Assembly: GCA_028282545.1 (NCBI GenBank)
Contig: JANQHT010000079.1
Location: 1-64,000 of the forward strand
Length of the DNA stretch: 64,000 nt
DNA from: Spirochaetales bacterium
GTDB taxonomy: Bacteria; Spirochaetota; Spirochaetia; DSM-27196; Alkalispirochaetaceae
Direction of reading: 5' to 3'
The translations under genes and the position numbers were made by a program. Positions 1-64,000 of the stretch are shown piece by piece. Under the pieces are notes generated by a model, which saw nothing but the letters and a program-made list of their open reading frames with translations, searched no databases and was not told the origin of the DNA. Each line of letters starts with the position of its first letter. The first letter of the stretch is position 1.

Positions 1-259
1 ATGCTGCATCGATGTTCTTCGGCGTCACCGGTAAGAGCGTCAGCACCGACCGAAGCTTCCGTATCAGTGGATCCGCTGTTTCGCGGTCCCCTTGAGTCCC
101 AGCCACGTAGTACACGTTCAGGAAACTCACGGTAGAGGTACACAGCTCCACTCTCGCGGTTTCTGCCAACGCGAAAATCGCTGCCGCATGGGCGGAGAAA
201 GGCTGCCGATCAAGCAGCAGATCCAGGATCACGTCGGAGTCGAGAAAGACTCTAGCCAT
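1..259 (-). CDS. PIN-domain toxin (VapC-like), 3' end outside window
   Basis: Translating the minus strand from the ATG at 259 gives MARVFLDSDVILDLLLDR, the N-terminal PIN signature in which the first acidic residue (Asp7 or Asp9) helps bind metal. A helical region and a stretch typical of PIN RNases follow, and the frame runs open to base 1, so the C-terminus with the remaining acidic residues is not seen. Known PIN toxins cleave RNA when their antitoxin is lost. The start overlaps the last 8 bases of the upstream antitoxin gene, so the two are probably translationally coupled. No ORF call covers it because it is cut by the window edge. The family call is firm; the RNA target is unknown. Confidence 0.75.
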   Translation of the reverse strand, partial: MARVFLDSDVILDLLLDRQPFSAHAAAIFALAETARVELCTSTVSFLNVYYVAGTQGDRETADPLIRKLRSVLTLLPVTPKNIDAA

Positions 260-536
260 GCAGGTACTTCGAAATCAGCCGCCGTACTTTGGCACCACGT
301 TCATCAAACGAATCCGATTCAGAGGTGCGAAGCGACCCCAACAACTCCCGTGTCGTTGGGGGCAGCGGTTCAGACACCTCGATCCACTCCAACGTGTCGT
401 CCGCGGTCAGCTGTGACAGATACGCCTCCACCAAGCTTGAGACCGAGGTATCGTGAGCGGAAGCGTACGACTTTGCGCGGCGGACAACGACAGGATCAAC
501 GACCAACGTCAGCTTTGTCGGTTTGGAGGCACCCAT
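252..536 (-). CDS. Ribbon-helix-helix-type antitoxin (DUF6364-like)
   Basis: A protein of about 94 residues opening MGASKPTKLTLVVDPVVVRR, followed by a helix (AKSYASAHDTSVSSLVEAYL) that resembles the beta-strand plus two-helix N-terminus of DUF6364/RHH antitoxins. The acidic, flexible C-terminus would neutralise the PIN toxin encoded immediately downstream with an 8-base overlap. A longer reading from a GTG at 560 is possible, but the residues it adds do not look like the family, so the ATG at 536 is preferred. No strong ribosome site is visible before either start. It is expected to repress its own promoter; no clear operator was found upstream. Confidence 0.65.
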   Translation of the reverse strand: MGASKPTKLTLVVDPVVVRRAKSYASAHDTSVSSLVEAYLSQLTADDTLEWIEVSEPLPPTTRELLGSLRTSESDSFDERGAKVRRLISKYLHG

Positions 537-729
537 ACGTGTAGCATACTCAGAAATCACACGTGCAACAACATGATCCGTAGTCCGAGGACAGAAAAGT
601 GTCCGTTTTTCCCGTCCCTTGCCTTTCGTTGACCAACACTATCGATTGTGTTGACGATCGGCCGCAGCGTCTTCGATGCACTTGTGTGCGCTATGAAGAA
701 CCCGTTTTGCCAAGCTGGCTGAACCATAC

Positions 730-791
730 GATCATTTTCGCATATGTCGTAAAATAATCCGGACCATTTTACGACTAATCGTAAAATGATC
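730..791. promoter_or_regulatory. Operator cluster: three copies of ATTTTACGA
   Basis: The nonamer ATTTTACGA or its complement occurs at 747-755, 766-774 and 779-787 in alternating orientation. The first two form an inverted repeat with 10-base arms (746-755 and 766-775); the last two form another with 9-base arms and a 4-base spacer. Flanking bases add an outer inverted match, GATCATTTTCG at 730-740 against CGTAAAATGATC at 780-791. The block ends about 40 bases before the ATPase start at 829 and is AT-rich in a GC-rich neighbourhood. A repressor site is the natural reading; the protein that binds it is unknown. Confidence 0.5.
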
Positions 792-828
792 TTGACGCAA
801 GGCGACACCGCGCACTACCGTTTGGATC

Positions 829-2028
829 ATGGAGCGGGTATACGACGCGCTTTTGCGCAAACACCTCGCCGAGAATCGACAGATGGCGTTCGTTTCAGGA
901 CCCCGCCAAGTGGGTAAGACGACGAGCACCCGCGTCGGGACCGGCGACCACGCCTATCTTAACTGAGACAGTCAGTCGGACCGGCGCGCTATCACCGATG
1001 GGCCCGATTTGTTGGCGGAAACGCTGGGCCTGGATGTTCTTCGTAATCACCCGCTCCACGTCGTCTTTGACGAGATTCACAAATACCGCCGGTGGAAAAC
1101 GTTCCTCAAGGGATTCCATGACGTGTACGGCGACCGGTTCCGCGCGATCGTCACCGGGAGCGCCCGCATCGATCTCTATCGACGCGGTGGAGACAGTCTG
1201 ATGGGGCGCTACTTTCTCTACCGGATGCACCCGGTCACCCTGGCCGAACTCGTCCGGTCAAATTCGGGTGAGACGGAGATCGGCACCCCGCGACGACCAC
1301 CGTCGGATTCAATTGCCGCCCTTCTCAGGTTTGGGGGATTTCCGGAACCCTTTCTCAAACAGTCGGTACGCTTCTACAACCGGTGGCGACGGACGCGCAC
1401 GGAGTTGCTTTTCCGCGAAGATCTGCGCGATCTTACCCGTATTCAGGAAGCGGGCCAGGTGCAAATCCTCGCCGAACTGCTGACGCACCGGACGGGGTCG
1501 CTCCTCAACTACTCCAACCTCGCCGGTGACGTCAACATCGCCGTGGACACCGCAAAACGCTGGGTGTCTACCCTCGAATCGCTCTACTGGTGTTTTACGA
1601 TTCGTCCGTGGTTCAGGAACGTCACAAAATCACTGCGAAAACAACCGAAGGTTTTCCTGTGGGACTGGTCACTGGTGTCCGACGAAGGCGCGCAATGGGA
1701 AAACCTGATCGCCTCCCACCTCCTCAAGGCGGTTCACTGGTGGACCGACCGGGGATTCGGCACCTACGGGATGTACTACCTCCGGGACACCGCAAAGCGG
1801 GAAGCAGATTTTCTCGTGACGCGCAACGACGAACCGTGGTTCATCGTTGAGGCAAAACTCTCCGCCTCATGGAGCATCAGTCCCGCGGTGCGCTACTTCG
1901 CATCGACCCTCGGCAACATCCCGGCGTTTCAGGTTGTCCGTGATCTGCCGTACACGGACGCCGATGCCTTTGATGTATCTATCCCCACGATTGTGAGCGC
2001 CGAAACGTTTCTTTCTCAACTGGTATAA
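829..2028 (+). pseudogene. DUF4143-family ATPase interrupted by an in-frame TGA
   Basis: Reading from the ATG at 829 gives MERVYDALLRKHLAEN and then a Walker A motif, GPRQVGKTT, before TGA at 964-966. The same frame continues without shift to 2028 with a Walker B (HVVFDEIHK), a sensor-like TGSAR, the DUF4143 region and a C-terminal nuclease-like pattern (ADFLV...IVEAKLS). In relatives the context is YLNW(D/E)N, so the TGA sits exactly where Trp (TGG) is expected: a single-base nonsense change, giving a frame of about 400 codons. Without read-through the downstream part lacks Walker A. These ATPases are common accessory genes of uncertain role. A sequencing error is the main alternative. Confidence 0.8.
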
Positions 2029-2107
2029 CGCAGTCGCGTTCGACACGGGCGGGAATCGCGTACGGCTCCCGCTTCCCGTGCAACCGATACCTTGACGATT
2101 CCACCCC

Positions 2108-2131
2108 ATCCTGACTAACCTTAGTCAGGAT
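2108..2131. promoter_or_regulatory. Perfect palindromic operator overlapping the antitoxin start
   Basis: Arms ATCCTGACTAA (2108-2118) and TTAGTCAGGAT (2121-2131) are perfect inverted repeats separated by two bases. The right arm contains the A and T of the ATG at 2130. Phd/YefM antitoxins repress their operons by binding short palindromes, so this is probably the autoregulatory site. Overlap with the start codon means that either the transcript is nearly leaderless or translation begins at the second Met (2145), where AGGATGA would serve as ribosome site. Confidence 0.6.
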
Positions 2132-2384
2132 GAAGCAAGTCAACATGCTGGACGCGAAGACTCACCTCTCCAGGCTCATCGCAGACATCGAGTCGCACAG
2201 GGAGGATGAAGTAATCGTTGCACGGAACGGCCGGCCGGTTGCCCGGCTGGTCGCGTTTGAAACGCCCCCCGATGGCGCGGCGGATCGGCGGATCGGTTCG
2301 GCGCGAGGGGTACTCACCATTCCGGACGATATCGACACGCCTTTTGGCGACCTTTCGGGAGTTTTTGAAGGGAACGGAACGTAG
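2130..2384 (+). CDS. Phd/YefM-family antitoxin
   Basis: This 84-residue protein opens MKQVNMLDAKTHLSRLI, the classic Phd/YefM DNA-binding N-terminus, and continues with IVARNGRPVARLV, the usual beta-hairpin. The C-terminal third (RRIGSARGVLTIPDDID...) is the toxin-wrapping part and matches the form found with PIN toxins, often ending near a conserved GxxxG. The stop overlaps the toxin start by one base. A palindrome (2108-2131) covers the start codon, suggesting tight autorepression. Start choice is uncertain: ATG 2130 gives the family-like N-terminus, whereas ATG 2145 has the better upstream AGGA. It pairs with the gene at 2384. Confidence 0.85.
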   Translation: MKQVNMLDAKTHLSRLIADIESHREDEVIVARNGRPVARLVAFETPPDGAADRRIGSARGVLTIPDDIDTPFGDLSGVFEGNGT

Positions 2385-2770
2385 TGCGCGTTCTCCTGGA
2401 CACCCACATCGCCCTCCGGGCGATCACCGATTCGTCCAGGCTGCCGGAAGCGGCGCGTGAGCTGATCCTTGATGCGTCCAACACGATCTATCTCAGTGCC
2501 GCGTCGGTGTGGGAGATTGCGATAAAGCACCGGCGCAAGCGTAGCGCCATGCCGTTGAGCGGATCGGAAGCGCGCCACTGGTTCCGGCTCTCGGGGTACC
2601 GTGACCTGCCGATCACAGGTCAACACGCCGCTGCGATCGATGATCTACCGCCCGTTCACGACGATCCCTTTGACCGTATCCTCGTTGCGCAAGCGATCAC
2701 CGAACCGCTGCGTCTCCTGACCCACGACGAGACGCTTGCCGAATACTCGCAGCTCGTACTCGTTGTTTGA
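2384..2770 (+). CDS. PIN-domain toxin of a Phd-PIN pair
   Basis: This 128-residue protein starts at GTG 2384, sharing its G with the antitoxin stop. MRVLLDTHIALRAI carries the first metal-binding Asp. VWEIAIKHRRK supplies the conserved Glu, and PFDRILVAQA with LLTHDE supplies the later acidic cluster. The length and the LLDTH / SVWEI / DPFDR motifs are those of the PIN toxins annotated as type II system VapC. The predicted activity is Mg-dependent endoribonuclease. It converges on the transketolase gene, with about 100 bases between the stops. Confidence 0.85.
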   Translation: MRVLLDTHIALRAITDSSRLPEAARELILDASNTIYLSAASVWEIAIKHRRKRSAMPLSGSEARHWFRLSGYRDLPITGQHAAAIDDLPPVHDDPFDRILVAQAITEPLRLLTHDETLAEYSQLVLVV

Positions 2771-2873
2771 AACGGCTCGGCTACCCTACTTGCCCGAAAA
2801 TCTACATACACTCGTTTAGTCGGTGTATACCGGTGTTCGACGTCGTTGACGGGCGGTCGTGTATGTCCGGTGG

Positions 2874-4943
2874 TCAGGTCAGCATGTTCTTGCACTCGCT
2901 CGCCAGCTGCGGCGGCGACAAGCAAAAGCGTTCGATGAGTTGCTCATAGGTGGCGGAATGCACGAACTGCGCCTTCCCGGACTCGTCCAACGCGTTGACC
3001 GCCCTGACGTGGTCGGTCCGGACTGTGGTGCGTTTGGCGTAGACAACTCGTTGGTAGGCCGCGTACAGAAAACCGTTGTTCTGTTCCGCAAAGAGAACGG
3101 GTGTATCGTTGTCGTGTATCTCGAGCATCGTACTCTCGTCGGGAGACGGCATGTCGACCACGCGTGCGCCGACACCATCTCGCGCGAGCAAGTCCGCGGC
3201 GGCGAGCGCTTCATGGACGCCTCTCCCGCTCGTCACGATTGCGACGTCGTCGTTTGCACCGCCCCGGGGAACCAAAGACTTTCCGTATTCGAAAACCGGG
3301 CGTTCCGCGTAGATCACGTCCGCGGGTGCCCGCAGCACTCTGACGTAGTTGAGGCCACGGTTCCCTTCCAGAATCCAGCCGACCACCGCCATCAGGAGAT
3401 TGGGACACGACACGTCGATGATTTTGACGTGGGCGATTTCGCCGTACACGATCACGTCGTCGTTTCCCATGTGGGTCGCGCCGTTTACCTTAGTTTCGAA
3501 GTTGGACGCCGTCGCGAGGAAGGTGAGATCCAGGTTGTGCCCGTCGGAGAGCCAGCCGCCCGCCGCGATTACTTCCGCCCGTTCCTGATAGCTCACCGCG
3601 ATTCGTCGCATCACGTTCCAGTTGAAGAAGGGGCAAAAGGTACTCACCCACGTGTTGTAGCCCCGGATCGCGAACCCCTCCCCCATCGCCATCATGCTCG
3701 CCTCAGCGATGCCGACGTTCTCGGCCCTTCGCTGATCGACCGACGCAACGCCAGCATAGAGGCCGCTTGTGGAGGACAAGTCGGAATCGATCGATGCGAC
3801 GCGGGCATCGCGCGCCGCGGCGCTCATCGCCATTCGTATGATTTCATCCGCAGCGTACGCACGGTCCGCGTGTACCTGCGGCACCGCTCCCGTCTCTATC
3901 TTCTTGTCCCTTTTCGTCGCACGAGTCAGGCGGACGGTGGGCGACAACGCGGAGACATTGGATCCATCGACAGCCAAGTTCATATGCCGTGCCAGCGACG
4001 CAACCTCCCGTTCGCAACCGGCCGCAACGGCTTGGTGGTAAACTCCGAGAAAACGGGTGATTCGTTCCTCTCGTACACGAGCCTGGACCGCTCGCTCGCC
4101 TTCGGCGAGCGCGTCGGAGACGGTTGTTTTGTGCTTGACCAACTCTCGGGCACCAGCGCCCCAGCCTTTGATCGTTCGACAGATGATGACCGTCGGCCTG
4201 CCGTCGCGTTGCCCCGTTTTGAACGTTTCCAGTGCCGCATAGACCGGACCGTATTGGGTGGCGTCGACGTCGAACACGCGCCAACCGAACGAGTGAAACT
4301 GGCTCGAAAGCCCCTCCATGTCAACGTGGAGCGCCGTCGGATTGTCAAGTTGTCCGCGGTTGAAATCGACGAGCACGCAGAAATTATCCAACCCGCGGGA
4401 GCCGGCGTACATGATCGTTTCCCAAGGCTGCCCCTCCTGGAGTTCGCCGTCGCCGGTCAGTGTGAACACGTCGTACCGTTCGTCAATACGCCCGGCCAGG
4501 GCGAGACCCGCGGCCACACTCACGCCCTGCCCCATAGGACCTGTCGCGCTATGCACACCGGGCAAAAGGGGACCGGGATGACCGTTCAACACGCTCTCTG
4601 CCGAACGGCTTCCGGTCAGGATCGACGGATCGAAGTATCCAAGATCCGCGTAGATCGAAGCGATCGTTGCAACGGCGTGCCCCTTGCTCAAGATGAAATG
4701 ATCCTGGTTCGGAGCGGTCGGGTTTTCGACGTCGAAGCGCATAAGTCCCGAGTAGTAGAGCGCTACCAACGGGATGGTAGCCGAAAAGGCGCCGCCCGCG
4801 TGCAGCCCGCGGTCTACCGCTGTCCGAGCCTGCTCCAGGATCTGCATCCGGATGTCGACATCCTTGATCCCGAGCAGGGCAAGGAGCGACCTGCGCACGA
4901 GACCGTGCGCGTCCGCCGTGGTGGCCGATACGTCGCGAATCAT
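2874..4943 (-). CDS. Transketolase-like thiamine-diphosphate enzyme
   Basis: The 689-residue protein has a full transketolase arrangement. The N-terminal ThDP domain has SKGHA (86-90), GHP (121-123), ATGPMGQG (133-140) and GDGELQEGQPWE (164-175), the last two being the diphosphate/metal and catalytic segments. From about residue 360 comes the pyrimidine-binding domain with GIAEASMMAMGEG, and then the C-terminal domain. Many bacterial sugar clusters encode this family as two separate halves; here both are in one chain. Its start overlaps the stop of the cyclase-family gene (ATGA), so it is the last gene of the sugar operon. Transfer of a two-carbon ketol unit is likely; the natural substrate is not revealed by the sequence. 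Confidence 0.88.
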   Translation of the reverse strand: MIRDVSATTADAHGLVRRSLLALLGIKDVDIRMQILEQARTAVDRGLHAGGAFSATIPLVALYYSGLMRFDVENPTAPNQDHFILSKGHAVATIASIYADLGYFDPSILTGSRSAESVLNGHPGPLLPGVHSATGPMGQGVSVAAGLALAGRIDERYDVFTLTGDGELQEGQPWETIMYAGSRGLDNFCVLVDFNRGQLDNPTALHVDMEGLSSQFHSFGWRVFDVDATQYGPVYAALETFKTGQRDGRPTVIICRTIKGWGAGARELVKHKTTVSDALAEGERAVQARVREERITRFLGVYHQAVAAGCEREVASLARHMNLAVDGSNVSALSPTVRLTRATKRDKKIETGAVPQVHADRAYAADEIIRMAMSAAARDARVASIDSDLSSTSGLYAGVASVDQRRAENVGIAEASMMAMGEGFAIRGYNTWVSTFCPFFNWNVMRRIAVSYQERAEVIAAGGWLSDGHNLDLTFLATASNFETKVNGATHMGNDDVIVYGEIAHVKIIDVSCPNLLMAVVGWILEGNRGLNYVRVLRAPADVIYAERPVFEYGKSLVPRGGANDDVAIVTSGRGVHEALAAADLLARDGVGARVVDMPSPDESTMLEIHDNDTPVLFAEQNNGFLYAAYQRVVYAKRTTVRTDHVRAVNALDESGKAQFVHSATYEQLIERFCLSPPQLASECKNMLT

Positions 4944-5632
4944 TCGTCAAACACCGCAACCGCCCTGATGGGAGATCCGCTGCCGTCGCGGATACGAAGG
5001 GGGAAACCGAAAAAGGAAAAGCGACGGTTCACGACTTTGTCCAGGTTACAGAGGTGTTCCATGTGCGGTACTTGGGTCTTCCGATAGTGCTGGTGCACGG
5101 GATACGTCTTTGTAGGTGGCCTGTCGGGACTTGGTGTGTCGGTACCCCAGTTCTTGATCTTCTTCTCTTCGATGAGGTAGGTCGCCGCTTCGGCAGAGAA
5201 ACCGGAGTATCGCTCCAGGTACTCAGCGTTTGGATAGTGACGATCGTAGTGCCCCGTGTAGAAAAGGACGATGTCCCCTTCCGATATTTCGAGGCCCGCC
5301 GCCCGCTCCGCCTTCTTGATCACCTCCGACCCCATGAGGCTATGCTCAGGTTCATCAGAAACATCGAGACATAGGGCGGGGCCAAAAAACGTTTCCAGCG
5401 GCATGACGTCGATCGTCGGGGCGTCCTCGCTTGGGTCGATGTGGCTAACGGCATCAACGTGGGTCGGACCGTGATCGGAGAGCAGCAGCCCGTTCGTGCA
5501 GTAGCTGTATCCATCTTCCATGGTGCGCGCGCATTCGTCGTGCGAAAGATACTCCCACACGACCGTTTTCAGGTGTCCCGGGAAGATGGGCATGCCCGAA
5601 TAAATCTCCTGCGTCAAATCAACAACCTTCAT
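4940..5632 (-). CDS. Cyclase-family (kynurenine formamidase-like) metal hydrolase
   Basis: A 230-residue protein with HGPTHVDAVSH at about residues 54-64, the HGTHxDxxxH metal-binding signature of the cyclase family (Pfam PF04199), which includes arylformamidases and bacterial lactone/amide hydrolases. DIVLFYTGH is a second conserved strand, and GTDTPSPDRP matches the GxDxxSxD motif further on. The start at 5632 is chosen because CTGGAGGAG lies 7 bases upstream; a longer frame back to 5680 has no such site. Its stop overlaps the transketolase ATG. In this sugar operon it may open a lactone or similar intermediate; that is inference, and no substrate can be named. Confidence 0.82.
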   Translation of the reverse strand: MKVVDLTQEIYSGMPIFPGHLKTVVWEYLSHDECARTMEDGYSYCTNGLLLSDHGPTHVDAVSHIDPSEDAPTIDVMPLETFFGPALCLDVSDEPEHSLMGSEVIKKAERAAGLEISEGDIVLFYTGHYDRHYPNAEYLERYSGFSAEAATYLIEEKKIKNWGTDTPSPDRPPTKTYPVHQHYRKTQVPHMEHLCNLDKVVNRRFSFFGFPLRIRDGSGSPIRAVAVFDE

Positions 5633-5676
5633 CAGTTTCTCCTCCAGGGTATCTATATTTTTGTGTGCTCCCGAAA

Positions 5677-6441
5677 TCAATACACGACTCTTCCGCCGTC
5701 CACCACGATGTTCTGTCCCGTAACGAAGTGCGAACCGGTGAGAAGAAAAATCGCCGTTTCAACGATGTCTTCGATAGTTGCCAGGCGTCGCATCGGCGTG
5801 GCGCGCTTCGCTTGCTCGATGGCATCCTCCATTCCCGTGCTCCACCTGGTGTCCTGAATCCAACCGGGTGACACCGCATTGACTCGAATTTCCGGCGCAA
5901 ATGCCAGGGCGAGCGATCGCGTCACGGACAGAACGCCCGCTTTCGAAGCGCAGTACGCAATCGAACTGCCGAGCCCCGTGATCCCGGCGGTACCGACGAT
6001 ATTGACGATACTGCCCCATCGGTTTCTGGTCATCAGACGAATCGCCTCGCGTGAACAGAGGAAACTACCTTCCAGATTGACGCCGAGCGTTCGCCGCCAC
6101 ACCTCGCTCGTGTGGGCATCGATGTCGCGGTGATCAAGGTATTTTGTGTATCCGGCGTTGTTGACGAGGAAGTCGACACGGCCGAACGCGTTTTCGACCT
6201 CTCTGAACATTCGAACGACGTCAACCTCTTTCGCCACATCTGCCTGGACAACGAGCGACCGCGCGCCCACCCGCTCGATTTCCGCCGCCGTGTTCTCGGC
6301 GTCGTCCTTCGATCGTGAATAGTTGACGGCGACCGCTACCCCCCCGTTCGCCAACGCCAGCGAAATCCCCCTTCCCACGCCGGTGCCGCCACCGGTGACC
6401 ACCGCGACTCGATCTTCGGTATCTGTTGTTTTTGGTTTCAC
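5677..6441 (-). CDS. SDR-family oxidoreductase
   Basis: A classical short-chain dehydrogenase of about 254 residues: TGGGTGVG (16-23) binds NAD(P), NNAG (94-97) is the structural motif and YCASK (163-167) carries catalytic Tyr and Lys. The catalytic Ser of the family, 13 residues before the Tyr, appears to be Gly followed by Thr (IVGTAG), so the Thr may take its role. GTG 6441 is preferred over ATG 6483 because AGAGGG precedes it and the longer frame would overlap the ABC ATPase stop at 6461. It is probably an alcohol or polyol dehydrogenase in the sugar pathway, using a hydroxy intermediate supplied by the ABC importer. Confidence 0.85.
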   Translation of the reverse strand: MKPKTTDTEDRVAVVTGGGTGVGRGISLALANGGVAVAVNYSRSKDDAENTAAEIERVGARSLVVQADVAKEVDVVRMFREVENAFGRVDFLVNNAGYTKYLDHRDIDAHTSEVWRRTLGVNLEGSFLCSREAIRLMTRNRWGSIVNIVGTAGITGLGSSIAYCASKAGVLSVTRSLALAFAPEIRVNAVSPGWIQDTRWSTGMEDAIEQAKRATPMRRLATIEDIVETAIFLLTGSHFVTGQNIVVDGGRVVY

Positions 6442-6460
6442 TTTGAGTCCCTCTTTCTCG

Positions 6461-7966
6461 TCACGTCTTGTTTGATGTTGCAAGGAGCATTACGCGCTCT
6501 TCGGAAATCTCGTCTCCTCGCAGTTCCTCGATGATTTCGCCGTCACGCATGACGAGGATCCGATCGCTCACACCCAGGACCTCCGGCATCTCCGAGGAGA
6601 TAAAAATGACGCCGAGTCCTTGGTTGGCCAGCTCGCGGATGATTCCGTAGATCTCGGATTTCGCTCCAACGTCAATGCCCCGTGTTGGGTCGTCAAGGAG
6701 GAGGACCTTGGGTCTGGCCGCCAGCCACTTCGAGATGACAACCTTCTGTTGGTTGCCTCCGCTCAGGTCGCGAACCAGCTGTTCAGGGCCCGTCGCCTTC
6801 AACCTGAGTTTTTTCGCCATCTCCTTGGCAAGCTCGGTTTGGCGTTTTCGCAAGACAAAGCCGTTTCGCGAAACTCGTTCAATCGCGGAAAGCGAGACGT
6901 TCTCCCGGATCGTCATATCCAGGTGGGCGCCTTCGTTCTTGCGGTCTTCTGGAAGGAGGGCGATTCCCGACTCCACCGACACACTCGGATCGCTTGCATC
7001 CACACGCGTTCCTTCGAGGAACACATCACCGGTTGTCCGTTTGTCCGCTCCGAAGATCGCTTTGACAAGCTCGGTCCTTCCGGAACCAAGGAGCCCGGCG
7101 ATACCCAAGACCTCACCCTTGTGCAGATCGAAGCTCACGTTGTTGACAAGCCTCTTCTGCGACAGATTCCGTACGCGGAGAATCACCTCTCCGCTCCCCG
7201 CGCTCGCCGTTCCTCGGCCTTTTGCGAAAAAATCGACCAGGGACTTACCGGTCATCATCTGGACGATCTCTTCGTGGGACGTTTCGGCGGCCCGCTTCGT
7301 ACCAACCACCCTGCCGTCGCGCATAACCGTTATCTCGTCCGCTATCTCGAAAATCTCCTCGAGCCGGTGAGAGATGTATATGACGGTCACCCCGTTCTTC
7401 TTGAGGTTCCGGATGATCCGAAAGAGCGTCGCCGTTTCCTGGCGATTGAGTGCCGACGTCGGTTCGTCCATGATCAGCAGTTTGCTTTCAAACGACAGCG
7501 CCTTCGCTATCTCAACCAACTGCCGCGATGCGACGTTCAAAGACCCGACGGTGGTTCTCGGTTTCGCATCGAGTTGAACGAGTCTCAGCAGATCGGCGGT
7601 TTGCCGGTCAAGGGCTTTCCAATCGACAATCCCGAACCCCCGGGTGGGAATCCTGCCAAGGAAGATGCTCTGGTGTATTCCCAGATTGAGGGGCAGGTTC
7701 AGCTCTTGGTGGATAATGCTGATACCGGCCATACGCGCTTCGCGGGCTGACGTTGCCGCCAAGCTGTACCCGTCAAAGAGGATGTCGCCGCGGTCGCGCC
7801 GATAGATACCGGCGAGGATCTTCATGAGCGTTGACTTCCCCGCGCCGTTCTCCCCGACAAGAGCGTGAATGGTCCCGGCCGACACGTCGAGACTGACGTC
7901 ATCGAGCGCCTGAACGCCCGGGAACGCTTTGAAAACGTGTTGAATTTCGAGCAACGGTCTGGTCAT
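6461..7966 (-). CDS. Sugar ABC transporter, twin ATPase (RbsA/MglA type)
   Basis: The 501-residue protein contains two ATPase modules in one chain, as in RbsA, XylG and MglA. Module one has GENGAGKST and a signature degenerated to LNVASRQ. Module two has a degenerate P-loop (GLLGSGRTE) but an intact LSGGNQQK signature and the DDPTRGID Walker B. This pattern, with one composite site hydrolysing ATP, is usual in the family. It stands between the periplasmic binding protein and the SDR, downstream of the permease, so the transporter is complete. By family the substrate is a pentose, hexose or related small sugar or polyol; sequence alone does not say which. Confidence 0.93.
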   Translation of the reverse strand: MTRPLLEIQHVFKAFPGVQALDDVSLDVSAGTIHALVGENGAGKSTLMKILAGIYRRDRGDILFDGYSLAATSAREARMAGISIIHQELNLPLNLGIHQSIFLGRIPTRGFGIVDWKALDRQTADLLRLVQLDAKPRTTVGSLNVASRQLVEIAKALSFESKLLIMDEPTSALNRQETATLFRIIRNLKKNGVTVIYISHRLEEIFEIADEITVMRDGRVVGTKRAAETSHEEIVQMMTGKSLVDFFAKGRGTASAGSGEVILRVRNLSQKRLVNNVSFDLHKGEVLGIAGLLGSGRTELVKAIFGADKRTTGDVFLEGTRVDASDPSVSVESGIALLPEDRKNEGAHLDMTIRENVSLSAIERVSRNGFVLRKRQTELAKEMAKKLRLKATGPEQLVRDLSGGNQQKVVISKWLAARPKVLLLDDPTRGIDVGAKSEIYGIIRELANQGLGVIFISSEMPEVLGVSDRILVMRDGEIIEELRGDEISEERVMLLATSNKT

Positions 7967-8064
7967 CGCTTCTCCGTAACCAAGACAAACCCATGTGATC
8001 GACGCCGGGACCGCACCGCAATGCCCGCGACGCGGCCCCGGCTCACCTGTTCGTTTCGGTACTC

Positions 8065-9093
8065 CTACTCTTCGACGACGATGAACTCCTGCTCGTCCAA
8101 CGGAATCGGATCCGGCGAGTAGGTGCCCTCCGTGAAGAAATCGGCGGCGTTGGTCTCATCGATCATGAGAGGACGCAGGACGATGTGTTTCGGAACGTCT
8201 TCTCCGGCGAGGATCTTCATTGCCAGGTCGACGCCGGGACCGGCGGCATTGGTGTACAACGGCGTACAGTCCATTCTGCCTTCAAGAATCGCCTGTATCG
8301 CTTCGGTGGTGCCGTTGACGCTGGTGATCAGTATCTCGTCCCGCCGGCCCGCATTCTCGATCGCGTTCACCGCGCCCATGGTCATCTCGTCGGCGTGGGT
8401 GAAAACCGCATCGATCTGGTCGAACGTTTGGAGGTAGTCCTCCATCACCGAGGTGGCGAGGTCACGACGATAATCGGCCGGCTGGCTCGCGATGATCTCC
8501 ATCTGGGGGTACCGAGCTGCGATGCGCTCTCGGAATCCATCGTCCCGTTGAACGGCGGTGGTTGAGCCGGGTACACCCTCGATAACAACGATGGTGCCCT
8601 TCGGTTCGCCGTACTTTTCGGTAAGTTTGGCGGCGATGTAGTCGGCGACCATTTCCGAGATGGCGTAGTTGTCGGCGTGGACGAATGTCGTGTAGCCGTC
8701 ACCCGCGATCCCGCGGTCAATGAGCACCACCGGCGTTCCGTCGGCGTGTACGCGCTCGACAATCGGTGTGAGTGCGCCCTCCTGCGCCGGGCTGACTATC
8801 AATAGGTCGAGCCCCTGCGCGATCATATCCTCGATATTGGAGATCTGTTTCTCCGCGCGTCCCTGGCCGTCGGTGATGATCGCGTCGATACCGTAGTCGG
8901 CCAGTGCAATTTCGACCGAAACGGCCTGGTTATTCCGCCACGGCTGATTCAACGTGTCCTGGGCAAAACCGATTCGGTATTCGCCGTCCGCACTGCTCTC
9001 TTCCTGGCTTCCCGCAGCGAACGCAATAGTCGCCGTAGCGCATAGCAACAACGAGATAGCCAGTACGCTATATCTTTTTTTCAGCGTGTTCAT
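8065..9093 (-). CDS. Periplasmic sugar-binding protein (RbsB-like)
   Basis: 342 residues with a Sec signal peptide (MNTLKKRYSVLAISLLLCAT...AFAAG) and an acidic linker SQEESSADGE, a form common in spirochaete binding proteins; the Cys inside the signal is not in a lipobox. The mature part is a type I periplasmic binding fold of the ribose/galactose class (IGFAQDTLNQPWRNNQ, DLLIVSPAQE, VVLIDRGI, DAVFTHADEMTMGA). It delivers substrate to the permease at 9239 and the ATPase at 6461. A hairpin at 9156-9173 in the 145-base gap between permease and this gene may set its higher expression, as is often seen for binding proteins. Confidence 0.92.
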   Translation of the reverse strand: MNTLKKRYSVLAISLLLCATATIAFAAGSQEESSADGEYRIGFAQDTLNQPWRNNQAVSVEIALADYGIDAIITDGQGRAEKQISNIEDMIAQGLDLLIVSPAQEGALTPIVERVHADGTPVVLIDRGIAGDGYTTFVHADNYAISEMVADYIAAKLTEKYGEPKGTIVVIEGVPGSTTAVQRDDGFRERIAARYPQMEIIASQPADYRRDLATSVMEDYLQTFDQIDAVFTHADEMTMGAVNAIENAGRRDEILITSVNGTTEAIQAILEGRMDCTPLYTNAAGPGVDLAMKILAGEDVPKHIVLRPLMIDETNAADFFTEGTYSPDPIPLDEQEFIVVEE

Positions 9094-9155
9094 ATCTCCT
9101 CCTTAGGTTGACAAAGGATTTCAAAACCTTTTTCCTACTGACGCGTTTGTCGTAC

Positions 9156-9173
9156 GTGGCTTCCCCAAGCCAC
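9156..9173 (-). other. Intra-operon hairpin ahead of the binding-protein gene
   Basis: GTGGCTT, a CCCC loop and AAGCCAC form a perfect 7-bp stem in the gap between the permease stop and the binding-protein start. There is no run of T on the minus-strand side, so it is not a convincing terminator. An mRNA-stability or processing element is more likely. Confidence 0.35.
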
Positions 9174-9238
9174 ACTGGTGGTCGTGTTAGTCCATGGCTG
9201 CACCTCCCCAGACGGCTGTCGTCGCAAGGGACGCGAAT

Positions 9239-10249
9239 CTACTCGCGTCTCTTGCGCATTTCTTCAAACAACACCGCGGCGATGATGATCAGCCCTTTGA
9301 ACACCATCTGCGGGTACGGCGAGATGTTCAAAAGATTGAACACGTTGTTCAGAACTCCGATGATGCTCGCACCGAGCAGCGTGTTTAACACACTGCCGAA
9401 CCCGCCTCCAAGGCGCGTTCCTCCGACCACCACCGCAGCGATGACATCGAGAGCGTAGCCCGTTCCAACGCCGGGATCGCCGACGCCGATCCGCGCCGTC
9501 ATCATGAGGCCGCCGAGCGCGGCGAGAAACGCGCTGATTACATAGGTTGTCGTTTTAAGCGTTCGTGTCCGCACTCCGGAGAGACGTGTGGCCTCTTCGT
9601 TGTTGCCTAGGGCGTACACGTAGGTTCCGAATACCGTCCGTTTCAAAATGACCTGTCCGACAACGATCACACCGATGAACAGCAGTGCGAGGTTGGGAAT
9701 CCCCAGGGAGTATCCGTTTCCGAATCGGCTCCATCGCAAATCCTCAAGGATAATGGGGCGCCCGTTCGAAAGAATAAACGCCAGCCCTTCCGCAACTGCC
9801 GACATGCCAAGCGTGGCGATAAACGGTTGCAAACGCCCGATCGAGATGAACAGTCCCGTGGCAAGACCAAGCAGGGCACCCGAAACAAGGCATGCGACCG
9901 TGATAGCCGGAATGGAATCTCCGATCACGCCTCCAACTACGGGCACAAGCACACAGGAAAACGCCATGACCCCGCCGACCGACAGATCGATGCCACCACT
10001 CAGAATCACGTACGTCATCCCGACGGCAAGGACTCCCATTATTGAGAACTGCCGGAACACGTTGGTGATATTTCGATAGGTGAGAAATCGAGGCGAAAGA
10101 ATCGACGCGAGGATCAGCAATCCTCCGAACACCCACCAGAGGGCGTATTGGGAAAAACTTCGCTTGAACGCTGTCAGTGCCCGTTGGGACAGTTTCTCCC
10201 CATTCGCCGAGAGACTCTTGACACCGGTAGCCGGCTTCCCGTTTTCCAT
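9239..10249 (-). CDS. Sugar ABC transporter permease (RbsC-like)
   Basis: A membrane protein of about 336 residues with a polar N-terminus and eight to ten hydrophobic segments. VLAVGMTYVILSGGIDLSVG is the hallmark of the RbsC/MglC (BPD_transp_2) family, and RLGGGFGSVLNTLLGA near the C-terminus is also typical. The start at ATG 10249 follows GGAG. An alternative ATG at 10273 would overlap the dehydrogenase stop as ATGA and is nearly as good. It forms the inner-membrane channel with the twin ATPase at 6461 and the binding protein at 8065. Confidence 0.92.
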   Translation of the reverse strand: MENGKPATGVKSLSANGEKLSQRALTAFKRSFSQYALWWVFGGLLILASILSPRFLTYRNITNVFRQFSIMGVLAVGMTYVILSGGIDLSVGGVMAFSCVLVPVVGGVIGDSIPAITVACLVSGALLGLATGLFISIGRLQPFIATLGMSAVAEGLAFILSNGRPIILEDLRWSRFGNGYSLGIPNLALLFIGVIVVGQVILKRTVFGTYVYALGNNEEATRLSGVRTRTLKTTTYVISAFLAALGGLMMTARIGVGDPGVGTGYALDVIAAVVVGGTRLGGGFGSVLNTLLGASIIGVLNNVFNLLNISPYPQMVFKGLIIIAAVLFEEMRKRRE

Positions 10250-10269
10250 ACCTTCTCCGTTCCTCTCGA

Positions 10270-11286
10270 TCATTGCTCGATCAACACCTTGCAACTCGTC
10301 GTGGGATTCCCGGCGATTTCGAAGGCGCGAATCGCTTCCTCTATCGCAAACGTGTGAGTGACAATAGACTCGGGATCGACCGCCCCGGAGGACGACAATT
10401 CGATGGCCGTCGCAAAATCGCCCTCCGCATAAACCCGCGTACCATGTATCGTCTGCTCGCGGTACGAGAGCTGCTGAAAGAGAACGTTGCAGGGGTTCTT
10501 GTGGATTGCCACCATCACAATGCGCCCCTTGATGGCCGTTGCGTCGATCATCGTCTCGCAGGAAAACGGTACGCCCGCGGCGTCGAAGGTGACGCTTGCT
10601 CCCCGCCCGCCGGTCCGGGAAAGAACCGCCTCGACGACACCCTCCCGGCCGGAATCGATCGTCTCGAACCCGAGTTCACGCGCCCTCCGAAGCCGTTCGG
10701 GAACGATCTCACAGACCCAGATACGCCCCGATGTCCGGTGTCGTGCGACTTGGGCAACCAGGAGGCCGATCGGACCGGCCCCGAGAACGAGGACGTCACC
10801 TCTTTCGTCGAGAGCACCGTAGTCTACGGCGTGAACAGCCACGGCGAGCGGCTCGATAAGCGCCGCCGCGCCGTCTGTGAGTTCGGCGGGAATCGGGTAG
10901 ATCCTGTTCACGGGCGCGGCGACGTACTCGGCAAACGCTCCGTCGGTTTCTATCCCGAGGAGAGCCAGGCGCTCGCATACGTGCCGGTTTCCGTTCCGGC
11001 ATTGGCGACACTCGCCGCACGAGATGAGCGGTTCTACGACGACGCGATCACCGACCGCGAGTTCGCCCGAGTACCCGACGGAAAGCTGATCAACGGTCCC
11101 TGTGAACTCGTGCCCCAACACAACCGGGGCCTTCGCTCTCGGGTGTTTTCCCGCGATGATCGTCAGATCCGATCCGCAAATACCGCCCTTCTTTACCTTG
11201 ACGATCGCGTGATCAACATCCGGGCGCGGCGCCGGCACCTGCCGAAGTTCAATCGAATCAACCGCGGTCCACACGAGAGCTTTCAT
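10270..11286 (-). CDS. Zinc-dependent alcohol/polyol dehydrogenase (MDR family)
   Basis: 338 residues: GGICGSDL with the catalytic-zinc Cys, GHEFTGTV with the zinc His-Glu, and a structural zinc lobe CGECRQCRNGNRHVC with four Cys. The Rossmann turn VLGAGPIGLLVAQ binds NAD(P). This is the sorbitol / threonine / galactitol dehydrogenase branch of the medium-chain family. Oxidation of a secondary hydroxyl on a polyol, sugar or sugar acid is likely. It sits between a cupin gene and the ABC permease, so the imported compound or its derivative is the probable substrate. Confidence 0.9.
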   Translation of the reverse strand: MKALVWTAVDSIELRQVPAPRPDVDHAIVKVKKGGICGSDLTIIAGKHPRAKAPVVLGHEFTGTVDQLSVGYSGELAVGDRVVVEPLISCGECRQCRNGNRHVCERLALLGIETDGAFAEYVAAPVNRIYPIPAELTDGAAALIEPLAVAVHAVDYGALDERGDVLVLGAGPIGLLVAQVARHRTSGRIWVCEIVPERLRRARELGFETIDSGREGVVEAVLSRTGGRGASVTFDAAGVPFSCETMIDATAIKGRIVMVAIHKNPCNVLFQQLSYREQTIHGTRVYAEGDFATAIELSSSGAVDPESIVTHTFAIEEAIRAFEIAGNPTTSCKVLIEQ

Positions 11287-11307
11287 ACGCAGTACGCCAC
11301 CAGACCG

Positions 11308-11691
11308 CTATGACAGGTCATGATCTTCCTTGAACTTCTCAGGAACAAAGGGCGGCGAAACCACGGCGAGCACCTTGAACACTTCCTCGGCGGGATTGAC
11401 GAGTTGGTGCATCGCGCCGGGCGGTACGTACACCATGTCTCCGGGAACCATGTCGACCGCCTCGCCGTCGATTCGACACTGACCTCGTCCGGAAATGCAG
11501 TAGAAAATTTCTTCTTGGCCTTCATGGGAGTGTTCGTTGCTGGTGAATCCCGGGTCTACAGAACTCGTACCAACCCAGACGTTCTTGCTGCCGATTGTCC
11601 ACGGCGCGGCGAGGTGACGGATGACTCGCTGGTACGGGGGCCCGATCTTTTCGCTCGGCGCATCGTTTTCCTTGACAAACTTGAATGCCAT
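11308..11691 (-). CDS. Single-domain cupin protein
   Basis: 127 residues with one cupin barrel: EHSHEGQEEIFYCISGRG is motif 1, giving the His-His-Glu metal ligands, and GDMVYVPPGAMHQLVN is motif 2 with the fourth His. ATG 11691 is preceded by AAGGAGAG, whereas the longer frame to 11751 would run into the regulator gene. Such small cupins act as sugar isomerases, lyases or dioxygenases, or merely bind ligand. Its place between regulator and dehydrogenase suggests a step in the same pathway. No reaction can be assigned. Confidence 0.82.
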   Translation of the reverse strand: MAFKFVKENDAPSEKIGPPYQRVIRHLAAPWTIGSKNVWVGTSSVDPGFTSNEHSHEGQEEIFYCISGRGQCRIDGEAVDMVPGDMVYVPPGAMHQLVNPAEEVFKVLAVVSPPFVPEKFKEDHDLS

Positions 11692-11741
11692 ACTTCTCTC
11701 TCCTTCCCGTTTGGTGTGCCGACCTCTTTTGCGCGGTCCTG

Positions 11742-12353
11742 TCAGAACCATGGCGGCGTCATGATCACCAGGGCCTCGATGTGTTCGTCACCGATTCCCC
11801 GCCACGATTGGGGCGTCTGGGCCGGGAAGTAGACGCTATCCCCGGCGTGTAACTCGTACGTATCGCTACCGAGGTTGTACTGAACAGATCCCCGAAGGAC
11901 GACAAAGCACTTGTCGCCTCTCGGATCTGAGATAGTGTCGTCACCGATGCTCTCTCCGGGGTCGAATTGAAGGTACAGGATCTGCATCTGGCGCTGCAGA
12001 TCGGGTGTAATCATCTCGTACTCGATATGAGATCCTGGAAGCGTGAATTTTTTCCGTTGGTCCGCCCGAACGAGTTTGATGTCTGTAACGTACGGTGGGC
12101 TGTCGGGGGCGGGAGACGTGGGCGCATCGGCGGACGTCGGGACATCTCTTGGCTCGAAACCTGCAAAGAGATCGACGATGCTCATTCGGAATCGCAGGGC
12201 GATCTTCTTCAGCGACGTCACCGACGGTTCCGCCTGACCGCGTTCCACTTGGCTCAGAAAGCTCTTCGAGAGCCCCGTATCGTTGGCAAGTTGTTCAAGA
12301 GTCAGGTTGCGTTTTTGGCGTTCGTTGCGGATATTGCGGAAAACATTGTCCAT
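11742..12353 (-). CDS. XRE-family regulator with C-terminal cupin domain
   Basis: About 203 residues. The N-terminal helix-turn-helix (LTLEQLANDTGLSKSFLSQV) is of the XRE/SinR kind, and after a Pro/Ala/Ser-rich linker a cupin domain (GDKCFVVLRG, GDSVYFPAQTPQSW) would bind the effector. This HTH-cupin layout is typical of local regulators of catabolic operons. ATG 12353 follows GAGG; an ATG at 12380 in the same frame is the alternative. It is the first gene of the minus-strand sugar operon. The palindromic site at 12476-12490 and the AAACAG/CTGTTT repeat around 12405 lie upstream and are its likely operators. Confidence 0.88.
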   Translation of the reverse strand: MDNVFRNIRNERQKRNLTLEQLANDTGLSKSFLSQVERGQAEPSVTSLKKIALRFRMSIVDLFAGFEPRDVPTSADAPTSPAPDSPPYVTDIKLVRADQRKKFTLPGSHIEYEMITPDLQRQMQILYLQFDPGESIGDDTISDPRGDKCFVVLRGSVQYNLGSDTYELHAGDSVYFPAQTPQSWRGIGDEHIEALVIMTPPWF

Positions 12354-12470
12354 TTCCGGGCCCTCATGTTCGTTGTTCATCGTTCGTCTACATCAAACAG
12401 TTTCTGTTTCATCGAACCATATTCGCCGATTATTCGCCAAAATTGCGCAGTCCACCGTCAAAAGAGCGAC

Positions 12471-12496
12471 CACTGTTTGATTACATCAAATAAGTG
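12471..12496. promoter_or_regulatory. Palindromic operator upstream of the XRE regulator
   Basis: TTTGAT (12476-12481) and ATCAAA (12485-12490) form a perfect inverted repeat with spacer TAC, and the bases outside extend the symmetry (CACT on the left, AGTG on the right). A related half site, CATCAAACAG, occurs at 12401-12410 next to the mirrored CTGTTTCATC. Both lie between the regulator start and the broken PhyH-like gene, suggesting autoregulation by the XRE-cupin protein. No terminator or gene was seen in the rest of this gap. Confidence 0.45.
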
Positions 12497-12599
12497 TGAT
12501 TGTATCATAAGGAGAAACGGTGTCAACAAAAATCGAACACGGGTGAACGCGCCGTATAGCAACCGGCCTGCAATAAGGGCGGGATGTGTGTCGCGGCCG

Positions 12600-13008
12600 A
12601 TGGATACCTCGCCGTCGACTACCTATTGGGTAGCGATAACGGAAGCAACGGAGCAAAACGGCCGCCTCCAGGTGATACCCGGCAGCCACCGGAGCGCTCT
12701 CGAGCTCCACTGCCCGGGGGAGAAACAGCTCGGAATTCCCGGACGAGCTAATTGACCAGCACGACGCCGTGCCGGTGCCGCTCCATCCGGGAGGAGTGCT
12801 ATTCCTGCACCCGCTGTGCAAACACGCGTCGCTGGAGAACGATAGCGACGTATTCAGATGGAGCTTTGATCTGCGGTTCAACCCGGAAAACGAACTCCGC
12901 GACGCGGAAGCTTGGGCGGGCATGTGGTCGGACACACGGGAGCACCTCGCGCGACGAAGCGGGCTCATCGCACACCGCTGGAGCGCCGACGCGCCGCTCT
13001 GCAGTTAG
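12600..13008 (+). pseudogene. Remnant of a PhyH-like (phytanoyl-CoA dioxygenase family) gene
   Basis: Two frames together give the C-terminal part of a PhyH-family protein. The first reads TTYWVAITEATEQNGRLQVI then PGSHRSA and runs to about 12720. The second continues FPDELIDQHDAVPVPLHPGG, with HPLCKHASLEN and the conserved RWSFDLRFNP, and stops at 13008. The switch can be explained by one extra G in the G5 run at 12716-12720. The N-terminal half with the iron-binding HxD motif is absent; the XRE promoter region lies there instead. So the gene is both truncated and frameshifted, and was probably once part of the neighbouring catabolic cluster. The frameshift alone could be a sequencing error, but the truncation could not. 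Confidence 0.7.
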
Positions 13009-13049
13009 AACGGAACCCGGTATACAATGGTTCGCGGTGGAGCGGGCCG

Positions 13050-13925
13050 ATGAAACTGTTGTGGGAAAACGAAACGGGGCAGAACGCTACTCACTACTAC
13101 ATCCTCAAGCGCCAGACCCCCACAATCAGACCGTTCCTCCCCCCGCACACCCACGACTATGCGGAACTGGTGTACCTCGAACGCGGAAGTTGTACACACT
13201 ACTGCAACGGTGAAGAAACACGCATCGGGAAAGGCGACGTGTTGTTCATCTACCCGGACTCGGTCGAGCACTGCTATCGCGACTATGACGCCAGCATTAG
13301 CTTGTTGCAGATCCTCTTTCCCCGCAGTTCGTTCTCTTTTATTACGACCAGGTACAGGCCGTGGGTGGGCAGCCTGCTGGGAGAATCGATAGACAATCCG
13401 CTCTGTACCTTTGGACCGCTCCAACAGATCTGGTTCGAGCACAACTTCAATCGACTCCTGGTGGCGGAAGAATCGCTCATGGAGATCGAGCGCTTTTTGC
13501 TCAATTTTATCGGAATGATCTTCCAACGCGATGATGAACCCGCGTCCGGTTCGTGGTTGGAAAAGGCTATTCGAGAGATCCGCGAGCCGACCAACTTCCG
13601 GCGCGGTGCCCAGGGGTTTATCGATCTCTGCAACCGGTCCGGTGAACACGTTGAACGTGAGGTGAAACGGAGAACCGGCTACACAATAACAGGTATCGTG
13701 AACCAGGCACGGATGGCGTGGGCTTCCTATATGTTGATATTCACGGACGTGGAGATCATCGATATCGCAAACGGGTGCGGCATTCAGAGCCTTAGCCATT
13801 TTTACAAGCTCTTTCGCAATCACTACGGTGTTTCTCCGGCTCGGTACAGAAAAAACATGGGAAAAGCGTCGACAATGCTCTTTGGCGAGGACCTGTATCT
13901 GATGCAGGAACGGTTTTTCTCGTAG
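13050..13925 (+). CDS. AraC-family transcriptional regulator with cupin sensor
   Basis: 291 residues. The N-terminal cupin (HTHDYAELVYLERGSCTHYC and KGDVLFIYPDS) matches the AraC sugar-binding type. The C-terminal part (YTITGIVNQARMAWASYMLI, IIDIANGCGIQSLSHFYKLF, HYGVSPARYRK) contains the two helix-turn-helix motifs and the closing PxxYR of the family. ATG 13050 follows GGAG; longer reading back to 12912 would overlap the PhyH remnant and adds Arg-rich nonsense. It precedes the TRAP operon in the same direction, separated by 239 bases with candidate operators, and is its likely activator. Confidence 0.9.
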   Translation: MKLLWENETGQNATHYYILKRQTPTIRPFLPPHTHDYAELVYLERGSCTHYCNGEETRIGKGDVLFIYPDSVEHCYRDYDASISLLQILFPRSSFSFITTRYRPWVGSLLGESIDNPLCTFGPLQQIWFEHNFNRLLVAEESLMEIERFLLNFIGMIFQRDDEPASGSWLEKAIREIREPTNFRRGAQGFIDLCNRSGEHVEREVKRRTGYTITGIVNQARMAWASYMLIFTDVEIIDIANGCGIQSLSHFYKLFRNHYGVSPARYRKNMGKASTMLFGEDLYLMQERFFS

Positions 13926-13969
13926 ATGTGGCGGTGATTCGCGTGGTTGAACGGAGACCGCGCATCTGC

Positions 13970-14141
13970 GATAAACGCAGACACCTCGCCAACGGAAAGC
14001 AAAAATCTCTTTTTTTATCGATAAACGTGGCTCGATATAGAGATTCGAACATCAAAATAGAGCAAAAAATGGTCACTTAGCGAGAAGCGCGCTTTGGAAT
14101 TCCGGGCTTACAATCTGACCACGTGATGTGATCGGATCACA
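13970..14141. promoter_or_regulatory. Regulatory region of the TRAP operon
   Basis: The gap 13926-14164 holds three candidate sites. GATAAACG occurs as a direct repeat at 13970-13977 and 14020-14027, the second copy being part of the perfect palindrome TTTATCGATAAA (14014-14025). TGTGATC-G-GATCACA (14127-14141) is a perfect palindrome about 12 bases before the AGGAGGT-like ribosome site of dctP (GGAGGTC) and resembles LacI- or GntR-type operators. Direct repeats suit the AraC protein encoded upstream; the palindrome suggests a second regulator. No factor is proven. Confidence 0.4.
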
Positions 14142-14164
14142 CAAACCAATCTTGGAGGTCGTAA

Positions 14165-15190
14165 ATGAAACGAATTCTCGTTCTCGCCCTACTTGTTGCC
14201 TTTGCAACGACTGCCGTGTTCGCCGGTGGCGAAGCCGAAAGTGAAGATACCTTTGTGTTCAAGTACGGAAACCAACAGCCGGAAAACCACAGCCGAACCG
14301 TTTCGATGCTCTGGTTCGCCGATGAAATCGAAAAACGCTCCGACGGTCGCATAGAGGTTGAGGTATACCACAGCGGCGTTTTGGGTACGGAAAAAGAGAT
14401 GTTCGAACAAACCGTTACCGGTGCGCTCCAGGGGTATCGCGGCGCGTTTTACGAGCAGATCAACCCGCAGTTCCTGATCTACAACTTACCCTTCCTCTTC
14501 CAAAACTACGACGAGATGAAATACTTCAACCAGAGTGACTTCGCCAAAGAGATGCTCGACAATGCGTCGCAGGGTGATATCTACATGCCGGCCGTTGGAT
14601 TCACCGGCCTACGCGGTCAGATCAACAAGGAACGCCTGATCATGCTACCGGAAGACCTGGAAGGATTGAAGATTCGATCCCCGGGTCAGGCGCCCATCCT
14701 CGCCTTTTACCGCCTCTTCGACGCGAACCCGCAGGAAATGGCGTGGTCGGATGTGTACATGGCCGTCAAACAGGGCGTGGTAGACGGTGGCGACAACTCC
14801 GCTTCCAACGTTCTCGCGGCGAAGCTCTACGAAGTCGCTCCGTACTACACATCTATCAACTACATGGCCGGCGCCGACCCCTTCATGGTCAACAAGGGGT
14901 GGTACGAATCGCTCCCGTCCGATCTGAAGGCGATCTTTGACGAAGTATCCGTGGAAGCCCTGGCGTACTGGGACGACCTCGAAGCGCAAGCCGCCCTCGA
15001 CGCCATCAAAGAGATCGCTGCGCAGCCGGGCGTAGAAGCCGTTGACATGGCGGACTATCCGGAAAATGCGGCGATCTGGGCCGAAGCGGCACAACCCCTG
15101 TGGCAGCAATTTGTCGACGAAGGCTTCTTCAGTTGGGACGACATCAACCGCGCCGTTGCAGTACTCGAGGAGTACCGGGCAAGCAACTAA
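14165..15190 (+). CDS. dctP: TRAP transporter solute-binding protein (DctP type)
   Basis: 341 residues with signal peptide MKRILVLALLVAFATTAVFAG followed by the acidic GEAESEDT linker. The mature protein is a TRAP DctP fold: FADEIEKRSDGRIEVEVYHS, the GLKIRSPG segment with the Arg that normally binds the substrate carboxylate, and YMAVKQGVVDGGDN. The family binds C4-dicarboxylates, sugar acids or related carboxylates. It is the first gene of a dctPQM set, with two permease genes directly downstream. A strong ribosome site (TTGGAGGTC) precedes the ATG. The downstream dehydrogenase and isomerase point to a sugar acid rather than a simple dicarboxylate, but that is inference. Confidence 0.93.
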   Translation: MKRILVLALLVAFATTAVFAGGEAESEDTFVFKYGNQQPENHSRTVSMLWFADEIEKRSDGRIEVEVYHSGVLGTEKEMFEQTVTGALQGYRGAFYEQINPQFLIYNLPFLFQNYDEMKYFNQSDFAKEMLDNASQGDIYMPAVGFTGLRGQINKERLIMLPEDLEGLKIRSPGQAPILAFYRLFDANPQEMAWSDVYMAVKQGVVDGGDNSASNVLAAKLYEVAPYYTSINYMAGADPFMVNKGWYESLPSDLKAIFDEVSVEALAYWDDLEAQAALDAIKEIAAQPGVEAVDMADYPENAAIWAEAAQPLWQQFVDEGFFSWDDINRAVAVLEEYRASN

Positions 15191-15301
15191 ACCGAGCATG
15201 CTCGGGTACGTGGTACCATTGTCCTCGGACGAGTCCGGTTCGGTCGGCGGCACGGCCGGCCGGGCTCACCATGTATCCAAACTCCAGTACGGGATTACGG
15301 A

Positions 15302-15892
15302 ATGTACAAGATACTGATGGCGACCGAGCGGGTGTTGACCAAGATCGTCGAGGCGATCCTCGCGATACTGTTTATCGCAATCTTCATCATGGTGTTCTAC
15401 CAAGTGGTGTTGCGGTACGTGTTCAGTTCATCGATCTTCGGCACCGCGGAGATGTTCACCATGTTTTTTACCTACGCGTCCGCGCTCGGGTCAGCGGTCA
15501 TGGTTCGCAACCGTGAGCACATCAAGATCTCGGTGTTCATCGACACGCTTCCGATCACCTGGAAGAAGGCGATCCTGACCATCGATTACGTTCTGATTGC
15601 GGTGTTCAGCTTCTTCATCGTGCAGCAGAGTATTCCCTGGCTCTTCAGTATCCGGACGTTTCGGTCGCCCGTGACAGGCGTTTCTCGCGCGGTAGAATCG
15701 ATCACCATTCCGATTGGGTTCGCCCTGATCATCTTGTACTGCCTTATCAACATTCTGAGTCTCTATCTCAATCCAGAGGAGGCTTCGGAAGAGCTGATGG
15801 TAGGTGACGCGGAAGCGCGCCACGCCCTGGAAGAAGCGGCCGAAGCCGATCGGCGGTTCCTCGAGCGAACGGACCACGAGGAGGGCGCCTGA
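15302..15892 (+). CDS. dctQ: TRAP transporter small permease (DctQ)
   Basis: 196 residues with four predicted membrane helices: near the N-terminus (LTKIVEAILAILFIAIFIMV), around residues 45-65 (MFTMFFTYASALGSAVM), at 80-105 and at 125-150. The middle region VRNREHIKISVFID is the conserved motif of the DctQ family. The C-terminal tail is long and acidic (EEASEELMVGDAEARHALEE...) and cytoplasmic. The stop shares one base with the start of dctM (TGATG), so the two membrane subunits are translated together. Confidence 0.92.
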   Translation: MYKILMATERVLTKIVEAILAILFIAIFIMVFYQVVLRYVFSSSIFGTAEMFTMFFTYASALGSAVMVRNREHIKISVFIDTLPITWKKAILTIDYVLIAVFSFFIVQQSIPWLFSIRTFRSPVTGVSRAVESITIPIGFALIILYCLINILSLYLNPEEASEELMVGDAEARHALEEAAEADRRFLERTDHEEGA

Positions 15893-17169
15893 TGGTGCTG
15901 CTGTTGTTGAGTCTTGTCGTCTGCCTCGTTATCGGCATCCCCATCGCGTTTTCGCTCGGTGTCTCGGCGTTGAGCTATTTCCTCGTGTATCGTCCGGAAC
16001 TCTTGAGCATCCTTCCGCAGCGCGTCTTCTCCGGATTCAACAGCGAAGCGATGATCGCGTTGCCGCTCTTTATCCTGATGGGCCGCATGATGAACGATAG
16101 TGGGATCACTCGCCGAATCATCGACTTCAGTAACCTTATCTTTGGAAAGTTCAAAGGTGGCCTGGGCGGTATCAACGTCTTCGCGAGTATGATCTTCGGC
16201 GGGATCTCCGGTTCGTCCTCCTCCGACACCGCCTCCGTGGGAGCCATCCTGATCCCGGAAATGCACGAGCGAGGCTACCCGCTCGAATTCGCATCGGGAA
16301 TAACGGTCGCGTCGTCGACGATGGGCATGATCATCCCGCCAAGCGTGCCGATGATCCTGTTCAGCGTTATTGCCGAGGAATCGGTGGGCAAACTCTTTCT
16401 GGCGGGTGCAATCCCGGGGCTCCTCATCGGTGTGTTCCAACTGGTCATCAACTTCGTCCTGTCGTACCGTCGCGACTACCCGCGGGAAGAGTTCACCTAC
16501 TCGTGGAAGTTCATCGTCACCACGGTTCGAACCTCGTTGATCGCTCTGATCATGCCCGTATTTGTCGTGGGGACGGTGGTTTTCGGCGTCGCCACGGCCA
16601 ACGAGTCGGCGGCGTTCGGAGTGATGTACGCCTTGCTTATCGGTGTCTTTATCTTTCGGGGTATTCCCGTTCGCACGATTCCGCGCCTTTTTCTGGAAGC
16701 GATCAAAACGTGCTCCTCGATCATGGTCATCATTGCGATATCGCAGCTGTACATTTGGATCCTGGCACTCGAACACGTTCCCCAGGATCTGGCGGCGTTC
16801 GTCGTCAGTTTTGATCTTGCGCCCACGATGCTGCTTACGACGATCATGGTGATCATTTTGATCGCAGGGACGTTCATCGACGTCAGCCCGGCAATCTTGT
16901 TAATCACCCCGGTGTTCTTGCCCGCGGCAGTCGCGGTTGGAGTCTCGCCGTTGCAGTTCGGCGCACTCCTGATCGCGGGACTGGCAGTTGGAGCGGTTAC
17001 GCCACCGGTCGGGACGTGCCTGAACGTTGCCGCGGCAATTTCAAAACTGGGTATTGGACGGATTTTTCGCGGCGCTTCGCCGTTCCTTGCGGGGAACGTC
17101 CTGACGCTGATTCTGGTATGTTTCGTGCCGCCAATCACGCTCTGGCTGCCGCACATCTTTTATCGATAG
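15892..17169 (+). CDS. dctM: TRAP transporter large permease (DctM)
   Basis: 425 residues, the usual DctM length, with about 12 hydrophobic segments. ALPLFILMGRMMNDSGI, FGGISGSSSSDTASVGAI and IIPPSVPMILF are typical conserved stretches, as is GAVTPPVGTCLNVA near the end, which belongs to the sodium-binding core in structurally known TRAP proteins. It forms the sodium-driven transport channel, working with DctQ and the DctP binding protein. Seventy-four bases separate it from the dehydrogenase gene that follows in the same operon. Confidence 0.93.
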   Translation: MVLLLLSLVVCLVIGIPIAFSLGVSALSYFLVYRPELLSILPQRVFSGFNSEAMIALPLFILMGRMMNDSGITRRIIDFSNLIFGKFKGGLGGINVFASMIFGGISGSSSSDTASVGAILIPEMHERGYPLEFASGITVASSTMGMIIPPSVPMILFSVIAEESVGKLFLAGAIPGLLIGVFQLVINFVLSYRRDYPREEFTYSWKFIVTTVRTSLIALIMPVFVVGTVVFGVATANESAAFGVMYALLIGVFIFRGIPVRTIPRLFLEAIKTCSSIMVIIAISQLYIWILALEHVPQDLAAFVVSFDLAPTMLLTTIMVIILIAGTFIDVSPAILLITPVFLPAAVAVGVSPLQFGALLIAGLAVGAVTPPVGTCLNVAAAISKLGIGRIFRGASPFLAGNVLTLILVCFVPPITLWLPHIFYR

Positions 17170-17243
17170 TCGTTAGCGCGGTGTTTTCGCCGCCGGCAAC
17201 ACAATCTGAAGTCCTTCTGGGCACATTCGCATAGGAGAAACGC

Positions 17244-18134
17244 ATGAAAAAGGTCGGAATTGTCGGATTGGGCGACATGGGGATCGGACTGTCTCAAAAC
17301 CTCGTCAAAGCGGGTTTTTCGCTGACCGGGTTTGATCTGAGCCAGGAGCGCCTGGATATGCTCAAAGGGATGGGCGGGGTTCCCGCCTCCTCTCTGGCGG
17401 AAGTGGGTACGGCGAGTGACGTGGTGTTTGTCATGGTTCTCAACGGAACCCAAGTGCAATCGGTCATTCTAAGCGAAGGTGGACTCGCCGACTCGATGGC
17501 CGCCGGGAGCTGCATCATCGTTTCAGCGACGATCAAGCCCTCCGAGATCATGGCGGTCGCACCGGTGGTCAAGGAAAAGGGTATCAAGCTGATCGATAGT
17601 CCGGTCAGCGGAGGAAAGGGCGGAGCGGACAACGGAACGCTCACCATGATGGTGGCGGCGCCCAAGGAGGACTTTGACGCCTTTCAGGACGTTTTCCAGG
17701 CCGTCGGCAGGGACATCTTCCACGTGGGGACCGAGGCGGGCCAGGGGCAAACGATCAAAGGCGCCCTTCAGGCACTCATCGGTGCGAGTTTCACCGCGAT
17801 TTTCGAAGCGATGGTATTGGGCACCAAGGCCGGTGCGGATCCGCGCAAACTCTACGAGGTCTTTTGCTCGAGCGCGGTCGGGAGCAACTTGGTCAAGAAC
17901 TGCGGGGAACTCATCCTTCAGCGAAAGTTTGAGAAGACCGGCAGCCACATCGGGACGATGTTCAAAGATATCGGCATCTCCATGAGCATGGCTCGGGAAA
18001 ATGGATGCGCCATGTTTACGACCGCCGCCGCATTTGAGCTCTTTCAGTCAGGGATTTCTCTCTTCCCTGAAGGCGACAACTGGTCAATCGTCAAGTTGCT
18101 CGAACAGATCGCAGGGACCGAGGTCAAGGGCTAA
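17244..18134 (+). CDS. 3-hydroxyisobutyrate dehydrogenase-type oxidoreductase
   Basis: 296 residues of the beta-hydroxyacid dehydrogenase family. VGIVGLGDMGIGLSQNL is the NAD(P)-binding turn, IDSPVSGGKGGADNGTL is the substrate-binding signature and GQTIKGALQALIG contains the catalytic Lys. Family members include tartronate-semialdehyde reductase (GarR), 3-hydroxyisobutyrate dehydrogenase and L-threonate dehydrogenase. A strong ribosome site (AGGAGAAACGC) precedes the ATG. Coupled to a TRAP importer and an isomerase, oxidation of a hydroxy or sugar acid is the best guess. The usual Asn-Asn after the catalytic Lys is not present, which is unusual. Confidence 0.87.
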   Translation: MKKVGIVGLGDMGIGLSQNLVKAGFSLTGFDLSQERLDMLKGMGGVPASSLAEVGTASDVVFVMVLNGTQVQSVILSEGGLADSMAAGSCIIVSATIKPSEIMAVAPVVKEKGIKLIDSPVSGGKGGADNGTLTMMVAAPKEDFDAFQDVFQAVGRDIFHVGTEAGQGQTIKGALQALIGASFTAIFEAMVLGTKAGADPRKLYEVFCSSAVGSNLVKNCGELILQRKFEKTGSHIGTMFKDIGISMSMARENGCAMFTTAAAFELFQSGISLFPEGDNWSIVKLLEQIAGTEVKG

Positions 18135-18144
18135 GGAGATACCG

Positions 18145-19017
18145 ATGGCAGGACTAAAACTCGGCATTATTTCGGATGGAATCAGCCAGGACCCGGACGT
18201 TGCACTGCGGTTCTGCGCAGAGGAAGGGATCGAATACGCGGACTTCCAGTTCGTGTGGAACACGGAGATCGGCGACCATTCACCGGACCAGGTAAAAACG
18301 CTAAAAAAACTCACCAAGGAGTACGGCGTCAAGGTCGGGTGTCTGACACGCCATAACTTTGCCGGTCTACCCGCCAAAATGGAAACGCTCCAGAGTGATG
18401 ATTTCAAACGGCACATGGAGAAGTACAAACACTGCTTTGAGGTCGCGAACGAGTTGGAATGCCCCATCGTACGTATCATGAGCACTCGGAAAGAGATGAT
18501 CCTCTTTGGTTCGCACGGCGCCGAACAGTGGGTTACCGCCAAGGGCGCCTGGGACGCACAGGTCGAGATGTACCGAGAACCGGTCGCCTACGCGGAGAAG
18601 ATGGGGACGACGATCGTTACGGAGAACTGCAACGGCGGTCAGGTAACGTCGAACATCCTTGCGGTCAAGCTGGTGAAAGCGATCGGATCAGACATCCTGA
18701 AGATACTGTGGGATCCCTGTAACGCATTGTACTGCACCGAGCGTCCCTATCCGGAAGGGTACGAGCGCGGCCGCGACTACTTTGGTCACATCCACATCAA
18801 GGACGCCAATATAGACGTTGCCGGCGCGACGGTGGAGTTCCGCTCCCTGGGAACCGGCGATATGGCACCGTACCTGTTGGACATTGCGAATGCACTAAAA
18901 GCAGACGGCTACGACGGCGTCGTCTCCCTGGAGGCGAACTACCGGCCGGTCGGCGGTGATTTCATCGACGGGACCCGGTCGTCGATCGGGCATTTCAAGC
19001 GAGTTTTCGGAGCGTAA
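18145..19017 (+). CDS. Sugar isomerase/epimerase, xylose isomerase-like TIM barrel
   Basis: 290 residues of the AP endonuclease 2 / xylose isomerase-like superfamily. Metal-ligand positions can be seen in order: Glu in VTENCNGGQV, Asp in ILWDPCNALY, His in GHIHIKDAN and Glu in VSLEANYRP. These enzymes epimerise or isomerise keto sugars, or dehydrate inosose-type compounds. ATG 18145 has AAGGAGAT just upstream; the frame is open further 5' but there it overlaps the preceding gene. It follows the dehydrogenase by ten bases and is part of the TRAP operon. Confidence 0.87.
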   Translation: MAGLKLGIISDGISQDPDVALRFCAEEGIEYADFQFVWNTEIGDHSPDQVKTLKKLTKEYGVKVGCLTRHNFAGLPAKMETLQSDDFKRHMEKYKHCFEVANELECPIVRIMSTRKEMILFGSHGAEQWVTAKGAWDAQVEMYREPVAYAEKMGTTIVTENCNGGQVTSNILAVKLVKAIGSDILKILWDPCNALYCTERPYPEGYERGRDYFGHIHIKDANIDVAGATVEFRSLGTGDMAPYLLDIANALKADGYDGVVSLEANYRPVGGDFIDGTRSSIGHFKRVFGA

Positions 19018-19031
19018 CGCGGGTTTCGATC

Positions 19032-19060
19032 CACCGCCGGCCGCGCCTCGGCCGGCGGTG
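19032..19060 (+). other. Strong intra-operon hairpin
   Basis: CACCGCCGGCC (19032-19042) and GGCCGGCGGTG (19050-19060) make a perfect 11-bp GC-rich stem with a 7-base loop in the 67-base gap between the isomerase and the URO-D-like gene. TTCACTC follows rather than a T run, so it may attenuate or protect the upstream message rather than end it. Confidence 0.5.
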
Positions 19061-19084
19061 TTCACTCACCGTAAGGTACAAAAA

Positions 19085-20245
19085 ATGGCCAGACAACCGA
19101 TCATCGACCAAAACCACGTTGCCGGCGTCATAGCGCGTCACGCCGATTTTTGGAAGCATACCGACTCCACCGGTATTCTGAGGTATACCGGGATCTATTC
19201 ACAATCGACGCCGATAGCGCTTCCCCAAATGAACGGTTCGACGATTACCGATGAAAGGAACATAGAGCCGCGAATGGTGAACCCCGATCTCTTGATCGAC
19301 GCCATTGAGCGGTTGGATGTATCCGAACTCGATGCCTCACTTGCTTTGAGGGGCGAGTACAACGTTACCGCCGGCCAGGGCGATTTTTTGCCCCTCGGGT
19401 GGGTCCTCATGAAGATGCCCTGGATCGAGGCGATGCTTGGCTGCCGGATCGAAATAACCTCAGGACAGATCTGGGACAAGGAATACCCTGGGGATCCGGA
19501 AGAGGTAGCGTCGGCAACGACGAGCTTCGAAAACAACCCGTGGCTCGAGTTGTACGTGGAGTTCATCAAAAAGATGCAGGAGCGCCTTGGAGAGAGGTTC
19601 TTCGTCTCATCCACCGGCAACCAGCGGGGCGTATCCGATCTCGCGGCAGCGGTAATGGGTGTATCAGAGGCTGCGATGGGATGGCTCGACGATCCCGCAT
19701 GTATGCGCCGACTGCTGCGCAGGTGTACCGACGCAGTGTTGACCCTTGTGGAACGGACGAACAGCGTTATCAAACCCACCGAGAACGGGTATCCGACCAA
19801 GTGGGGGCTCTGGTGTCCGAACAAAGTCACCTGCACCCAAGCCGACCATTCGAGTTTCGTTTCGCCCGAGGTGTATCGGGAACAGATACTGCCCTTTGAC
19901 CGGGAAGTGTTTCAAAGCAGCCCGATGTCGATCATGCACATTCACAACAACGGACTCCACCACGCGCCGGCGTTGGTGGAGGTGCCGGAACTCGATGCAA
20001 TTCAATGCTGGTTGGATCCCTACCCTCTGGGCGAACGCAAATCCTACGAGGTCAAGATGCTCCGGATGATCGCCGAACACAAACCGCTCATCGTCGATGT
20101 CTATCAGAACGACACAGCCGAAAACGAGTGGTTACTGGACCAATTGCCGAGGCGATCGCTCTTCTTCAAGACGTGGGTCGACGGCGACGTCTTTGCATCG
20201 CTGCCGGAGGACTACCCGGGCACGCAACTCTGGCTGCGGGGGTAA
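19085..20245 (+). CDS. Uroporphyrinogen decarboxylase-like (URO-D family) protein
   Basis: 386 residues. The fold call rests on the TIM-barrel pattern and on MSIMHIHNNGLHHAPALVEV and DAIQCWLDPYPLG, which resemble the C-terminal part of URO-D family proteins of unknown function found in sugar clusters. It lacks the N-terminal RQAGRYLPEY signature of true HemE, so haem synthesis is unlikely. Other members are corrinoid or cobalamin-dependent methyltransferases, but no corrinoid protein gene is adjacent. ATG 19085 is chosen because earlier starts overlap the upstream gene and hairpin. The last gene of the TRAP operon; its role in the pathway is unknown. Confidence 0.75.
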   Translation: MARQPIIDQNHVAGVIARHADFWKHTDSTGILRYTGIYSQSTPIALPQMNGSTITDERNIEPRMVNPDLLIDAIERLDVSELDASLALRGEYNVTAGQGDFLPLGWVLMKMPWIEAMLGCRIEITSGQIWDKEYPGDPEEVASATTSFENNPWLELYVEFIKKMQERLGERFFVSSTGNQRGVSDLAAAVMGVSEAAMGWLDDPACMRRLLRRCTDAVLTLVERTNSVIKPTENGYPTKWGLWCPNKVTCTQADHSSFVSPEVYREQILPFDREVFQSSPMSIMHIHNNGLHHAPALVEVPELDAIQCWLDPYPLGERKSYEVKMLRMIAEHKPLIVDVYQNDTAENEWLLDQLPRRSLFFKTWVDGDVFASLPEDYPGTQLWLRG

Positions 20246-20284
20246 TAACCGCCGCGGCGCGAAACAATGAGCGATCGCACCGGT

Positions 20285-20737
20285 TTACGATGCGCTTCGG
20301 AGCGCATAAAGCTCCTCTTCCGAGATTTCGATCTGCATCTCGCTTCCGTTCACAATCGCCGTGAGATCGATGCCGTCCATGTTGGTCACGTCGGTGATCT
20401 CGAAGATGAGCGTTTCCACCGGTCCACCGGTGAGTTGAAGGTCGCACTTCATGACACCCTCGACGTTCTCGACCTTGCCTGAGACGGCCGTGTATTCTAC
20501 GTCGTCAACCTCAGATATGTCGAAGTCCTGGAGCTCCATCGTCATCATGTCGTCGCTGAGGACCACGCCCTCCGGCGCGTCACCAAAGGCGGCGCTGAAC
20601 GACGCCATCATGACGGAGGTAAATCCGACAAGGAACGCCTCCTCCGCTTCGTCCTGGGAAACCGACGAGCTACCGCTGCAACCGGAAAGTAGAACGGCTG
20701 CCATTGCCGCGACGACTACCAACGCTCGCTTGCTCAC
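20285..20737 (-). CDS. Small lipoprotein of unknown function
   Basis: 150 residues. MSKRALVVVAAMAAVLLSGC is a signal peptide ending in a lipobox (LLSGC) with Cys20 as the lipid anchor. After a short Ser/Gly/Val linker the rest is acidic, with beta-strand periodicity (MMTMELQDFDISEVDDVEYT, LIFEITDVTNMDGIDL). No catalytic motif or known family was recognised. It is preceded by an AAGGAGTTAC ribosome site and lies alone between a convergent plus-strand operon and a minus-strand glycosyltransferase. Confidence 0.75.
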   Translation of the reverse strand: MSKRALVVVAAMAAVLLSGCSGSSSVSQDEAEEAFLVGFTSVMMASFSAAFGDAPEGVVLSDDMMTMELQDFDISEVDDVEYTAVSGKVENVEGVMKCDLQLTGGPVETLIFEITDVTNMDGIDLTAIVNGSEMQIEISEEELYALRSAS

Positions 20738-20797
20738 CTGTAACTCCTTGGAAAACGCAGATAGCGTGAGTGTTGGTCCGCAAATGTAAGAATCGCG

Positions 20798-22225
20798 TCA
20801 GCTTTCCGTGTGTTGTCCACGAGGACGAGCGAACGATCGGTACCGATCTTCCACATCATCGACGACACGGTTCCAACTGTGAAAAACCTCTGAGGCGGCG
20901 GCGCGTCCCGCTGCATCGAGCAGGGAACCGCCGGCGCGACGATCATCAAGGAGCTGCTCGATAAGCCGCGCGATCGATTCGTCATCCGGTTCGGCGTGGA
21001 AGGAGTTCCGGCCGTCGCTGGTACCCCCGGCGGCGTGGCTACCCGCTGCGAGGAGCGCCGGCGTTCGAAATGCAGCCGCCTCCTTCACAACGAGGGGATC
21101 GTTGTCGTAGACGGACGGAAAGAGGAAAAGATCGGATGCGGCGTACAAATCCCCCAGACGCGTGCGATCGTACTCTGCGCCCAGGAAACGTACGGAACGT
21201 TCGATGCCGTTCCGGCGGATCGCCTTTTCGAACCGGTCCCGATCCGGCCCTTCGCCTACGATTACCAGGCGCCAATCATCGCGCGAGCGCAGCCGTGCGA
21301 GCGCATCCAACGTCACGTCGATGTTCTTCGTACGGTTCAGCCTTCCAACAAACAGAAAGAGCGCCGGTCCCTTCTTAGCGATCGGTTCTTCAAAGGCGCG
21401 GGCGATCCTCTCGCGTCCGGCCGCCGCCCGTCGCGGCAACTCGGCATTGTCGGGCGGATCGAGGTCACTCCCGTTGGGAACGACGTCAATGGCGCCGGCA
21501 AAGCCGTAGCTCCGAAGCGTCTCCGCCGTTCCCGCGTTTGGTACCCACACCTGATCCGCCGAGTCGAAGTGGCGTCGGATCACACGAATGATCTGTTTCA
21601 CCACCGTATCCGGGAGATTTCGCTGCAGGTCCAGGTGGAACTTGGTGTGCAGGGTCGCGACGAGCACCGCCGGCACTCCAGCGCGGCGGAGGCGCGACCG
21701 GATACGGCGCGCCAGAACACCGCTGGAAAAGGGCGCATGGGCGTGAATGACTACCGTCGGTGCGCGATCTCGATCGATACCGCGACTCCCCAGGGGGCTC
21801 ACGGCACTTCGCGTGGTACCGATTATGCGTCGTATCGGTTTGATCGTTGCCCTGAGTGACCGGCGGCGCGATTCAGCCGACGTTTCCGGGACTGTCCACG
21901 GTTGGACTGCGTCGGCACCGACGTGTTCACCGAGCCAGTCCCAAAGGCGGTACCGGAACAGGGGATCGAGATCGGGGGCACCGCCGCGATAGGGGTGCCA
22001 GCCGGGTATCGCAACGGAGGCGTACCGAAATACCGGGAACTCGTCCAGGTCAACATAGGAAGGGACACCCGGAGCCGCGACGGCCACAGCGCACCCCCGC
22101 TGACCGAGAAGTCGCGCGTAGTTTTCCACGCAAACGGCTACACCGTCGGTGAGGGGTTTATAGGAGTCGTTGAGTTGGAGAACGACGATTTGTCGTTGCG
22201 GCGGGCCGCATGCTGAAACGGACAC
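20798..22225 (-). CDS. Glycosyltransferase family 4 (GT-B fold)
   Basis: 475 residues. The N-terminal acceptor domain has the glycine-rich loop after the first strand (VVLQLNDSYKPLTDGVAVCV). The C-terminal domain has VVPNGSDL, FLFVGRLNRTKNIDVTLDAL, LVIVGEGPDRDRFE, the VRFLGAEYDRTRLGDLYAAS block and FPSVYDNDPLVVKEAAAF, the E-x7-E-like nucleotide-sugar motif of retaining GT4 enzymes. An insert of about 45 basic residues separates two halves of the N-terminal domain. It probably adds a hexose to a lipid or surface glycan. The genes beside it do not form a polysaccharide cluster, so the acceptor is unknown. Confidence 0.88.
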   Translation of the reverse strand: MSVSACGPPQRQIVVLQLNDSYKPLTDGVAVCVENYARLLGQRGCAVAVAAPGVPSYVDLDEFPVFRYASVAIPGWHPYRGGAPDLDPLFRYRLWDWLGEHVGADAVQPWTVPETSAESRRRSLRATIKPIRRIIGTTRSAVSPLGSRGIDRDRAPTVVIHAHAPFSSGVLARRIRSRLRRAGVPAVLVATLHTKFHLDLQRNLPDTVVKQIIRVIRRHFDSADQVWVPNAGTAETLRSYGFAGAIDVVPNGSDLDPPDNAELPRRAAAGRERIARAFEEPIAKKGPALFLFVGRLNRTKNIDVTLDALARLRSRDDWRLVIVGEGPDRDRFEKAIRRNGIERSVRFLGAEYDRTRLGDLYAASDLFLFPSVYDNDPLVVKEAAAFRTPALLAAGSHAAGGTSDGRNSFHAEPDDESIARLIEQLLDDRRAGGSLLDAAGRAAASEVFHSWNRVVDDVEDRYRSFARPRGQHTES

Positions 22226-22241
22226 GTCGCAACCCCTGTTT

Positions 22242-22397
22242 CTACCGTTGATCGTCGCGGCGGACCGTCGTCTGGACGGATTTCTTCTGTGTGTGTTTTC
22301 GCAAGCGCTCCAAAGCGGGATATGTTCGCCAGCCGATGATCACCCCAACTGCCAGTGTCATGAGTACGTATCCAATGTGATCGACCAATATCTGCAT
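22242..22397 (-). CDS. Possible 51-residue single-pass membrane protein
   Basis: A short frame between the glycosyltransferase and the acyltransferase-like gene: ATG at 22397, TAG at 22242-22244. The product has one hydrophobic segment (IGYVLMTLAVGVIIGW) followed by a basic tail rich in Lys, Arg, Thr and Gln, an orientation that would leave the tail in the cytoplasm. It fits tightly between its neighbours (19 bases after one, 16 before the next), which favours a real operon member. The ribosome site is poor (GGAGTAGGGG lies about 18 bases upstream), and no family is recognised. Confidence 0.4.
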   Translation of the reverse strand: MQILVDHIGYVLMTLAVGVIIGWRTYPALERLRKHTQKKSVQTTVRRDDQR

Positions 22398-22416
22398 ACG
22401 TGGAATATACGTGCCC

Positions 22417-23310
22417 CTACTCCGGAATTTCCACTAGACCGTGTTCGCGCAGGATCGTTTCGGGGATCTGAGGCGGGTTGACCAACCGCCGCGGGTCCTG
22501 AACCAGATCGCGAAACATCTGGAGCGATTTCGCCGCGTAGTACCCCTCGCTCACGCGGTCATCGAAGGTATATCGTACTTCCAGGGTGAGCCTGTTTTCA
22601 AGGCGCTGCGCGCCGACCGGTACGCTGACGTGACGCGGGCGGCCGATAACAAAGAAGACACTTGCGTTTCCCCACTCAAACAGGTGGTGATAGGGCGCGT
22701 CGAGTCCCACGCTGCCGAGATTCGCCACGTAGGCGGTGGCGTAGAGCGGGTCAAGCGCGATCATTCCCCGCGGCGCGATCCCGTAGTAATCGAGCAAGCG
22801 AAAGCTCCGGACAATCAGACCCAGCGCAAACCGCGGCAGGCGTGTCACAAAGCGGATTTCATGGTCGCTCGCGTTGCCGGCTGGATCGCGCGCTTGGGCC
22901 ACGTGTTCTCGGACGCGTTCGGACACGCTCGCGAGCGTGTCGAAGGGCGAGAACACCACCTTGGCGTTGGTCTCCGCTCCGTCGTCGGAGAGGCGCTTTT
23001 TCACTATGAATGAAAAGACGATCCGATTGCGCTGGTAGATGTGCCGTCCCGACACAAACCGGTTGAGTTGCGGGCGGAGTGCAACGGTCCGGACCGCCGC
23101 GGCCAGCAGAACGTGGAAGAGCGTCACCCGCTCTTCCAGCGGCCGATCACGGTTGAACTCCCGAAGAAACTCGTGAGTTGCGTCAATTTCGAGCAGTTGC
23201 GAATAGTAGATCGCCGCCTCGTTGCGACCGCGCATCACATAGGGATTGATAATCCTGAAAGGAGATAGTCCCTCGATGCGTGTTCCGTCGTATCGTTTTC
23301 TGAGCCCCAT
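22417..23310 (-). CDS. Degenerate 2-oxoacid dehydrogenase E2-like acyltransferase
   Basis: About 297 residues matching the catalytic domain of the E2/chloramphenicol acetyltransferase superfamily, without lipoyl or subunit-binding domains. GLRKRYDGTRI and FHVLLAAAVRTVALRPQLNR are typical, and LTLEVRYTFDDRVSEGYYAA is the active-site block. In E2 enzymes this block reads DHRxxDG; here the catalytic His is Asp (about residue 251) and the Asp is Glu (255). The protein may therefore be inactive or use other chemistry. ATG 23310 gives the family-like N-terminus; ATG 23331 is the alternative. It may form an operon with the micro-ORF and glycosyltransferase downstream, perhaps acting on a lipid or glycan. 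Confidence 0.78.
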   Translation of the reverse strand: MGLRKRYDGTRIEGLSPFRIINPYVMRGRNEAAIYYSQLLEIDATHEFLREFNRDRPLEERVTLFHVLLAAAVRTVALRPQLNRFVSGRHIYQRNRIVFSFIVKKRLSDDGAETNAKVVFSPFDTLASVSERVREHVAQARDPAGNASDHEIRFVTRLPRFALGLIVRSFRLLDYYGIAPRGMIALDPLYATAYVANLGSVGLDAPYHHLFEWGNASVFFVIGRPRHVSVPVGAQRLENRLTLEVRYTFDDRVSEGYYAAKSLQMFRDLVQDPRRLVNPPQIPETILREHGLVEIPE

Positions 23311-23500
23311 ACAATGTTCCGCCGCTTGCATCGTAGCTGGAAGCCTGCGGTGCGGTCAAAGGGCCGTTGTCTAAGATTTCGGCGTTTTTTTCCAGTTTCC
23401 TGTTGCAGTTACCGATACCTGTCAATATAGTGGTCTTCGTCCATTTGAACGCGGTGAAACGCTACATATGGTGTTGTCCGACGAAACTGGGAGGAAACGA

Positions 23501-25555
23501 TTGTCTTCAGTGCCGCGGTATGTCGTCAAACGTGACGGCAGACTCGATTCTTACAATAAGAACAAGATCATCAACGCTATCGAGAGCGCCCTCCGGGCGG
23601 TTTATCCCGATACTGATCCAGAGCCGCTTCGAATCGAACTCCTTGCGAATCAAGTTGAAGGGAAAATAACCGCGATCATGGCGGAGCGCCACGCGAACAG
23701 CGCCCCGGCCATTGAGGAGATCCAGGACCTGGTCGAGGACGTACTCATAGAAGCGCGTGAGACGGCACTCGCCAAAGCGTACATCATCTACCGCGCGCGA
23801 CACGAAGCGATCCGTGATACGCGGAAGCTCATGCTCGACATCGATACGACGATGGACGGGTACCTGTCGATGTCGGACTGGCGGGTGAACGAAAACGCCA
23901 ATGTCAACTTCTCGCTGGGCGGCCTCATACTGCACAACTCGGGTACGGTGACGGCCAACTACTGGCTCAAGAATATCTACTCCCCGGAGATCGCCGCAGG
24001 ACACCGAAACGCCGATTTCCACATTCATGATCTGAGCATGTTCTCCGGCTACTGCGCCGGCTGGTCCTTGCGGCAACTCATCGAGGAGGGGCTCGGCGGT
24101 GTGCCGGACAAGATCACCTCTTCACCGGCGCGCCACCTCTCCACGCTGGTGCAGCAGATGGTCAACTTCCTGGGCATCATGCAGAACGAGTGGGCCGGCG
24201 CTCAGGCGTTCAGTTCCTTCGATACCTACCTGGCGCCCTTTGTCCGCGAAGACTCTCTCTCCCGTGCCGAGGTGAAACAGGCGATCCAGGCGTTTGTATT
24301 CGGCGTCAATACACCATCGCGATGGGGCAGCCAGGCACCGTTTACGAATATCACCCTCGACTGGGTGGTGCCGCCGGACCTCCGTGAAAGACCAGCCATA
24401 GTCGGCGGAGAAGAGCGACCTTACACCTACGGCGATCTGCAGGCCGAGATGGACGTGGTCAACCGGGCGCTGCTGGAGCTCATGATTCGAGGTGACGCAA
24501 ACGGACGCGGTTTCCAATACCCGATTCCGACATACAACATCACCGACAATTTCGACTGGGAGAGTCCAAACGCGGAACTGCTCTTCGAGATGACGGCAAA
24601 GTTCGGCACACCCTATTTTCAGAACTTCATCAACAGTGACCTCGACCCGGGAGATGTCCGCAGCATGTGCTGCCGCCTCCAGTTGGACAAACGGGAACTG
24701 CGCAAGCGAGGTGGCGGGCTCTTCGGATCGGACGAGTTCACCGGTAGCATCGGCGTTGTGACGATCAATCTACCGAGGATCGGGTACGTGAGCCGTACAC
24801 GACACGAGTTCTTTGCGCGGCTCGATCGGATGATGGATCTTGCGGCAGAGTCGCTCCAAACAAAACGAAAGGTGATCACGCGCCTTCTGGAAGGCGGTCT
24901 CTTCCCCTACACACGGCGGTACCTCAATCACCTCGATAACCACTTCAACACGATCGGTATTGTCGGCATGAATGAGGCGATGCGCAATTTCCAGGGGCGA
25001 GACCTGTTGCACCCGGAATCGCTCGCGTTCGCAACGGAGATCCTGGACCACATGCGCAGCCGCATGTCCGACTTCCAGGAGCGCACCGGTGAACTCTTCA
25101 ACCTGGAGGCAACGCCCGCGGAGAGCACGAGCTACCGCCTCGCAAAGCACGATCGCGAGCGCTACGCCGATATCGCAACCTCCGGCACCGACGAGCCGTA
25201 CTACACGAACAGCTCGCAACTCCCCGTTGGCTATACGGACGACATCTTTGAGGCGCTCGACCTGCAGGACCCGCTGCAAGCCAGATACACCGGCGGCACC
25301 GTTTTCCACGCGTTCCTGGGCGAAGCGGTTGACGACTGGCGGACGGTCAGATCTCTCGTCCGGACGATCGCATCCAACTACCGCCTCCCCTATTTCACCA
25401 TCAGCCCGACCTTTTCAATCTGCCCGGTACACGGGTACTTGCATGGAGAACACCCCAGGTGCCCCCGCTGCGCCGACGATGAACGCGACCGCATCACCGC
25501 GGAGATCCGCGCGCTGGAAGCAGAAAAAGCTGAACTTTTAGGAGAACCTCGATGA
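23501..25555 (+). CDS. nrdD: Class III (anaerobic) ribonucleotide reductase NrdD, lacking its glycyl-radical loop
   Basis: The protein of about 684 residues reduces ribonucleotides to deoxyribonucleotides without oxygen. An N-terminal ATP-cone (VPRYVVKRDGRLDSYNKNKI) is followed by the ten-stranded barrel. Cys185 in FSGYCAGWS and the pair Cys390/Cys391 in RSMCCRLQLD correspond in spacing to the catalytic Cys79 and thiyl Cys290 of phage T4 NrdD. A zinc site (SICPVHGYLH...PRCPRC) lies near the end. The chain stops after a helix (ITAEIRALEAEKAELLGE) with no RVxGY glycyl-radical motif; that motif is in the next gene. TTG 23501 is preferred because GGGAGG lies 6 bases before it; ATG 23468 is in frame but has a weak site. 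Confidence 0.92.
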   Translation: MSSVPRYVVKRDGRLDSYNKNKIINAIESALRAVYPDTDPEPLRIELLANQVEGKITAIMAERHANSAPAIEEIQDLVEDVLIEARETALAKAYIIYRARHEAIRDTRKLMLDIDTTMDGYLSMSDWRVNENANVNFSLGGLILHNSGTVTANYWLKNIYSPEIAAGHRNADFHIHDLSMFSGYCAGWSLRQLIEEGLGGVPDKITSSPARHLSTLVQQMVNFLGIMQNEWAGAQAFSSFDTYLAPFVREDSLSRAEVKQAIQAFVFGVNTPSRWGSQAPFTNITLDWVVPPDLRERPAIVGGEERPYTYGDLQAEMDVVNRALLELMIRGDANGRGFQYPIPTYNITDNFDWESPNAELLFEMTAKFGTPYFQNFINSDLDPGDVRSMCCRLQLDKRELRKRGGGLFGSDEFTGSIGVVTINLPRIGYVSRTRHEFFARLDRMMDLAAESLQTKRKVITRLLEGGLFPYTRRYLNHLDNHFNTIGIVGMNEAMRNFQGRDLLHPESLAFATEILDHMRSRMSDFQERTGELFNLEATPAESTSYRLAKHDRERYADIATSGTDEPYYTNSSQLPVGYTDDIFEALDLQDPLQARYTGGTVFHAFLGEAVDDWRTVRSLVRTIASNYRLPYFTISPTFSICPVHGYLHGEHPRCPRCADDERDRITAEIRALEAEKAELLGEPR

Positions 25556-26034
25556 CACACATTGCCGAACTGGATCAAAAGATCGCCGAGAAACGCGAAG
25601 AACTCGCCCGCGTCACGGGCCGCCCCACCGAAGTGTACGCCCGGATCGTGGGGTACTACCGCAGCCTGAACAACTGGAACCGCGGGAAGCGAGCGGAGTT
25701 CGAAGAGCGGGTGACGTACGACGTCTCCGCGTCGCTCGCGCAGAATGCCCCATCGACGCTCTCCGGGCGAATCCGCGCCGCCCGGAGGTACATCTTCTTC
25801 TACCGCGCCACGTGTCCGGCGTGCCCGGCGATGAAGAGCGCAATAGCCGCAACACCTATCGAAGGCACCGCGATTGACGTTGACAGCGAAGAGGGATTCG
25901 CGCGCGCCGCCGAGTATGCGATTCTCACGACGCCGCAGGTGATCTTCCTCGGTTCCGACGGGAGCGAGATCGCGCGCAGCAACGACCCGGTGGAGGTGCG
26001 CGACGCCCTGGCGGCCGAGTCGCTCGCCGGTTGA
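25552..26034 (+). CDS. Separate glycyl-radical loop of NrdD fused to a glutaredoxin-like domain
   Basis: 160 residues. After a short charged helix (IAELDQKIAEKREELARV) comes TEVYARIVGYYRSLNNWN with RGKRAEFEERVTY, which is the C-terminal glycyl-radical segment of class III ribonucleotide reductases; Gly34 in RIVGYY is the predicted radical site. From about residue 78 follows a thioredoxin/glutaredoxin fold: YIFFYRATCPACPAMKSA with CPAC at 88-91 and the cis-Pro TTPQVIF. The gene overlaps nrdD by ATGA and has its own AGGAGAA ribosome site, so it is a distinct translated gene in another frame. It would complete NrdD in trans and may deliver the reducing electrons. nrdG follows with a 4-base overlap. 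Confidence 0.85.
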   Translation: MTHIAELDQKIAEKREELARVTGRPTEVYARIVGYYRSLNNWNRGKRAEFEERVTYDVSASLAQNAPSTLSGRIRAARRYIFFYRATCPACPAMKSAIAATPIEGTAIDVDSEEGFARAAEYAILTTPQVIFLGSDGSEIARSNDPVEVRDALAAESLAG

Positions 26035-26720
26035 TCGCGTCGCTGGGCCTCCAGAAGACGACGCTGGTCGATTTCCCGGGCCGAATCGCGGCAACCATCT
26101 TCACCCACGGGTGCCCACTCCGGTGCCCCTATTGCCATAACCCGGAACTCGTTTTCGGGCCGGTTCCCGATACGTTTCTCCCGGTCGACGAGGTCTTTGC
26201 GTCTCTTCGCCGCCGGTCGAATGTGATCGAGAGTGTGGCGGTCACCGGCGGAGAGCCAACGGCGCACACAGACCTCGCGGCGATCCTGGAGCGGATTCAT
26301 GCACTCGATCTGGCGGTGAAGCTCGACACGAGCGGCGCATTCCCGGAACGCCTCCGCACGATCCTCAATGATGGTTTGGCAGACTACGTGGCGCTCGACG
26401 TCAAAACGTCGTTTGGCCGATACAACCGTGTCGGGGGCAACGGAGAGAAGGTGCGGCGAGCAATAGACGTGGTGACGGAGTCGGGCGTTGCCTGCGAGTT
26501 CCGGTGTGTCCTCGTACCCGGCCTCGTCGACGAAGCAACGCTGTATTCGATCGCTGAGGCGCTCCCCACCGGCGCAAACCTCATCCTGACGCATTTTCGC
26601 CCCGGGGGCACCCTCAATCCCGATTGGTCCACGGTGCCCCCGATTCCCCACGCTACCGCGGAGGCGTGGGCTGCCGCCCTCGATACAACGCACATCACGT
26701 GCCGCCTTCGCGGAGCGTAA
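26031..26720 (+). CDS. nrdG: Anaerobic ribonucleotide reductase activase (radical SAM)
   Basis: 229 residues. GLQKTTLVDFPGRIAATIFT then HGCPLRCPYCHNPE contains the CxxxCxxC cluster that binds the radical SAM iron-sulfur cluster; VAVTGGEPT is the SAM-binding GGE motif and LDTSGAFP another family strand. The enzyme abstracts a hydrogen from the NrdD glycine, here Gly34 of the separate loop protein. Translation probably begins at TTG 26031, whose last two bases overlap the preceding TGA. Its 3' end overlaps the convergent Crp/Fnr gene by 26 bases. The form resembles the NrdG2-like activases used with thioredoxin-dependent NrdD proteins. Confidence 0.92.
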   Translation: MIASLGLQKTTLVDFPGRIAATIFTHGCPLRCPYCHNPELVFGPVPDTFLPVDEVFASLRRRSNVIESVAVTGGEPTAHTDLAAILERIHALDLAVKLDTSGAFPERLRTILNDGLADYVALDVKTSFGRYNRVGGNGEKVRRAIDVVTESGVACEFRCVLVPGLVDEATLYSIAEALPTGANLILTHFRPGGTLNPDWSTVPPIPHATAEAWAAALDTTHITCRLRGA

Positions 26721-27309
26721 TGGTCCGGCCTTTCCACGTAAGGACCTCTTCCTCCTCCAAGGCGCGCAACGCCCGGGAGAGCGTCTCAGGGCGAACACCT
26801 ATCGCCGTGGCCGTCTCTTTTTTTGAAAGCTCACTCTGTATACGCGGACCCGGTCCGTACCGGGTCCGGACAAATCGCACCAACCGCTCGCGGACGTCCA
26901 TCGTTGTGAGAACATAGAGGCGTTCAGAGAGGAATCGCATCTTGGACACGAGATTCGACAGGAACTCGCGTCGGAACTCTTCGTTCCCAAGCAGCCTGTG
27001 CACCGCGTGGCACGGAATCGCCGACAGGACCGAGTCGTCTTCGACAACGGCGCTCACCGGATACGTGTCGCGTTCGAACAACACGATTTCGGCAAAGAGG
27101 TCTCCCGGCTCAACAAAATGGATCGTTACCTCGCGACCGTCCTCGGTGCTTCGAAAGAGCCGGACCGAACCGGATACGAGGCGATAAAAATACGTCCCCC
27201 TGTCTCCCTCCAGAAAGAGGAGCGCCCCTGCGCGATAGGTCCGGCGGATTGCGGATCGTTCGAGGAGTGCAACCGAAGACGTACTCAGTTTGTCGAAAAA
27301 ATCGGGCAA
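26695..27309 (-). CDS. Crp/Fnr-family transcriptional regulator
   Basis: 204 residues: an N-terminal cyclic-nucleotide-binding-like barrel (AGALLFLEGDRGTYFYRLVS, GSVRLFRSTEDGREVTIHFV, GDLFAEIVLF) and a C-terminal winged helix (KKETATAIGVRPETLSRALR). The recognition helix has E-T-L-S-R, the Glu-Ser-Arg pattern with which FNR reads TTGAT. There is no N-terminal Cys cluster, so it is not an FNR oxygen sensor; NO/haem-sensing relatives (DNR, NnrR, HcpR) have this build. It is divergent from the DUF1858 gene with an Fnr-type box in the 50-base gap, and a second box precedes hcp. The likely role is control of the nitrosative-stress regulon and itself. Confidence 0.88.
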   Translation of the reverse strand: MPDFFDKLSTSSVALLERSAIRRTYRAGALLFLEGDRGTYFYRLVSGSVRLFRSTEDGREVTIHFVEPGDLFAEIVLFERDTYPVSAVVEDDSVLSAIPCHAVHRLLGNEEFRREFLSNLVSKMRFLSERLYVLTTMDVRERLVRFVRTRYGPGPRIQSELSKKETATAIGVRPETLSRALRALEEEEVLTWKGRTITLREGGT

Positions 27310-27311
27310 AA

Positions 27312-27325
27312 TTGACCTCGATCAA
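27312..27325. promoter_or_regulatory. Fnr/HcpR-type box between the regulator and the DUF1858 operon
   Basis: TTGACCTCGATCAA fits TTGAC-N4-ATCAA, the FNR-like consensus with one base changed. It lies in the 50-base divergent gap, 3 bases from the regulator start codon and 35 bases before the ATG at 27360. The same TTGAC-N4-ATCAA pattern is found before hcp. It is the predicted binding site of the Crp/Fnr protein at 26695. Confidence 0.75.
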
Positions 27326-27359
27326 GGATTCACATAGTTTGTTCGTCCAAACTAACACC

Positions 27360-28535
27360 ATGACAATCGATGAGTCCACAACGTTATTCGACCTGACCGA
27401 ACACTTCCCGGAAACGATACCGCTTCTTGTCGACGCAGGATTCGCCCGCATCGACGACCCCGATGTTCGAAGGCGATTCGGGTCCACCGTCACGGTGAAA
27501 AAGGCGGCGCTCGCGCACCAACGCGATCCAGGGGAGTTCCTCTCGTACCTGCAGCGCGCGATTCGCGGACCGGAGAGAGCGCGTGCAATTCGGATCGTCG
27601 GTCTCGTACCGTGTCCGATTCGGGTGCCCATGGTGCGCGTGCTTGAACAGGCGTGCACCGAGTTCACGAACAAGACGGGAACCCCGGTCCACTACGACCT
27701 GCAGGCGGCGTATATCGGAACGGAATGGATGGAAGAGGGGCTCGCCGACTCGCCGACCGCCGACGGTCTTCCGGAAATTTTCCTATCGGCGGGGTTCCGC
27801 ATGTTCTTTACCAATGCGCGCCTCCGAAAGCTCCGTGCGGAGGGTGCGTTTATCGACCGAACCGGGTGGGAACGGCAGAACGAATTCGGAATAACCAACG
27901 ACCTTGCCGATCCGGACGGCGCGTTCTCCGTGATCGGGGTTGTCCCGGCCGTCTTTATAGTGAACCGGGAACTCCTGGGCGGTCGGGAGGTGCCGCAGAG
28001 CTGGGCCGACATCCTTCAACCTGAGTTCGAGAACTCGCTGGCGCTCCCGGTGGGCGACTTCGACCTGTTCGATGCACTCCTCCTCGGTATCCACCGTCAG
28101 TTCGGCACCGAGGGAATCGACCGGCTGGCGCGTAACCTCTTTCGTTCGATGCACCCGTCACAGATGGTTGCCGAGAAGGCCGACCAGCCGTTGATATCGG
28201 TCATGCCGTACTTCTTCACGCGCACGATCACCGAGGAGAGCCCCCATATCGCCGTTTGGCCGTCGGACGGCGCACTATCGGCGCCGATTCTGCTTGTCAC
28301 GCGTGGTGATCGCCCCGAGACGCAGCCGCTTATCGACACGATTGCCGGAGAGTCGATGAGCAAAGTGATCAGCCGCCTCGGCCTCTTCCCGAGCACACAC
28401 CCGGCGAACGACGACTTTGACGGCGAGTCGTACCCGCTCAGGTGGCCCGGATGGGACCTCCTCCTTTCCGAGGATCTCGAAAGGACGCTTACCGCCATCA
28501 CCACCCGGTTCGAATCGGTCGGGGCGTCGAGGTGA
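27360..28535 (+). CDS. DUF1858-type domain fused to a binding-protein fold, without signal peptide
   Basis: 391 residues. Residues 1-65 (ESTTLFDLTEHFPETIPLLV...) look like DUF1858/ScdA-N-type helical domains found with hybrid cluster and iron-sulfur repair proteins. From about residue 75 the chain resembles ABC ferric-type substrate-binding proteins (VRVLEQACTEFTNKTGTPV, FFTNARLRKLRAEG, VVPAVFIVNRELLGG, VPQSWADILQPEFEN). There is no signal peptide and no permease gene, so it is probably cytoplasmic. It overlaps the GTPase gene by GTGA, under the Fnr-type box at 27312. A paralogue lacking the N-terminal domain is at 42897. The ligand is unknown; a metal-cluster precursor or oxyanion is inference. 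Confidence 0.75.
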   Translation: MTIDESTTLFDLTEHFPETIPLLVDAGFARIDDPDVRRRFGSTVTVKKAALAHQRDPGEFLSYLQRAIRGPERARAIRIVGLVPCPIRVPMVRVLEQACTEFTNKTGTPVHYDLQAAYIGTEWMEEGLADSPTADGLPEIFLSAGFRMFFTNARLRKLRAEGAFIDRTGWERQNEFGITNDLADPDGAFSVIGVVPAVFIVNRELLGGREVPQSWADILQPEFENSLALPVGDFDLFDALLLGIHRQFGTEGIDRLARNLFRSMHPSQMVAEKADQPLISVMPYFFTRTITEESPHIAVWPSDGALSAPILLVTRGDRPETQPLIDTIAGESMSKVISRLGLFPSTHPANDDFDGESYPLRWPGWDLLLSEDLERTLTAITTRFESVGASR

Positions 28536-29242
28536 AACTCGTCACCGTCGCCGGCCCGCCGGCGTGCGGCAAAACGGCGGTCATCGTCAAAACGGCGCTC
28601 GCGCTCCATGAGTCGGGCGTCACGACGGGCGTGATGAAGTTCGATTGTCTTCAGACCGAGGACGACGAGCGGTACGCGCGAGCGGGCATCCCCGTTCAGA
28701 AGGGGCTCTCGGGGTCTATCTGTCCCGACCACTATTTCGCGAGCAACATCGAGGAGTCGCTCGCCTGGGGGGCGTGGAGCGGATTCGACATCCTCTTCAC
28801 AGAGTCGGCGGGGCTCTGCAACCGCTGTTCTCCGCACCTCCGCGACGTCACCGCCGTTGCGGTCATCGACGTACTGAGCGGAATCGAGGCTCCCCGTAAG
28901 GTCGGACCGATGCTGCGTACCGCCGACATCGTGGTGATCACCAAGGGTGATATCGTGAGCCAGGCGGAACGGGAAGTGTTCGGCACGCGCGTCCACCAGG
29001 CGAACCCCCGCGCACGAATCCTGCCGGTGAACGGTCTTACCGGACAGGGGGCGAGCGAGTTTGCCCGCCTCTTGCGCGACGAATCGGCGGAGACCGCGAC
29101 GGTGACCGGCTCGCGCCTTCGTTACCCGATGCCGAGCGCCGTCTGCAGCTACTGCCTGGGAGAACAGCGTATCGGGGCGAAACACCAGATCGGAAACGTG
29201 ACCTCGATTACCCTCTTTGATCGAGAGGAGGCGGATCGGTGA
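28532..29242 (+). CDS. HypB/CobW-like GTPase of the Hcp-linked cassette
   Basis: 236 residues of the SIMIBI class (HypB, UreG, CobW/COG0523). GPPACGKT (8-15) is the P-loop, FTESAGLC covers the Walker B region, and TKGD (137-140) is the guanine-specificity motif. Possible metal or cluster ligands are Cys64, Cys96, Cys99 and His102 (LCNRCSPH) and a C-terminal pair, Cys205 and Cys208 (CSYC). Relatives insert nickel, cobalt or zinc into enzymes. GTG 28532 overlaps the upstream TGA. With the ATPase and binding-fold protein beside it and hcp downstream, a role in assembling or repairing a metal cluster is likely but unproven. Confidence 0.8.
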   Translation: MKLVTVAGPPACGKTAVIVKTALALHESGVTTGVMKFDCLQTEDDERYARAGIPVQKGLSGSICPDHYFASNIEESLAWGAWSGFDILFTESAGLCNRCSPHLRDVTAVAVIDVLSGIEAPRKVGPMLRTADIVVITKGDIVSQAEREVFGTRVHQANPRARILPVNGLTGQGASEFARLLRDESAETATVTGSRLRYPMPSAVCSYCLGEQRIGAKHQIGNVTSITLFDREEADR

Positions 29243-30087
29243 ATGGACCGGATGAAATTGCCCGGGCGATAGCCGAACTGAGCAGCGTCCCCCCCGTGGC
29301 CGGGGCCGTGGAGCAGCTTGCGATCCTGCCGGGGCGGACCAAGAGCGGAGAGTCGGAACGGTTCGACGAGATCATTCTCCAACCCGGTGAAGTAGTATGC
29401 GTCGTCGGTGCTACGGGAAGTGGAAAGAGCCGCCTCCTTTCCGACATCGACTGGCTCGCCCAGGGGGACACGCCGACGGGACGATCGATTCGCGTCAACG
29501 GCGCTGCGCCGGATCTTTCGGGGCGCTATTCGGGAACGGGACGCCTCGTTGCCGAGTTGTCGCAGAACATGAATTTCGTCATGGACGCAACGGTCGAAAC
29601 GTTTCTCGCCCTCCACGCGGAGAGCCGCGGCATCGCCTTCGACGACCAACGTGCGGCGGAGATCGTGGACGCCGCCAACGAACTGACCGGCGAACCGCTT
29701 GGCGCTGCATCACAACTCACCGAATTGAGCGGCGGACAATCGCGGGCGTTGATGATCGCCGATACCGCGCACCTCTGTGCGTCCCCTATCATCTTGATCG
29801 ATGAGATCGAGAACGCGGGAATCAACCGCCGCCGGGCGATCGCGACGCTCCAGGGCGCCGACAAGATCGTGCTGGTCGCTACGCACGACCCGATGTTGGC
29901 CCTCTCCGCGCCGCGGCGCCTGATCATGCAGAACGGCGGGATCTCCGAGGTCCGCACGCTCTCCGAAGCTGAAGAGCGCCTCCGCGAACGCCTATTAGTC
30001 GCGGATGCCCTGCAGCAGGATTTGCGCGCCGCAATCCGCTCCGGCCTCGCCCTCGATTCGTTTGAATCGGACGCGCGGCTCCCGTAA
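29239..30087 (+). CDS. Orphan ABC-type ATPase of the Hcp-linked cassette
   Basis: 282 residues. GATGSGKS (57-64), Gln109 in the Q-loop, LSGGQ (163-167), ILIDEIE and His216 make a complete ABC nucleotide-binding domain. The Walker B reads DEIENAG rather than DEPT, as in the soluble members of the family. No membrane component is encoded nearby, and the binding-fold partner has no signal peptide, so this is probably not a transporter. ATP-driven delivery or remodelling in a cluster-assembly complex (compare SufC) is one possibility. GTG 29239 follows GAGGAGG and overlaps the GTPase stop. The last gene of the cassette, 92 bases before hcp. Confidence 0.78.
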
Positions 30088-30102
30088 AAACCGCGCAATT
30101 TC

Positions 30103-30116
30103 TTGACCCAGATCAA
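30103..30116 (+). promoter_or_regulatory. Fnr/HcpR-type box upstream of hcp
   Basis: TTGACCCAGATCAA fits the same TTGAC-N4-ATCAA pattern as the box at 27312-27325, with identical half sites. It lies 63 bases before the hcp ATG and 16 after the ATPase stop, in a place suited to activation of a dedicated hcp promoter by the Crp/Fnr regulator. Confidence 0.75.
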
Positions 30117-30179
30117 TTTTTCTATCCGACCGGTGTGGGACTATCGACCGATCAACACCAAGACTTACAGGAGGATTCA

Positions 30180-31871
30180 ATGAGTATGTATTGTGCCCAG
30201 TGCCAGGAGGCAGCGGGAAACACCGGCTGTACGGTGAGCGGCGTGTGCGGCAAACGGGAATCGACGTCGAACATACAGGACGTGTTGATTCACGCCTCGC
30301 GCAGCCTTGCGGTCGCCCTTTCGATGGTGCTCGACGCCGCGGGAGATAGTGATGAGTTGCCGAATGGGGAATCGGTGGCGGAACTGACGGTCCGCGTGGG
30401 CCGGGTACTCTTCGAATCGTTGTTCACTACGATCACGAACGCCAACTTCGATGACGAGCGCGTTGCAGCGTATACATGGCACGTTCTGAAAACGAAAGAA
30501 ACGGTAGAGAAAGAGCTCCGGGCGATCGTTTCCGACGACGTCGAGCTTCCGCGGGCGGTAACGTGGTCCGCCGTGGAAGGTGACCTGGCGGCGCTCTACG
30601 CGATGATCCCGGAAGCGTCGATCCTGGTCGATCGGGACGAAGACACGCGGGCGCTTATGCAGCTCGCGCTTTTTGGATTGAAGGGGATCGCGGCCTACGG
30701 TGAACACGCCGCAGTGCTCGGTTTCGAAGACCCCGAACTGTACCGCAAATTCGTCCAACTGCTGGCCGGGTCAATGACGCTGGATGACGGCGACGCGCTG
30801 ACACAACTCGTTCTTGATACGGGCGCGCTGGGCGTCACCGTGATGGCCTTGCTGGACAGGGCCAACACGGAAACGTACGGAAACCCCGAGATCACGGAGG
30901 TCAATATCGGGGTCCGCACCCGCCCGGGCATCCTCATCTCCGGCCACGATCTGCGTGACATGCAGGACCTGCTGGAGCAGACGAAAGACACGGGCGTCGA
31001 CATCTACACGCACGGCGAGATGCTGCCGGCCAACTACTACCCGGCGTTCAAAAAGTACGACCACTTCGTGGGGAACTACGGCAACTCCTGGTGGCTCCAG
31101 GACAAAGAGTTTGCCTCGTTCAACGGCCCCATCGTCATGACGACCAACTGCATCACCCCGCCGAAAGCGGCATACACGGAGAGGCTCTTCACCACCGGGG
31201 TCACCGCGTACCCGGGAGTACAACACATCGCGGATCGCCGGGACGAAGCGGGTGCAACGAAGGACTTTTCCGCCGTTATTGCACTGGCCAAAACGTGCCC
31301 TCCGCCGACGGAAATCGAAACGGGAACGATCACCGGCGGCTTTGCCCACGCCCAAGTCACCGCACTGGCCGACACTGTTGTGGGCGCGGTCAAATCGGGG
31401 GCAATCAAGAAGTTCGTCGTCATGGCCGGCTGTGACGGGCGTCAGAAGGGCCGCAGCTACTTCACCGAGGTGGCACAAGCACTTCCGAACGATACGGTCA
31501 TACTGACGGCGGGGTGCGCCAAGTTCCGATACAACAAGCTCGACCTTGGCGATATCGGCGGGATTCCGCGCGTTCTCGACGCGGGGCAGTGTAACGACAG
31601 CTACTCGCTGGCGGTGATAGCACTCAAGCTCAAGGAGATCTTCGAGCTCGACGATATCAACGACCTGCCGATCGAGTTCGACGTGGCGTGGTACGAACAG
31701 AAAGCGATCACCGTCCTGCTGGCGCTCCTGTCGCTGGGCTTCAAAGGGGTACGGATCGGGCCGACACTCCCGGCGTTTCTGAGCGCGAACGTGGCGAAGG
31801 TGCTCGTCGAAACGTTTGACCTAAAGGTCACGGATACAGTCGAGGCGGACCTGGCGGCGATCACGGCGTAG
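30180..31871 (+). CDS. hcp: Hybrid cluster protein (hydroxylamine / NO reductase)
   Basis: 563 residues. Cys5, Cys8, Cys17 and Cys23 ([20 protein letters not shown]) bind the N-terminal [4Fe-4S] cluster. Ligands of the 4Fe hybrid cluster can be placed in GHDLRDM (His), IYTHGEML (Glu), TTNCITPP (Cys), AGCDGR (the persulfide-type Cys), TAGCAKFRY (Cys) and DAGQCNDSY (Cys). Hcp reduces NO to N2O in E. coli and hydroxylamine in vitro and is cytoplasmic. ATG 30180 follows CAGGAGG. The Fnr-type box at 30103 implies induction under nitrosative or anaerobic conditions. No Hcr-like reductase gene is beside it, so its electron donor lies elsewhere, perhaps one of the flavodoxins in this window. Confidence 0.95.
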
Positions 31872-32085
31872 CGCCGACGCCGGCGGACTGCCGCAGGTGC
31901 TGCCCGAACACGTGGTCGCGGTGCCACGGGATCATCGGTTCTCACGACCGACCAAATCGCGTACATTTTGTCTCGGTAGCCGTCGGCCGGAATCGATGAG
32001 CAAGATCGAAACCGGCCGGGTGACGGCGGCCAAAGAGGAAGCTTGCCGGCCCGCCACGGTGTGACGGAAGCTTCACTCGCCATCT

Positions 32086-32109
32086 GCAGCCGCCGCTCTC
32101 GGCGGCTGC
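32086..32109. terminator. Probable bidirectional terminator between hcp and the haem operon
   Basis: GCAGCCGCCG, a CTCT loop and CGGCGGCTGC form a perfect 10-bp stem in the convergent 257-base gap between hcp and the HmuY-like gene. TCTCTATT follows on the plus side, so the T tract is weak, but the position fits the end of both operons. Nothing else coding was seen in the gap. Confidence 0.55.
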
Positions 32110-32128
32110 TCTCTATTGCCGGGCAATC

Positions 32129-33172
32129 CTACCGGGAAAAGGTCGTCGCCCCGTTTTCCTGGTAGTGGTAACGGAAATCCATGTAGAACTGCTCGTCATT
32201 CGGTCCGTAGAACGTCCCGGGCTGGAACTTCGCCATGTTCCCTTCCGTCGTTTGGACGACGTAGGTGACGGTATTCACCTCAAAGCCCGGATCGCGGTCG
32301 TGGTCGTAGTTGTACCAACTGTGACCGAGGACATCGACGTCGGACGATAGGGTGAGCGCACTCGTATCGGTGACGCCGTTGATCGCCGTGTCGGCCACCT
32401 CAGCGCCCTGCACGTTGCCCTCGGTGTTGATCAGGACGTCGGAACGCCCCGCCACGTACCCGGCGGAAAGGCGGTCGTTGGTGCGCGCGAAGGCCACGTC
32501 CCACTCGTCCTTAGGGGGTGCCACCGACACCGTGGCCCCGCTTCCGAGGTCAAAGTACGTATAGCCGTAGTCGCCATCGAGGGAACCGGTGATACTGGTA
32601 ACTGTCGTACCGTTTAGTCCCGTCACGACATCGATATCGTACCGCCCCATGGGCCCATAGGAGTTGAAGACGACCTTGTAGAAGGTACCCGCCTCATCCT
32701 TGACGAGGTAGACGGTGCCGGACCCGGCTCCGCTCGCGTTGAACTCGTTCTCGAACGGGTTTTCGGTGGTCTGGGTACCATGCAGATTGGTTCCATCCTT
32801 GAAAGTGTACTGGGTGACCGAGGCTTCATCGGCGGAGCGGTCGTCGGCGATCGTCGTCGAGGAACTCTTGTAGACGAGAACCCCCGTTCCGTAGTCGCCG
32901 CTGTTCGCGATGATGTCTGCGCCGCTGTTGGCGATCGCTATGTCCCACGTGTCGTGTGCTACCTCGGTGATCTTCCCGGTAGAAAAGTCGAAGAAGACCA
33001 CCTGATTCTTGGCACCGCTGCCCGAATAGTCGACGTCGGCGGTCGCTTTGTTGTAGGTTGTGCCTCCAGCGTCGTCTTCAGCCCCGAAGAGGTCCTCGCA
33101 CGACGCAAGCAGCCCCAGCGCCAACAGGAGCGCGATCGCCGGCGCGAGGTGTTTCACTGTTTTCCGTATCAT
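32129..33172 (-). CDS. HmuY-like haem-binding lipoprotein, two repeats
   Basis: 347 residues. The lipobox LLASC at the end of a long signal peptide anchors the protein by lipid. Two related segments follow: one with VVFFDFSTGKITEVAHDTWD then IAIANSGADIIANSG, and one with YFDLGSGATVSV, KDEWDVAFARTND and SDVLINTEGN. Each resembles the core of the HmuY family, which binds haem at the surface in Bacteroidetes; two copies in one chain are unusual. ATG 33172 follows AAAAAGGA; a TTG at 33193 would extend it. It is the last gene of the haem operon, just after the receptor, and probably hands haem to it. Confidence 0.75.
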   Translation of the reverse strand: MIRKTVKHLAPAIALLLALGLLASCEDLFGAEDDAGGTTYNKATADVDYSGSGAKNQVVFFDFSTGKITEVAHDTWDIAIANSGADIIANSGDYGTGVLVYKSSSTTIADDRSADEASVTQYTFKDGTNLHGTQTTENPFENEFNASGAGSGTVYLVKDEAGTFYKVVFNSYGPMGRYDIDVVTGLNGTTVTSITGSLDGDYGYTYFDLGSGATVSVAPPKDEWDVAFARTNDRLSAGYVAGRSDVLINTEGNVQGAEVADTAINGVTDTSALTLSSDVDVLGHSWYNYDHDRDPGFEVNTVTYVVQTTEGNMAKFQPGTFYGPNDEQFYMDFRYHYQENGATTFSR

Positions 33173-33271
33173 TCTTGCAATCCTTTTTGTCAAAATCTTG
33201 CGCGAACCGGCCGGAGCCGGTCGACCGACTCGATTCGCCCGTCATTTCTTCCGCGGAAACTCCGCGTTTTC

Positions 33272-35251
33272 TTACAGTGTCAATCTGCTCCCGATGTACG
33301 CGGTCAGCCCGTCGTAGAGCCCGAAGTACTCCTCCTGCGAGTAGTCGTCGTAGCCGTCGAAGAGGTGGAAATTGTCGAGCGCATTTCGAACCCCGGCATA
33401 CACGTTGAGCCGGTCTTCGAGGAAGGAACGGGAGATCCGGATGTTTATCATCAGGTAGTCCGGGGTGTACGTGTCGTCCTCCCGGTCGACCAGTTGCGGG
33501 GCGTTCCAATCGGCCTGCACCGTCGCGGTCGTTTCGATCACAGGGATGCGGTACGCCAGCGTGCTCTTGATCTGGTGCGGAACTCTGCCGGTGAGTTCAA
33601 CGTAGCGATCTTCGTCGCCGTCGAGTTCCCAGGCGGTGGTGAAGCTATAGCCGAGCGAGGTGGTTACCCGGTCTCCGTTGTACCGTACGTTCCAATCCCC
33701 TCCGGACGTAATCGCCTCGCCCACGTTTCGGTAGGCGCGAACGTTGATGTACTGGTGCACAACGCCGTCGTTCGTCGTATAGGAACCCGACTCCTCATCG
33801 ATAATCTGTGAATCGATGAGATCGAAGACGTAGTTGAAATAGCCCGACAGCGTGGTCGACACTCGCGGCGTGGCGGTGTAGTCGACCGAGGCGTTGATAC
33901 CGTGGGACGTCTCCGGACGCAGTTCGGGATTCCCAAGGAGCATGAAGTTCGCCGGTGCCGGGTGGAAGAAGCGCCAGTACTTCTCTTTGATGCTCGGTGT
34001 CTTGAACCCCATGCCGTACGCGAGCCTGAGGATCACGCTCTCATTGGGGTCGAACCTCGTGCTGAGTTTTGGGCTTACTTTAAGGATAGGGTCCTCGTCG
34101 GCACCGCCGGGAACGCTGTAGTCCAAGCGCAACCCCGGAACGATGCGAACGCGATCTGCGCCGCCCACGTTCCACGTATCCTGCGCGAAGAGGCTCACCA
34201 TCGTCGCGCTCTCCTGCTCCTCGAAGTCGTCGCCTTCCAACAGATCGCGCTTGGCGTTGACCCCCACGAGGAGCGCCTGCGATATGGTGGGCTCCCAGGC
34301 AAAGCGTACTTCGCCCTCCATCTGGTCGAAGAGCGTCTCGTCGCTCGACGTCGTGTCGAACGCATAGTTCAGGTCGTCAACGATGTGGTCGTACGCTTTG
34401 TAGGTCGCAAAGCCGTCGATCGAGGCGAAATCTGAGATAGTGTACTCTCCGTCAATCCCCACCTCCGTCTTGAGGTCGTCGTAGACGACGCCCGTTTCCG
34501 AACTGGTGCTGCGCTCGCGGTAGGAGTCGTAGACCGCGCCGAAGAGCCCCAGATCGCCGGCGCGATGAAACCACGTCAGCTCACTCCGAACCATGCCGAA
34601 GCGGAGAAGCGGCATCTCGTAGAGCGTCACCGTGTCGCCGAGGTTGTTCGTCTCTTTTCGCGTGTCGCCGTTGTCGTAGTCGTATGAGGCGGCCACAGAC
34701 GCGCCGAAGAAGTGGTTCGCCCACGCCGCCGACGTCTCTCCGTAGTAGCGAAGGTTGGTGGCGATCTCCTGAATCACCTGCGCGGAGAACTCGCCCTCTT
34801 CGGGATGCCTGGTGATGATGTTGATAACACCACCCATCGCATCGGAACCGTAGAGGACTGACGACGCGCCGCGGACGATCTCGATCCGTTCAATCTCCGC
34901 CACGGGAAGCTGGGCAACCGGCGTCGCGCCGCCGAGGTCACCGGCGATTTCGATCCCGTCGACCAATACCTTCACGTACGCTCCGTCAAAGCCCTGCATC
35001 ATCACGACCGGCAGTGGGTGCGCGTAAACTACGACTCCCGGGATATGGTCAACGACCTCCTTGAGATTGCGCGCGTCCATCTCGCGTATCTGCTCCTCGG
35101 TGATCACTTCAACTAACTCCACGGCCTCGGTTATCTCCTGCGCTACTTTAGCGCCGGTAACAACGATGACCGCCTCTTCACCTTCCTGGGAGGCCACCGC
35201 CCCGCCGAGGAACACCACAAACGCGAATGCCGCAACGTGTCGAATTCGCAT
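33272..35251 (-). CDS. TonB-dependent outer-membrane receptor (haem/iron)
   Basis: 659 residues. A signal peptide (RIRHVAAFAFVVFLGGAVA) is followed by the likely TonB box EEAVIVVTGA, a plug domain (LKEVVDHIPGVVVYAHPLPV, VKVLVDGIEIAG, IERIEIVRGASSVLYGSDAM) and a beta-barrel with the FNPNESVILRLAYGMGFKTPS region of the family. ATG 35251 has AGGAGG five bases upstream, so the longer frame to 35293 is rejected. It lies between tonB and the HmuY-like gene in a haem uptake operon, so haem or a haem protein is the likely substrate, taken up using TonB-ExbB-ExbD energy. The FRAP/NPNL haem-receptor motif was not found. Confidence 0.92.
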   Translation of the reverse strand: MRIRHVAAFAFVVFLGGAVASQEGEEAVIVVTGAKVAQEITEAVELVEVITEEQIREMDARNLKEVVDHIPGVVVYAHPLPVVMMQGFDGAYVKVLVDGIEIAGDLGGATPVAQLPVAEIERIEIVRGASSVLYGSDAMGGVINIITRHPEEGEFSAQVIQEIATNLRYYGETSAAWANHFFGASVAASYDYDNGDTRKETNNLGDTVTLYEMPLLRFGMVRSELTWFHRAGDLGLFGAVYDSYRERSTSSETGVVYDDLKTEVGIDGEYTISDFASIDGFATYKAYDHIVDDLNYAFDTTSSDETLFDQMEGEVRFAWEPTISQALLVGVNAKRDLLEGDDFEEQESATMVSLFAQDTWNVGGADRVRIVPGLRLDYSVPGGADEDPILKVSPKLSTRFDPNESVILRLAYGMGFKTPSIKEKYWRFFHPAPANFMLLGNPELRPETSHGINASVDYTATPRVSTTLSGYFNYVFDLIDSQIIDEESGSYTTNDGVVHQYINVRAYRNVGEAITSGGDWNVRYNGDRVTTSLGYSFTTAWELDGDEDRYVELTGRVPHQIKSTLAYRIPVIETTATVQADWNAPQLVDREDDTYTPDYLMINIRISRSFLEDRLNVYAGVRNALDNFHLFDGYDDYSQEEYFGLYDGLTAYIGSRLTL

Positions 35252-35289
35252 ACAAACCTCCTGATATCTCACTGGTATCTCACGCCGTA

Positions 35290-35940
35290 TCACTCCTCGA
35301 GTCGATACGCGATCGTTACGATGATTTCGATATCCGCCTCCGGCACGCCGGGAAGCGGAAACGGTGCCGCCTTGCGGACCGACTCCGCCGCCGCCTGCTG
35401 CAGGTAGCGGTGGACATCGTCCGTCTCAACGCGGATGCGTCGCACGCGGCCATCGGGCCGGACGGTGAAACTCACCGTAACCGCCCCCTCGATCCCCCGG
35501 GTCCGCGCGGCCGCGGGGTAGATCTTCCGCTCTTCAAGACGCCGTACGATGGCGCCCCGGTAGTCCGGTTCCACCGGTTCCGGTACCGCCGGCCCCCGGG
35601 CCCTGGAAGACGGCGGGGCGGCGGACGCCGTAGCCGGCGTCGCAGCGGGTACCGCCAACACCGGCGACGGTTGTTCGTTCGTCTCCGCGGGCACCGCATC
35701 TACCGTTTCAACCGGCGGTGCCGGCTCATCGATGACGACCGGTAGCGGTTCCTCGGCGCTCTGCTCCTCGACGACTTCCGTCATAGAGAAGGTCACCGCC
35801 ATCGTTTCGTTTGACTCGTCCCGCCCCTCGTACGTCAGGTCCGCGACGGCCAAAAGACCAACGTGGACGGCGACCACCGTCGCAAAGAGCGCCGCCGTCG
35901 TCGCACGGCTATTGGCGAACTTCGTGTCGGACCGCCACAT
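35290..35940 (-). CDS. tonB: TonB-family energy transducer
   Basis: 216 residues. One N-terminal membrane helix (TTAALFATVVAVHVGLLAVA) is followed by a long Pro/Ala/Glu/Val-rich periplasmic linker and a C-terminal TonB domain (YPAAARTRGIEGAVTVSFTV, DGRVRRIRVETD). It carries energy from ExbB-ExbD in the inner membrane to the receptor at 33272. The ATG overlaps the exbD 3' end by 32 bases, so translation is coupled. The linker lacks the long Glu-Pro/Lys-Pro repeats of E. coli TonB and is shorter. Confidence 0.9.
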   Translation of the reverse strand: MWRSDTKFANSRATTAALFATVVAVHVGLLAVADLTYEGRDESNETMAVTFSMTEVVEEQSAEEPLPVVIDEPAPPVETVDAVPAETNEQPSPVLAVPAATPATASAAPPSSRARGPAVPEPVEPDYRGAIVRRLEERKIYPAAARTRGIEGAVTVSFTVRPDGRVRRIRVETDDVHRYLQQAAAESVRKAAPFPLPGVPEADIEIIVTIAYRLEE

Positions 35941-36310
35941 GGCGCAGCCCCGCCCGTTTCAACGCGTCCAACACCTCGGTGACCACGGAAAACGGCACCG
36001 ATCCGTCCGCCTCGAGGGACGCGACGATCGACGGTTCCGCGGCGACAATTGGTCCAAGCCGATACGGCAGCGTTCGGATCGATAGAACTCGTCCATCCAG
36101 GTAGAGCGCCCCTTCCGCGTCGATCGCTACGTTCACCGTCCGGCGGTCAACGACCTCGCCCGTAGTTGCCGCCGGCAGATCGATCGGGATAGCCGGCACA
36201 TCGAAGCTCGAACCGATAATGAAAAAGACGAGCAGAATAAAAACGACGTCGATGAGCGGCGTGATATCCAAGCCGCTCTTTCGATGCCTCGCCTCACCGA
36301 ATCGCTTCAC
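35909..36310 (-). CDS. exbD: ExbD/TolR-family biopolymer transporter
   Basis: 133 residues. The sequence SGLDITPLIDVVFILLVFFI contains the single membrane helix with the proton-path Asp (PLIDV) that is invariant in ExbD/TolR. The remaining part is a small periplasmic domain (RRTVNVAIDAEGALYLDGRV). Translation begins at GTG 36310, directly after the exbB stop. With ExbB it forms the proton-driven motor for TonB. The receptor and haem transporter genes in the same operon indicate dedicated rather than global use. Confidence 0.9.
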   Translation of the reverse strand: MKRFGEARHRKSGLDITPLIDVVFILLVFFIIGSSFDVPAIPIDLPAATTGEVVDRRTVNVAIDAEGALYLDGRVLSIRTLPYRLGPIVAAEPSIVASLEADGSVPFSVVTEVLDALKRAGLRHVAVRHEVRQ

Positions 36311-36311
36311 C

Positions 36312-37028
36312 TTACGCCGTCTCCCGGGAGTGTTTGCCGTGGCCGGAAGCGGGTGTGGAAGCGTCCGTCTCGATGTCCACGCACCCGAGCAGGTCTTCCC
36401 GGAACCGTTCCATCAGAATCGAAACGACGTACGACATGTCTCTACTCCGGACCTCGACGAATCGTTCAAAGGTTCGACAGATGATGATCGCGGGAATCGC
36501 TACCGCCAGTCCCGTTGCGGTGGTGATCATCGCCTCCCAGATCCCGCCGGAAAAGGCCGCGATGTCCACCGTGCCACCCATCGCCTCGATCTCCGTGAAG
36601 GTCCGGATGAGGCCGGTCACGGTGCCGAGCAACCCGGCAAGGGGCGCGATCGACCCGATGACGGAGAGCGCTTCGAGTCCCCGTTCCATTTCCGCCCGCG
36701 TAAACTCGCCCTCCCGGTCCAGTACTTCGTTCAGGACTTCCGTCGCGCGACTCCGGTTGGCCATAAAGACGTGAACCATGTGGATCGGTTGACTTCGGAG
36801 GTATTGCGACGACCAGAATCGGGATAGGTCGTCCCGTTCCTCAGAGACAAACTCGTCCATCCGCGCAAAGAGCGTCTTGCGCCGATACGCGGACCGCAGA
36901 AAGAAGGCGGCGCGTTCAACAGACAGAACGATAACGACGAGATAGAAGCCGGTGATGACCCAGTTGATCGCGCCGCCGCGCTGAATAAACGCGGCGACGA
37001 TCTGGATGTTCTCCGACAGTCCCGGCAC
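36312..37028 (-). CDS. exbB: ExbB/TolQ-family proton channel
   Basis: 238 residues with three membrane segments: INWVITGFYLVVIVLSVERA near the N-terminus, GSIAPLAGLLGTVTGLIRTF around residue 145 and GIWEAMITTATGLAVAIPAI around 180. The last two contain the GLLGTVxG and TAxGLxVAIPA motifs of the MotA/TolQ/ExbB family. It assembles with ExbD around the proton path. Its start lies three bases after the stop of the binding-protein gene, so it belongs to the same transcript. Confidence 0.92.
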   Translation of the reverse strand: MPGLSENIQIVAAFIQRGGAINWVITGFYLVVIVLSVERAAFFLRSAYRRKTLFARMDEFVSEERDDLSRFWSSQYLRSQPIHMVHVFMANRSRATEVLNEVLDREGEFTRAEMERGLEALSVIGSIAPLAGLLGTVTGLIRTFTEIEAMGGTVDIAAFSGGIWEAMITTATGLAVAIPAIIICRTFERFVEVRSRDMSYVVSILMERFREDLLGCVDIETDASTPASGHGKHSRETA

Positions 37029-37031
37029 GTC

Positions 37032-37955
37032 CTACTCGCCTTCCGTACCAACCGCCGATAGCTGTTCGTGCAACGTCACGATTCCGTCGACGATGCGCGG
37101 CGACGGGCGCAGGATGAGTGCCGAATCGATCATGCCGATGTTTCCCTCGCGCCCCGCTCGTGTCTGCAGAATCGTCGGCTCCGCGGCGACGAGGTCTTCA
37201 ACGCTGGTGACGGACATCGAGATAAAGAGGATGTCCGGGTTCTCCGCAAGCAGGAGCTCCGACGATATGATCGGCCGCTCACCGGAGAGGCCGGCGGCGA
37301 TGTTCTCCACCCCGAGCAGGTCCAGGATCTCACCGGGGAGCGAATCCTCGGTGAACCCCATCACCGGGTTCGCCGCGTAGAGGAAGGCGCCCTTGATGTC
37401 CGCCGGCCGGTCGGCGATCTCCGTTTTGACGCGGTCGAGTTCTGCCCTTCGCTCGTTGATGAGCTGTTCCGCAGCTACTTCCGACCCGGAGAGCCTGCCG
37501 AGAACGCCCACCAGGTCAAAAACGTCATCGATTGAACCGGCGCCGTAGATGAATACCGGGTAGCCGCGACGGGAGAGATCGTTCCCCAGTTCGACCGACA
37601 TGGCGCTCAGGATCACCAGATCCGGATCGTGCGAGACGATCTCCTCGAGGTTCGGACGGGCAACGGAGCCGACGTTGGGGAGTAGCTCCGTTTTGTCGTA
37701 GGGCCAAACACCGCTCCGACTCGTTCCAATCGCCGCGATCTTCCCCTCAGCGCCGATGAGAAAGAGCGCTTCCACCGCCCCCGGCGACGCAACGACGATC
37801 CGCTCGTACGGTCGCACCTCGACGGCGTTGCCGTAACCGTCTTCGATCGTTTCGGACGGTTCGGCATCACCGTCCGGTTCTTCCACCGTACCCGTTGCAA
37901 AAACCACGCTTCCAAGCAGGATAAGCGCGGCAAGTATCGGTCCCCATTTACGCAT
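37032..37955 (-). CDS. Haem/iron ABC transporter binding protein (HmuT/BtuF-like)
   Basis: 307 residues with a signal peptide (RKWGPILAALILLGSVVFAT) and acidic linker GTVEEPDGDAEPSE. The mature part is a type III (helical backbone) binding fold: ERIVVASPGAVEALFLIGAE, VGSVARPNLEEIVSHDPDLV and FVYA-like strands, as in haem, B12 and siderophore binding proteins. It overlaps the HutW gene by 8 bases. The permease (40033) and ATPase (39221) of the same transporter lie upstream in the operon. Haem is the most likely ligand because HutW and a TonB system share the transcript. Confidence 0.87.
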   Translation of the reverse strand: MRKWGPILAALILLGSVVFATGTVEEPDGDAEPSETIEDGYGNAVEVRPYERIVVASPGAVEALFLIGAEGKIAAIGTSRSGVWPYDKTELLPNVGSVARPNLEEIVSHDPDLVILSAMSVELGNDLSRRGYPVFIYGAGSIDDVFDLVGVLGRLSGSEVAAEQLINERRAELDRVKTEIADRPADIKGAFLYAANPVMGFTEDSLPGEILDLLGVENIAAGLSGERPIISSELLLAENPDILFISMSVTSVEDLVAAEPTILQTRAGREGNIGMIDSALILRPSPRIVDGIVTLHEQLSAVGTEGE

Positions 37956-39228
37956 GGCGTACCTCCAAATCGAGATTGATCGTCGACGTAAGGACTTCCA
38001 CGGCGATGTTGTTGCCCCAGAAGACCCCGTCGGCCGTCAGTTCATAGGTGTGGTCGTTCGTTGGTTGCAGAAATCCATGTGCAACGAACCGTTCCATCTG
38101 CTCGCGAAGCACGGAATCGTCGTCCAGGCCGAGCGTCCCGGCGATCTCGGCGGGGGCGTAGCGCCCGAACTGAAGGTGTCCGAGCGCCTTGTGGTAGGTT
38201 GCGTACACGGCGTCAACCGGCGACGCCATTTTTCGCCCCGGGGCCATCGAATAGATGCGGAAGCCGCCGAGTTTCCCGCCGGCACCGGCGCCGATCGGGA
38301 GTACATCCCCATTGTCGTACCGGATCCGTATGTACCGGTATTCGTCGCGCCCCGGGAGTACGAGTTTGGAAAGCTCCAAGAGTTCATATCCGCCGGCCCG
38401 CATCGACCGGTAGAAGCGGTTGTGGCGGGTGAGATCCTGTTCGATCGTGCGGTTGAACACCTGCTCACCCGTTGCAATCCGGCGCCCCAGTGTCGATTCA
38501 TCGTGGACCATCAGGGAGTAGAAGCTGACGCCGTCCACCGGTAGCGTTCGGCAATAGGACGCATCACCGGCAACCTCGGCGAGCGTTTGCCCGGGATAGC
38601 TGTATATGATGTCAATTCCGAAAACGCCGGAAAAACCGCCTCTGATCTGCGCGAGCCGTTCGATCGCGCGGTCGGGGCCCCACGTCCGATTGAGGAGCAT
38701 CCGCCCGGCCGGCGAGAACGTCTGTACACCCAGACTCAAACGGTTCACACCGTTTGCCTCCAGAACGACCACCTTCTTCGCCGGGAGGTTGTGAAGCGTC
38801 GATTCAATCGTGATCTCACAATCGTCCGAAAGCCCCACCTCGGAACGGAGCGCCTGAATGATCCGCGCGAGTTGGTTACCGGAGAGGATCGTCGGTGTCC
38901 CGCCGCCGAAATAGACGGCGTCGAATTGCCGCCCGTTCACGTACGGGAATTCGGCGTAATAGCTAATCTCTGCGAGGAGGTACTGCGTATACGACTCGAG
39001 GTCTACCCCCGTTCCGTCGTGCCGGTTGAGGTTGCAGAAACTGCAAATCGTGTCGCAGTAGGGGACGTGAATGTAGATACACCGACGTCCGCTCGGCGGG
39101 TCACCGCTCAGAGCGTCCTCAACGTCATTCCACGACACCCCGCCGCGGCGGGAGTTTGCCTCCGCTCCGAGCGCTTCCGCGAGACGATGTTCCGCGTCGT
39201 GGTGTGATCGATATCGAACGTTAAACAC
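37948..39228 (-). CDS. hutW: HutW/ChuW-like radical SAM haem-degrading enzyme
   Basis: 426 residues. YIHVPYCDTICSFCNLNR carries the radical SAM cluster Cys58, Cys62 and Cys65, and AVYFGGGTPTIL the SAM-binding motif; the rest resembles the HemN/HemW fold with SLGVQTFSP. HutW in Vibrio cholerae and ChuW in E. coli O157:H7 open haem anaerobically and release iron. True HemN or HemW is the alternative, but the place between haem ATPase and haem binding-protein genes favours HutW. GTG 39228 is chosen because AAAGAGG precedes it and the longer frame would overlap the ATPase gene by 76 bases. Confidence 0.85.
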   Translation of the reverse strand: MFNVRYRSHHDAEHRLAEALGAEANSRRGGVSWNDVEDALSGDPPSGRRCIYIHVPYCDTICSFCNLNRHDGTGVDLESYTQYLLAEISYYAEFPYVNGRQFDAVYFGGGTPTILSGNQLARIIQALRSEVGLSDDCEITIESTLHNLPAKKVVVLEANGVNRLSLGVQTFSPAGRMLLNRTWGPDRAIERLAQIRGGFSGVFGIDIIYSYPGQTLAEVAGDASYCRTLPVDGVSFYSLMVHDESTLGRRIATGEQVFNRTIEQDLTRHNRFYRSMRAGGYELLELSKLVLPGRDEYRYIRIRYDNGDVLPIGAGAGGKLGGFRIYSMAPGRKMASPVDAVYATYHKALGHLQFGRYAPAEIAGTLGLDDDSVLREQMERFVAHGFLQPTNDHTYELTADGVFWGNNIAVEVLTSTINLDLEVRHA

Positions 39229-40036
39229 CGGCCGCCTCTTTGATACCGATACCCGCTGCCGACCTCCGCGGAACGACAATCGGCGTCCCGTCCGCATCGA
39301 ACATCACGATCGCGTCGATACCGTACACGTCACGGACAACGTCACGCGTAAGGACCGCGTCGGGAGGACCGGAGCGATAGACGGTACCCCCTTTTAGGAG
39401 GAAGAGACGGTCACAGAACTGGGCGGCGAGGTTGATATCGTGGAGAACGGTGAGAATACACTTTCCCTGGTCGTCGGCCTTTCCGCGCAGAATTTCCATG
39501 ATCTCGACGGCGTGGTTGATGTCGAGGCCGGACGTCGCTTCATCGAGGAGAAGCACGTTGCTCTCCTGTACGAGGCAGCGCGCGATGATGACCTTCTGCA
39601 TCTCGCCACCGGAGAGCGTCGGAACCTCGCGGTGCATCAGGTGTGAAAGGCCGATCGACTCGATGACGGCCAGCGCCTTCTCCCGGTCCTCGGTGCCGTA
39701 CCCGCCCCACCGGTCGGTGATGTGCGGTAGGCGCCCCATGAGCACCGCCTCAAAGACGGTTATCGTCGCCCGGAGCGTCGTGAGCTGCGGTACGAACGCC
39801 ACGAGCCGCGCGATATCGCCGGCGGAGAGGGTTGCGTTCTCGCCGACGTTCGAGAAGGTGACGCGGCCGGAGTTTGGCTTCAAAAACCCGAGCACGTTTT
39901 TGATCAACGTCGATTTTCCGGAACCGTTCGGGCCGAGAAGCCCGACAATCTCTCCCCTGCCGACGTTTATGTCTACACCGTTCAAGATCGGGTCGGAGCG
40001 ATACGAAAAGACGAGGTTCTCAACCGACACGTTCAT
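39221..40036 (-). CDS. Haem/iron ABC transporter ATPase (FecE/HmuV type)
   Basis: 271 residues with GPNGSGKST (Walker A), a Q-loop (FVPQLTTL), LSGGEMQKVIIARCL (signature), LLLDEATSGLD (Walker B) and VLHDINLA (H-loop), in the order and spacing of FecE/BtuD/HmuV. Motifs place it with ATPases of type II importers for haem, B12 or ferric siderophores. It overlaps the permease gene by ATGA and its stop lies inside the first codons of hutW. It powers the transporter formed by the permease at 40033 and the binding protein at 37032. Confidence 0.93.
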   Translation of the reverse strand: MNVSVENLVFSYRSDPILNGVDINVGRGEIVGLLGPNGSGKSTLIKNVLGFLKPNSGRVTFSNVGENATLSAGDIARLVAFVPQLTTLRATITVFEAVLMGRLPHITDRWGGYGTEDREKALAVIESIGLSHLMHREVPTLSGGEMQKVIIARCLVQESNVLLLDEATSGLDINHAVEIMEILRGKADDQGKCILTVLHDINLAAQFCDRLFLLKGGTVYRSGPPDAVLTRDVVRDVYGIDAIVMFDADGTPIVVPRRSAAGIGIKEAAGV

Positions 40037-41037
40037 ACGTACCCGCCCCGTCCGCTTCGGATCGCAAGGAAGAGAAAGAAGGGTGCGCCGAAAAACGCGG
40101 TAACCACGCCGATCGGGATCTCCGTCGGGGCCAGAAGCGTCCGTGCGATCGTGTCGGCAAAGAGGAGGAACACCCCGCCGGAGAGAGCTGCGAACGGGAG
40201 CAACCGGCCGTGGGAGCTCCCGATAAGGAGACGCACCGCGTGGGGAACGATGAGACCGACAAACCCGATCATCCCGGAGAACGCGACGGAGAAGGAGACG
40301 ATGAGGCTGATCACGAGCAGGAGACGCCGTTTCAGACGGGCAACGTCCACCCCGAGCGAATGCGCCTCTTCGTCGCCCAGGAGCAACGCGTCAACATCGT
40401 TCCGCAGGTAGATGAAGTAAACCGAAGCAAGAACGAGCGGCACCAGGAGCAGTCCGACGCGAGTCCACGAAGCACCACCGAGGTACCCCATCGTCCAGAC
40501 GACGATCCGGTAGGAGTCCTCCCCCGCCCAGTACATGGCAAACGAACTGAGCGCTCCGAGAAACGACGAGACGGCGATTCCGACGATCAATAGCATCGCC
40601 GTATCACTGCGCCCACGTTTCCCGGCGATTCGGAAGATCACGAGCGCCGTTGCCATGGCGGTGACGAACCCGAAGAACCCGTAGAAGAGGTCCGGCAACC
40701 CGAGAAAGAACGCCAGAACGGCGCCGGCCACGGCACCGGCGCTGATACCGATGATGTAGGGGTCGGCCAGTGGGTTTCTGAACACCGCCTGCGCAACGGT
40801 TCCGGAGAGCGAGAGCATCATCCCGACAAGGACGGCCATCACGAGTCTGGGGAGACGAATCCCGAGCACGATCGCGCGCCCCACATCGAACTCCCCGGTC
40901 CCGCGTAGTACCGCGGCGATCGTCCGCAAGGGAACGTGGACACTCCCCGACAGCACGCCGAAAAGGACGAGCAACAGGAGCGCCACCGTGAGCAAAACCG
41001 AGAGGAGTCCCGCCCGCCGGGCGTGCACGTCGATCAT
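40033..41037 (-). CDS. Haem/iron ABC transporter permease (FecCD family)
   Basis: 334 residues with about ten hydrophobic segments. RLPRLVMAVLVGMMLSLSGT, FRNPLADPYIIGISAGA and FVGLIVPHAVRLLIG are diagnostic of FecCD permeases such as BtuC and HmuU. ATG 41037 overlaps the stop of the flavodoxin-like gene (ATGA), so the longer frame to 41070 is not needed. It forms the channel of the haem importer with the adjacent ATPase and the binding protein further down. Confidence 0.93.
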   Translation of the reverse strand: MIDVHARRAGLLSVLLTVALLLLVLFGVLSGSVHVPLRTIAAVLRGTGEFDVGRAIVLGIRLPRLVMAVLVGMMLSLSGTVAQAVFRNPLADPYIIGISAGAVAGAVLAFFLGLPDLFYGFFGFVTAMATALVIFRIAGKRGRSDTAMLLIVGIAVSSFLGALSSFAMYWAGEDSYRIVVWTMGYLGGASWTRVGLLLVPLVLASVYFIYLRNDVDALLLGDEEAHSLGVDVARLKRRLLLVISLIVSFSVAFSGMIGFVGLIVPHAVRLLIGSSHGRLLPFAALSGGVFLLFADTIARTLLAPTEIPIGVVTAFFGAPFFLFLAIRSGRGGYV

Positions 41038-41570
41038 ATCGCGACCGCGGCTCCGATCATCGTTTCGCACGCGGCAACGGCGGCGCGGAAGTCTTCCTCA
41101 TTCGGGTGTTTCGCCGCCTCCAGGTGACGTTCCCGTCGCGCATCATCCATCGCGTGCGGATGGTCGGGCGGCAGATTCTCAAATTGACGGGTCAGTTCCG
41201 GGTCGATCTTCCCCTGGCAAAGGAAACAACCGAGGACCTCGTTCTTTTCCGACACGATCTCCCGCGCTCTTTTCTCGACGTCCCGGGCGTGATCAGAATC
41301 GGGATAGGCGCCGAGCGTCCCGATTAGACCGACCTTGCACCCATCAAGCTGACGAATGAACTCGAGTGCCTTGGTGTCGAGGGTACCCCGGTCGACCCAG
41401 AAGCCGACGATCACCCACGGGTATCTACCGGCATCGGGCTTGTCATCGACAGACGCGATGTACGCCCGATTGCCCATGGCGGTAAAAACTGCTTGCGCGA
41501 CGCGACGAGTGTTCCCGGTCTTACTTGAATAGGCGATCAGACCGGCGGTCATGTTTGAAGTTGAGGTCAT
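41034..41570 (-). CDS. BilS-like flavodoxin-family protein
   Basis: 178 residues. LIAYSSKTGNTRRVAQAV is the FMN phosphate loop of flavodoxins; YPWVIVGFWVDRGTLDTKAL and VGLIGTLGAYPDSDHA follow, as in the flavodoxin-family proteins annotated BilS or involved in haem/porphyrin reduction. It is the first gene of the haem operon, with AAGGA before the ATG and the iron-type palindrome 41612-41631 upstream. It may supply electrons to HutW or to a later tetrapyrrole reduction; no bilirubin reductase gene is in the window. Confidence 0.8.
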   Translation of the reverse strand: MTSTSNMTAGLIAYSSKTGNTRRVAQAVFTAMGNRAYIASVDDKPDAGRYPWVIVGFWVDRGTLDTKALEFIRQLDGCKVGLIGTLGAYPDSDHARDVEKRAREIVSEKNEVLGCFLCQGKIDPELTRQFENLPPDHPHAMDDARRERHLEAAKHPNEEDFRAAVAACETMIGAAVAI

Positions 41571-41611
41571 AATACATCCTTCACAAATGTTTTGTACTCT
41601 CGAAATGCCAA

Positions 41612-41631
41612 AAGTTTGGCAAGACTAACTT
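41612..41631. promoter_or_regulatory. Iron-type palindromic box before the haem operon
   Basis: AAGTTTGGCAAGACTAACTT has mirrored ends (AAGTT and AACTT with a 10-base centre), which extend outward to AAAAGTT and AACTTTT. It lies about 40 bases upstream of the flavodoxin-like start. The same pattern occurs before three other iron-related genes in the window. The binding protein is not known; a DtxR- or Fur-family regulator is likely. An adjoining hairpin TTTTGTG-CCT-CACAAAA (41632-41648) may end the TPR gene transcript. Confidence 0.65.
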
Positions 41632-41665
41632 TTTGTGCCTCACAAAACGGTCGAGCCGCTTGTCC

Positions 41666-42271
41666 CTATTCGATAACCACCTGTTGCCGATTACCTACGT
41701 TGTCGGTGAGTTTGCCTGCTATCATCATGGCGCTGTCAACGATGTCCGCCGGCGTACCGGGATGATTGAGAACCGCGTCCAGGGCGGAGCGAAGCTCGTC
41801 GTCCACGTTTCGAAGAGATTCGTTACGAATCTGGACCAACACCAGTACCATGGCGTACAGGGAGAGGGCATCGTCGCCGTCTACCTGGAGTGCCGTTTCT
41901 ACAGCCGTAAGCGCATTTTCGAGTTCTCCCGTTTTCAAAAAGAAAATCGAGAGGTTGCGATAGACCGAGGCGGGGCACTCCCCGGACGCCGTTGCCCGTT
42001 CGAGGTATGTGCGCGCTTCGCCGAGTCGATCCATTCGTAGATAGGTGCACCCGAACGCTTCGTCCAGTTCCGCGTTCGGGGCCATATAACGCTCCGCATT
42101 GGAGAGCGCCTCGAGAGATGCCTCCTGGTGGCCTATCTCCGAGTAGGCGATCCCCAGGTACATCCACGCCGTCCCGTCGGAGCGGTCGTGAGCAAGGTGT
42201 CCGAGAATCGTTGTGATCGCCGGTGTCCACGAACCGGACGCGAGTGCGTTGATCGCCTCTTCCACCGTCAC
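41666..42271 (-). CDS. Tetratricopeptide-repeat protein
   Basis: 201 residues made of about four TPR-like helical hairpins, for example AWMYLGIAYSEIGHQEASLE, AFGCTYLRMDRLGEARTYLE and VYRNLSIFFLKTGELENALT. Such proteins serve as protein-binding scaffolds; no enzymatic motif is present and there is no signal peptide. GTG 42271 is chosen because GGAGATCT precedes it and it starts just after the flavodoxin stop; ATG 42313 would overlap that gene. It is probably cotranscribed with the flavodoxin. The binding partner is unknown. Confidence 0.75.
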   Translation of the reverse strand: MTVEEAINALASGSWTPAITTILGHLAHDRSDGTAWMYLGIAYSEIGHQEASLEALSNAERYMAPNAELDEAFGCTYLRMDRLGEARTYLERATASGECPASVYRNLSIFFLKTGELENALTAVETALQVDGDDALSLYAMVLVLVQIRNESLRNVDDELRSALDAVLNHPGTPADIVDSAMMIAGKLTDNVGNRQQVVIE

Positions 42272-42272
42272 A

Positions 42273-42779
42273 TCAGATCTCCGAAGAGAGCTGCGAGACC
42301 CACGCCGCGACACGATCGTCTGTCATATCCCCCTGGTTTTCTTCGTCGATGGCCAGCCCGAGCAGCTCACCATCGCGGGCTGCACGCGATTCGTCAAAGG
42401 TATACCCATCTTGGGACGTCTTTCCGACGATTGTTGCGCCGGCCTTCTCCGCCGCCTCCGCGAGAATCCCAATTGTATCCACAAAGGTATCGGGGTAACT
42501 CTCCTGGTCGCCGGTTCCGAACACGCCCACCTTCACACCAGCGAAATCGGCTCCTTCGAAGAGCCCCATTTTCGCGTGCCAGTCGTCCTGGAGATCGCCG
42601 TACCCCCAGGTGGAACCGCCGAAGAGCACCAGATCCGCATCCTTGAACGACGCGACCGCGGCTTCGTTGAGTTGCGCCGCGTCCATGACCGACGAGCCGT
42701 CGAACGCCTCCGCCAGTTTTCTGGCGATGTTTTCGGTTGCCCCCGTTGAAGATCCGTAGATAATTGTGACGTTCGCCAT
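42273..42779 (-). CDS. Flavodoxin
   Basis: 168 residues of a classical long-chain flavodoxin: VTIIYGSSTGATENIARKLA is the FMN phosphate loop, FGGSTWGYGDLQDDW the loop carrying the first isoalloxazine aromatic (Trp), and VFGTGDQESYPDTFVDTIGI the second, with Tyr. It replaces ferredoxin as low-potential electron carrier in iron shortage. Two iron-type boxes (42808-42855) directly upstream support such control. It could also serve NrdG, HutW or Hcp as electron donor, which all need a reductant; this is inference. Confidence 0.92.
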   Translation of the reverse strand: MANVTIIYGSSTGATENIARKLAEAFDGSSVMDAAQLNEAAVASFKDADLVLFGGSTWGYGDLQDDWHAKMGLFEGADFAGVKVGVFGTGDQESYPDTFVDTIGILAEAAEKAGATIVGKTSQDGYTFDESRAARDGELLGLAIDEENQGDMTDDRVAAWVSQLSSEI

Positions 42780-42807
42780 ATATTCTCCTTACACAGTGGT
42801 GGCTTTG

Positions 42808-42855
42808 AGAGTTTGATTTAACTAACTTTTGCCAAAAGTTTGCCCCGACTAACTT
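42808..42855. promoter_or_regulatory. Tandem iron-type boxes before the flavodoxin gene
   Basis: Box A (42808-42828) has AGAGTT and AACTTTT around the centre TGATTTAACT; box B (42836-42855) reads AAGTTTGCCCCGACTAACTT. The starts lie 28 bases apart, close to three helical turns, and the boxes are 28-75 bases from the flavodoxin start. Doubling implies strong repression. They share AAGTTTGNCNNNNCTAACTT with the boxes at 41612, 43829 and 55967. Confidence 0.65.
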
Positions 42856-42896
42856 AATTTTGTCAAGTAGTTTTTCTCACGGCCTCCTGAGTGCCC

Positions 42897-43778
42897 TTAT
42901 ACCATCGGCACGCGTCGGACCGTATCGCGGAAATGGTCCATATCGCGTTCGACGATCCAGGCCCAATCGGGAAACAACAGGGTGTCATTTGCGTCGGCCG
43001 TTGCCGGTAACGGCACCGTCGGATCGGCAACGATTGCGTGAGCCATGTCGCGATAGAATTTCATGAACGGCGAGGCCCCAACGGAACGCGAAACAAACGA
43101 TACCGGATCGTCCGCACCGATGCCGGCGGCGACGAACGACGGCAGGAGTGGCAACCCCTCATCCGGTTTGATCGTCGACAACTGACCACTCGGTCCCGGC
43201 CCGGCAAAGACGGCCGGCAACAATCCGATGGGGAGTTCGCTCTTCAACAAGCCGTGGCGTACCGCCGACGGCGCCGATTTCTGACGCCAGTTGCGAACAC
43301 ACGTCTCGAGCCTTTCTTCGCCAAAAAGGAACCACATGGTAAACAGTACCGACTGCCCCGAGGGCAGGTCGGTATTGCCCACAACAACTCGCCCGGCCCA
43401 GTACGGGTCCAACAACTCTTCAAGCGAAAGCGACGATCGTCGGTCACCGAGCACCTCGGAGTTCCAAACGATGTAGTGAGGGAGTACAACAAGTGGATGA
43501 AAAAGCCCGAAGGGATCCGCGACGCCGACGCTCGTGATCTCATCGCGTACCGGGAGAACGCCGCCACACGGTTGCAGGTCGTCACGATTCCCCAGCAGGT
43601 ACTTGCGCGAACAAAAGAGATCGAAGCGGGTACTCACGAGCACCCCGAATCGGAGGGCACCGGAATCGATATCCCGTTCAACCTGTTCGTGTATCTGGAC
43701 ATCCTCCGTGTCTCCGAGATAGCACATACGGACTCCGGTCCCCGTCTCCCGGGTCCACTCGGTGGTGGCCTCCTCCAT
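42897..43778 (-). CDS. Truncated paralogue of the Hcp-cassette binding-fold protein
   Basis: 293 residues, with no signal peptide. The start (EEATTEWTRETGTGVRMCYL) aligns with the middle of the protein at 27360 (EQACTEFTNKTGTPVHYDLQ), and further blocks agree in order: RFDLFCSRKYL with RMFFTNARLRK, PHYIVWNSEVLGDRRSSL with PAVFIVNRELLGGREVPQ, and ELPIGLLPAVFA with a similar segment. So it is a paralogue lacking the N-terminal DUF1858-type domain. The frame stays open 5' of the ATG without another start, and there is no ribosome site, so the gene may be truncated. It lies next to iron operons and downstream of no GTPase or ATPase. Function is unknown. Confidence 0.65.
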   Translation of the reverse strand: MEEATTEWTRETGTGVRMCYLGDTEDVQIHEQVERDIDSGALRFGVLVSTRFDLFCSRKYLLGNRDDLQPCGGVLPVRDEITSVGVADPFGLFHPLVVLPHYIVWNSEVLGDRRSSLSLEELLDPYWAGRVVVGNTDLPSGQSVLFTMWFLFGEERLETCVRNWRQKSAPSAVRHGLLKSELPIGLLPAVFAGPGPSGQLSTIKPDEGLPLLPSFVAAGIGADDPVSFVSRSVGASPFMKFYRDMAHAIVADPTVPLPATADANDTLLFPDWAWIVERDMDHFRDTVRRVPMV

Positions 43779-43828
43779 ATACGGTGTCGATAGTGCCGAG
43801 TCAACGAAAAAATTAAATGATACTAAAA

Positions 43829-43848
43829 AAGTTTGACAATGCTAATCC
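43829..43848. promoter_or_regulatory. Iron-type box before the second iron ABC operon
   Basis: AAGTTTGACAATGCTAATCC keeps the left half and CTAA core of the shared palindrome, with a weaker right end. It is 46 bases upstream of the binding-protein ATG at 43894 and also lies before the divergent paralogue gene at 43778. A partial second copy (AAATTAAATGATACTAAAAA) precedes it on the same strand. Confidence 0.55.
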
Positions 43849-43893
43849 CTCGGTGTACAGTTCGCCCGAAATCAACCACATAGGGAGGTCCTT

Positions 43894-45054
43894 ATGGCTG
43901 GTCCAAAACACCTACAGCTGATCGCGGTTGCGGTGATGCTCTCGATTGTCGTGTCGTCGCTCTCCGCCGGTGGCGTGGAGGAGACTCCGGAAGAAGAATC
44001 GCGAGTTCAACCCGATTCCATCACGATCGTGGATGATCGCGGAATCGAGGTCCCAATCGAAGTACCTGTGGAACGCGTGGCGACGTTCCCTCTTCCCCAT
44101 CCGCACATCATCGCCTCGGTAGACGGGGACCTGTCGCGCGTCGTGGGTGCCAGTTCGATGTCCGTGTCGGCGGCGCGGATCTCTATCCTCGGCACGATGT
44201 ACCCCGACTTTATGAACGTTGACACCAGCTATCTGGATGGCGTCAACCTGAATCTCGAAGAGCTCGTGCGAATCAACCCCGATGTCTTCTTCACCGACAA
44301 AGTGCTCGAAGGGATGGAGCAACTGGACGCGACGGGCATCCCGACCGTATACATGGGTCTCAAGAAAGAGACGATTCCGTACGCGGGGGCCGACGCCGAC
44401 GTATTCAGCCCCAAAATGACAATGCAGGACTGGGTCCAATATACTGCGGCCGTTCTTAGTAAAAACGAGTCGAACGCTCTTGAAATCACCGACCTTTGGA
44501 CAGCAACGGAAGCTGAAATCGCGTCGGTTGTAGAGACGGTCCCCGTCGAAGAACGTCCGAAAGTTCTGATCATGTTCAAAACGCGCGCGATGCTCGTCGC
44601 GGGAAACGGGACATTCGGCCATTACTGGATCGCACGAACCGGAGGAATCAACGCCGCCGAAGAACTCGTCGGGAACCATCCGGCCATGATTCGGCTGGGC
44701 AGCTTCGAGGACATTCTCAGTTGGGATCCGGACGTCATCTACCTCAGCAATTTCGAAGATACGATGCCCGCCGATCTCTACAACAATACGATCGACGGTC
44801 AAGACTGGTCGCAGGTTTCGGCCGTCGTTAACGGCCGGGTACACCGTATACCACTCGGCATCTACCGCTGGTACCCGCCCAGCCTTGACGGACCATTGAT
44901 GCTCAAGTGGATGGCGCAGAAAAACTACCCTGGTCTGTTTACCTACGACATGGAGTCTGAAGTGCGTGCGTACTTCAAGGAGTACCACCACTACAGCCTG
45001 TCGGAGGCAGAACTCGAATCCATCCTGGATCCGGCCTCCTCCGGAAACCTGTAG
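43894..45054 (+). CDS. Iron/siderophore ABC transporter binding protein
   Basis: 386 residues with a signal peptide (LQLIAVAVMLSIVVSSLSAG) and acidic linker GVEETPEEE. The mature fold is of the type III binding proteins: TIVDDRGIEVPIEVPVERVA, LEELVRINPDVFFTDKVLEG and the WDPDVIYLSNFED strand. Its ligand is likely a ferric siderophore or free iron chelate; no haem enzyme is coupled here. It begins the second iron operon (binding protein, permease, ATPase) preceded by an iron-type box. GGAGGTCC stands upstream of the ATG. Confidence 0.9.
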   Translation: MAGPKHLQLIAVAVMLSIVVSSLSAGGVEETPEEESRVQPDSITIVDDRGIEVPIEVPVERVATFPLPHPHIIASVDGDLSRVVGASSMSVSAARISILGTMYPDFMNVDTSYLDGVNLNLEELVRINPDVFFTDKVLEGMEQLDATGIPTVYMGLKKETIPYAGADADVFSPKMTMQDWVQYTAAVLSKNESNALEITDLWTATEAEIASVVETVPVEERPKVLIMFKTRAMLVAGNGTFGHYWIARTGGINAAEELVGNHPAMIRLGSFEDILSWDPDVIYLSNFEDTMPADLYNNTIDGQDWSQVSAVVNGRVHRIPLGIYRWYPPSLDGPLMLKWMAQKNYPGLFTYDMESEVRAYFKEYHHYSLSEAELESILDPASSGNL

Positions 45055-45055
45055 C

Positions 45056-46078
45056 GTGCGCGGCAGCGGGAAGAGCTACGCCACGTTCCTCATCGTGGCG
45101 ATAGTCGCATTGGCTGCGGCCCTTCTCGCTTCCCTCGCCGCGGGACGTTTTCGGGTGCCGGTTTCTCACATCTTCCAGATTTTCGGTTCCGACGGAGCCG
45201 AAAATCTCCCGCGAGAGCTGTCGCTTGCCCGAAGCGTTCTCTTGAACATCCGTCTTCCCCGCGTGCTCCTGGCGCTGACCGGGGGGATCGGTCTTGGCGT
45301 GAGCGGAGCGGCGTTCCAGGGGGTGTTCCGCAATCCGCTCGTGAGCCCCGGGGTCATCGGTGTAACGGCGGGGTCGGGATTCGGCGCCGCGCTGGCAATC
45401 CTCATTTTTGGTTGGGGACCGATGCCGCAACTCTTCGGGTTCCTCTTCGGCGTGGCAGCGCTCGGGATCACCTGGACCGTTGCAAGAAAAAGCGGATCGT
45501 CATCGCTGCTTGTTTTCGTTTTGGCGGGGGTCATCGTCAACATGTTCTTCCAGGCGATGATCTCACTCGTGAAGTTCACCGCTGATGCGGAAGAAAAGCT
45601 ACCGTCTATCGTCTATTGGCTGATGGGTTCACTCGCATCGGCGTCCTGGCGCAAAGCGACGATTTCCATCCCAGTGATCCTCGGTTCGGCGGTGGTCCTG
45701 ATCGCGATGCGACGGCGAATCAACCTGTTGTCACTCGGGACCGAAGCGGTTCGCGGGCTCGGCGTCGATCCGAAGGTGCCGATGGCTGCGGTCCTCGTCT
45801 TCACGACGCTTTCAGTCTCGGCGATTGTCTCGGTGGCGGGAATCGTCGGGTGGATCGGACTCGTTGTACCGCACATCACCCGGATGATCGTGGGGCCCGA
45901 CCATGAACGGCTGCTCCCCGCCTCGGCGCTTGTGGGAGCGATATTCTTCCTCGTGGTCGACACGCTCGGAAGGACGATCTCACCGCAGGACATTCCGCTC
46001 GGCATACTCACGGCGCTCGTCGGGGCACCCGTATTCATTGCACTCCTGATCCGGTCCAGGGGAAAATGGGCACTGTGA
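45056..46078 (+). CDS. Iron ABC transporter permease (FecCD family)
   Basis: 340 residues with about ten membrane segments. RLPRVLLALTGGIGLGVSGA, FRNPLVSPGVIGVTAGSGFG and WIGLVVPHITRMIVGPDHER are the FecCD signatures. Translation starts at GTG 45056, one base after the binding-protein stop, and the ATPase start lies inside the last codons. It serves the binding protein at 43894; the substrate follows from that partner. Confidence 0.92.
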   Translation: MRGSGKSYATFLIVAIVALAAALLASLAAGRFRVPVSHIFQIFGSDGAENLPRELSLARSVLLNIRLPRVLLALTGGIGLGVSGAAFQGVFRNPLVSPGVIGVTAGSGFGAALAILIFGWGPMPQLFGFLFGVAALGITWTVARKSGSSSLLVFVLAGVIVNMFFQAMISLVKFTADAEEKLPSIVYWLMGSLASASWRKATISIPVILGSAVVLIAMRRRINLLSLGTEAVRGLGVDPKVPMAAVLVFTTLSVSAIVSVAGIVGWIGLVVPHITRMIVGPDHERLLPASALVGAIFFLVVDTLGRTISPQDIPLGILTALVGAPVFIALLIRSRGKWAL

Positions 46079-46890
46079 ATATCGAACTCGCCGATGGTGC
46101 GTACTCGTACGGCCCGGAACGCGCGGTGTTTTCCGATCTCTCTTTTTTTGTTCGTTCGGGCGAGATTCTCTCGGTCATTGGCCCGAACGGATGCGGTAAG
46201 ACGACGCTTCTGAAGTGCCTCGTCGGAATTCTCGATTTCGAAGCGGGAGGGCTCGACATCGGCGGACAAACCGGAATCGCGGCCACCGCGCGGAGCCGCT
46301 TATTCGGATACGTCCCCCAACTGACGGCTGATCCGGTACCCTATTCAGTCGAGCGAATGGTCGTCCTCGGCCGCGCGCGCTTTCAGAGAGCGTTCGGACG
46401 CCCGGAGCAGCGCGACTTCGCGGTCGCGCGAGAAGCGATGAGGACGGTCGGGATACAGCATCTCGCCGGTCGCGCGTTCAATACCCTGAGCGGCGGCGAG
46501 CGTCAACTGGTCCTGATCGCCCAGGCGCTTGCCACCGAGGCGCACGCGCTCGTCTTTGACGAACCGACGTCGGCGCTGGACCTGGTCAACCAGCACCAGA
46601 CGGTGGAACTCCTGAGAACGCTCTCCCACGAGCGCACATATACGATCGTCTTCTCATCGCACGATCCGTCCCATGCCCTCCACATCGCAGACCGCTGCCT
46701 CATCCTGGGCAAGGACGTATCAACGTACGAGTTCGGGCCTGCCGAAACGGTCATTACCGAAGAGGGGATCCGGAAAGCGTTCGGGGTCGACTCCCGCATC
46801 GTGCGTCACGAGTACGACGACGGGAGCGTCGCGCTCGGCGTAACGCCCATTTTGAAACCCTTCATACGAAAAGTGATTGTATCGACGTGA
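46066..46890 (+). CDS. Iron ABC transporter ATPase (FecE type)
   Basis: 274 residues. GPNGCGKTT (Walker A), GYVPQLTAD (Q-loop), LSGGERQLVLIAQAL (signature), VFDEPTSALD (Walker B) and FSSHDPSHAL (H-loop) are all intact. ATG 46066 overlaps the permease end by 13 bases; a GTG at 46075 with a GTGA overlap is an alternative. Together with the two genes before it this makes a complete importer. The gap after it to the NifU-like gene (89 bases) shows no strong terminator. Confidence 0.92.
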   Translation: MGTVNIELADGAYSYGPERAVFSDLSFFVRSGEILSVIGPNGCGKTTLLKCLVGILDFEAGGLDIGGQTGIAATARSRLFGYVPQLTADPVPYSVERMVVLGRARFQRAFGRPEQRDFAVAREAMRTVGIQHLAGRAFNTLSGGERQLVLIAQALATEAHALVFDEPTSALDLVNQHQTVELLRTLSHERTYTIVFSSHDPSHALHIADRCLILGKDVSTYEFGPAETVITEEGIRKAFGVDSRIVRHEYDDGSVALGVTPILKPFIRKVIVST

Positions 46891-46979
46891 GAATGTTCAG
46901 CTTCTAACTGTTTACATCGCGATCGGCGAAGCGCGGCACTCTCGGTACCCGGGCGGAAAAAGCGCCGCGGGGCACGGTC

Positions 46980-47204
46980 CTAAAGCGCTTCTATCTTCGT
47001 CACTCCGGCGTTTGCCGCGTCGAGCATTATCTTGAGCGCTTGCGACGTCTGAGCTTTGAGCGAACAAATCTCGCACTGACCGACGAGTTTGACCGTAACC
47101 GTTCCATCGTCGGAGATATCGACGAGTTCGAACGTTCCGTTGTGCGCGTCGAATAGGGGTTTCAACGTTTCGAGGACCTGGTTCACTGCGTTCTTGTCGA
47201 CCAT
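46980..47204 (-). CDS. NifU C-terminal-domain (Nfu-like) iron-sulfur scaffold
   Basis: 74 residues. VNQVLETLKPLFDAHNGTFE then VKLVGQCEICSLKAQTSQAL is the NifU C-terminal domain; Cys44 and Cys47 form the CxxC that holds a cluster between two subunits. In the typical family the motif is GxCxxCPxSxxTL; here CEICSLKAQT replaces the Pro and Ser. Such small Nfu proteins carry [4Fe-4S] clusters to target enzymes, of which this window has several (Hcp, NrdG, HutW). It has an AGGAGAAACGA ribosome site. It is convergent with the iron ATPase and stands alone. Confidence 0.85.
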   Translation of the reverse strand: MVDKNAVNQVLETLKPLFDAHNGTFELVDISDDGTVTVKLVGQCEICSLKAQTSQALKIMLDAANAGVTKIEAL

Positions 47205-47284
47205 TCGTTTCTCCTGACGGCGGTTGCCGGTGGTGCAATTCTTACACGGCGGCCGGCGGCGGTCAAGACGTTCTCCTCGCCCCA

Positions 47285-47461
47285 GCAGGTCTCATTTGGA
47301 GATCACATGACCTTGGCACGGTTCTCTTCACGCCTGCCTACGGAAGGAAGAACAAAACGCTGGGCTTCGCTGCGCTGCAGAGACGCGTTTTGTTCTTCCT
47401 TCCGGGCGCGGCTGGAGGTGTTCACGCCCAATCGGCCAGGTGATCTCCAAATGAGACCTGC
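47285..47461. repeat. Nested inverted-repeat element, copy 1 (177 bp)
   Basis: An outer pair of perfect 22-base inverted arms (47285-47306 and 47440-47461) encloses an inner pair of perfect 19-base arms, GGAAGGAAGAACAAAACGC (47342-47360) and its complement (47385-47403), around a 24-base loop (TGGGCTTCGCTGCG...). It lies between the NifU-like gene and the metal ABC operon. A second, inverted copy is at 55746-55920. It carries no convincing ORF. It could be a MITE-like element, or a structured RNA because pairing is kept between copies. In the rest of the gap 47205-47665 there are only the promoter elements listed at 47602. Confidence 0.8.
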
Positions 47462-47601
47462 CTGTCGTTTGACAGAGGTAGTCGTCGGATGGCTCGTCGC
47501 CCTCTGTCCATGTTGAGAATTACTCCTCGCCCACTCCGGTGAAGACCGTCGCGGTAGCGAAAAAAACAGCCCTTAATCGCTCCGAAAATCTGTCTAAACG
47601 G

Positions 47602-47644
47602 TTGACAGCCCTCGCGTTCCAATTATATACTTTGATTGATCAAA
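47602..47644 (+). promoter_or_regulatory. Promoter and palindromic operator of the metal ABC operon
   Basis: TTGACA (47602-47607) and TATACT (47626-47631) make a good sigma-70-type promoter with an 18-base spacer. TTTGAT-TG-ATCAAA (47631-47644) is a perfect palindrome overlapping the end of the -10 box and the likely transcription start, as expected for a repressor operator. It differs from the iron-type box, so a different regulator is likely; the DtxR-like domain fused to the permease in this operon is a candidate. Confidence 0.6.
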
Positions 47645-47665
47645 ATTTTAAACAAGGATGGATCA

Positions 47666-48784
47666 ATGAAACATACAGGTATCAACGTACCTTTGGTATC
47701 GCTCGTCGCTCTAACACTCGTACTCATCGTGGGTTCCGCGCCGGTTTTCGCAGGCGGGACGAGGGAAAATACCGCCTCGGGCGAGGAGGCGGTGCCGGCG
47801 GTCGCTGCCGAAGATGTGGACCCCCGCGCCGACGGCGTCTTTCGCGTGGTTGCCACAACGACGCAGGCCGTTGACCTCGTCAACATCCTGGCCGCCGATG
47901 TTCCCGGGTTCGAATTGACGGCGCTGATGGGCGCCGGGGTTGACCCGCACCTGTACCAGCCGACGGAGGGTGACATCACCGCGATGAACGCCGCCGATAT
48001 GGTGATCTACAGCGGTCTGCACCTGGAAGGCCAGTTCGACACGGTATTCGAGGCTCTTCGGGAGCAGCAGACGCTCATATACGCGCTGTCGGAGCCGGTC
48101 AAACGCGCCGGTTTTATCATCGGCGCGTTTGACGCAGAACTCGCCCAACTCGGCACGGACGACCCGCACTTCTGGTTCGACCCGCGTAACTGGGGTGTCA
48201 CCGTCGACGACCTGGCCGAGACGCTGGCCGCCGTGGACCCCGACCACGGGGCATCTTATCTCACCGCCGCCGAGGCGTACGGCGAGCAGCTCGAGGCGCT
48301 CTACGAATGGGCCGACGAAGGTATGCGCAGCGTTCCGGGCGGCAAGCGGTATCTGGTGACGTCTCACGACGCGTTCCAGTATTTCGGCGCCGCCTTCGGC
48401 TGGCGCATGGCGGCGATCCAGGGCATCAGCACCGAAGACGAGGCGGGCGTGGGTGACATCCAGGGCACGGTCGATTTTGTTATCGAAAACGAGATTCCGG
48501 TGCTCTTTGTCGAGTCGAGCATTCCCCCTGACACGATCCGGGCGGTCCAGGAGGCGATCGAGGCCGAGGGCGGCACGGTCCAGGTAGGCGTCCGCGAACT
48601 CTACTCCGACGCAATGGGCGAGCCGGGCACGTTCGGCGGAACCTTCGTAGGCATGATCGCCGAAAACGTGCTCACCATACTCCAGTCGTACCGGTGCGCC
48701 GGCGAGGATGTGACGATCCCCGAGTGGCCCGACGGGCTGGAGCCGCAACCTCCGGCGACGGTGCTCAACGTGGTATGCGAATAG
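47666..48784 (+). CDS. Metal ABC transporter binding protein (TroA/YtgA/ZnuA family)
   Basis: 372 residues with a signal peptide and the GGTRENTASGEE linker. The mature part is a cluster A-I metal-binding protein: GAGVDPHLYQPTEGD (first His), DDPHFWFDPRNW (second His), YLVTSHDAFQYFGAAFG and LFVESSIPPDT (later Glu/Asp ligands). The His-His-Glu-Asp ligand set suits Mn, Fe or Zn. No His-rich loop is present, which speaks against ZnuA and for a TroA/YtgA-type protein. ATG 47666 lies behind AAGGATGG. It is the first gene of a four-gene operon arranged like ytgABCD in Chlamydia. Confidence 0.9.
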   Translation: MKHTGINVPLVSLVALTLVLIVGSAPVFAGGTRENTASGEEAVPAVAAEDVDPRADGVFRVVATTTQAVDLVNILAADVPGFELTALMGAGVDPHLYQPTEGDITAMNAADMVIYSGLHLEGQFDTVFEALREQQTLIYALSEPVKRAGFIIGAFDAELAQLGTDDPHFWFDPRNWGVTVDDLAETLAAVDPDHGASYLTAAEAYGEQLEALYEWADEGMRSVPGGKRYLVTSHDAFQYFGAAFGWRMAAIQGISTEDEAGVGDIQGTVDFVIENEIPVLFVESSIPPDTIRAVQEAIEAEGGTVQVGVRELYSDAMGEPGTFGGTFVGMIAENVLTILQSYRCAGEDVTIPEWPDGLEPQPPATVLNVVCE

Positions 48785-48813
48785 ATAGGAACGTAAACAA
48801 AAGGGGGGCCGGC

Positions 48814-49620
48814 ATGGCGCACCAGGGGGAACACAACAGAATGACGGACAATAACGGAGGGGGCGGCAATGCCGCCCTTCTCGCGTTGGAGATCGAAGAC
48901 CTCACCGTCGCCTATCACAGCAAACCGGCGATCTGGGACGTGGACCTCACGGTGCCGCAGGGCGTCCTCATGGCCCTGGTCGGCCCGAACGGCGCCGGGA
49001 AGAGCACCCTGATCAAGGCGGTGCTGGGGCTCATTCCCCGCGCGGCCGGATCGGTTTCCGTGTTTGGAAAACCGTACGAGCGAGCGCGCGACCTGGTGGG
49101 GTACGTTCCACAGCGCGGCAGCGTCGACTGGGACTTTCCGACGACGGTACTCGACGTGGTCACAATGGGGCTCTACGGCGGTCTCGGGCTGCTCAAGCGC
49201 CCCGGCAAACGCGAACGAGAACTGGCGATGTACGCCCTCGAACAAGTTTCGCTCCAGGATTTTGCCGGCCGCCAGATCAGCCAACTCTCCGGCGGCCAGC
49301 AGCAGCGCACCTTCCTGGCACGCGCGCTCGTCCAGGACGCGCGCCTCTACCTCATGGACGAGCCCTTTGCCGCAGTCGACGCCGTAACCGAACGGGCAAT
49401 CGTTACGATCCTCAAAGAACTGCAACATCGACAACGAACCGTGGTGGTCGTTCACCATGATCTCCAGACGGTGACCGACTATTTCGACTGGACCACGCTG
49501 CTCAACGTCGAGATCGTCGCCTCCGGTCCGACGGACACGACCTTTACTGAGGAAAACCTCAGAAAGACATACGGCGGAAGCATCGCAACCGTGAATGCAA
49601 TCGCCGGCGGGGATTCGTGA
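48814..49620 (+). CDS. Metal ABC transporter ATPase (TroB/YtgB type)
   Basis: 268 residues. GPNGAGKST (Walker A), GYVPQRGSVDWDFPTTVLDV (the Q-loop with the PQR-SVDWDFP stretch typical of Mn/Zn ATPases), LSGGQQQRTFLARAL (signature), LMDEPFAAVD (Walker B) and VVVHHDLQTV (H-loop). ATG 48814 follows GGGGGG; a later ATG at 48841 is possible since the residues between look unstructured. Its stop shares a base with the next permease gene. Confidence 0.92.
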   Translation: MAHQGEHNRMTDNNGGGGNAALLALEIEDLTVAYHSKPAIWDVDLTVPQGVLMALVGPNGAGKSTLIKAVLGLIPRAAGSVSVFGKPYERARDLVGYVPQRGSVDWDFPTTVLDVVTMGLYGGLGLLKRPGKRERELAMYALEQVSLQDFAGRQISQLSGGQQQRTFLARALVQDARLYLMDEPFAAVDAVTERAIVTILKELQHRQRTVVVVHHDLQTVTDYFDWTTLLNVEIVASGPTDTTFTEENLRKTYGGSIATVNAIAGGDS

Positions 49621-50978
49621 TGACGACGACAATCGATGCGCGCAGTTCGTGGCCCCTTATCGTGATCGCGGCAGTCCTGGTCGTGCTCTTTGTCCCGTTC
49701 AGTTCAACCGTGATGGGCGTCCGATACACCTATACCCTGCGGACCGTTGCAATCGGCGGTGCGCTCCTTGGGGCGGTGAGCGGTGCGATCGGTTCGTTCG
49801 CCGTACTGCGGAAGGAGAGCCTGCTCGGTGACGCACTCTCCCACGCGGCACTCCCCGGTGTTGCGGTGGCGTTCCTCGTTGCCGGGCGCGAGTTGGGCGC
49901 ACTCCTGGTGGGCGCCGGTCTCACCAGCCTCCTCGGCGTGGCCGCAATCCGCGTCATGACCGGCTACACGCGGATCAAGGAAGACGCGGCGATGGGCATC
50001 GTCCTCACCGGGTGGTTTGCTGCCGGGATCATGGGCCTCACCTATATCCAGGGTCGCCCCGACGCCAGCCAGGCGGGACTGGACAGCTTTATCTTCGGCC
50101 AGGCGGCATCGATCGTCCGGAGTGACGTTTTCCTCCTTGCCGCGGTGTCGACGGTTGCAATCGTACTTCTGATCACGTTCTGGAAACAGTTCAAACTCAT
50201 CACGTTCAACGCGGAGTTCGCCGGGGCCAACGGGTTCAACGTCACCCTCTGGAGCGCGTTGCTCTCGACACTCGTCGTCGTCGCGATTGTCATGGGCCTG
50301 CAGCTCGCCGGCGTTGTCCTCATGGTGGGCATGCTTATTGCGCCGGGCGTTGCCGCCCGCCAGTGGACGACGAAGCTGGAGGCGATGGTACCGTTGGCAG
50401 CGATCATCGGCGCCGCTGCCGGCGGTATAGGCGCCGTTCTCAGCGCCGTGGATCGAAACCTGCCCACGGGCCCGATGATTATCGTCACGGCGTCGGCGAT
50501 CGTCGCCATCTCCGTTCTCTTTGCGCCCCAGCGCGGTGTGGTGTGGGTGGTGCTCACGCGGTGGCGGGACGCGCGTCGATTTGCGATGCGGACGGTGCTG
50601 CGCGACGTATACCACTACGTGCACGACCATAGCGCCAGCGTAGCGGGAGTGCCCGATTCGTTTATCGCGGGTGTTCGGGGAAGGCCGGGCAGGCGCGCGC
50701 TCAACCGGCTGCTGGCGCGGCGCATGCTGCGCAAAACGATCGACGCCGACACGGGGACGCGCTGGAACCTCACCGAGACGGGGCAACGCGTGGCCTCGGA
50801 GGACGCCCGCAACCAGAGCCTGTGGGACATGTACCGCGAGGCCGGTCTGCGCCTCGATCTTCCGGTGATCGCCGAGCAGCGGGACCGCGACATCCGTGCA
50901 CTCCTCCCTCCGCAAGCGATCGACGCGTTGACCGATCTGCTCGGCGACAAGGAGGGAGAGCCGCGTGTACGGTATTGA
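49620..50978 (+). CDS. Metal ABC permease fused to a DtxR-like repressor domain (YtgCR-like)
   Basis: 452 residues. The first 310 form a TroC/ZnuB-type permease with eight or nine membrane segments (LGDALSHAALPGVAVAFL, LQLAGVVLMVGMLIAPGVAA). Residues about 320-452 are soluble and resemble a DtxR/MntR repressor: a winged helix (ALNRLLARRMLRKTIDADTG then WNLTETGQRVA) followed by dimer-helix text (NQSLWDMYREAGLRL...). In Chlamydia trachomatis the equivalent YtgCR is cut to free the iron-dependent repressor YtgR. The same may hold here. GTG 49617 is an alternative start next to ATG 49620. Confidence 0.87.
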   Translation: MTTTIDARSSWPLIVIAAVLVVLFVPFSSTVMGVRYTYTLRTVAIGGALLGAVSGAIGSFAVLRKESLLGDALSHAALPGVAVAFLVAGRELGALLVGAGLTSLLGVAAIRVMTGYTRIKEDAAMGIVLTGWFAAGIMGLTYIQGRPDASQAGLDSFIFGQAASIVRSDVFLLAAVSTVAIVLLITFWKQFKLITFNAEFAGANGFNVTLWSALLSTLVVVAIVMGLQLAGVVLMVGMLIAPGVAARQWTTKLEAMVPLAAIIGAAAGGIGAVLSAVDRNLPTGPMIIVTASAIVAISVLFAPQRGVVWVVLTRWRDARRFAMRTVLRDVYHYVHDHSASVAGVPDSFIAGVRGRPGRRALNRLLARRMLRKTIDADTGTRWNLTETGQRVASEDARNQSLWDMYREAGLRLDLPVIAEQRDRDIRALLPPQAIDALTDLLGDKEGEPRVRY

Positions 50979-52383
50979 ACAACTCCTCGTGGAACTCGCA
51001 ACACGGCTCGCCTCGATCGAGGCGGTCAACGCTTTTTTCCGCGACCCGCGAACGACGGCGCGTGTTGTCGGCGTCCTGATCGCGATTCCCGCGGGCATGC
51101 TCGGATCTTTTCTGCTGCTGCGCGGCATGGCGCTCACAAGCGACGCCATCAGCCACACGGTACTCCTGGGAATCGTCGTTGCCTTTATAATCATGACGCG
51201 CTTCTTCCGCATGGAACCGGACCTCTCGTCGCCGTGGCTCATCATCGGGGCCGCCGGTGCCGGTGTGGTAACGGTCATCCTGACCGAACTCGTCCAGGCG
51301 TCGGGACTGATGAAGCAGGACGCGGCGCTCGGGTTGGCCTTTCCATTTCTCTTTGCGCTTGCCGTGATATTCGTGGCGCGCTACGTCGAGAACGTGCATA
51401 TGGATGAGGACGCGGTGATGGTGGGTGAGATCGGTGTAGCCTGGGCCAACACGAACAGCCATCCGATCGGCGATTACGAATCGGTGGTAATTACCGCCGA
51501 CGACCCGCGCGCGGAAATCGTCCGCCGGTGCGTCAACTGCGTGCGTGACCAGATCAACCCGCGCGACCCGGCCGCGGAATTCATCGAGGTCTGCTCCAAT
51601 TGCGGCGAGTACTCCCCCGGGGAGGCGTATCGCGCCGGCTTCACCACCGTTCGCCCCGTCCTCGTCTACTGGCCGAAGTCGGTAACAGTTGCCCTCGTCA
51701 TGGCTCTCGTTGCGTCACTGTTCATCGCGATCTTTTTCAAGGAACTCAAGATCACGACGTTCGACCCGGAACTGGCGCGAAGCCTCGGATACCGGCCAAC
51801 GGCGTTGAACTACGCGCTGATGGTTGTCGTGAGCCTTGTGGCGGTAGGGGCGTTCGACGCCGTGGGATCCATCCTGGTCATCGCCTTTTTCATCATTCCC
51901 GCGGCCACGGCGTACCTGCTGACGAACCGTCTCTCCCGTATGGTCGCTTTGAGCGCCGCCCTCGGCTCGGCAGGCGCGTTCTGGGGCTACGATCTGGCGC
52001 GGGGGCGGCTCTTCGGTGTCCTCCCGCTCCCGGGCGACTGGGACACGTCGATCTCGGCGTCGATGGTCATCATGATGATGGTTCTCTTCGTGGTAGTGCT
52101 GCTGGCCTCACCCCGGTCCGGGCTCGTCGCGGTGTGGGCGCGCCGGCGGCGCCAGCGCCGCACCTTTGTCGACATGGTGCTCCTCGGTCACCTGGACCAC
52201 CACATTAACCGTGTGTTCAGCCGCGAGTCGCTCGAGGCGCACATCGGATGGCAGCCGGAGAAGCTCGCGGCCGTGCTCGACCGGCTGGAACGGAGCGGGC
52301 GCATCGAAATCGACGCCGGCCGCATCAACATCTCGCGGCGCGGCCACACATCGCTGGCGGCGTTCCGCGCGTCAACCACCTGA
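50965..52383 (+). CDS. Second metal ABC permease with zinc-ribbon insert and C-terminal winged helix
   Basis: 472 residues. The membrane core (FLLLRGMALTSDAISHTVLL, VGAFDAVGSILVIAFFIIPA) is a TroD/YtgD-type permease. An insert of about 80 residues in one loop contains Cys189, Cys192, Cys210 and Cys213 (RRCVNCVRDQ and EVCSNCGEYS), spaced like a zinc ribbon. After the last helix a soluble tail (VLLGHLDHHINRVF, LAAVLDRLERSGRIEIDAGR) looks like a winged helix. Usual family length is near 300. GTG 50965 overlaps the previous gene and has AAGGAGGGAG upstream. It forms the channel with the neighbouring permease; the insert may sense metal. Confidence 0.85.
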   Translation: MYGIEQLLVELATRLASIEAVNAFFRDPRTTARVVGVLIAIPAGMLGSFLLLRGMALTSDAISHTVLLGIVVAFIIMTRFFRMEPDLSSPWLIIGAAGAGVVTVILTELVQASGLMKQDAALGLAFPFLFALAVIFVARYVENVHMDEDAVMVGEIGVAWANTNSHPIGDYESVVITADDPRAEIVRRCVNCVRDQINPRDPAAEFIEVCSNCGEYSPGEAYRAGFTTVRPVLVYWPKSVTVALVMALVASLFIAIFFKELKITTFDPELARSLGYRPTALNYALMVVVSLVAVGAFDAVGSILVIAFFIIPAATAYLLTNRLSRMVALSAALGSAGAFWGYDLARGRLFGVLPLPGDWDTSISASMVIMMMVLFVVVLLASPRSGLVAVWARRRRQRRTFVDMVLLGHLDHHINRVFSRESLEAHIGWQPEKLAAVLDRLERSGRIEIDAGRINISRRGHTSLAAFRASTT

Positions 52384-52396
52384 ATCCGAACGGGTC

Positions 52397-52424
52397 GTGC
52401 AGTGACGGCGCGCTACCACTGCAC
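52397..52424. terminator. Weak hairpin at a convergent gene end
   Basis: GTGCAGTG and CACTGCAC pair perfectly around a 12-base loop, between the permease stop and the last codons of the convergent exported protein. No T run follows on either side, so it is at best a weak terminator. Confidence 0.35.
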
Positions 52425-53630
52425 CGTCGGGTCCAGCTTGATGCCGACCCAGCCGGCGGGGTCGGCCATGTCCTGCGCAATACGCCCTAGCGCGACGTCG
52501 TCGGTGAGTTCGGCAACGAGCCAACGGCGCCCCTCGTAGGGGAAACGCGCCCCCTCTCCGGCCATGTCGATTCCCACCATGGCGTGGCTGTAGACGTTAC
52601 TGACCATGAGGATCGCGTCAAACCCCAACTGGTGGAGAATCGTGGCGTAGACGATACCCAGGCTGTCGCAATCACCGGCAAACTCGGTAAGACACGCGCC
52701 GGGAGTCATGAAGTCACTGAGGCCCCGGGCGCGCTTGTAGGTTGCCGACTGCAGCCACGCCAGGATGTGGGCGGGCATCTCGTCCCGGGAGAGTCCCGAG
52801 CGAACCGCTTCCACGTAGATCGCCTCGGAAAGCGGCGCAAGGCGTTCGAAGTTTTCCCGGTACACCAGGCGGTAATAGCGGCGCCAGGCGTTCACCCACG
52901 GTGAGCTTGTGTCTCCCGGCATGCCCATCGGCGTGAACCGGGAGAGGATCCGCGCTTCCCGCTCCACCAGGACGGCCGCGGCGTCGATATGATCGGCGCC
53001 GGCCAGCATTGGAGGCATCGCGAAGGAAGTGCCGCCGGGGAGCGCAAGGGTCGGGGCGGCGTCGCCGGCAATGTAGTCCCCGTCCTCCCAGGGCAGGAAG
53101 AACTGGCTCACCGGCCCCGGAACGTTACGTGTAGCCGCCGTCGGCGAGAAGCTGTCCAGCGCTGAAAGCAGGTAGTCGTGCAACTGCTGGTAGTACTCCT
53201 CGGCGGCAAAGGCCATCACGACGAAGTCGAAGTCGGTCCGGTTCACCATTGACATGTACCCACGGACCGGCACGCTACCCCCGACAAAGGCGTAATCGGC
53301 GAAGATGGCGAAATCGCGATTGTACCGGTACGGTGCGGCATCGCCGCCGGCGCCGAAGGTGCCGCGAACGTATTCATCGATCTCTTCGACGGTGACGAAC
53401 TGGCTTCCCGGGAACGAGACCACCTGGAAGACGGCCACGCGGTCGGGATCGGTAAAACTCACCAGTGAGGTGTTTTCCGCCTCCAGCAACTCCCAACCCA
53501 CGGGAATATCAACGACGTACTCGAAATCGGGGTTGTAAAAGACGGTCTGGGCCGCCGCGACGTCCGGCCAAGCGAACGCCACCAGCGCCAGAATCGGAAC
53601 CACGATCGTTTGCCCTAGGCGCGTTTGCAA
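52413..53630 (-). CDS. Exported transglutaminase-like protein
   Basis: 405 residues. A signal peptide (QTIVVPILALVAFAWPDVAA) is followed by a beta-rich N-terminal domain (YVVDIPVGWELLEAENTSLV, resembling PsbP/DUF1795-like folds). Near the C-terminus TEFAGDCDSLGIVYATILHQ and VSNVYSHAMVGIDM give the Cys-then-His pattern of transglutaminase-like cysteine proteins (cf. papain-like fold), with a possible third residue in WLVAELTD. No similar gene is in the window. It is convergent with the metal operon and divergent from aroA; its target is not known. Confidence 0.65.
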   Translation of the reverse strand: MQTRLGQTIVVPILALVAFAWPDVAAAQTVFYNPDFEYVVDIPVGWELLEAENTSLVSFTDPDRVAVFQVVSFPGSQFVTVEEIDEYVRGTFGAGGDAAPYRYNRDFAIFADYAFVGGSVPVRGYMSMVNRTDFDFVVMAFAAEEYYQQLHDYLLSALDSFSPTAATRNVPGPVSQFFLPWEDGDYIAGDAAPTLALPGGTSFAMPPMLAGADHIDAAAVLVEREARILSRFTPMGMPGDTSSPWVNAWRRYYRLVYRENFERLAPLSEAIYVEAVRSGLSRDEMPAHILAWLQSATYKRARGLSDFMTPGACLTEFAGDCDSLGIVYATILHQLGFDAILMVSNVYSHAMVGIDMAGEGARFPYEGRRWLVAELTDDVALGRIAQDMADPAGWVGIKLDPTVQW

Positions 53631-53676
53631 AACTACACTCTCCTGTCTACTATGGTCGGCACGGGAGGTACGAAGA

Positions 53677-54975
53677 GTGACTCACCAACGCACGGTGACG
53701 CCGGGTGCGCTGCACGGTGCGGTTACGGTTCCCTCGTCAAAGTCACACTCCATTCGCGCGCTTCTGCTGGCAGCGTGGGCGGAGGGAGAATCCACGCTCA
53801 AGAACGTTCTCGATTCCGGTGACACACGGAGCTGCATCGGAGCGATTTGTGCACTCGGAGCGCGCGTGGAGATCATCGGCGAAGTACCAACTGGGCTGGA
53901 GGTCAGGGTGCGCGGCATGGCACGGAGAACCGCCGCAACAGCCATCGATGTCGGCAACAGCGGCACAACGCTCTACCTGACAACGGCTCTGGCCGCCACG
54001 TTGGACGTCACCGTCCGGTTCGACGGCGACGAGAGTATCCGCGGCCGCTCCGCGGCGCCGCTGCTCGCGGCACTGTCCGATCTCGGCGCCACGGTCGTCG
54101 AACATGGCGCGCCGGGTTGCACGCCCTTCGAAATCACCGGCCCCCTCTCCGCGGGACCAACGTCCATTGAATGTCGTACGTCCCAGTACCTGTCGGCGCT
54201 GCTCCTCGCAACGCCGTTGGCGCACACCGCTGCCGGCGATTCAACGACGATTGAGGTTCCGTTGCTCTTCGAGGCGCCTTACGTGGATATCACCACCGCC
54301 TGGCTCGACCGGCAGCGAATCCGCTATGAGCGAGACGGGTACGCCCGCTTTGTGGTGCCCGCGGAACAACGCTATCGCCCGTTGACCGCGATCGTTCCCG
54401 GGGACTTCTCGTCCGCAACGTTCTGGTTTGTGGCCGGCGCCTTGTCCGCCGGCGGTCTTTCGATCGCCGGCCTCAACCCGGACGACGTTCAAGGCGACAA
54501 GGGCGTCCTGGACATCCTTTCGACAATGGGAGCGTCGGTAACGTGGCGAACTGTTGACGGGGCCCCCATGTGCTACGTGGCGGGTCCCCTCACCGGGGGC
54601 GGGACCTTCGACCTCAACGCGATGCCCGACGCGCTCCCGGCCCTGGCCGTCGCGGCGTGTTTCGCCGGCGACGTCGTGGAACTATCCAACGTGTCCCAGG
54701 CTCGTATCAAGGAAACGGACCGCATTGCGGTCATGGCGGCGGAACTCGCACGCCTCGGTGCCGCGATCGAAGAGCGCCCCGACGGGCTGCGTATCACACC
54801 CCATCACCTGACCGGCGGAACGGTTCACTCCCACGGCGATCACCGCGTGGCGATGGCACTCGCCGTCGCCGGGGCCTACGCCGACGGTGCCGTCACCATC
54901 GACAGGGCAGACGCCGCGGCGGTTACCTACCCGGCGTTCTTTACGGAATTCGCGCGTCTCCAAGAAACCGGATGA
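53677..54975 (+). CDS. aroA: 3-phosphoshikimate 1-carboxyvinyltransferase (EPSP synthase)
   Basis: 432 residues, the standard AroA length. PSSKSHSIRALLLAAWAEGE binds shikimate phosphate, DVGNSGTTLYLTTALAA is the family motif, RTSQYLSALLLATPL and ADGAVTIDRAD follow, and RIKETDRIAVMAAELARLGA carries catalytic acidic and basic residues. It joins shikimate 3-phosphate with PEP in aromatic amino-acid synthesis. Translation starts at GTG 53677 after GGGAGG. Other shikimate genes are not nearby; only the HAD phosphatase overlaps it by ATGA. Confidence 0.93.
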   Translation: MTHQRTVTPGALHGAVTVPSSKSHSIRALLLAAWAEGESTLKNVLDSGDTRSCIGAICALGARVEIIGEVPTGLEVRVRGMARRTAATAIDVGNSGTTLYLTTALAATLDVTVRFDGDESIRGRSAAPLLAALSDLGATVVEHGAPGCTPFEITGPLSAGPTSIECRTSQYLSALLLATPLAHTAAGDSTTIEVPLLFEAPYVDITTAWLDRQRIRYERDGYARFVVPAEQRYRPLTAIVPGDFSSATFWFVAGALSAGGLSIAGLNPDDVQGDKGVLDILSTMGASVTWRTVDGAPMCYVAGPLTGGGTFDLNAMPDALPALAVAACFAGDVVELSNVSQARIKETDRIAVMAAELARLGAAIEERPDGLRITPHHLTGGTVHSHGDHRVAMALAVAGAYADGAVTIDRADAAAVTYPAFFTEFARLQETG

Positions 54976-55646
54976 GTGTCCTGGAAGAACTCGTTCACCG
55001 GGCGCGGATACACGTGTTCGACGTGGACCACACCCTCACGCGTCACTCGACGGGGCGGTTCTTCGTGGAGGAGGGGTGGCGGTCGGGGGACTTCCGATTC
55101 GGGACGCTTGCCTCGGTGCCGTTTTATTACCTGTTGTATCGTCTCGGTACCATAAGTCTCGCCACGGTCGACCGGGAGGTTCGGTTTGTGGCGGGCAAAA
55201 GCCGGAAGCATCTCGAACGCATTGCGCGCCGGTCGTTCAATCGCCGGGTACGGCAGAATATCTACTCCGCCGCCCGTGAACACGTTCGCCGGATCCTGGA
55301 CGCGGGCGGGCGCATACTGGCAGCGAGCACCTCCTTCGACTTCATCCTGGCACCGTTGCTCGAGGACATGGCGATTCGCGAGGCGATCGCGACGGTGGCC
55401 GAGTTCGACGCCGGGGTGGCGACGGGACTACTCGACGGGGGCCCGTGCTACGGAACGAACAAGCGGGACCGGACACTATCACGCGTCCGGGAACTCGGAT
55501 TCGAACCGGGAGATTGCGCGTTTTACACAGACAGCTTTCACGACCTTCCGCTACTGGCGGAGGTGGGCCACCCGGTGGCGGTTCACCCGGACCGGCGGCT
55601 ACGACGTGTGGCGAAGTTCGAGGATTGGCCGATCGTTTGCTGGTAA
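54972..55646 (+). CDS. HAD-family phosphatase (SerB-like, HAD-IB)
   Basis: 224 residues. HVFDVDHTLTRHS is HAD motif I (the nucleophile Asp and the general acid), LAASTSFDF motif II, the Lys in GTNKRDRTL motif III and YTDSFHDLPLL motif IV. The cap between I and II is helical, as in HAD-IB enzymes related to phosphoserine phosphatase. The start overlaps the aroA stop (ATGA). The substrate is likely a small phosphomonoester; the sequence does not say which. The following 386-base gap holds a repeat element and an iron-type box. Confidence 0.82.
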   Translation: MSVLEELVHRARIHVFDVDHTLTRHSTGRFFVEEGWRSGDFRFGTLASVPFYYLLYRLGTISLATVDREVRFVAGKSRKHLERIARRSFNRRVRQNIYSAAREHVRRILDAGGRILAASTSFDFILAPLLEDMAIREAIATVAEFDAGVATGLLDGGPCYGTNKRDRTLSRVRELGFEPGDCAFYTDSFHDLPLLAEVGHPVAVHPDRRLRRVAKFEDWPIVCW

Positions 55647-55745
55647 GCGTTGCACCAGCATTACCGGTCTAACACAGTAGCAAATCTCAGTATGGACGGA
55701 GGGTGCCGAGCCCTCCGACGATTTTGTCTCCGTCAAAGGACAGGT

Positions 55746-55920
55746 AGTTCTCATGTTGGTGATCACATGGCCGATTGGAAGTGAATAGCACTAGGCGTGT
55801 CCGGGAGGAAGAACAAAACGCGACTCTGCAGCGTAGCGAAGCCAAGCGTTTTGTTCTTCCTTCCGGAGGCAGCCATGAAGAGAACCGCGCCGAGGGTATG
55901 TGATCTCCAACATGAGAACT
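55746..55920. repeat. Nested inverted-repeat element, copy 2 (175 bp, inverted)
   Basis: Outer arms (55746-55768 and 55898-55920, 23 bases with one mismatch) and inner arms (55801-55821 and 55846-55866, 21 bases with one mismatch) surround a 24-base loop that is the reverse complement of the copy-1 loop with a few changes. So this copy is inverted relative to 47285-47461. In both the core arms contain GAACAAAACGC. Between copies the outer arm differs at several places, and most changes are mirrored in the opposite arm, so the pairing is kept. It sits between the HAD gene and feoA. Confidence 0.8.
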
Positions 55921-55966
55921 GCTACTAACACAGCCTTTGGGTTGACCGCCCACCGGGGCCATGGTA

Positions 55967-55986
55967 AAGTTTGGACATACTAACAA
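55967..55986. promoter_or_regulatory. Iron-type box before feoAB
   Basis: AAGTTTGGACATACTAACAA keeps the left half and CTAAC core of the palindrome found at 41612, 42836 and 43829. It is 47 bases upstream of the feoA start. A second degenerate copy (GATAACTCGTACTAATTAG) follows at once. Position before feoAB is strong circumstantial support for iron control. Confidence 0.6.
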
Positions 55987-56032
55987 TGATAACTCGTACT
56001 AATTAGAGCTGGGTTGTTGCCGGGAGGAGTCG

Positions 56033-56266
56033 ATGGTTGTTTTGAGTTCGCTGACCGTGGGGGATCGGGGAAAGATCGTCGGGTACGCGGAGGGAGAGAA
56101 AGGGTACCGGGCGAAATTGCTCTCCATGGGCGTTACGCCGGGGACGGATTTCTCCGTTGTTCGTCTCGCGCCGCTTGGAGATCCGGTTGAACTGGAGATC
56201 CGAGGCTACCGCCTATCGTTGCGAAAGGCCGAAAGCAATGTCGTCATGGTGGAGGTACAACAATGA
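56033..56266 (+). CDS. feoA: FeoA, SH3-like iron-transport accessory
   Basis: 77 residues. GDRGKIVGYAEGEKGYRAKL then LSMGVTPGTDFSVVRLAPLG, DPVELEIRGYRLSLRK is a full FeoA SH3-like barrel. It binds to FeoB on the cytoplasmic side and is needed for ferrous iron uptake. A GGGAGGAG site precedes the ATG. The stop overlaps the feoB start (ATGA). An iron-type box precedes the operon. Confidence 0.93.
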   Translation: MVVLSSLTVGDRGKIVGYAEGEKGYRAKLLSMGVTPGTDFSVVRLAPLGDPVELEIRGYRLSLRKAESNVVMVEVQQ

Positions 56267-58635
56267 GCAACGAATCGACAAACAAGACGATTGCCGTCGT
56301 CGGAAACCCGAACTGCGGGAAAACAACGGTTTTTAACGGCTTGACCGGCTCCCGACAACGCGTTGGGAACTGGCCCGGAGTAACCGTCGAAAAAAAACAG
56401 GGAACCATGGTGGTGGAGTCACCGTCGCTCAAGATGGTTTCCGGCGGCTTCTCCGCTGAGGAGGCCGTCGGAGTCGCGACTGCCACCGCGCCGTCGGGTA
56501 CGTCCCTCGAGGTAATCGACCTGCCCGGAATCTACTCGTTGAACGCCTCCAGCGAAGACGAGATCATCGCCCGTGATTTTGTACTCGACGGCGACTACGA
56601 CCTCGTCGTAAACATCGTGGACGCGGCTAACCTGGAGCGAAACCTCTACCTGACGCTGCAACTGATCGAGATGGACGTGCCCCTGCTGGTGGTCTTGAAC
56701 ATGATGGACGTAGCCAAACAACGGGGAATCTCCGTTGAACCGGAGCACCTCGCAACGCACCTGGGGTGCCCCGTTGTTCCGTCGGTGGCGATCTCGCGAG
56801 AGGGGATCCAGGCGATCACCGCAGCCGTGGGATCGGCCCTTGCAAACCCGAGCGCGTCAACGGCGCGGGTCCACTATCCGGAACAGATCGAGGCGATCAT
56901 CTCCGAGTGGTCTGAACCGCTCGAACGCGACAAGGACCGGATCGGACTGCCCGTGCGCTACACGGCGCTACGCCTTGTGGAGGGAGACGAGTTGGTGCAA
57001 CGCGTGGTAGACACGGCCGGTTCGATTGACCGCGCCGACCGGGAAGAGCGGCTGGCGCGGTTGCGGCGGGACGTGGGTGACGAACTCGACATCGCTGTGG
57101 CCGACGGACGCTACGGTTTTATCCACGGCGTGAGCCGTGACGTGGTAAAACGAAAACTGACCAAGGAGACGGTCACCGAGAAAATCGACAACGTGGTGAT
57201 GAACCGGTGGCTCGGGCTCCCGATCTTCCTGGGCGCGATGTACGTGGTCTTCTGGGCGACGATCGCGGTAGGCGGTGCCTTCATCGATTTCTTCGATATC
57301 TTCTTCGGGACCATATTCGTCGACGGCTTTGGTGAACTGCTCGGCACCGTAGGCGCCCCGGAATGGCTCATTGGAATCCTGGCCAACGGCGTCGGGGCGG
57401 GTATTCAAACCGTTGCGACCTTTGTCCCCATCATCTTCATGATGTTCTTCATGCTGGCCCTGATCGAAGACTCGGGTTACATGGCGCGAGCCGGTTTTGT
57501 CATGGACCGGGTGATGAAACTGGTGGGTCTGCCGGGCAAGTCTTTTGTGCCGATGCTCGTCGGTTTCGGCTGCACCGTTCCGGCGATCTCCGGGACGCGA
57601 ACGCTCGACTCAAAAAAAGATCGGTTCATGACGATGTACATGGCGCCTTTTATGAGCTGCGGCGCACGCCTTCCAGTCTACGCGCTCTTTGCCGCCGCCC
57701 TCTTCGCGGGGCGTTCGGGTTTGGTCGTCTTCTCGCTCTACGTTGCCGGTATCGTCCTGTCGGTCCTCACCGGCCTTCTGTTGAAGTTCACCCTCTTCGG
57801 CGGCGAATACTCACACTTCGTCATGGAGTTGCCCACCTATCACGCCCCGCGATTGCGGGCGATACTCAAATCGGCGTGGGTCAGACTTCGCGTTTTTGTT
57901 GTCCGGGCGGGTATTACCATCACCATCGTGGTGGCCGTCCTGGCGGTCCTGAACTCGGTTGGAACCGACGGGTCCTTCGGTAACGAAGACACCGAAACAT
58001 CGGTCCTGGCGGCGATCGGGCGCGGGATTACGCCGGTGTTCGAACCAATGGGAGTCCAGGAGGACAACTGGCCCGCCACGGTGGGCCTCTTCACCGGTCT
58101 CTTCGCAAAGGAAGCGGTCGTAGGCACGTTGAGTTCGCTCTACAGTCAAAACGCCGCCGATGAGGAAGAAGGTGCCGACGGCGGGTTTGATTTCTGGGGC
58201 GGTATCGGCGAGTCCTTCGCTACGATTCCCGCCAACCTTGCCGGCGTGTTCGGTGCCCTCGGTGATCCTCTCGGGCTCGGCCTCATCAGCGACGACCAGG
58301 AGTTCGTTGCCGGCGAGCTTGAAGTTGAAGACTCGCTCTTCGGACGTATGCGGGCACACTTTAACGGGCCCGGTGCTTACGCGTACCTGCTTTTTGTGCT
58401 GATCTACTTCCCGTGCGTTGCCGCGCTCGGAGCGGCAATCCGCGAAATGGGACACGGCTACGGGTGGCTCCTGGCCGGGTACTTGACCGTTCTGGCCTGG
58501 GCGGTATCGACGATCGTCTACCAGGCGGCAACGGGCGACAACCCTGTCTTTATTGCGGTTGGTGCCACGGTTCTCGCTGCGATCGTCGCGCTGTTCGCGG
58601 CCGTCGGTAAACGAAGCCGGGCCGCGGTCGCGTGA
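56263..58635 (+). CDS. feoB: FeoB ferrous iron transporter
   Basis: 790 residues. The N-terminal G domain has GNPNCGKTT (G1), VTVEKK (G2), DLPGIYSLNA (G3) and NMMD (G4), followed by the helical GDI domain and a membrane domain with two Gate motifs; the first is PMLVGFGCTVPAISGTRTL. The usual CxxCAR-like second gate appears as PFMSCGARLPVYALF. It imports Fe(II) across the inner membrane in a GTP-dependent way. A short insert near residues 45-75 (EEAVGVATATAPSGT) separates G2 and G3. It is followed at once by a feoC-like gene. Confidence 0.95.
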   Translation: MSNESTNKTIAVVGNPNCGKTTVFNGLTGSRQRVGNWPGVTVEKKQGTMVVESPSLKMVSGGFSAEEAVGVATATAPSGTSLEVIDLPGIYSLNASSEDEIIARDFVLDGDYDLVVNIVDAANLERNLYLTLQLIEMDVPLLVVLNMMDVAKQRGISVEPEHLATHLGCPVVPSVAISREGIQAITAAVGSALANPSASTARVHYPEQIEAIISEWSEPLERDKDRIGLPVRYTALRLVEGDELVQRVVDTAGSIDRADREERLARLRRDVGDELDIAVADGRYGFIHGVSRDVVKRKLTKETVTEKIDNVVMNRWLGLPIFLGAMYVVFWATIAVGGAFIDFFDIFFGTIFVDGFGELLGTVGAPEWLIGILANGVGAGIQTVATFVPIIFMMFFMLALIEDSGYMARAGFVMDRVMKLVGLPGKSFVPMLVGFGCTVPAISGTRTLDSKKDRFMTMYMAPFMSCGARLPVYALFAAALFAGRSGLVVFSLYVAGIVLSVLTGLLLKFTLFGGEYSHFVMELPTYHAPRLRAILKSAWVRLRVFVVRAGITITIVVAVLAVLNSVGTDGSFGNEDTETSVLAAIGRGITPVFEPMGVQEDNWPATVGLFTGLFAKEAVVGTLSSLYSQNAADEEEGADGGFDFWGGIGESFATIPANLAGVFGALGDPLGLGLISDDQEFVAGELEVEDSLFGRMRAHFNGPGAYAYLLFVLIYFPCVAALGAAIREMGHGYGWLLAGYLTVLAWAVSTIVYQAATGDNPVFIAVGATVLAAIVALFAAVGKRSRAAVA

Positions 58636-58940
58636 TTTCCGCCGTCCGCGCATCGCTACGGCGCCTCGGCAGCGCGACGCTTGATGAACTCCGCGCGGAC
58701 GCGCGGTGTTCGCGGGCAGGCGCGGAGGCGGCCCTAGCGTATCTCCTTGAACGGGGATACGCGGTGCCGGTCGTTGATGACCCACACGCGTTTCCCGGCG
58801 AATCGTGTTCGCCCAGAGCGTGCGGTGGATGCCCGACCGTTGCCGCGTGTCCCGGCGCCGGCGGCACCTCATCCGCAGAGCCGGGGCCGGCGGTGGCCGT
58901 GAAGCCACTCGTGCCGACGTTGTACGTGTCGACAAGATAA
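58632..58940 (+). CDS. FeoC-like winged helix protein with Cys cluster
   Basis: 102 residues starting at GTG 58632 inside the feoB stop. The N-terminal half (SAVRASLRRLGSATLDELRA then EAALAYLLERGYAVPV) fits the FeoC winged helix. The C-terminal half holds Cys59, Cys64, Cys67 and Cys73 (SPRACGGCPTVAAC), a possible iron-sulfur or zinc site similar to that in Klebsiella FeoC. FeoC is thought to stabilise FeoB or sense oxygen. The tail after the Cys is Ala/Gly/Pro-rich. The position right after feoB strengthens the assignment. Confidence 0.75.
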   Translation: MISAVRASLRRLGSATLDELRADARCSRAGAEAALAYLLERGYAVPVVDDPHAFPGESCSPRACGGCPTVAACPGAGGTSSAEPGPAVAVKPLVPTLYVSTR

Positions 58941-59101
58941 GCGCCCCCGGTTACATCTCAACGATTGAACGCCGAGTCGAACTCGTGTTCGAGGTTGAAC
59001 CGGCCAACGCCAACATCCTGGCCCGGGCGTTTCCCGGCGCGGAGGCCCACGGAGGCATTCCGGGGTTGGAAGTGCGTTTGGTTAGGCGTAAGCTCGACGT
59101 C

Positions 59102-60007
59102 ATGGGGGATGGCGAGACTCCTTCCAAATTGCGGTGTTACCTCGTTTCCGACCTCCATGGTGAGATTGCGAAGTATGAACGGCTCTTCACACTTCTTCAG
59201 GACGACCCTCCGGAGGTGCTCTTCCTGGCGGGCGATCTCCTTCCGTCGTTTGCTCACTACGACCGGAATCTGGGGTTCCGTGGCAACGATTTTGTGAACG
59301 ACTATTTCCGGAACAAGCTCGAGCGGGTTCGCCGTACACTCGGCGATGGCGTTCCGGACGTGTGTGTCATTCTCGGGAACGACGACGCGCGATTCCACGA
59401 GGCTTCATTTATGCAACCGACTCACCCGCGCCTGTTTCACTACGTACACGATCGTCGAGTCTCGGTTGCCGGTTACACCGTTGTAGGCTACGCCTGCGTA
59501 CCTCCGTCACCGTTTCACAACAAGGACTGGGAACGGTATGACGTGTCCCGTTACGTTGATCCCGGTTGTGTTTCTCCAGAGGAGGGATACCTCACCGTTC
59601 CCCGTCCGGCGCGTGACCGGCGCTACACCACGATCGCCCGTGAACTCGACTCCCTGACCGCCAATATCGATTTCGCCACCACGATTATGATTTTCCATAG
59701 TCCGCCGTACGATAGTGCTCTCGATCGCGCAGCCCTGGATGGTGCATCGGTCGACGGAGTTCCCCTTGATGTTCACATTGGGAGCATCGCGATACGTCGA
59801 CTGATCGAACAACAAAAACCGCGCGTAACGCTCCACGGACACGTTCACGAAGCGTATCGCCTTACCGGACGATTCAAGGAACGGATAGGCGCCACATGGT
59901 GCCTGTCGGCGGCGGACGATAGCGATGAACTCGTCGTGGTCGAGTTTGACGCGGCACATCCCGGAAAGGCTATTCGGCGTCTGGTAGAAGTTCGGCGGGA
60001 TCAGTGA
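59102..60007 (+). CDS. Calcineurin-like metallophosphoesterase
   Basis: 301 residues. The metal-ligand motifs occur in order: LVSDLHGE (D-x-H), FLAGDLLPS (GDxx), ILGNDDARF (GNxD), MIFHSPPYD (H) and LHGHVHEAY (GHxH). The protein belongs to the class III calcineurin-like phosphoesterases, which act on a wide range of phosphodi- and monoesters. ATG 59102 gives the best family start; frames upstream overlap feoC and have no clear ribosome site. Its 3' end overlaps the convergent large gene by 38 bases. The substrate is not known. Confidence 0.82.
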   Translation: MGDGETPSKLRCYLVSDLHGEIAKYERLFTLLQDDPPEVLFLAGDLLPSFAHYDRNLGFRGNDFVNDYFRNKLERVRRTLGDGVPDVCVILGNDDARFHEASFMQPTHPRLFHYVHDRRVSVAGYTVVGYACVPPSPFHNKDWERYDVSRYVDPGCVSPEEGYLTVPRPARDRRYTTIARELDSLTANIDFATTIMIFHSPPYDSALDRAALDGASVDGVPLDVHIGSIAIRRLIEQQKPRVTLHGHVHEAYRLTGRFKERIGATWCLSAADDSDELVVVEFDAAHPGKAIRRLVEVRRDQ

Positions 60008-63000
60008 CGGCACCAATCTTGGCGGCAAAACTCGTTCGTTCCGCTATATCGCGATCGGTTACGTAGTGAACGTCCAGGAGTCCGCCCATGCGATACCCCG
60101 TCCTGAGGTAGTTCAGTTCATCCAGAGCGACACTCCATCCCTCAAGCCACATATCCATCTGCGTGAGCTCTTCCGCGTCGGCACGATGGTGGATGATGAG
60201 ATCGATATCGCTCGCCGGTCCACTGTTGCCGTTCTTGACGCTACCGATGATGTAGAGCGCATCTACGCGAAAACGGTCGCGATCTATCGAGCAGGAAATT
60301 CGTTCCGCCATTTCGTGTCGCCACCGCCAGAACTCCTCCGGGTGGTGCGTATCGACCGGGAGTTCGTCCGGATGGTCGCGGTTGACGGTTTGCCTCGGCG
60401 GCGCCAGATAGGCGAGCGCTTGGTTGATATCAGCATTGAGTAGAACTCGGAGAACTTTACCGGCGGTTACCTTCGCCACATCGATTACCGAGATGACTCG
60501 ATCCATGGTGGCGAAATCGGGAAGAAGATCGCACAACTCGTTGTGACTGGCGCGCAGGAAGCGTGTGTTGAACACACTTTCGTTGTCGGGGTAGAGCGGC
60601 ACGTAACGGATCCCCGACTCGACCAGGTCCTGGAAGAAGTGGGTTCCGAATGAGAGATCCGGTACGTAGGACTCGCCGCTGACGGCGACTTCAACGAGCA
60701 TCGCTGTATTGCTGATGTCCGCGTAGGTGACGGGGACGCCCTGCGTGATGTCGCCGCGACTCCCCCAACGCCCGGGACCCACCAGAATGAAGGCACGTTT
60801 CGGCAGCACCTGGTTCAGTGCGCCCACCGCGCGCGCAACGGTTCGCATCTCCTGTTCGTTCGAAAGGCCGGAATAGCCGCGTGCGTCAACGTACACGATG
60901 TGGGAGATATCGGGAACAGAACCGTTAGATATGTGCCTGCTGCCGCGAAAGAAAATATCGCCCTCCGACACGTTTTGCGGTATCGGCGCGGGGCGTTCAT
61001 CTGCGCCCTTGCTTTGGGGTCTGCATTGAAGCAACCAGAGCGTTTCGCCGTCGTAGGCAAACTCAACGTCAACGGCGCTTTGGAGCTCTTTCTCGAGGAC
61101 CTCCAGGATTTCCCGGATCGTTCCAACAAACTCCGTGTCCCCGATGAGTCCTTCAAAGGTGAACACAACGTCGTCTCTCTCGAAATTGATCGCGAGCCGT
61201 GACTTCCGGTCCAGTTTCCCGTCACGGTAGATTGATACACACCTGTCCACGGCGGGAAGCTCTTCTCCGTAGACGCGGAGAAAGCGATCGACCTCCACCG
61301 TCTCGAACCGGTTCTCCTCGACGTTGAGTATATCGATTCTCCGCGGCGAATAACGCACAACTTCATCCGCGGTGCTGTTGACACGGAGTTCCGGACGTCC
61401 CGGTGCGATTAAAACGGGATAGTCGTCGCTAACGCGATCGACCGCGCGTGTGCCGAGTCCGGGTACGATCCGCAACAGACCGTCGGTTCTCTCGATCCGC
61501 GGCGACCAGCGGAACTCGTTGCTGCTGAACGCAATTCCGGCACACGTCGGCAGATAGTAGGGGCCGATCCTGTTGCCCACGACCTGCTGAATGATCACAC
61601 CCATCTCTTCCCGAACGTCGAGAAGATCACGCTCCTTTCGGTACTGGATCGGATCGGGACCGAAGAGCGACGAGTATACTTCAGCCACCGCGTCGAGAAG
61701 GGCCGCCAACCGATCCTGCTTGGTACCCTGGTTGGTGAGGAAGAGGCTCTTGTACTTCCCGGAAAAGGCGGAACCAAAACGGTCTTCCAGCCGGCTGGAG
61801 GAGCGGACGATGATCGGAACCTCGCCGAGATCATCCAGCGCCATCGACAAACCATGGACTATCTCCGGCGGGAACCTCGAGTGCTTGAACAGGCGAACGA
61901 TGTGCGGGTACTCCGCGCGTATCTCCTCGATCGGCTTGTACTTCTGCTCGAACATCTCCTCCATATCGTTGTAGTTCATGAAGTAGTGGAGACTGTCTGA
62001 CGGCAGGTGCCACGTCTTTGGCGTATTGACGCGGGCAAACCGCGGATGATCCGGCGCGCATTGTCGAATGATACTCGAAGCAAGAAGAAGTCCCGCAGCC
62101 TTGCCGCCGATCACTCCGTGGCTCTTGCTCGGTATGATCATGTGATTGATCAGCTCGTAGAAATCCCGGATTGTGAGAAAACGTCGCGCAGCTCGGATGT
62201 ACTCCAGTTGGTTGGTGATCATTCGTCGGACAAGGAGAACCTGCACCCCCTTGGCCGTTGCATCGGACACTCTGAGACCATCCGGAGGGTTGAGATCGAC
62301 GAATCGACGGACAGCTTCCGCAACGTCTGCAAGTGAATGGTCCAGATTGACCAGCGTTCGATAGATGAAGCTCGCCTTGTCTTCCTGGATCCACCGTTGC
62401 AGAAGGTTGTAGATCGTGCCCCGGGCGAGGTGCTTTTCGGCGAGACCAAACACCCGTGTTCCGTGTTCGGTAACGTCCGGTGCAATTGAAAAGGGCTGGG
62501 GAACGTTTTCACCCGCATCGGTCGGAACGCCTTCGAGAAACGAACCGTAGTCGGCAACGAGTTGCGCGGCTCCGGGTATCTCGTGCCACCCCAGATACGT
62601 CAGCATCTTCCGCACCATGCGCGCGTACAATTTCTGATCCGTTCGCTGCAGGAGTTCGACCACCGTTTGCCAACGGTGCGCGCCGGCAGCCACCGCTACC
62701 TTGTTGCCGGTGCGGAAATGCTCCAACTCTTCCACTAGGCGGCGCAGTTCCTGGTGTTCAAGAGCCTCGGAAATCCGGCGAGCAATTGTCTGTAGGAGTT
62801 GCTCCTCCTCCGGGAGAAAGTGGCGCGGCGTACTCGGTCCGCCGGATTCGTACGCCACGGCGATCTCGCCGACCTCTTCGCCGTGTTTTGAGATCGGTGC
62901 CGTTATCATCGATACACTCTCGGCAAAGCCCGTGCTTCGAAAAACCTTGTCATCGATGGAAATCCTCGCCGAACAGATCGAGGGGAACTCCCACGCCGGG

Positions 63001-63152
63001 GGTATTGAGTCGACGATCTGGAGATATGCTTCGTCGGGTAGTTCCTGGTGGTCCCGGAGTATCTCCTCAATGTGGTACACGCACGTGAGCTCTTTAGCTC
63101 GTTCGCGGAGCTGTGCAACGAGGTCGTCGGGGCCGTCTACTCGCTCCGGCAT
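59970..63152 (-). CDS. Large fusion: GAF-like sensor, PEP/pyruvate-binding domain and nucleotidyltransferase
   Basis: 1060 residues. An N-terminal part (YHIEEILRDHQELPDEAYLQ then ISIDDKVFRSTGFAESVSMI) looks like a GAF-type sensor followed by a coiled coil. From about residue 340 comes a pyruvate phosphate dikinase / PEP synthase ATP-binding domain (SHGVIGGKAAGLLLASSIIR, VPIIVRSSSRLEDRFGSAFS, VEFAYDGETLWLLQCRPQS). The phosphohistidine and PEP domains of those enzymes are absent. The C-terminal part (YIIGSVKNGNSGPASDIDLI) is a nucleotidyltransferase with GS and DxD motifs. It may be a regulatory or signalling transferase. It starts three bases after the glutamate dehydrogenase stop, implying an operon. 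Confidence 0.75.
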   Translation of the reverse strand: MPERVDGPDDLVAQLRERAKELTCVYHIEEILRDHQELPDEAYLQIVDSIPPAWEFPSICSARISIDDKVFRSTGFAESVSMITAPISKHGEEVGEIAVAYESGGPSTPRHFLPEEEQLLQTIARRISEALEHQELRRLVEELEHFRTGNKVAVAAGAHRWQTVVELLQRTDQKLYARMVRKMLTYLGWHEIPGAAQLVADYGSFLEGVPTDAGENVPQPFSIAPDVTEHGTRVFGLAEKHLARGTIYNLLQRWIQEDKASFIYRTLVNLDHSLADVAEAVRRFVDLNPPDGLRVSDATAKGVQVLLVRRMITNQLEYIRAARRFLTIRDFYELINHMIIPSKSHGVIGGKAAGLLLASSIIRQCAPDHPRFARVNTPKTWHLPSDSLHYFMNYNDMEEMFEQKYKPIEEIRAEYPHIVRLFKHSRFPPEIVHGLSMALDDLGEVPIIVRSSSRLEDRFGSAFSGKYKSLFLTNQGTKQDRLAALLDAVAEVYSSLFGPDPIQYRKERDLLDVREEMGVIIQQVVGNRIGPYYLPTCAGIAFSSNEFRWSPRIERTDGLLRIVPGLGTRAVDRVSDDYPVLIAPGRPELRVNSTADEVVRYSPRRIDILNVEENRFETVEVDRFLRVYGEELPAVDRCVSIYRDGKLDRKSRLAINFERDDVVFTFEGLIGDTEFVGTIREILEVLEKELQSAVDVEFAYDGETLWLLQCRPQSKGADERPAPIPQNVSEGDIFFRGSRHISNGSVPDISHIVYVDARGYSGLSNEQEMRTVARAVGALNQVLPKRAFILVGPGRWGSRGDITQGVPVTYADISNTAMLVEVAVSGESYVPDLSFGTHFFQDLVESGIRYVPLYPDNESVFNTRFLRASHNELCDLLPDFATMDRVISVIDVAKVTAGKVLRVLLNADINQALAYLAPPRQTVNRDHPDELPVDTHHPEEFWRWRHEMAERISCSIDRDRFRVDALYIIGSVKNGNSGPASDIDLIIHHRADAEELTQMDMWLEGWSVALDELNYLRTGYRMGGLLDVHYVTDRDIAERTSFAAKIGAVTDPAELLPDAE

Positions 63153-63155
63153 CGG

Positions 63156-64000
63156 CTATATCCAACCGCGATCGTGACACGCCCGTGCAACACGATCGAC
63201 CGCGATGACGTACGCCGCGTCGCGAAATGGCAGTGACTTCCGCTCGGCCAGGTCGGCAACTGCCAGGAAGGCTTCAGTCATCTTCACCCGCAGCCGCCCA
63301 ATAACCTCGTCGCGCGTCCAGTAGTAGTTCATATTGCTCTGGACTTGTTCGAAATAGCTGCACGTTACTCCTCCCGCGTTTGCCAGAATGTCGGGAATAA
63401 CGGTGATACCGCGGTCGATCAACTCCTGCATCGCTTCCGGTGTTGTTGGTCCGTTGGCTCCTTCGGCAATCACGCGGACCGAATCGGGTATGGACGATAC
63501 ATTCTCGACCGTTATCTGATTTTCAAGAGCCGCCGGGATCAGGACTTCCACCGGTTGGCAAAGCCACGATTCGCCGTCCAGAACCTCGTACCCCAGTGCC
63601 TTTGCTTTTTTGAGATCAATATCGCCGTAACGGTCGGCACAGCCGCGCAGTTCTTCGAGGTCAATTCCGTCGCGTTTGCGGTACGTGTAGGCGCGCCGGT
63701 CTTTCTGGTTCCAGCAGGCGACCGAAACCACTCGACCGCCGAGTTCGCAATAGAGCGCGATTGCCGCCTGTCCTACCGATCCAAAGCCCTGAACCGATGC
63801 GCGCGTTTCCTCCGTACGCAAGCCAAGCGTCCGGAGAGCCTCGGTTAGGTTGTACACGACGCCGTAGCCGGTTGCCTCTCTGCGGCCAAGAGAGCCGCCC
63901 ATGCCAACGGGCTTGCCGGTGAACGCACCGGGAAACCGACCTCCGGTCATCGTCTCGTATTCATCGAGCATCCACAGCATATGCTGTGCGCTCGTCATAA
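63156..64000 (-). CDS. Glu/Leu/Phe/Val dehydrogenase, 5' end outside window
   Basis: The visible 281 residues are the C-terminal two thirds of a glutamate dehydrogenase-family enzyme: GGSLGRREATGYGVVYNLTE, the NAD-binding turn VQGFGSVGQAAIALY, IPAALENQITVENV, VIAEGANGPTTPEA and IPDILANAGGVTCSYFE. The N-terminal dimer domain with the catalytic Lys lies beyond base 64000; the Met at 63998 is internal to the domain (QHMLWMLDEYE context). It oxidises glutamate to 2-oxoglutarate or the reverse. It is directly followed by the large GAF/PEP-binding fusion, which might control it. Confidence 0.9.
   Translation of the reverse strand, partial: MTSAQHMLWMLDEYETMTGGRFPGAFTGKPVGMGGSLGRREATGYGVVYNLTEALRTLGLRTEETRASVQGFGSVGQAAIALYCELGGRVVSVACWNQKDRRAYTYRKRDGIDLEELRGCADRYGDIDLKKAKALGYEVLDGESWLCQPVEVLIPAALENQITVENVSSIPDSVRVIAEGANGPTTPEAMQELIDRGITVIPDILANAGGVTCSYFEQVQSNMNYYWTRDEVIGRLRVKMTEAFLAVADLAERKSLPFRDAAYVIAVDRVARACHDRGWI

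Follow-up and report, generated by a model that had tools for sequence, protein, structure and literature searches.

A class III ribonucleotide reductase of a Spirochaetales bacterium very probably built from two chains, with the glycyl-radical loop on a separate subunit

Results and Discussion

The window, a 64,000-nucleotide stretch at the start of contig JANQHT010000079.1 of a Spirochaetales bacterium (GCA_028282545.1), contains an operon that very probably encodes a two-chain class III (anaerobic) ribonucleotide reductase, in which a separate radical subunit acts in trans. This reading is drawn from gene and protein sequences. The catalytic chain NrdD carries no glycyl-radical loop, the loop is encoded by the next gene together with a glutaredoxin-like domain, and the gene for the radical-SAM activase NrdG follows (Table 1). 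The same arrangement had been described in the first-pass annotation, and the profile searches agree with it at each of the three genes.

Table 1. Features of the reductase operon in the window
Feature	Position	Strand	Basis
Possible NrdR-box core upstream of nrdD	23423..23432	+	Pattern written after the site was seen; 1 in window against 0.12 expected by shuffling
Ribosome-binding site of nrdD, GGAGG	23490..23494	+	Position relative to TTG 23501
nrdD, class III reductase catalytic chain without glycyl-radical loop	23501..25555	+	Profile matches
ATP-cone domain of NrdD	23519..23806	+	PF03477, E 5e-20
Finger-loop cysteines Cys390-Cys391 (MCCR motif)	24668..24673	+	Invariant in 18/18 aligned sequences
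Zinc-site residues Cys641, His644, Cys654, Cys657	25421..25471	+	Invariant in 18/18
Added C-terminal helix of NrdD, residues 655-680	25463..25540	+	Predicted structure; without counterpart in single-chain relatives
Ribosome-binding site of loop gene, AGGAGAA	25540..25546	+	Read in sequence
Free-standing glycyl-radical loop/glutaredoxin protein, 160 aa	25552..26034	+	ORF, profile matches, predicted structure
N-terminal helix of loop protein, residues 2-20	25555..25611	+	Predicted structure
Glycyl-radical loop, PF13597 532-562	25624..25719	+	Profile match; radical glycine codon 25651-25653
Glutaredoxin/thioredoxin-fold domain, CPAC at 25813-25824	25786..26028	+	PF00462; predicted structure, pLDDT mostly >95; thioredoxin-fold matches
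nrdG2, radical-SAM activase	26031..26720	+	TIGR02495 162 bits, cut-off 131

The nrdD gene is read from a TTG codon; the in-frame ATG at 23468 is a possible alternative start. The element upstream of the gene resembles the NrdR-box consensus and is a possible core of such a box. The product of nrdD matches NF006126 with 1064 bits, above the cut-off, and positions 1-531 of the 562 positions of PF13597 (E 1e-175). It contains the barrel with the finger-loop cysteines and the zinc site of class III enzymes, and the four residues of this site are presumably the zinc ligands. Neither the translation nor the PF13597 profile gives a glycyl-radical loop 3′ of the zinc site. The MCCR finger-loop motif is named in the available text of PMC9669993. 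The predicted structure of NrdD is weak overall (pLDDT 63) and was used only for the C-terminal helix, whose blocks reach pLDDT 86-87.

The ATG of the loop gene overlaps the nrdD stop codon by ATGA. Residues 25-56 of its product match positions 532-562 of PF13597 (E 8e-8, over the curated cut-off), the part that NrdD lacks. The two halves of the profile are complementary with one clean break, and the pair jointly covers positions 1-562. Residues 83-132 match the glutaredoxin family PF00462 (E 4e-5, 24.0 bits, cut-off 22.9). The protein is a stand-alone chain with a glycyl-radical loop, as GrcA/YfiD is, and has a thioredoxin fold with a CxxC motif, as glutaredoxin and NrdH have. Its loop matches NrdD models only, with no model of the pyruvate formate-lyase (PFL) type listed at E up to 1. 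The radical glycine is residue 34; Gly34, Cys88 and Cys91 are invariant in 24/24 aligned proteins, an alignment that excludes locus L057, which is without the glutaredoxin part. In the model of the loop protein alone, residues 24-35 fall below pLDDT 50.

The first-pass annotation had asked for a genome search for loopless NrdD next to a separate loop protein. The same split architecture is found in 24 of the 29 loci of the genome scan. Separate loop genes were also found in 65 of 80 further regions, which were picked by hand and are mostly NrdD matches that end early. Among 168 NrdD-bearing Spirochaetota genomes, the best NrdD match stops before the loop in at least 91, and 61 of the 62 inspected are split. 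An incomplete profile match does not always mean a split gene, as the single chain with a long linker in G063 demonstrates. Single-chain NrdD without the insert exists in the same family as the window (G001 and G002). A quick tree of 99 rows (7 duplicate or partial loci were dropped beforehand and 11 were lost for want of the motif) needs at least seven changes between the split and single forms; it does not tell gain from loss, would fit either a single early fission followed by re-fusions or several separate fissions, and came with long-branch warnings. The genome counts lean on related genomes, and the kinship-based whole-genome searches covered Spirochaetota only. Bare loops of about 45-70 residues are present in further Spirochaetota. 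In Cupriavidus, Paracoccus and Bradyrhizobium they lie between nrdD and nrdG, as on the plasmid pHG1 of Cupriavidus necator H16, where the loop has 66 residues (WP_011154154). The split is therefore peculiar neither to this species nor to Spirochaetota, and both ideas were dropped.

Often no reductase other than the split form was found. Among the 91 Spirochaetota genomes with an early-ending NrdD, 32 give no match to PF02867 (class I/II reductase), and 19 of these are at least 95% complete; the locus itself was inspected in 21 of the 32 and in 12 of the 19. In the assembly of the window (86% complete, 165 contigs) neither a further PF13597 match nor a class I/II large subunit was found, and since the assembly is incomplete another reductase could be missing from it.

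The geometry of the genes points to a loop gene translated from its own start. With start codons chosen for the best ribosome-site match, the start lies 28-37 residues before the neighbour of the loop arginine in 24/24 scan loci. The gap between the nrdD stop and the loop gene ranges from -23 to +215 nt in the 20 of the 24 loci where it was measurable. The 77 adjacent nrdD/loop pairs, including two duplicates, are distributed over the three frames as 30, 25 and 22. For the helix and loop, dN is 0.04-0.14 and dS 0.36-1.8 where computable (four close pairs). Together, the sequences indicate that the split form has been conserved under purifying selection, with independent initiation of the loop gene. 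With its frequent role as the only reductase found, this strongly supports the earlier claim that the radical subunit is a separate chain.

Both chains are extended at the break. The spacing from the zinc site to the loop is 5-6 residues in 16 of 18 single-chain relatives and 14 and 43 in the other two, whereas in the 53 split pairs with a long start the median is 26 residues downstream of the zinc site and 28 ahead of the loop. Neither added helix is present in the nine single-chain relatives nearest to the window. The first-pass annotation had suggested that these terminal helices dock the two chains; their absence from these relatives is consistent with such docking.

In the arrangement that we propose, NrdD provides the ATP-cone, the zinc site and the ten-stranded barrel with its finger-loop cysteines, and the loop of the small protein would be inserted in trans into this barrel. 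Pairing of the C-terminal helix of NrdD with the N-terminal helix of its partner may hold the chains together. NrdG would generate the radical on Gly34 of the small protein, from where it would move to an NrdD cysteine and then to the substrate. The fused glutaredoxin domain with its CPAC motif may re-reduce the active-site disulphide, as expected for an NrdD of the MCCR type. This electron-donor role, already suggested from the sequence of the window, is plausible here but not general: L057, L214 and every bare loop lack the domain, which therefore cannot be a universal requirement, and the expectation of a glutaredoxin with every loop was abandoned. As the oxygen-cleavable radical would sit on a separate chain that is cheap to make, a radical part that had been damaged could be swapped for a new one.

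The radical subunit is probably exchangeable, judging from the distribution of the loop genes. What had been a guess, that the subunit is replaceable, has become plausible. The loop match of seven genomes (genus codes g18 and g19) is separated from nrdD by about 96 kb or more, and in the three of them that were checked it adjoins an NrdG2 match. Two or three loop genes occur in some genomes, and many predicted virus contigs have a loop gene but lack nrdD. Three of the four stand-alone loops sent to PHROG matched only the NrdD-like phrog_487, weakly, and the fourth had no match; no family of its own was found there for these loops. The occurrence of the split in many bacteria and of the small part alone on virus contigs points to exchangeable radical parts. 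We lean, with some reserve, towards a wider system in which many anaerobes use a separate loop subunit, while phages and at least one archaeal virus bring stand-alone loops (about 45-150 residues, usually with no nrdD or radical-SAM gene on the contig) that would plug into the split or oxygen-cleaved NrdD of the host and be charged by the NrdG of the host. AJP62049.1 of ANMV-1 is one example of a virus-encoded loop.

The virus loops and the precedent of YfiD and T4 Y06I (PMC8683613, available text) would also fit a free loop that mainly repairs an oxygen-cut reductase, as YfiD/GrcA does for PFL, and is no normal subunit. As the general explanation this is improbable: in the window and in other split genomes NrdD lacks a loop, and the separate one must therefore be a permanent subunit in them. 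A spare-part role may still apply to viruses that infect hosts with an intact NrdD. It is more improbable still that the loopless NrdD no longer reduces ribonucleotides and that the two proteins serve some other radical or redox function. Activity of a split pair is not recorded in the literature covered, as far as its text was available, but the catalytic residues are invariant and the split form is so often the sole reductase found. Further, a gene resembling nrdR lies upstream of nrdD in L023, L024 and L025, and two of the four plasmid loci have a cobalamin riboswitch ahead of their split nrdD, which fits a backup for a B12-dependent reductase.

The four-base overlap and the nearby frames in the window could suggest that programmed frameshifting, stop read-through, an intron or an intein joins the frames into one chain, for which we see hardly any room. 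Across scan loci and adjacent pairs the gaps run from -23 to +222 nt and fall in each of the three frames, while the distance from start site to loop is nearly constant; loop genes unlinked to nrdD occur, and scans with Rfam, which covered the window and 20 loci, gave no intron family. Frameshifting, read-through and an intron were each rejected on the variable gaps and frames, the independent split loci and these scans. A single nrdD broken by an indel, through sequencing or assembly error or as a decaying pseudogene, is the least credible reading even though the family includes intact single chains, given that the split recurs with different junctions in most scan loci and across the phylum and the loop gene lies in all three frames relative to nrdD, that the added helices are seen in split forms only, and that dN/dS is low. 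Neither an indel joining the frames nor a normal NrdD elsewhere, which the first-pass annotation had named as decisive against its reading, was found within the 86% complete assembly.

The two-chain reductase resembles several known systems. It shares the ATP-cone, barrel, finger loop, zinc site, loop motif and NrdG activase with the NrdD/NrdG systems of E. coli, T4, T. maritima and P. copri. In known NrdD the glycyl-radical domain, consisting of zinc site and loop, forms the C-terminus of the same chain (PMC11226230, available text), whereas here it is parted onto two chains. YfiD/GrcA and T4 Y06I are likewise small stand-alone glycyl-radical loop proteins, one of them phage-encoded (PMC8683613, in the part available). 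In contrast to these, the loop described here serves a reductase and not PFL, its partner has no loop of its own, and its gene is often linked to nrdG and may carry a glutaredoxin domain. NrdH and glutaredoxin reductants and the glutaredoxin-NrdB fusion of Facklamia ignava also tie a CxxC redox domain to a reductase subunit (PMC6187632, available text); here the glutaredoxin stands behind a class III glycyl-radical loop and not on a class I radical subunit. Reductase genes in pieces are known from phages (nrdA of Aeh1; nrdD of Aeromonas phage phiAS4 and Lactococcus phage 949), where the accessible text of PMC3653736 ties the splits to homing endonucleases, introns or unexplained fragmentation. 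The break reported here differs in lying at the radical-domain boundary, in being widely conserved and in giving each part its own ribosome site. The first-pass annotation knew of no described example, and no account of an NrdD with a separate glycyl-radical subunit was found in the open-licence full-text literature either, within the portions available, including those of PMC9531940, PMC4372165, PMC4390871, PMC4493059, PMC2795772 and PMC3019208.

Loop genes are easily missed. The Paracoccus loop gene is annotated as a hypothetical protein. In the CH34 genome paper NrdDG appears as Rmet_5137 and Rmet_5139, and the intervening number is passed over (PMC2864759, available text); judging from gene order, that number presumably belongs to the loop gene. 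According to the same text, NrdDG is essential for complete denitrification in C. necator H16, a result that concerns nrdDG as a whole and not the loop gene.

The available text of PMC8683613 regards only the PFL spare parts as validated and others as possible, and it raises spare-part proteins for glycyl-radical enzymes beyond PFL as an open question. The loop genes, one of them in the laboratory strain C. necator H16, are concrete genes with which this question can be addressed, and they provide a natural system whose loop, barrel and activase can be combined in different ways and measured separately. Ribonucleotide reductase is an essential enzyme, and its class III form has been described as one chain with an activase. 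The widespread form with a separate radical chain, seen in Spirochaetota and Pseudomonadota and with loop genes on virus contigs, extends beyond what was first claimed for the window and changes that picture. If the wider system with viral loops is true, a very small viral gene would keep dNTP synthesis running during infection.

Organization of the split reductase genes

In the window, the reductase genes nrdD and nrdG flank a loop gene that overlaps each of them by four bases. The 562 positions of the NrdD profile PF13597 are shared without loss by two chains in the profile search, 1-531 by NrdD and 532-562 by the small loop protein. The latter consists of a helix (residues 2-20), the glycyl-radical loop RIVGYYRSLNNWN, a second helix, a linker and a CPAC-containing domain of glutaredoxin fold. 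In its AlphaFold2 model, built with 24 homologues, the redox domain has a pLDDT mostly above 95 and the first helix is predicted with good confidence. The pLDDT of residues 24-35 is below 50, which would fit a loop that folds solely within a barrel. The Foldseek matches of the model are thioredoxin folds. NrdD itself was modelled with low confidence (pLDDT 63), the C-terminal helix 655-680 being one of the better regions. Cys185, Cys390-Cys391 and the zinc-site residues are invariant in an alignment of 18 NrdD sequences (16 split, 2 single-chain).

A Crp/Fnr-type regulator gene, whose best NCBIfam matches are under their cut-offs, converges on nrdG, the two overlapping at their 3' ends. The gene of a HypB/UreG-like GTPase (best match TIGR00073, under its cut-off) adjoins a 428-aa gene with no NCBIfam match at E 0.001.

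Coordinates of the features discussed (L numbers, fetched loci; G numbers, sampled genomes)
Feature	Sequence	Position	Strand
nrdD (TTG start to stop)	window	23501-25555	+
Loop gene, 160 residues	window	25552-26034	+
nrdG	window	26031-26720	+
Crp/Fnr-type regulator gene	window	26695-27309	-
428-aa gene	window	27249-28535	
HypB/UreG-like GTPase gene	window	28442-29242	+
Large-subunit match and NrdB-like gene	L026 (G044)	1-2045	
Loop protein with helix, without glutaredoxin	L057	4501-4743	
TD-1 RNA match	L151 (G239)	1753-1872	-
Stretch between NrdD parts, with repeated sequence	L151 (G239)	about 2065-2424 (oriented)	
Radical-SAM gene with adjoining bare loop gene	L202	2014-2940	-
Radical-SAM gene with adjoining bare loop gene	L204	3227-4201	+
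AJP62049.1 (ANMV-1)	L351	2677-3111	
Cobalamin riboswitch	L353	1777-1989	
Cobalamin riboswitch	L355	2149-2360	

Recurrence and predicted translation starts of the loop gene

Five split loop proteins were searched against 84,980 species, one genome each. All 29 loci obtained have spirochaete record titles; 5 are single-chain and 24 contain a separate loop gene (L034-L055, L057 and L059, counting L038 and L047, in which the nrdD flank is cut away or was not seen). In these 24 loci and the window, the start codon selected by ribosome-site match is 28-37 residues ahead of the residue preceding the loop arginine. It is ATG except in L053, and the ribosome-site match is at least four bases except in L038. 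The distance from the nrdD stop to the loop-gene start varies from -23 to +215 nt (20 of the 24 loci and the window), and the frames of the two genes are related 30:25:22 over 77 adjacent pairs, two rows being duplicates of another. Frameshifting is therefore excluded as a general mechanism. In four close pairs, the helix-plus-loop segment has a dN of 0.04-0.14 and a dS of 0.36-1.8 where computable. The split gene pair described in the first-pass annotation is thus borne out by its recurrence, its own starts and the low dN relative to dS.

Split reductases in Spirochaetota

PF13597 matches were found in 168 of 295 sampled Spirochaetota genomes. The best NrdD match ends before the loop in at least 91, a class assigned by best match, so that a lower-scoring intact NrdD may coexist in any one of them. 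The locus was examined in 62 of these: 61 are split, and G063 encodes a single chain whose linker is long. A match to the class I/II large subunit is missing from 32 of the 91, including 19 that are at least 95% complete; the locus was examined in 21 and 12 genomes of these two sets, respectively. Intact and truncated NrdD occur together in at least nine further genomes.

Eighty regions were fetched, chiefly for truncated matches and spread over genera, and their counts are not frequencies. A separate loop gene adjoins nrdD in 58. In 33 of these its product has a helix, the loop and, in most cases, a glutaredoxin domain (type A); in 24 it is a bare loop, about 45-70 residues long, and NrdD ends CPYEH-like (type B); the remaining one, G239, has NrdD of another subtype (type C). 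Fifteen regions encode single-chain NrdD. Seven fetched stretches lack a loop gene, L109 and L112 owing to the contig end, and all seven assemblies have a loop match elsewhere. The glutaredoxin part is out of frame in L141. G239, whose best match is loop-less, also has, at the edge of a contig, a loop of the glutaredoxin type; repeated sequence lies between its split NrdD parts, and a TD-1 RNA match falls in the same region. The split loop proteins of L057, L214 and L215 have the N-terminal helix without glutaredoxin, and in L214 and L215 (genus g18) the protein carries a short tail with Cys residues (CDCPP) at its C-terminus. Immediately upstream of the fused single-chain NrdD-glutaredoxin gene of G044 lie a match to the class I/II large subunit and a 330-aa gene that by eye is NrdB-like.

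In seven complete or nearly complete genomes of genera g18 and g19 (G064, G076, G163, G201, G209, G295 and G307), nrdD and the loop match are separated by about 96 kb or more. The loop match adjoins a match to the activase model NrdG2 in all three checked (G064, G295 and G307), scoring under the model's cut-off in G307. Additional loops also occur: G105 has three loop genes and one NrdD place, G219 three loop-sized matches, and G068, G065, G202 and G107 two each. The extra bare loops L205 (G068:C140), L208 (G105:C48) and L210 (G065:C65) lie amid genes matching phage families, namely a DnaC-like loader, single-strand binding protein, NinB, RusA-like resolvase, anti-restriction and ParB-like proteins. 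In G055 and G068 (loci L202 and L204), a bare loop gene adjoins a radical-SAM gene that is not NrdG by NCBIfam cut-offs and could encode another activase; both genomes have a strong NrdG2 match elsewhere.

Plasmids and virus contigs

A bare loop, used as tblastn query against 72,556 plasmid records, matched 21. Six were examined closely: Cupriavidus necator H16 pHG1, C. metallidurans CH34, Paracoccus ferrooxidans and Bradyrhizobium ottawaense are split, Geoalkalibacter subterraneus and Actinomyces oris single-chain. pHG1 encodes a 676-aa NrdD, a 66-aa loop protein and NrdG. The small protein carries the name nrdD in RefSeq; therefore, the annotation pipeline sees the piece. A cobalamin riboswitch lies upstream of split nrdD on the Paracoccus and Bradyrhizobium plasmids.

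The virus set comprises 130 loci, a few sharing a contig, from two IMG/VR scans (80 of 236 matches kept; 48 matches) and two phage records. NrdD sequence lies within the fetched stretch of 35 loci and was not found within that of 95. The motif recognised a loop reading frame in 81 of the 95 and missed 14. With the start chosen for its ribosome site, these frames have a median of 56 residues (range 41-177); at 71 of the 81 starts the ribosome-site match is at least four bases. Fifty whole records were searched with PF13597, 49 NrdD-less in the fetched stretch plus L265 with known NrdD. All 49, which may be fragments, gave only loop-sized matches, two under the curated cut-off; 38 of the 50, possibly fragments too, gave no radical-SAM match. 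Virus identity rests on IMG/VR, on genes of L255 (portal, head protease) and L227 (tape-measure match), and on ANMV-1. The proteins sampled from L244 and L302, the other two of four contigs, either had no match or matched helicases and an SbcC-like protein.

The 144-residue ANMV-1 gene is annotated as the anaerobic reductase of the virus, and a passage by its authors takes it for an oxygen-sensitive reductase (PMC4372165). Its product, AJP62049.1, consists only of a zinc-ribbon-like stretch and a glycyl-radical loop, and the ANMV-1 record has no other PF13597 match. Eight virus loop genes have such a stretch ahead of the loop; the two halves of the radical domain may therefore both come from the virus in some cases and the loop alone in others. 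This virus part is our boldest and most tentative reading.

Evolution and proposed mechanism

A quickly built tree of the cores of 99 NrdD sequences, C-terminus omitted, requires at least seven changes between split and single-chain forms, with SH-aLRT support only and long-branch warnings. Type A, type B and the Pseudomonadota form fall in different parts, with single-chain rows near each. The smallest starred set with the window (14 rows) intermingles six single-chain, three single-chain-plus-glutaredoxin and five split enzymes. Both helices are absent from all nine non-split members, and from these few events they would appear to be needed only where the chains are apart.

By its catalytic chain and activase, the window enzyme is filed as a class III reductase; it differs from the usual one-chain enzyme as a variant on two chains. 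We propose that the type A small protein docks on NrdD through the paired helices, and bare forms through other contacts, and that the docked protein would insert its loop into the NrdD barrel. NrdG is predicted to generate the radical on Gly34 in trans, from where it would pass to a finger-loop cysteine of NrdD. The glutaredoxin domain, where present, is the predicted electron donor that re-reduces the active site. The small protein would work like GrcA/YfiD, the spare part of pyruvate formate-lyase, yet lies outside that family; by this analogy, a fresh small chain could replace an oxygen-cut loop, as YfiD does for pyruvate formate-lyase.
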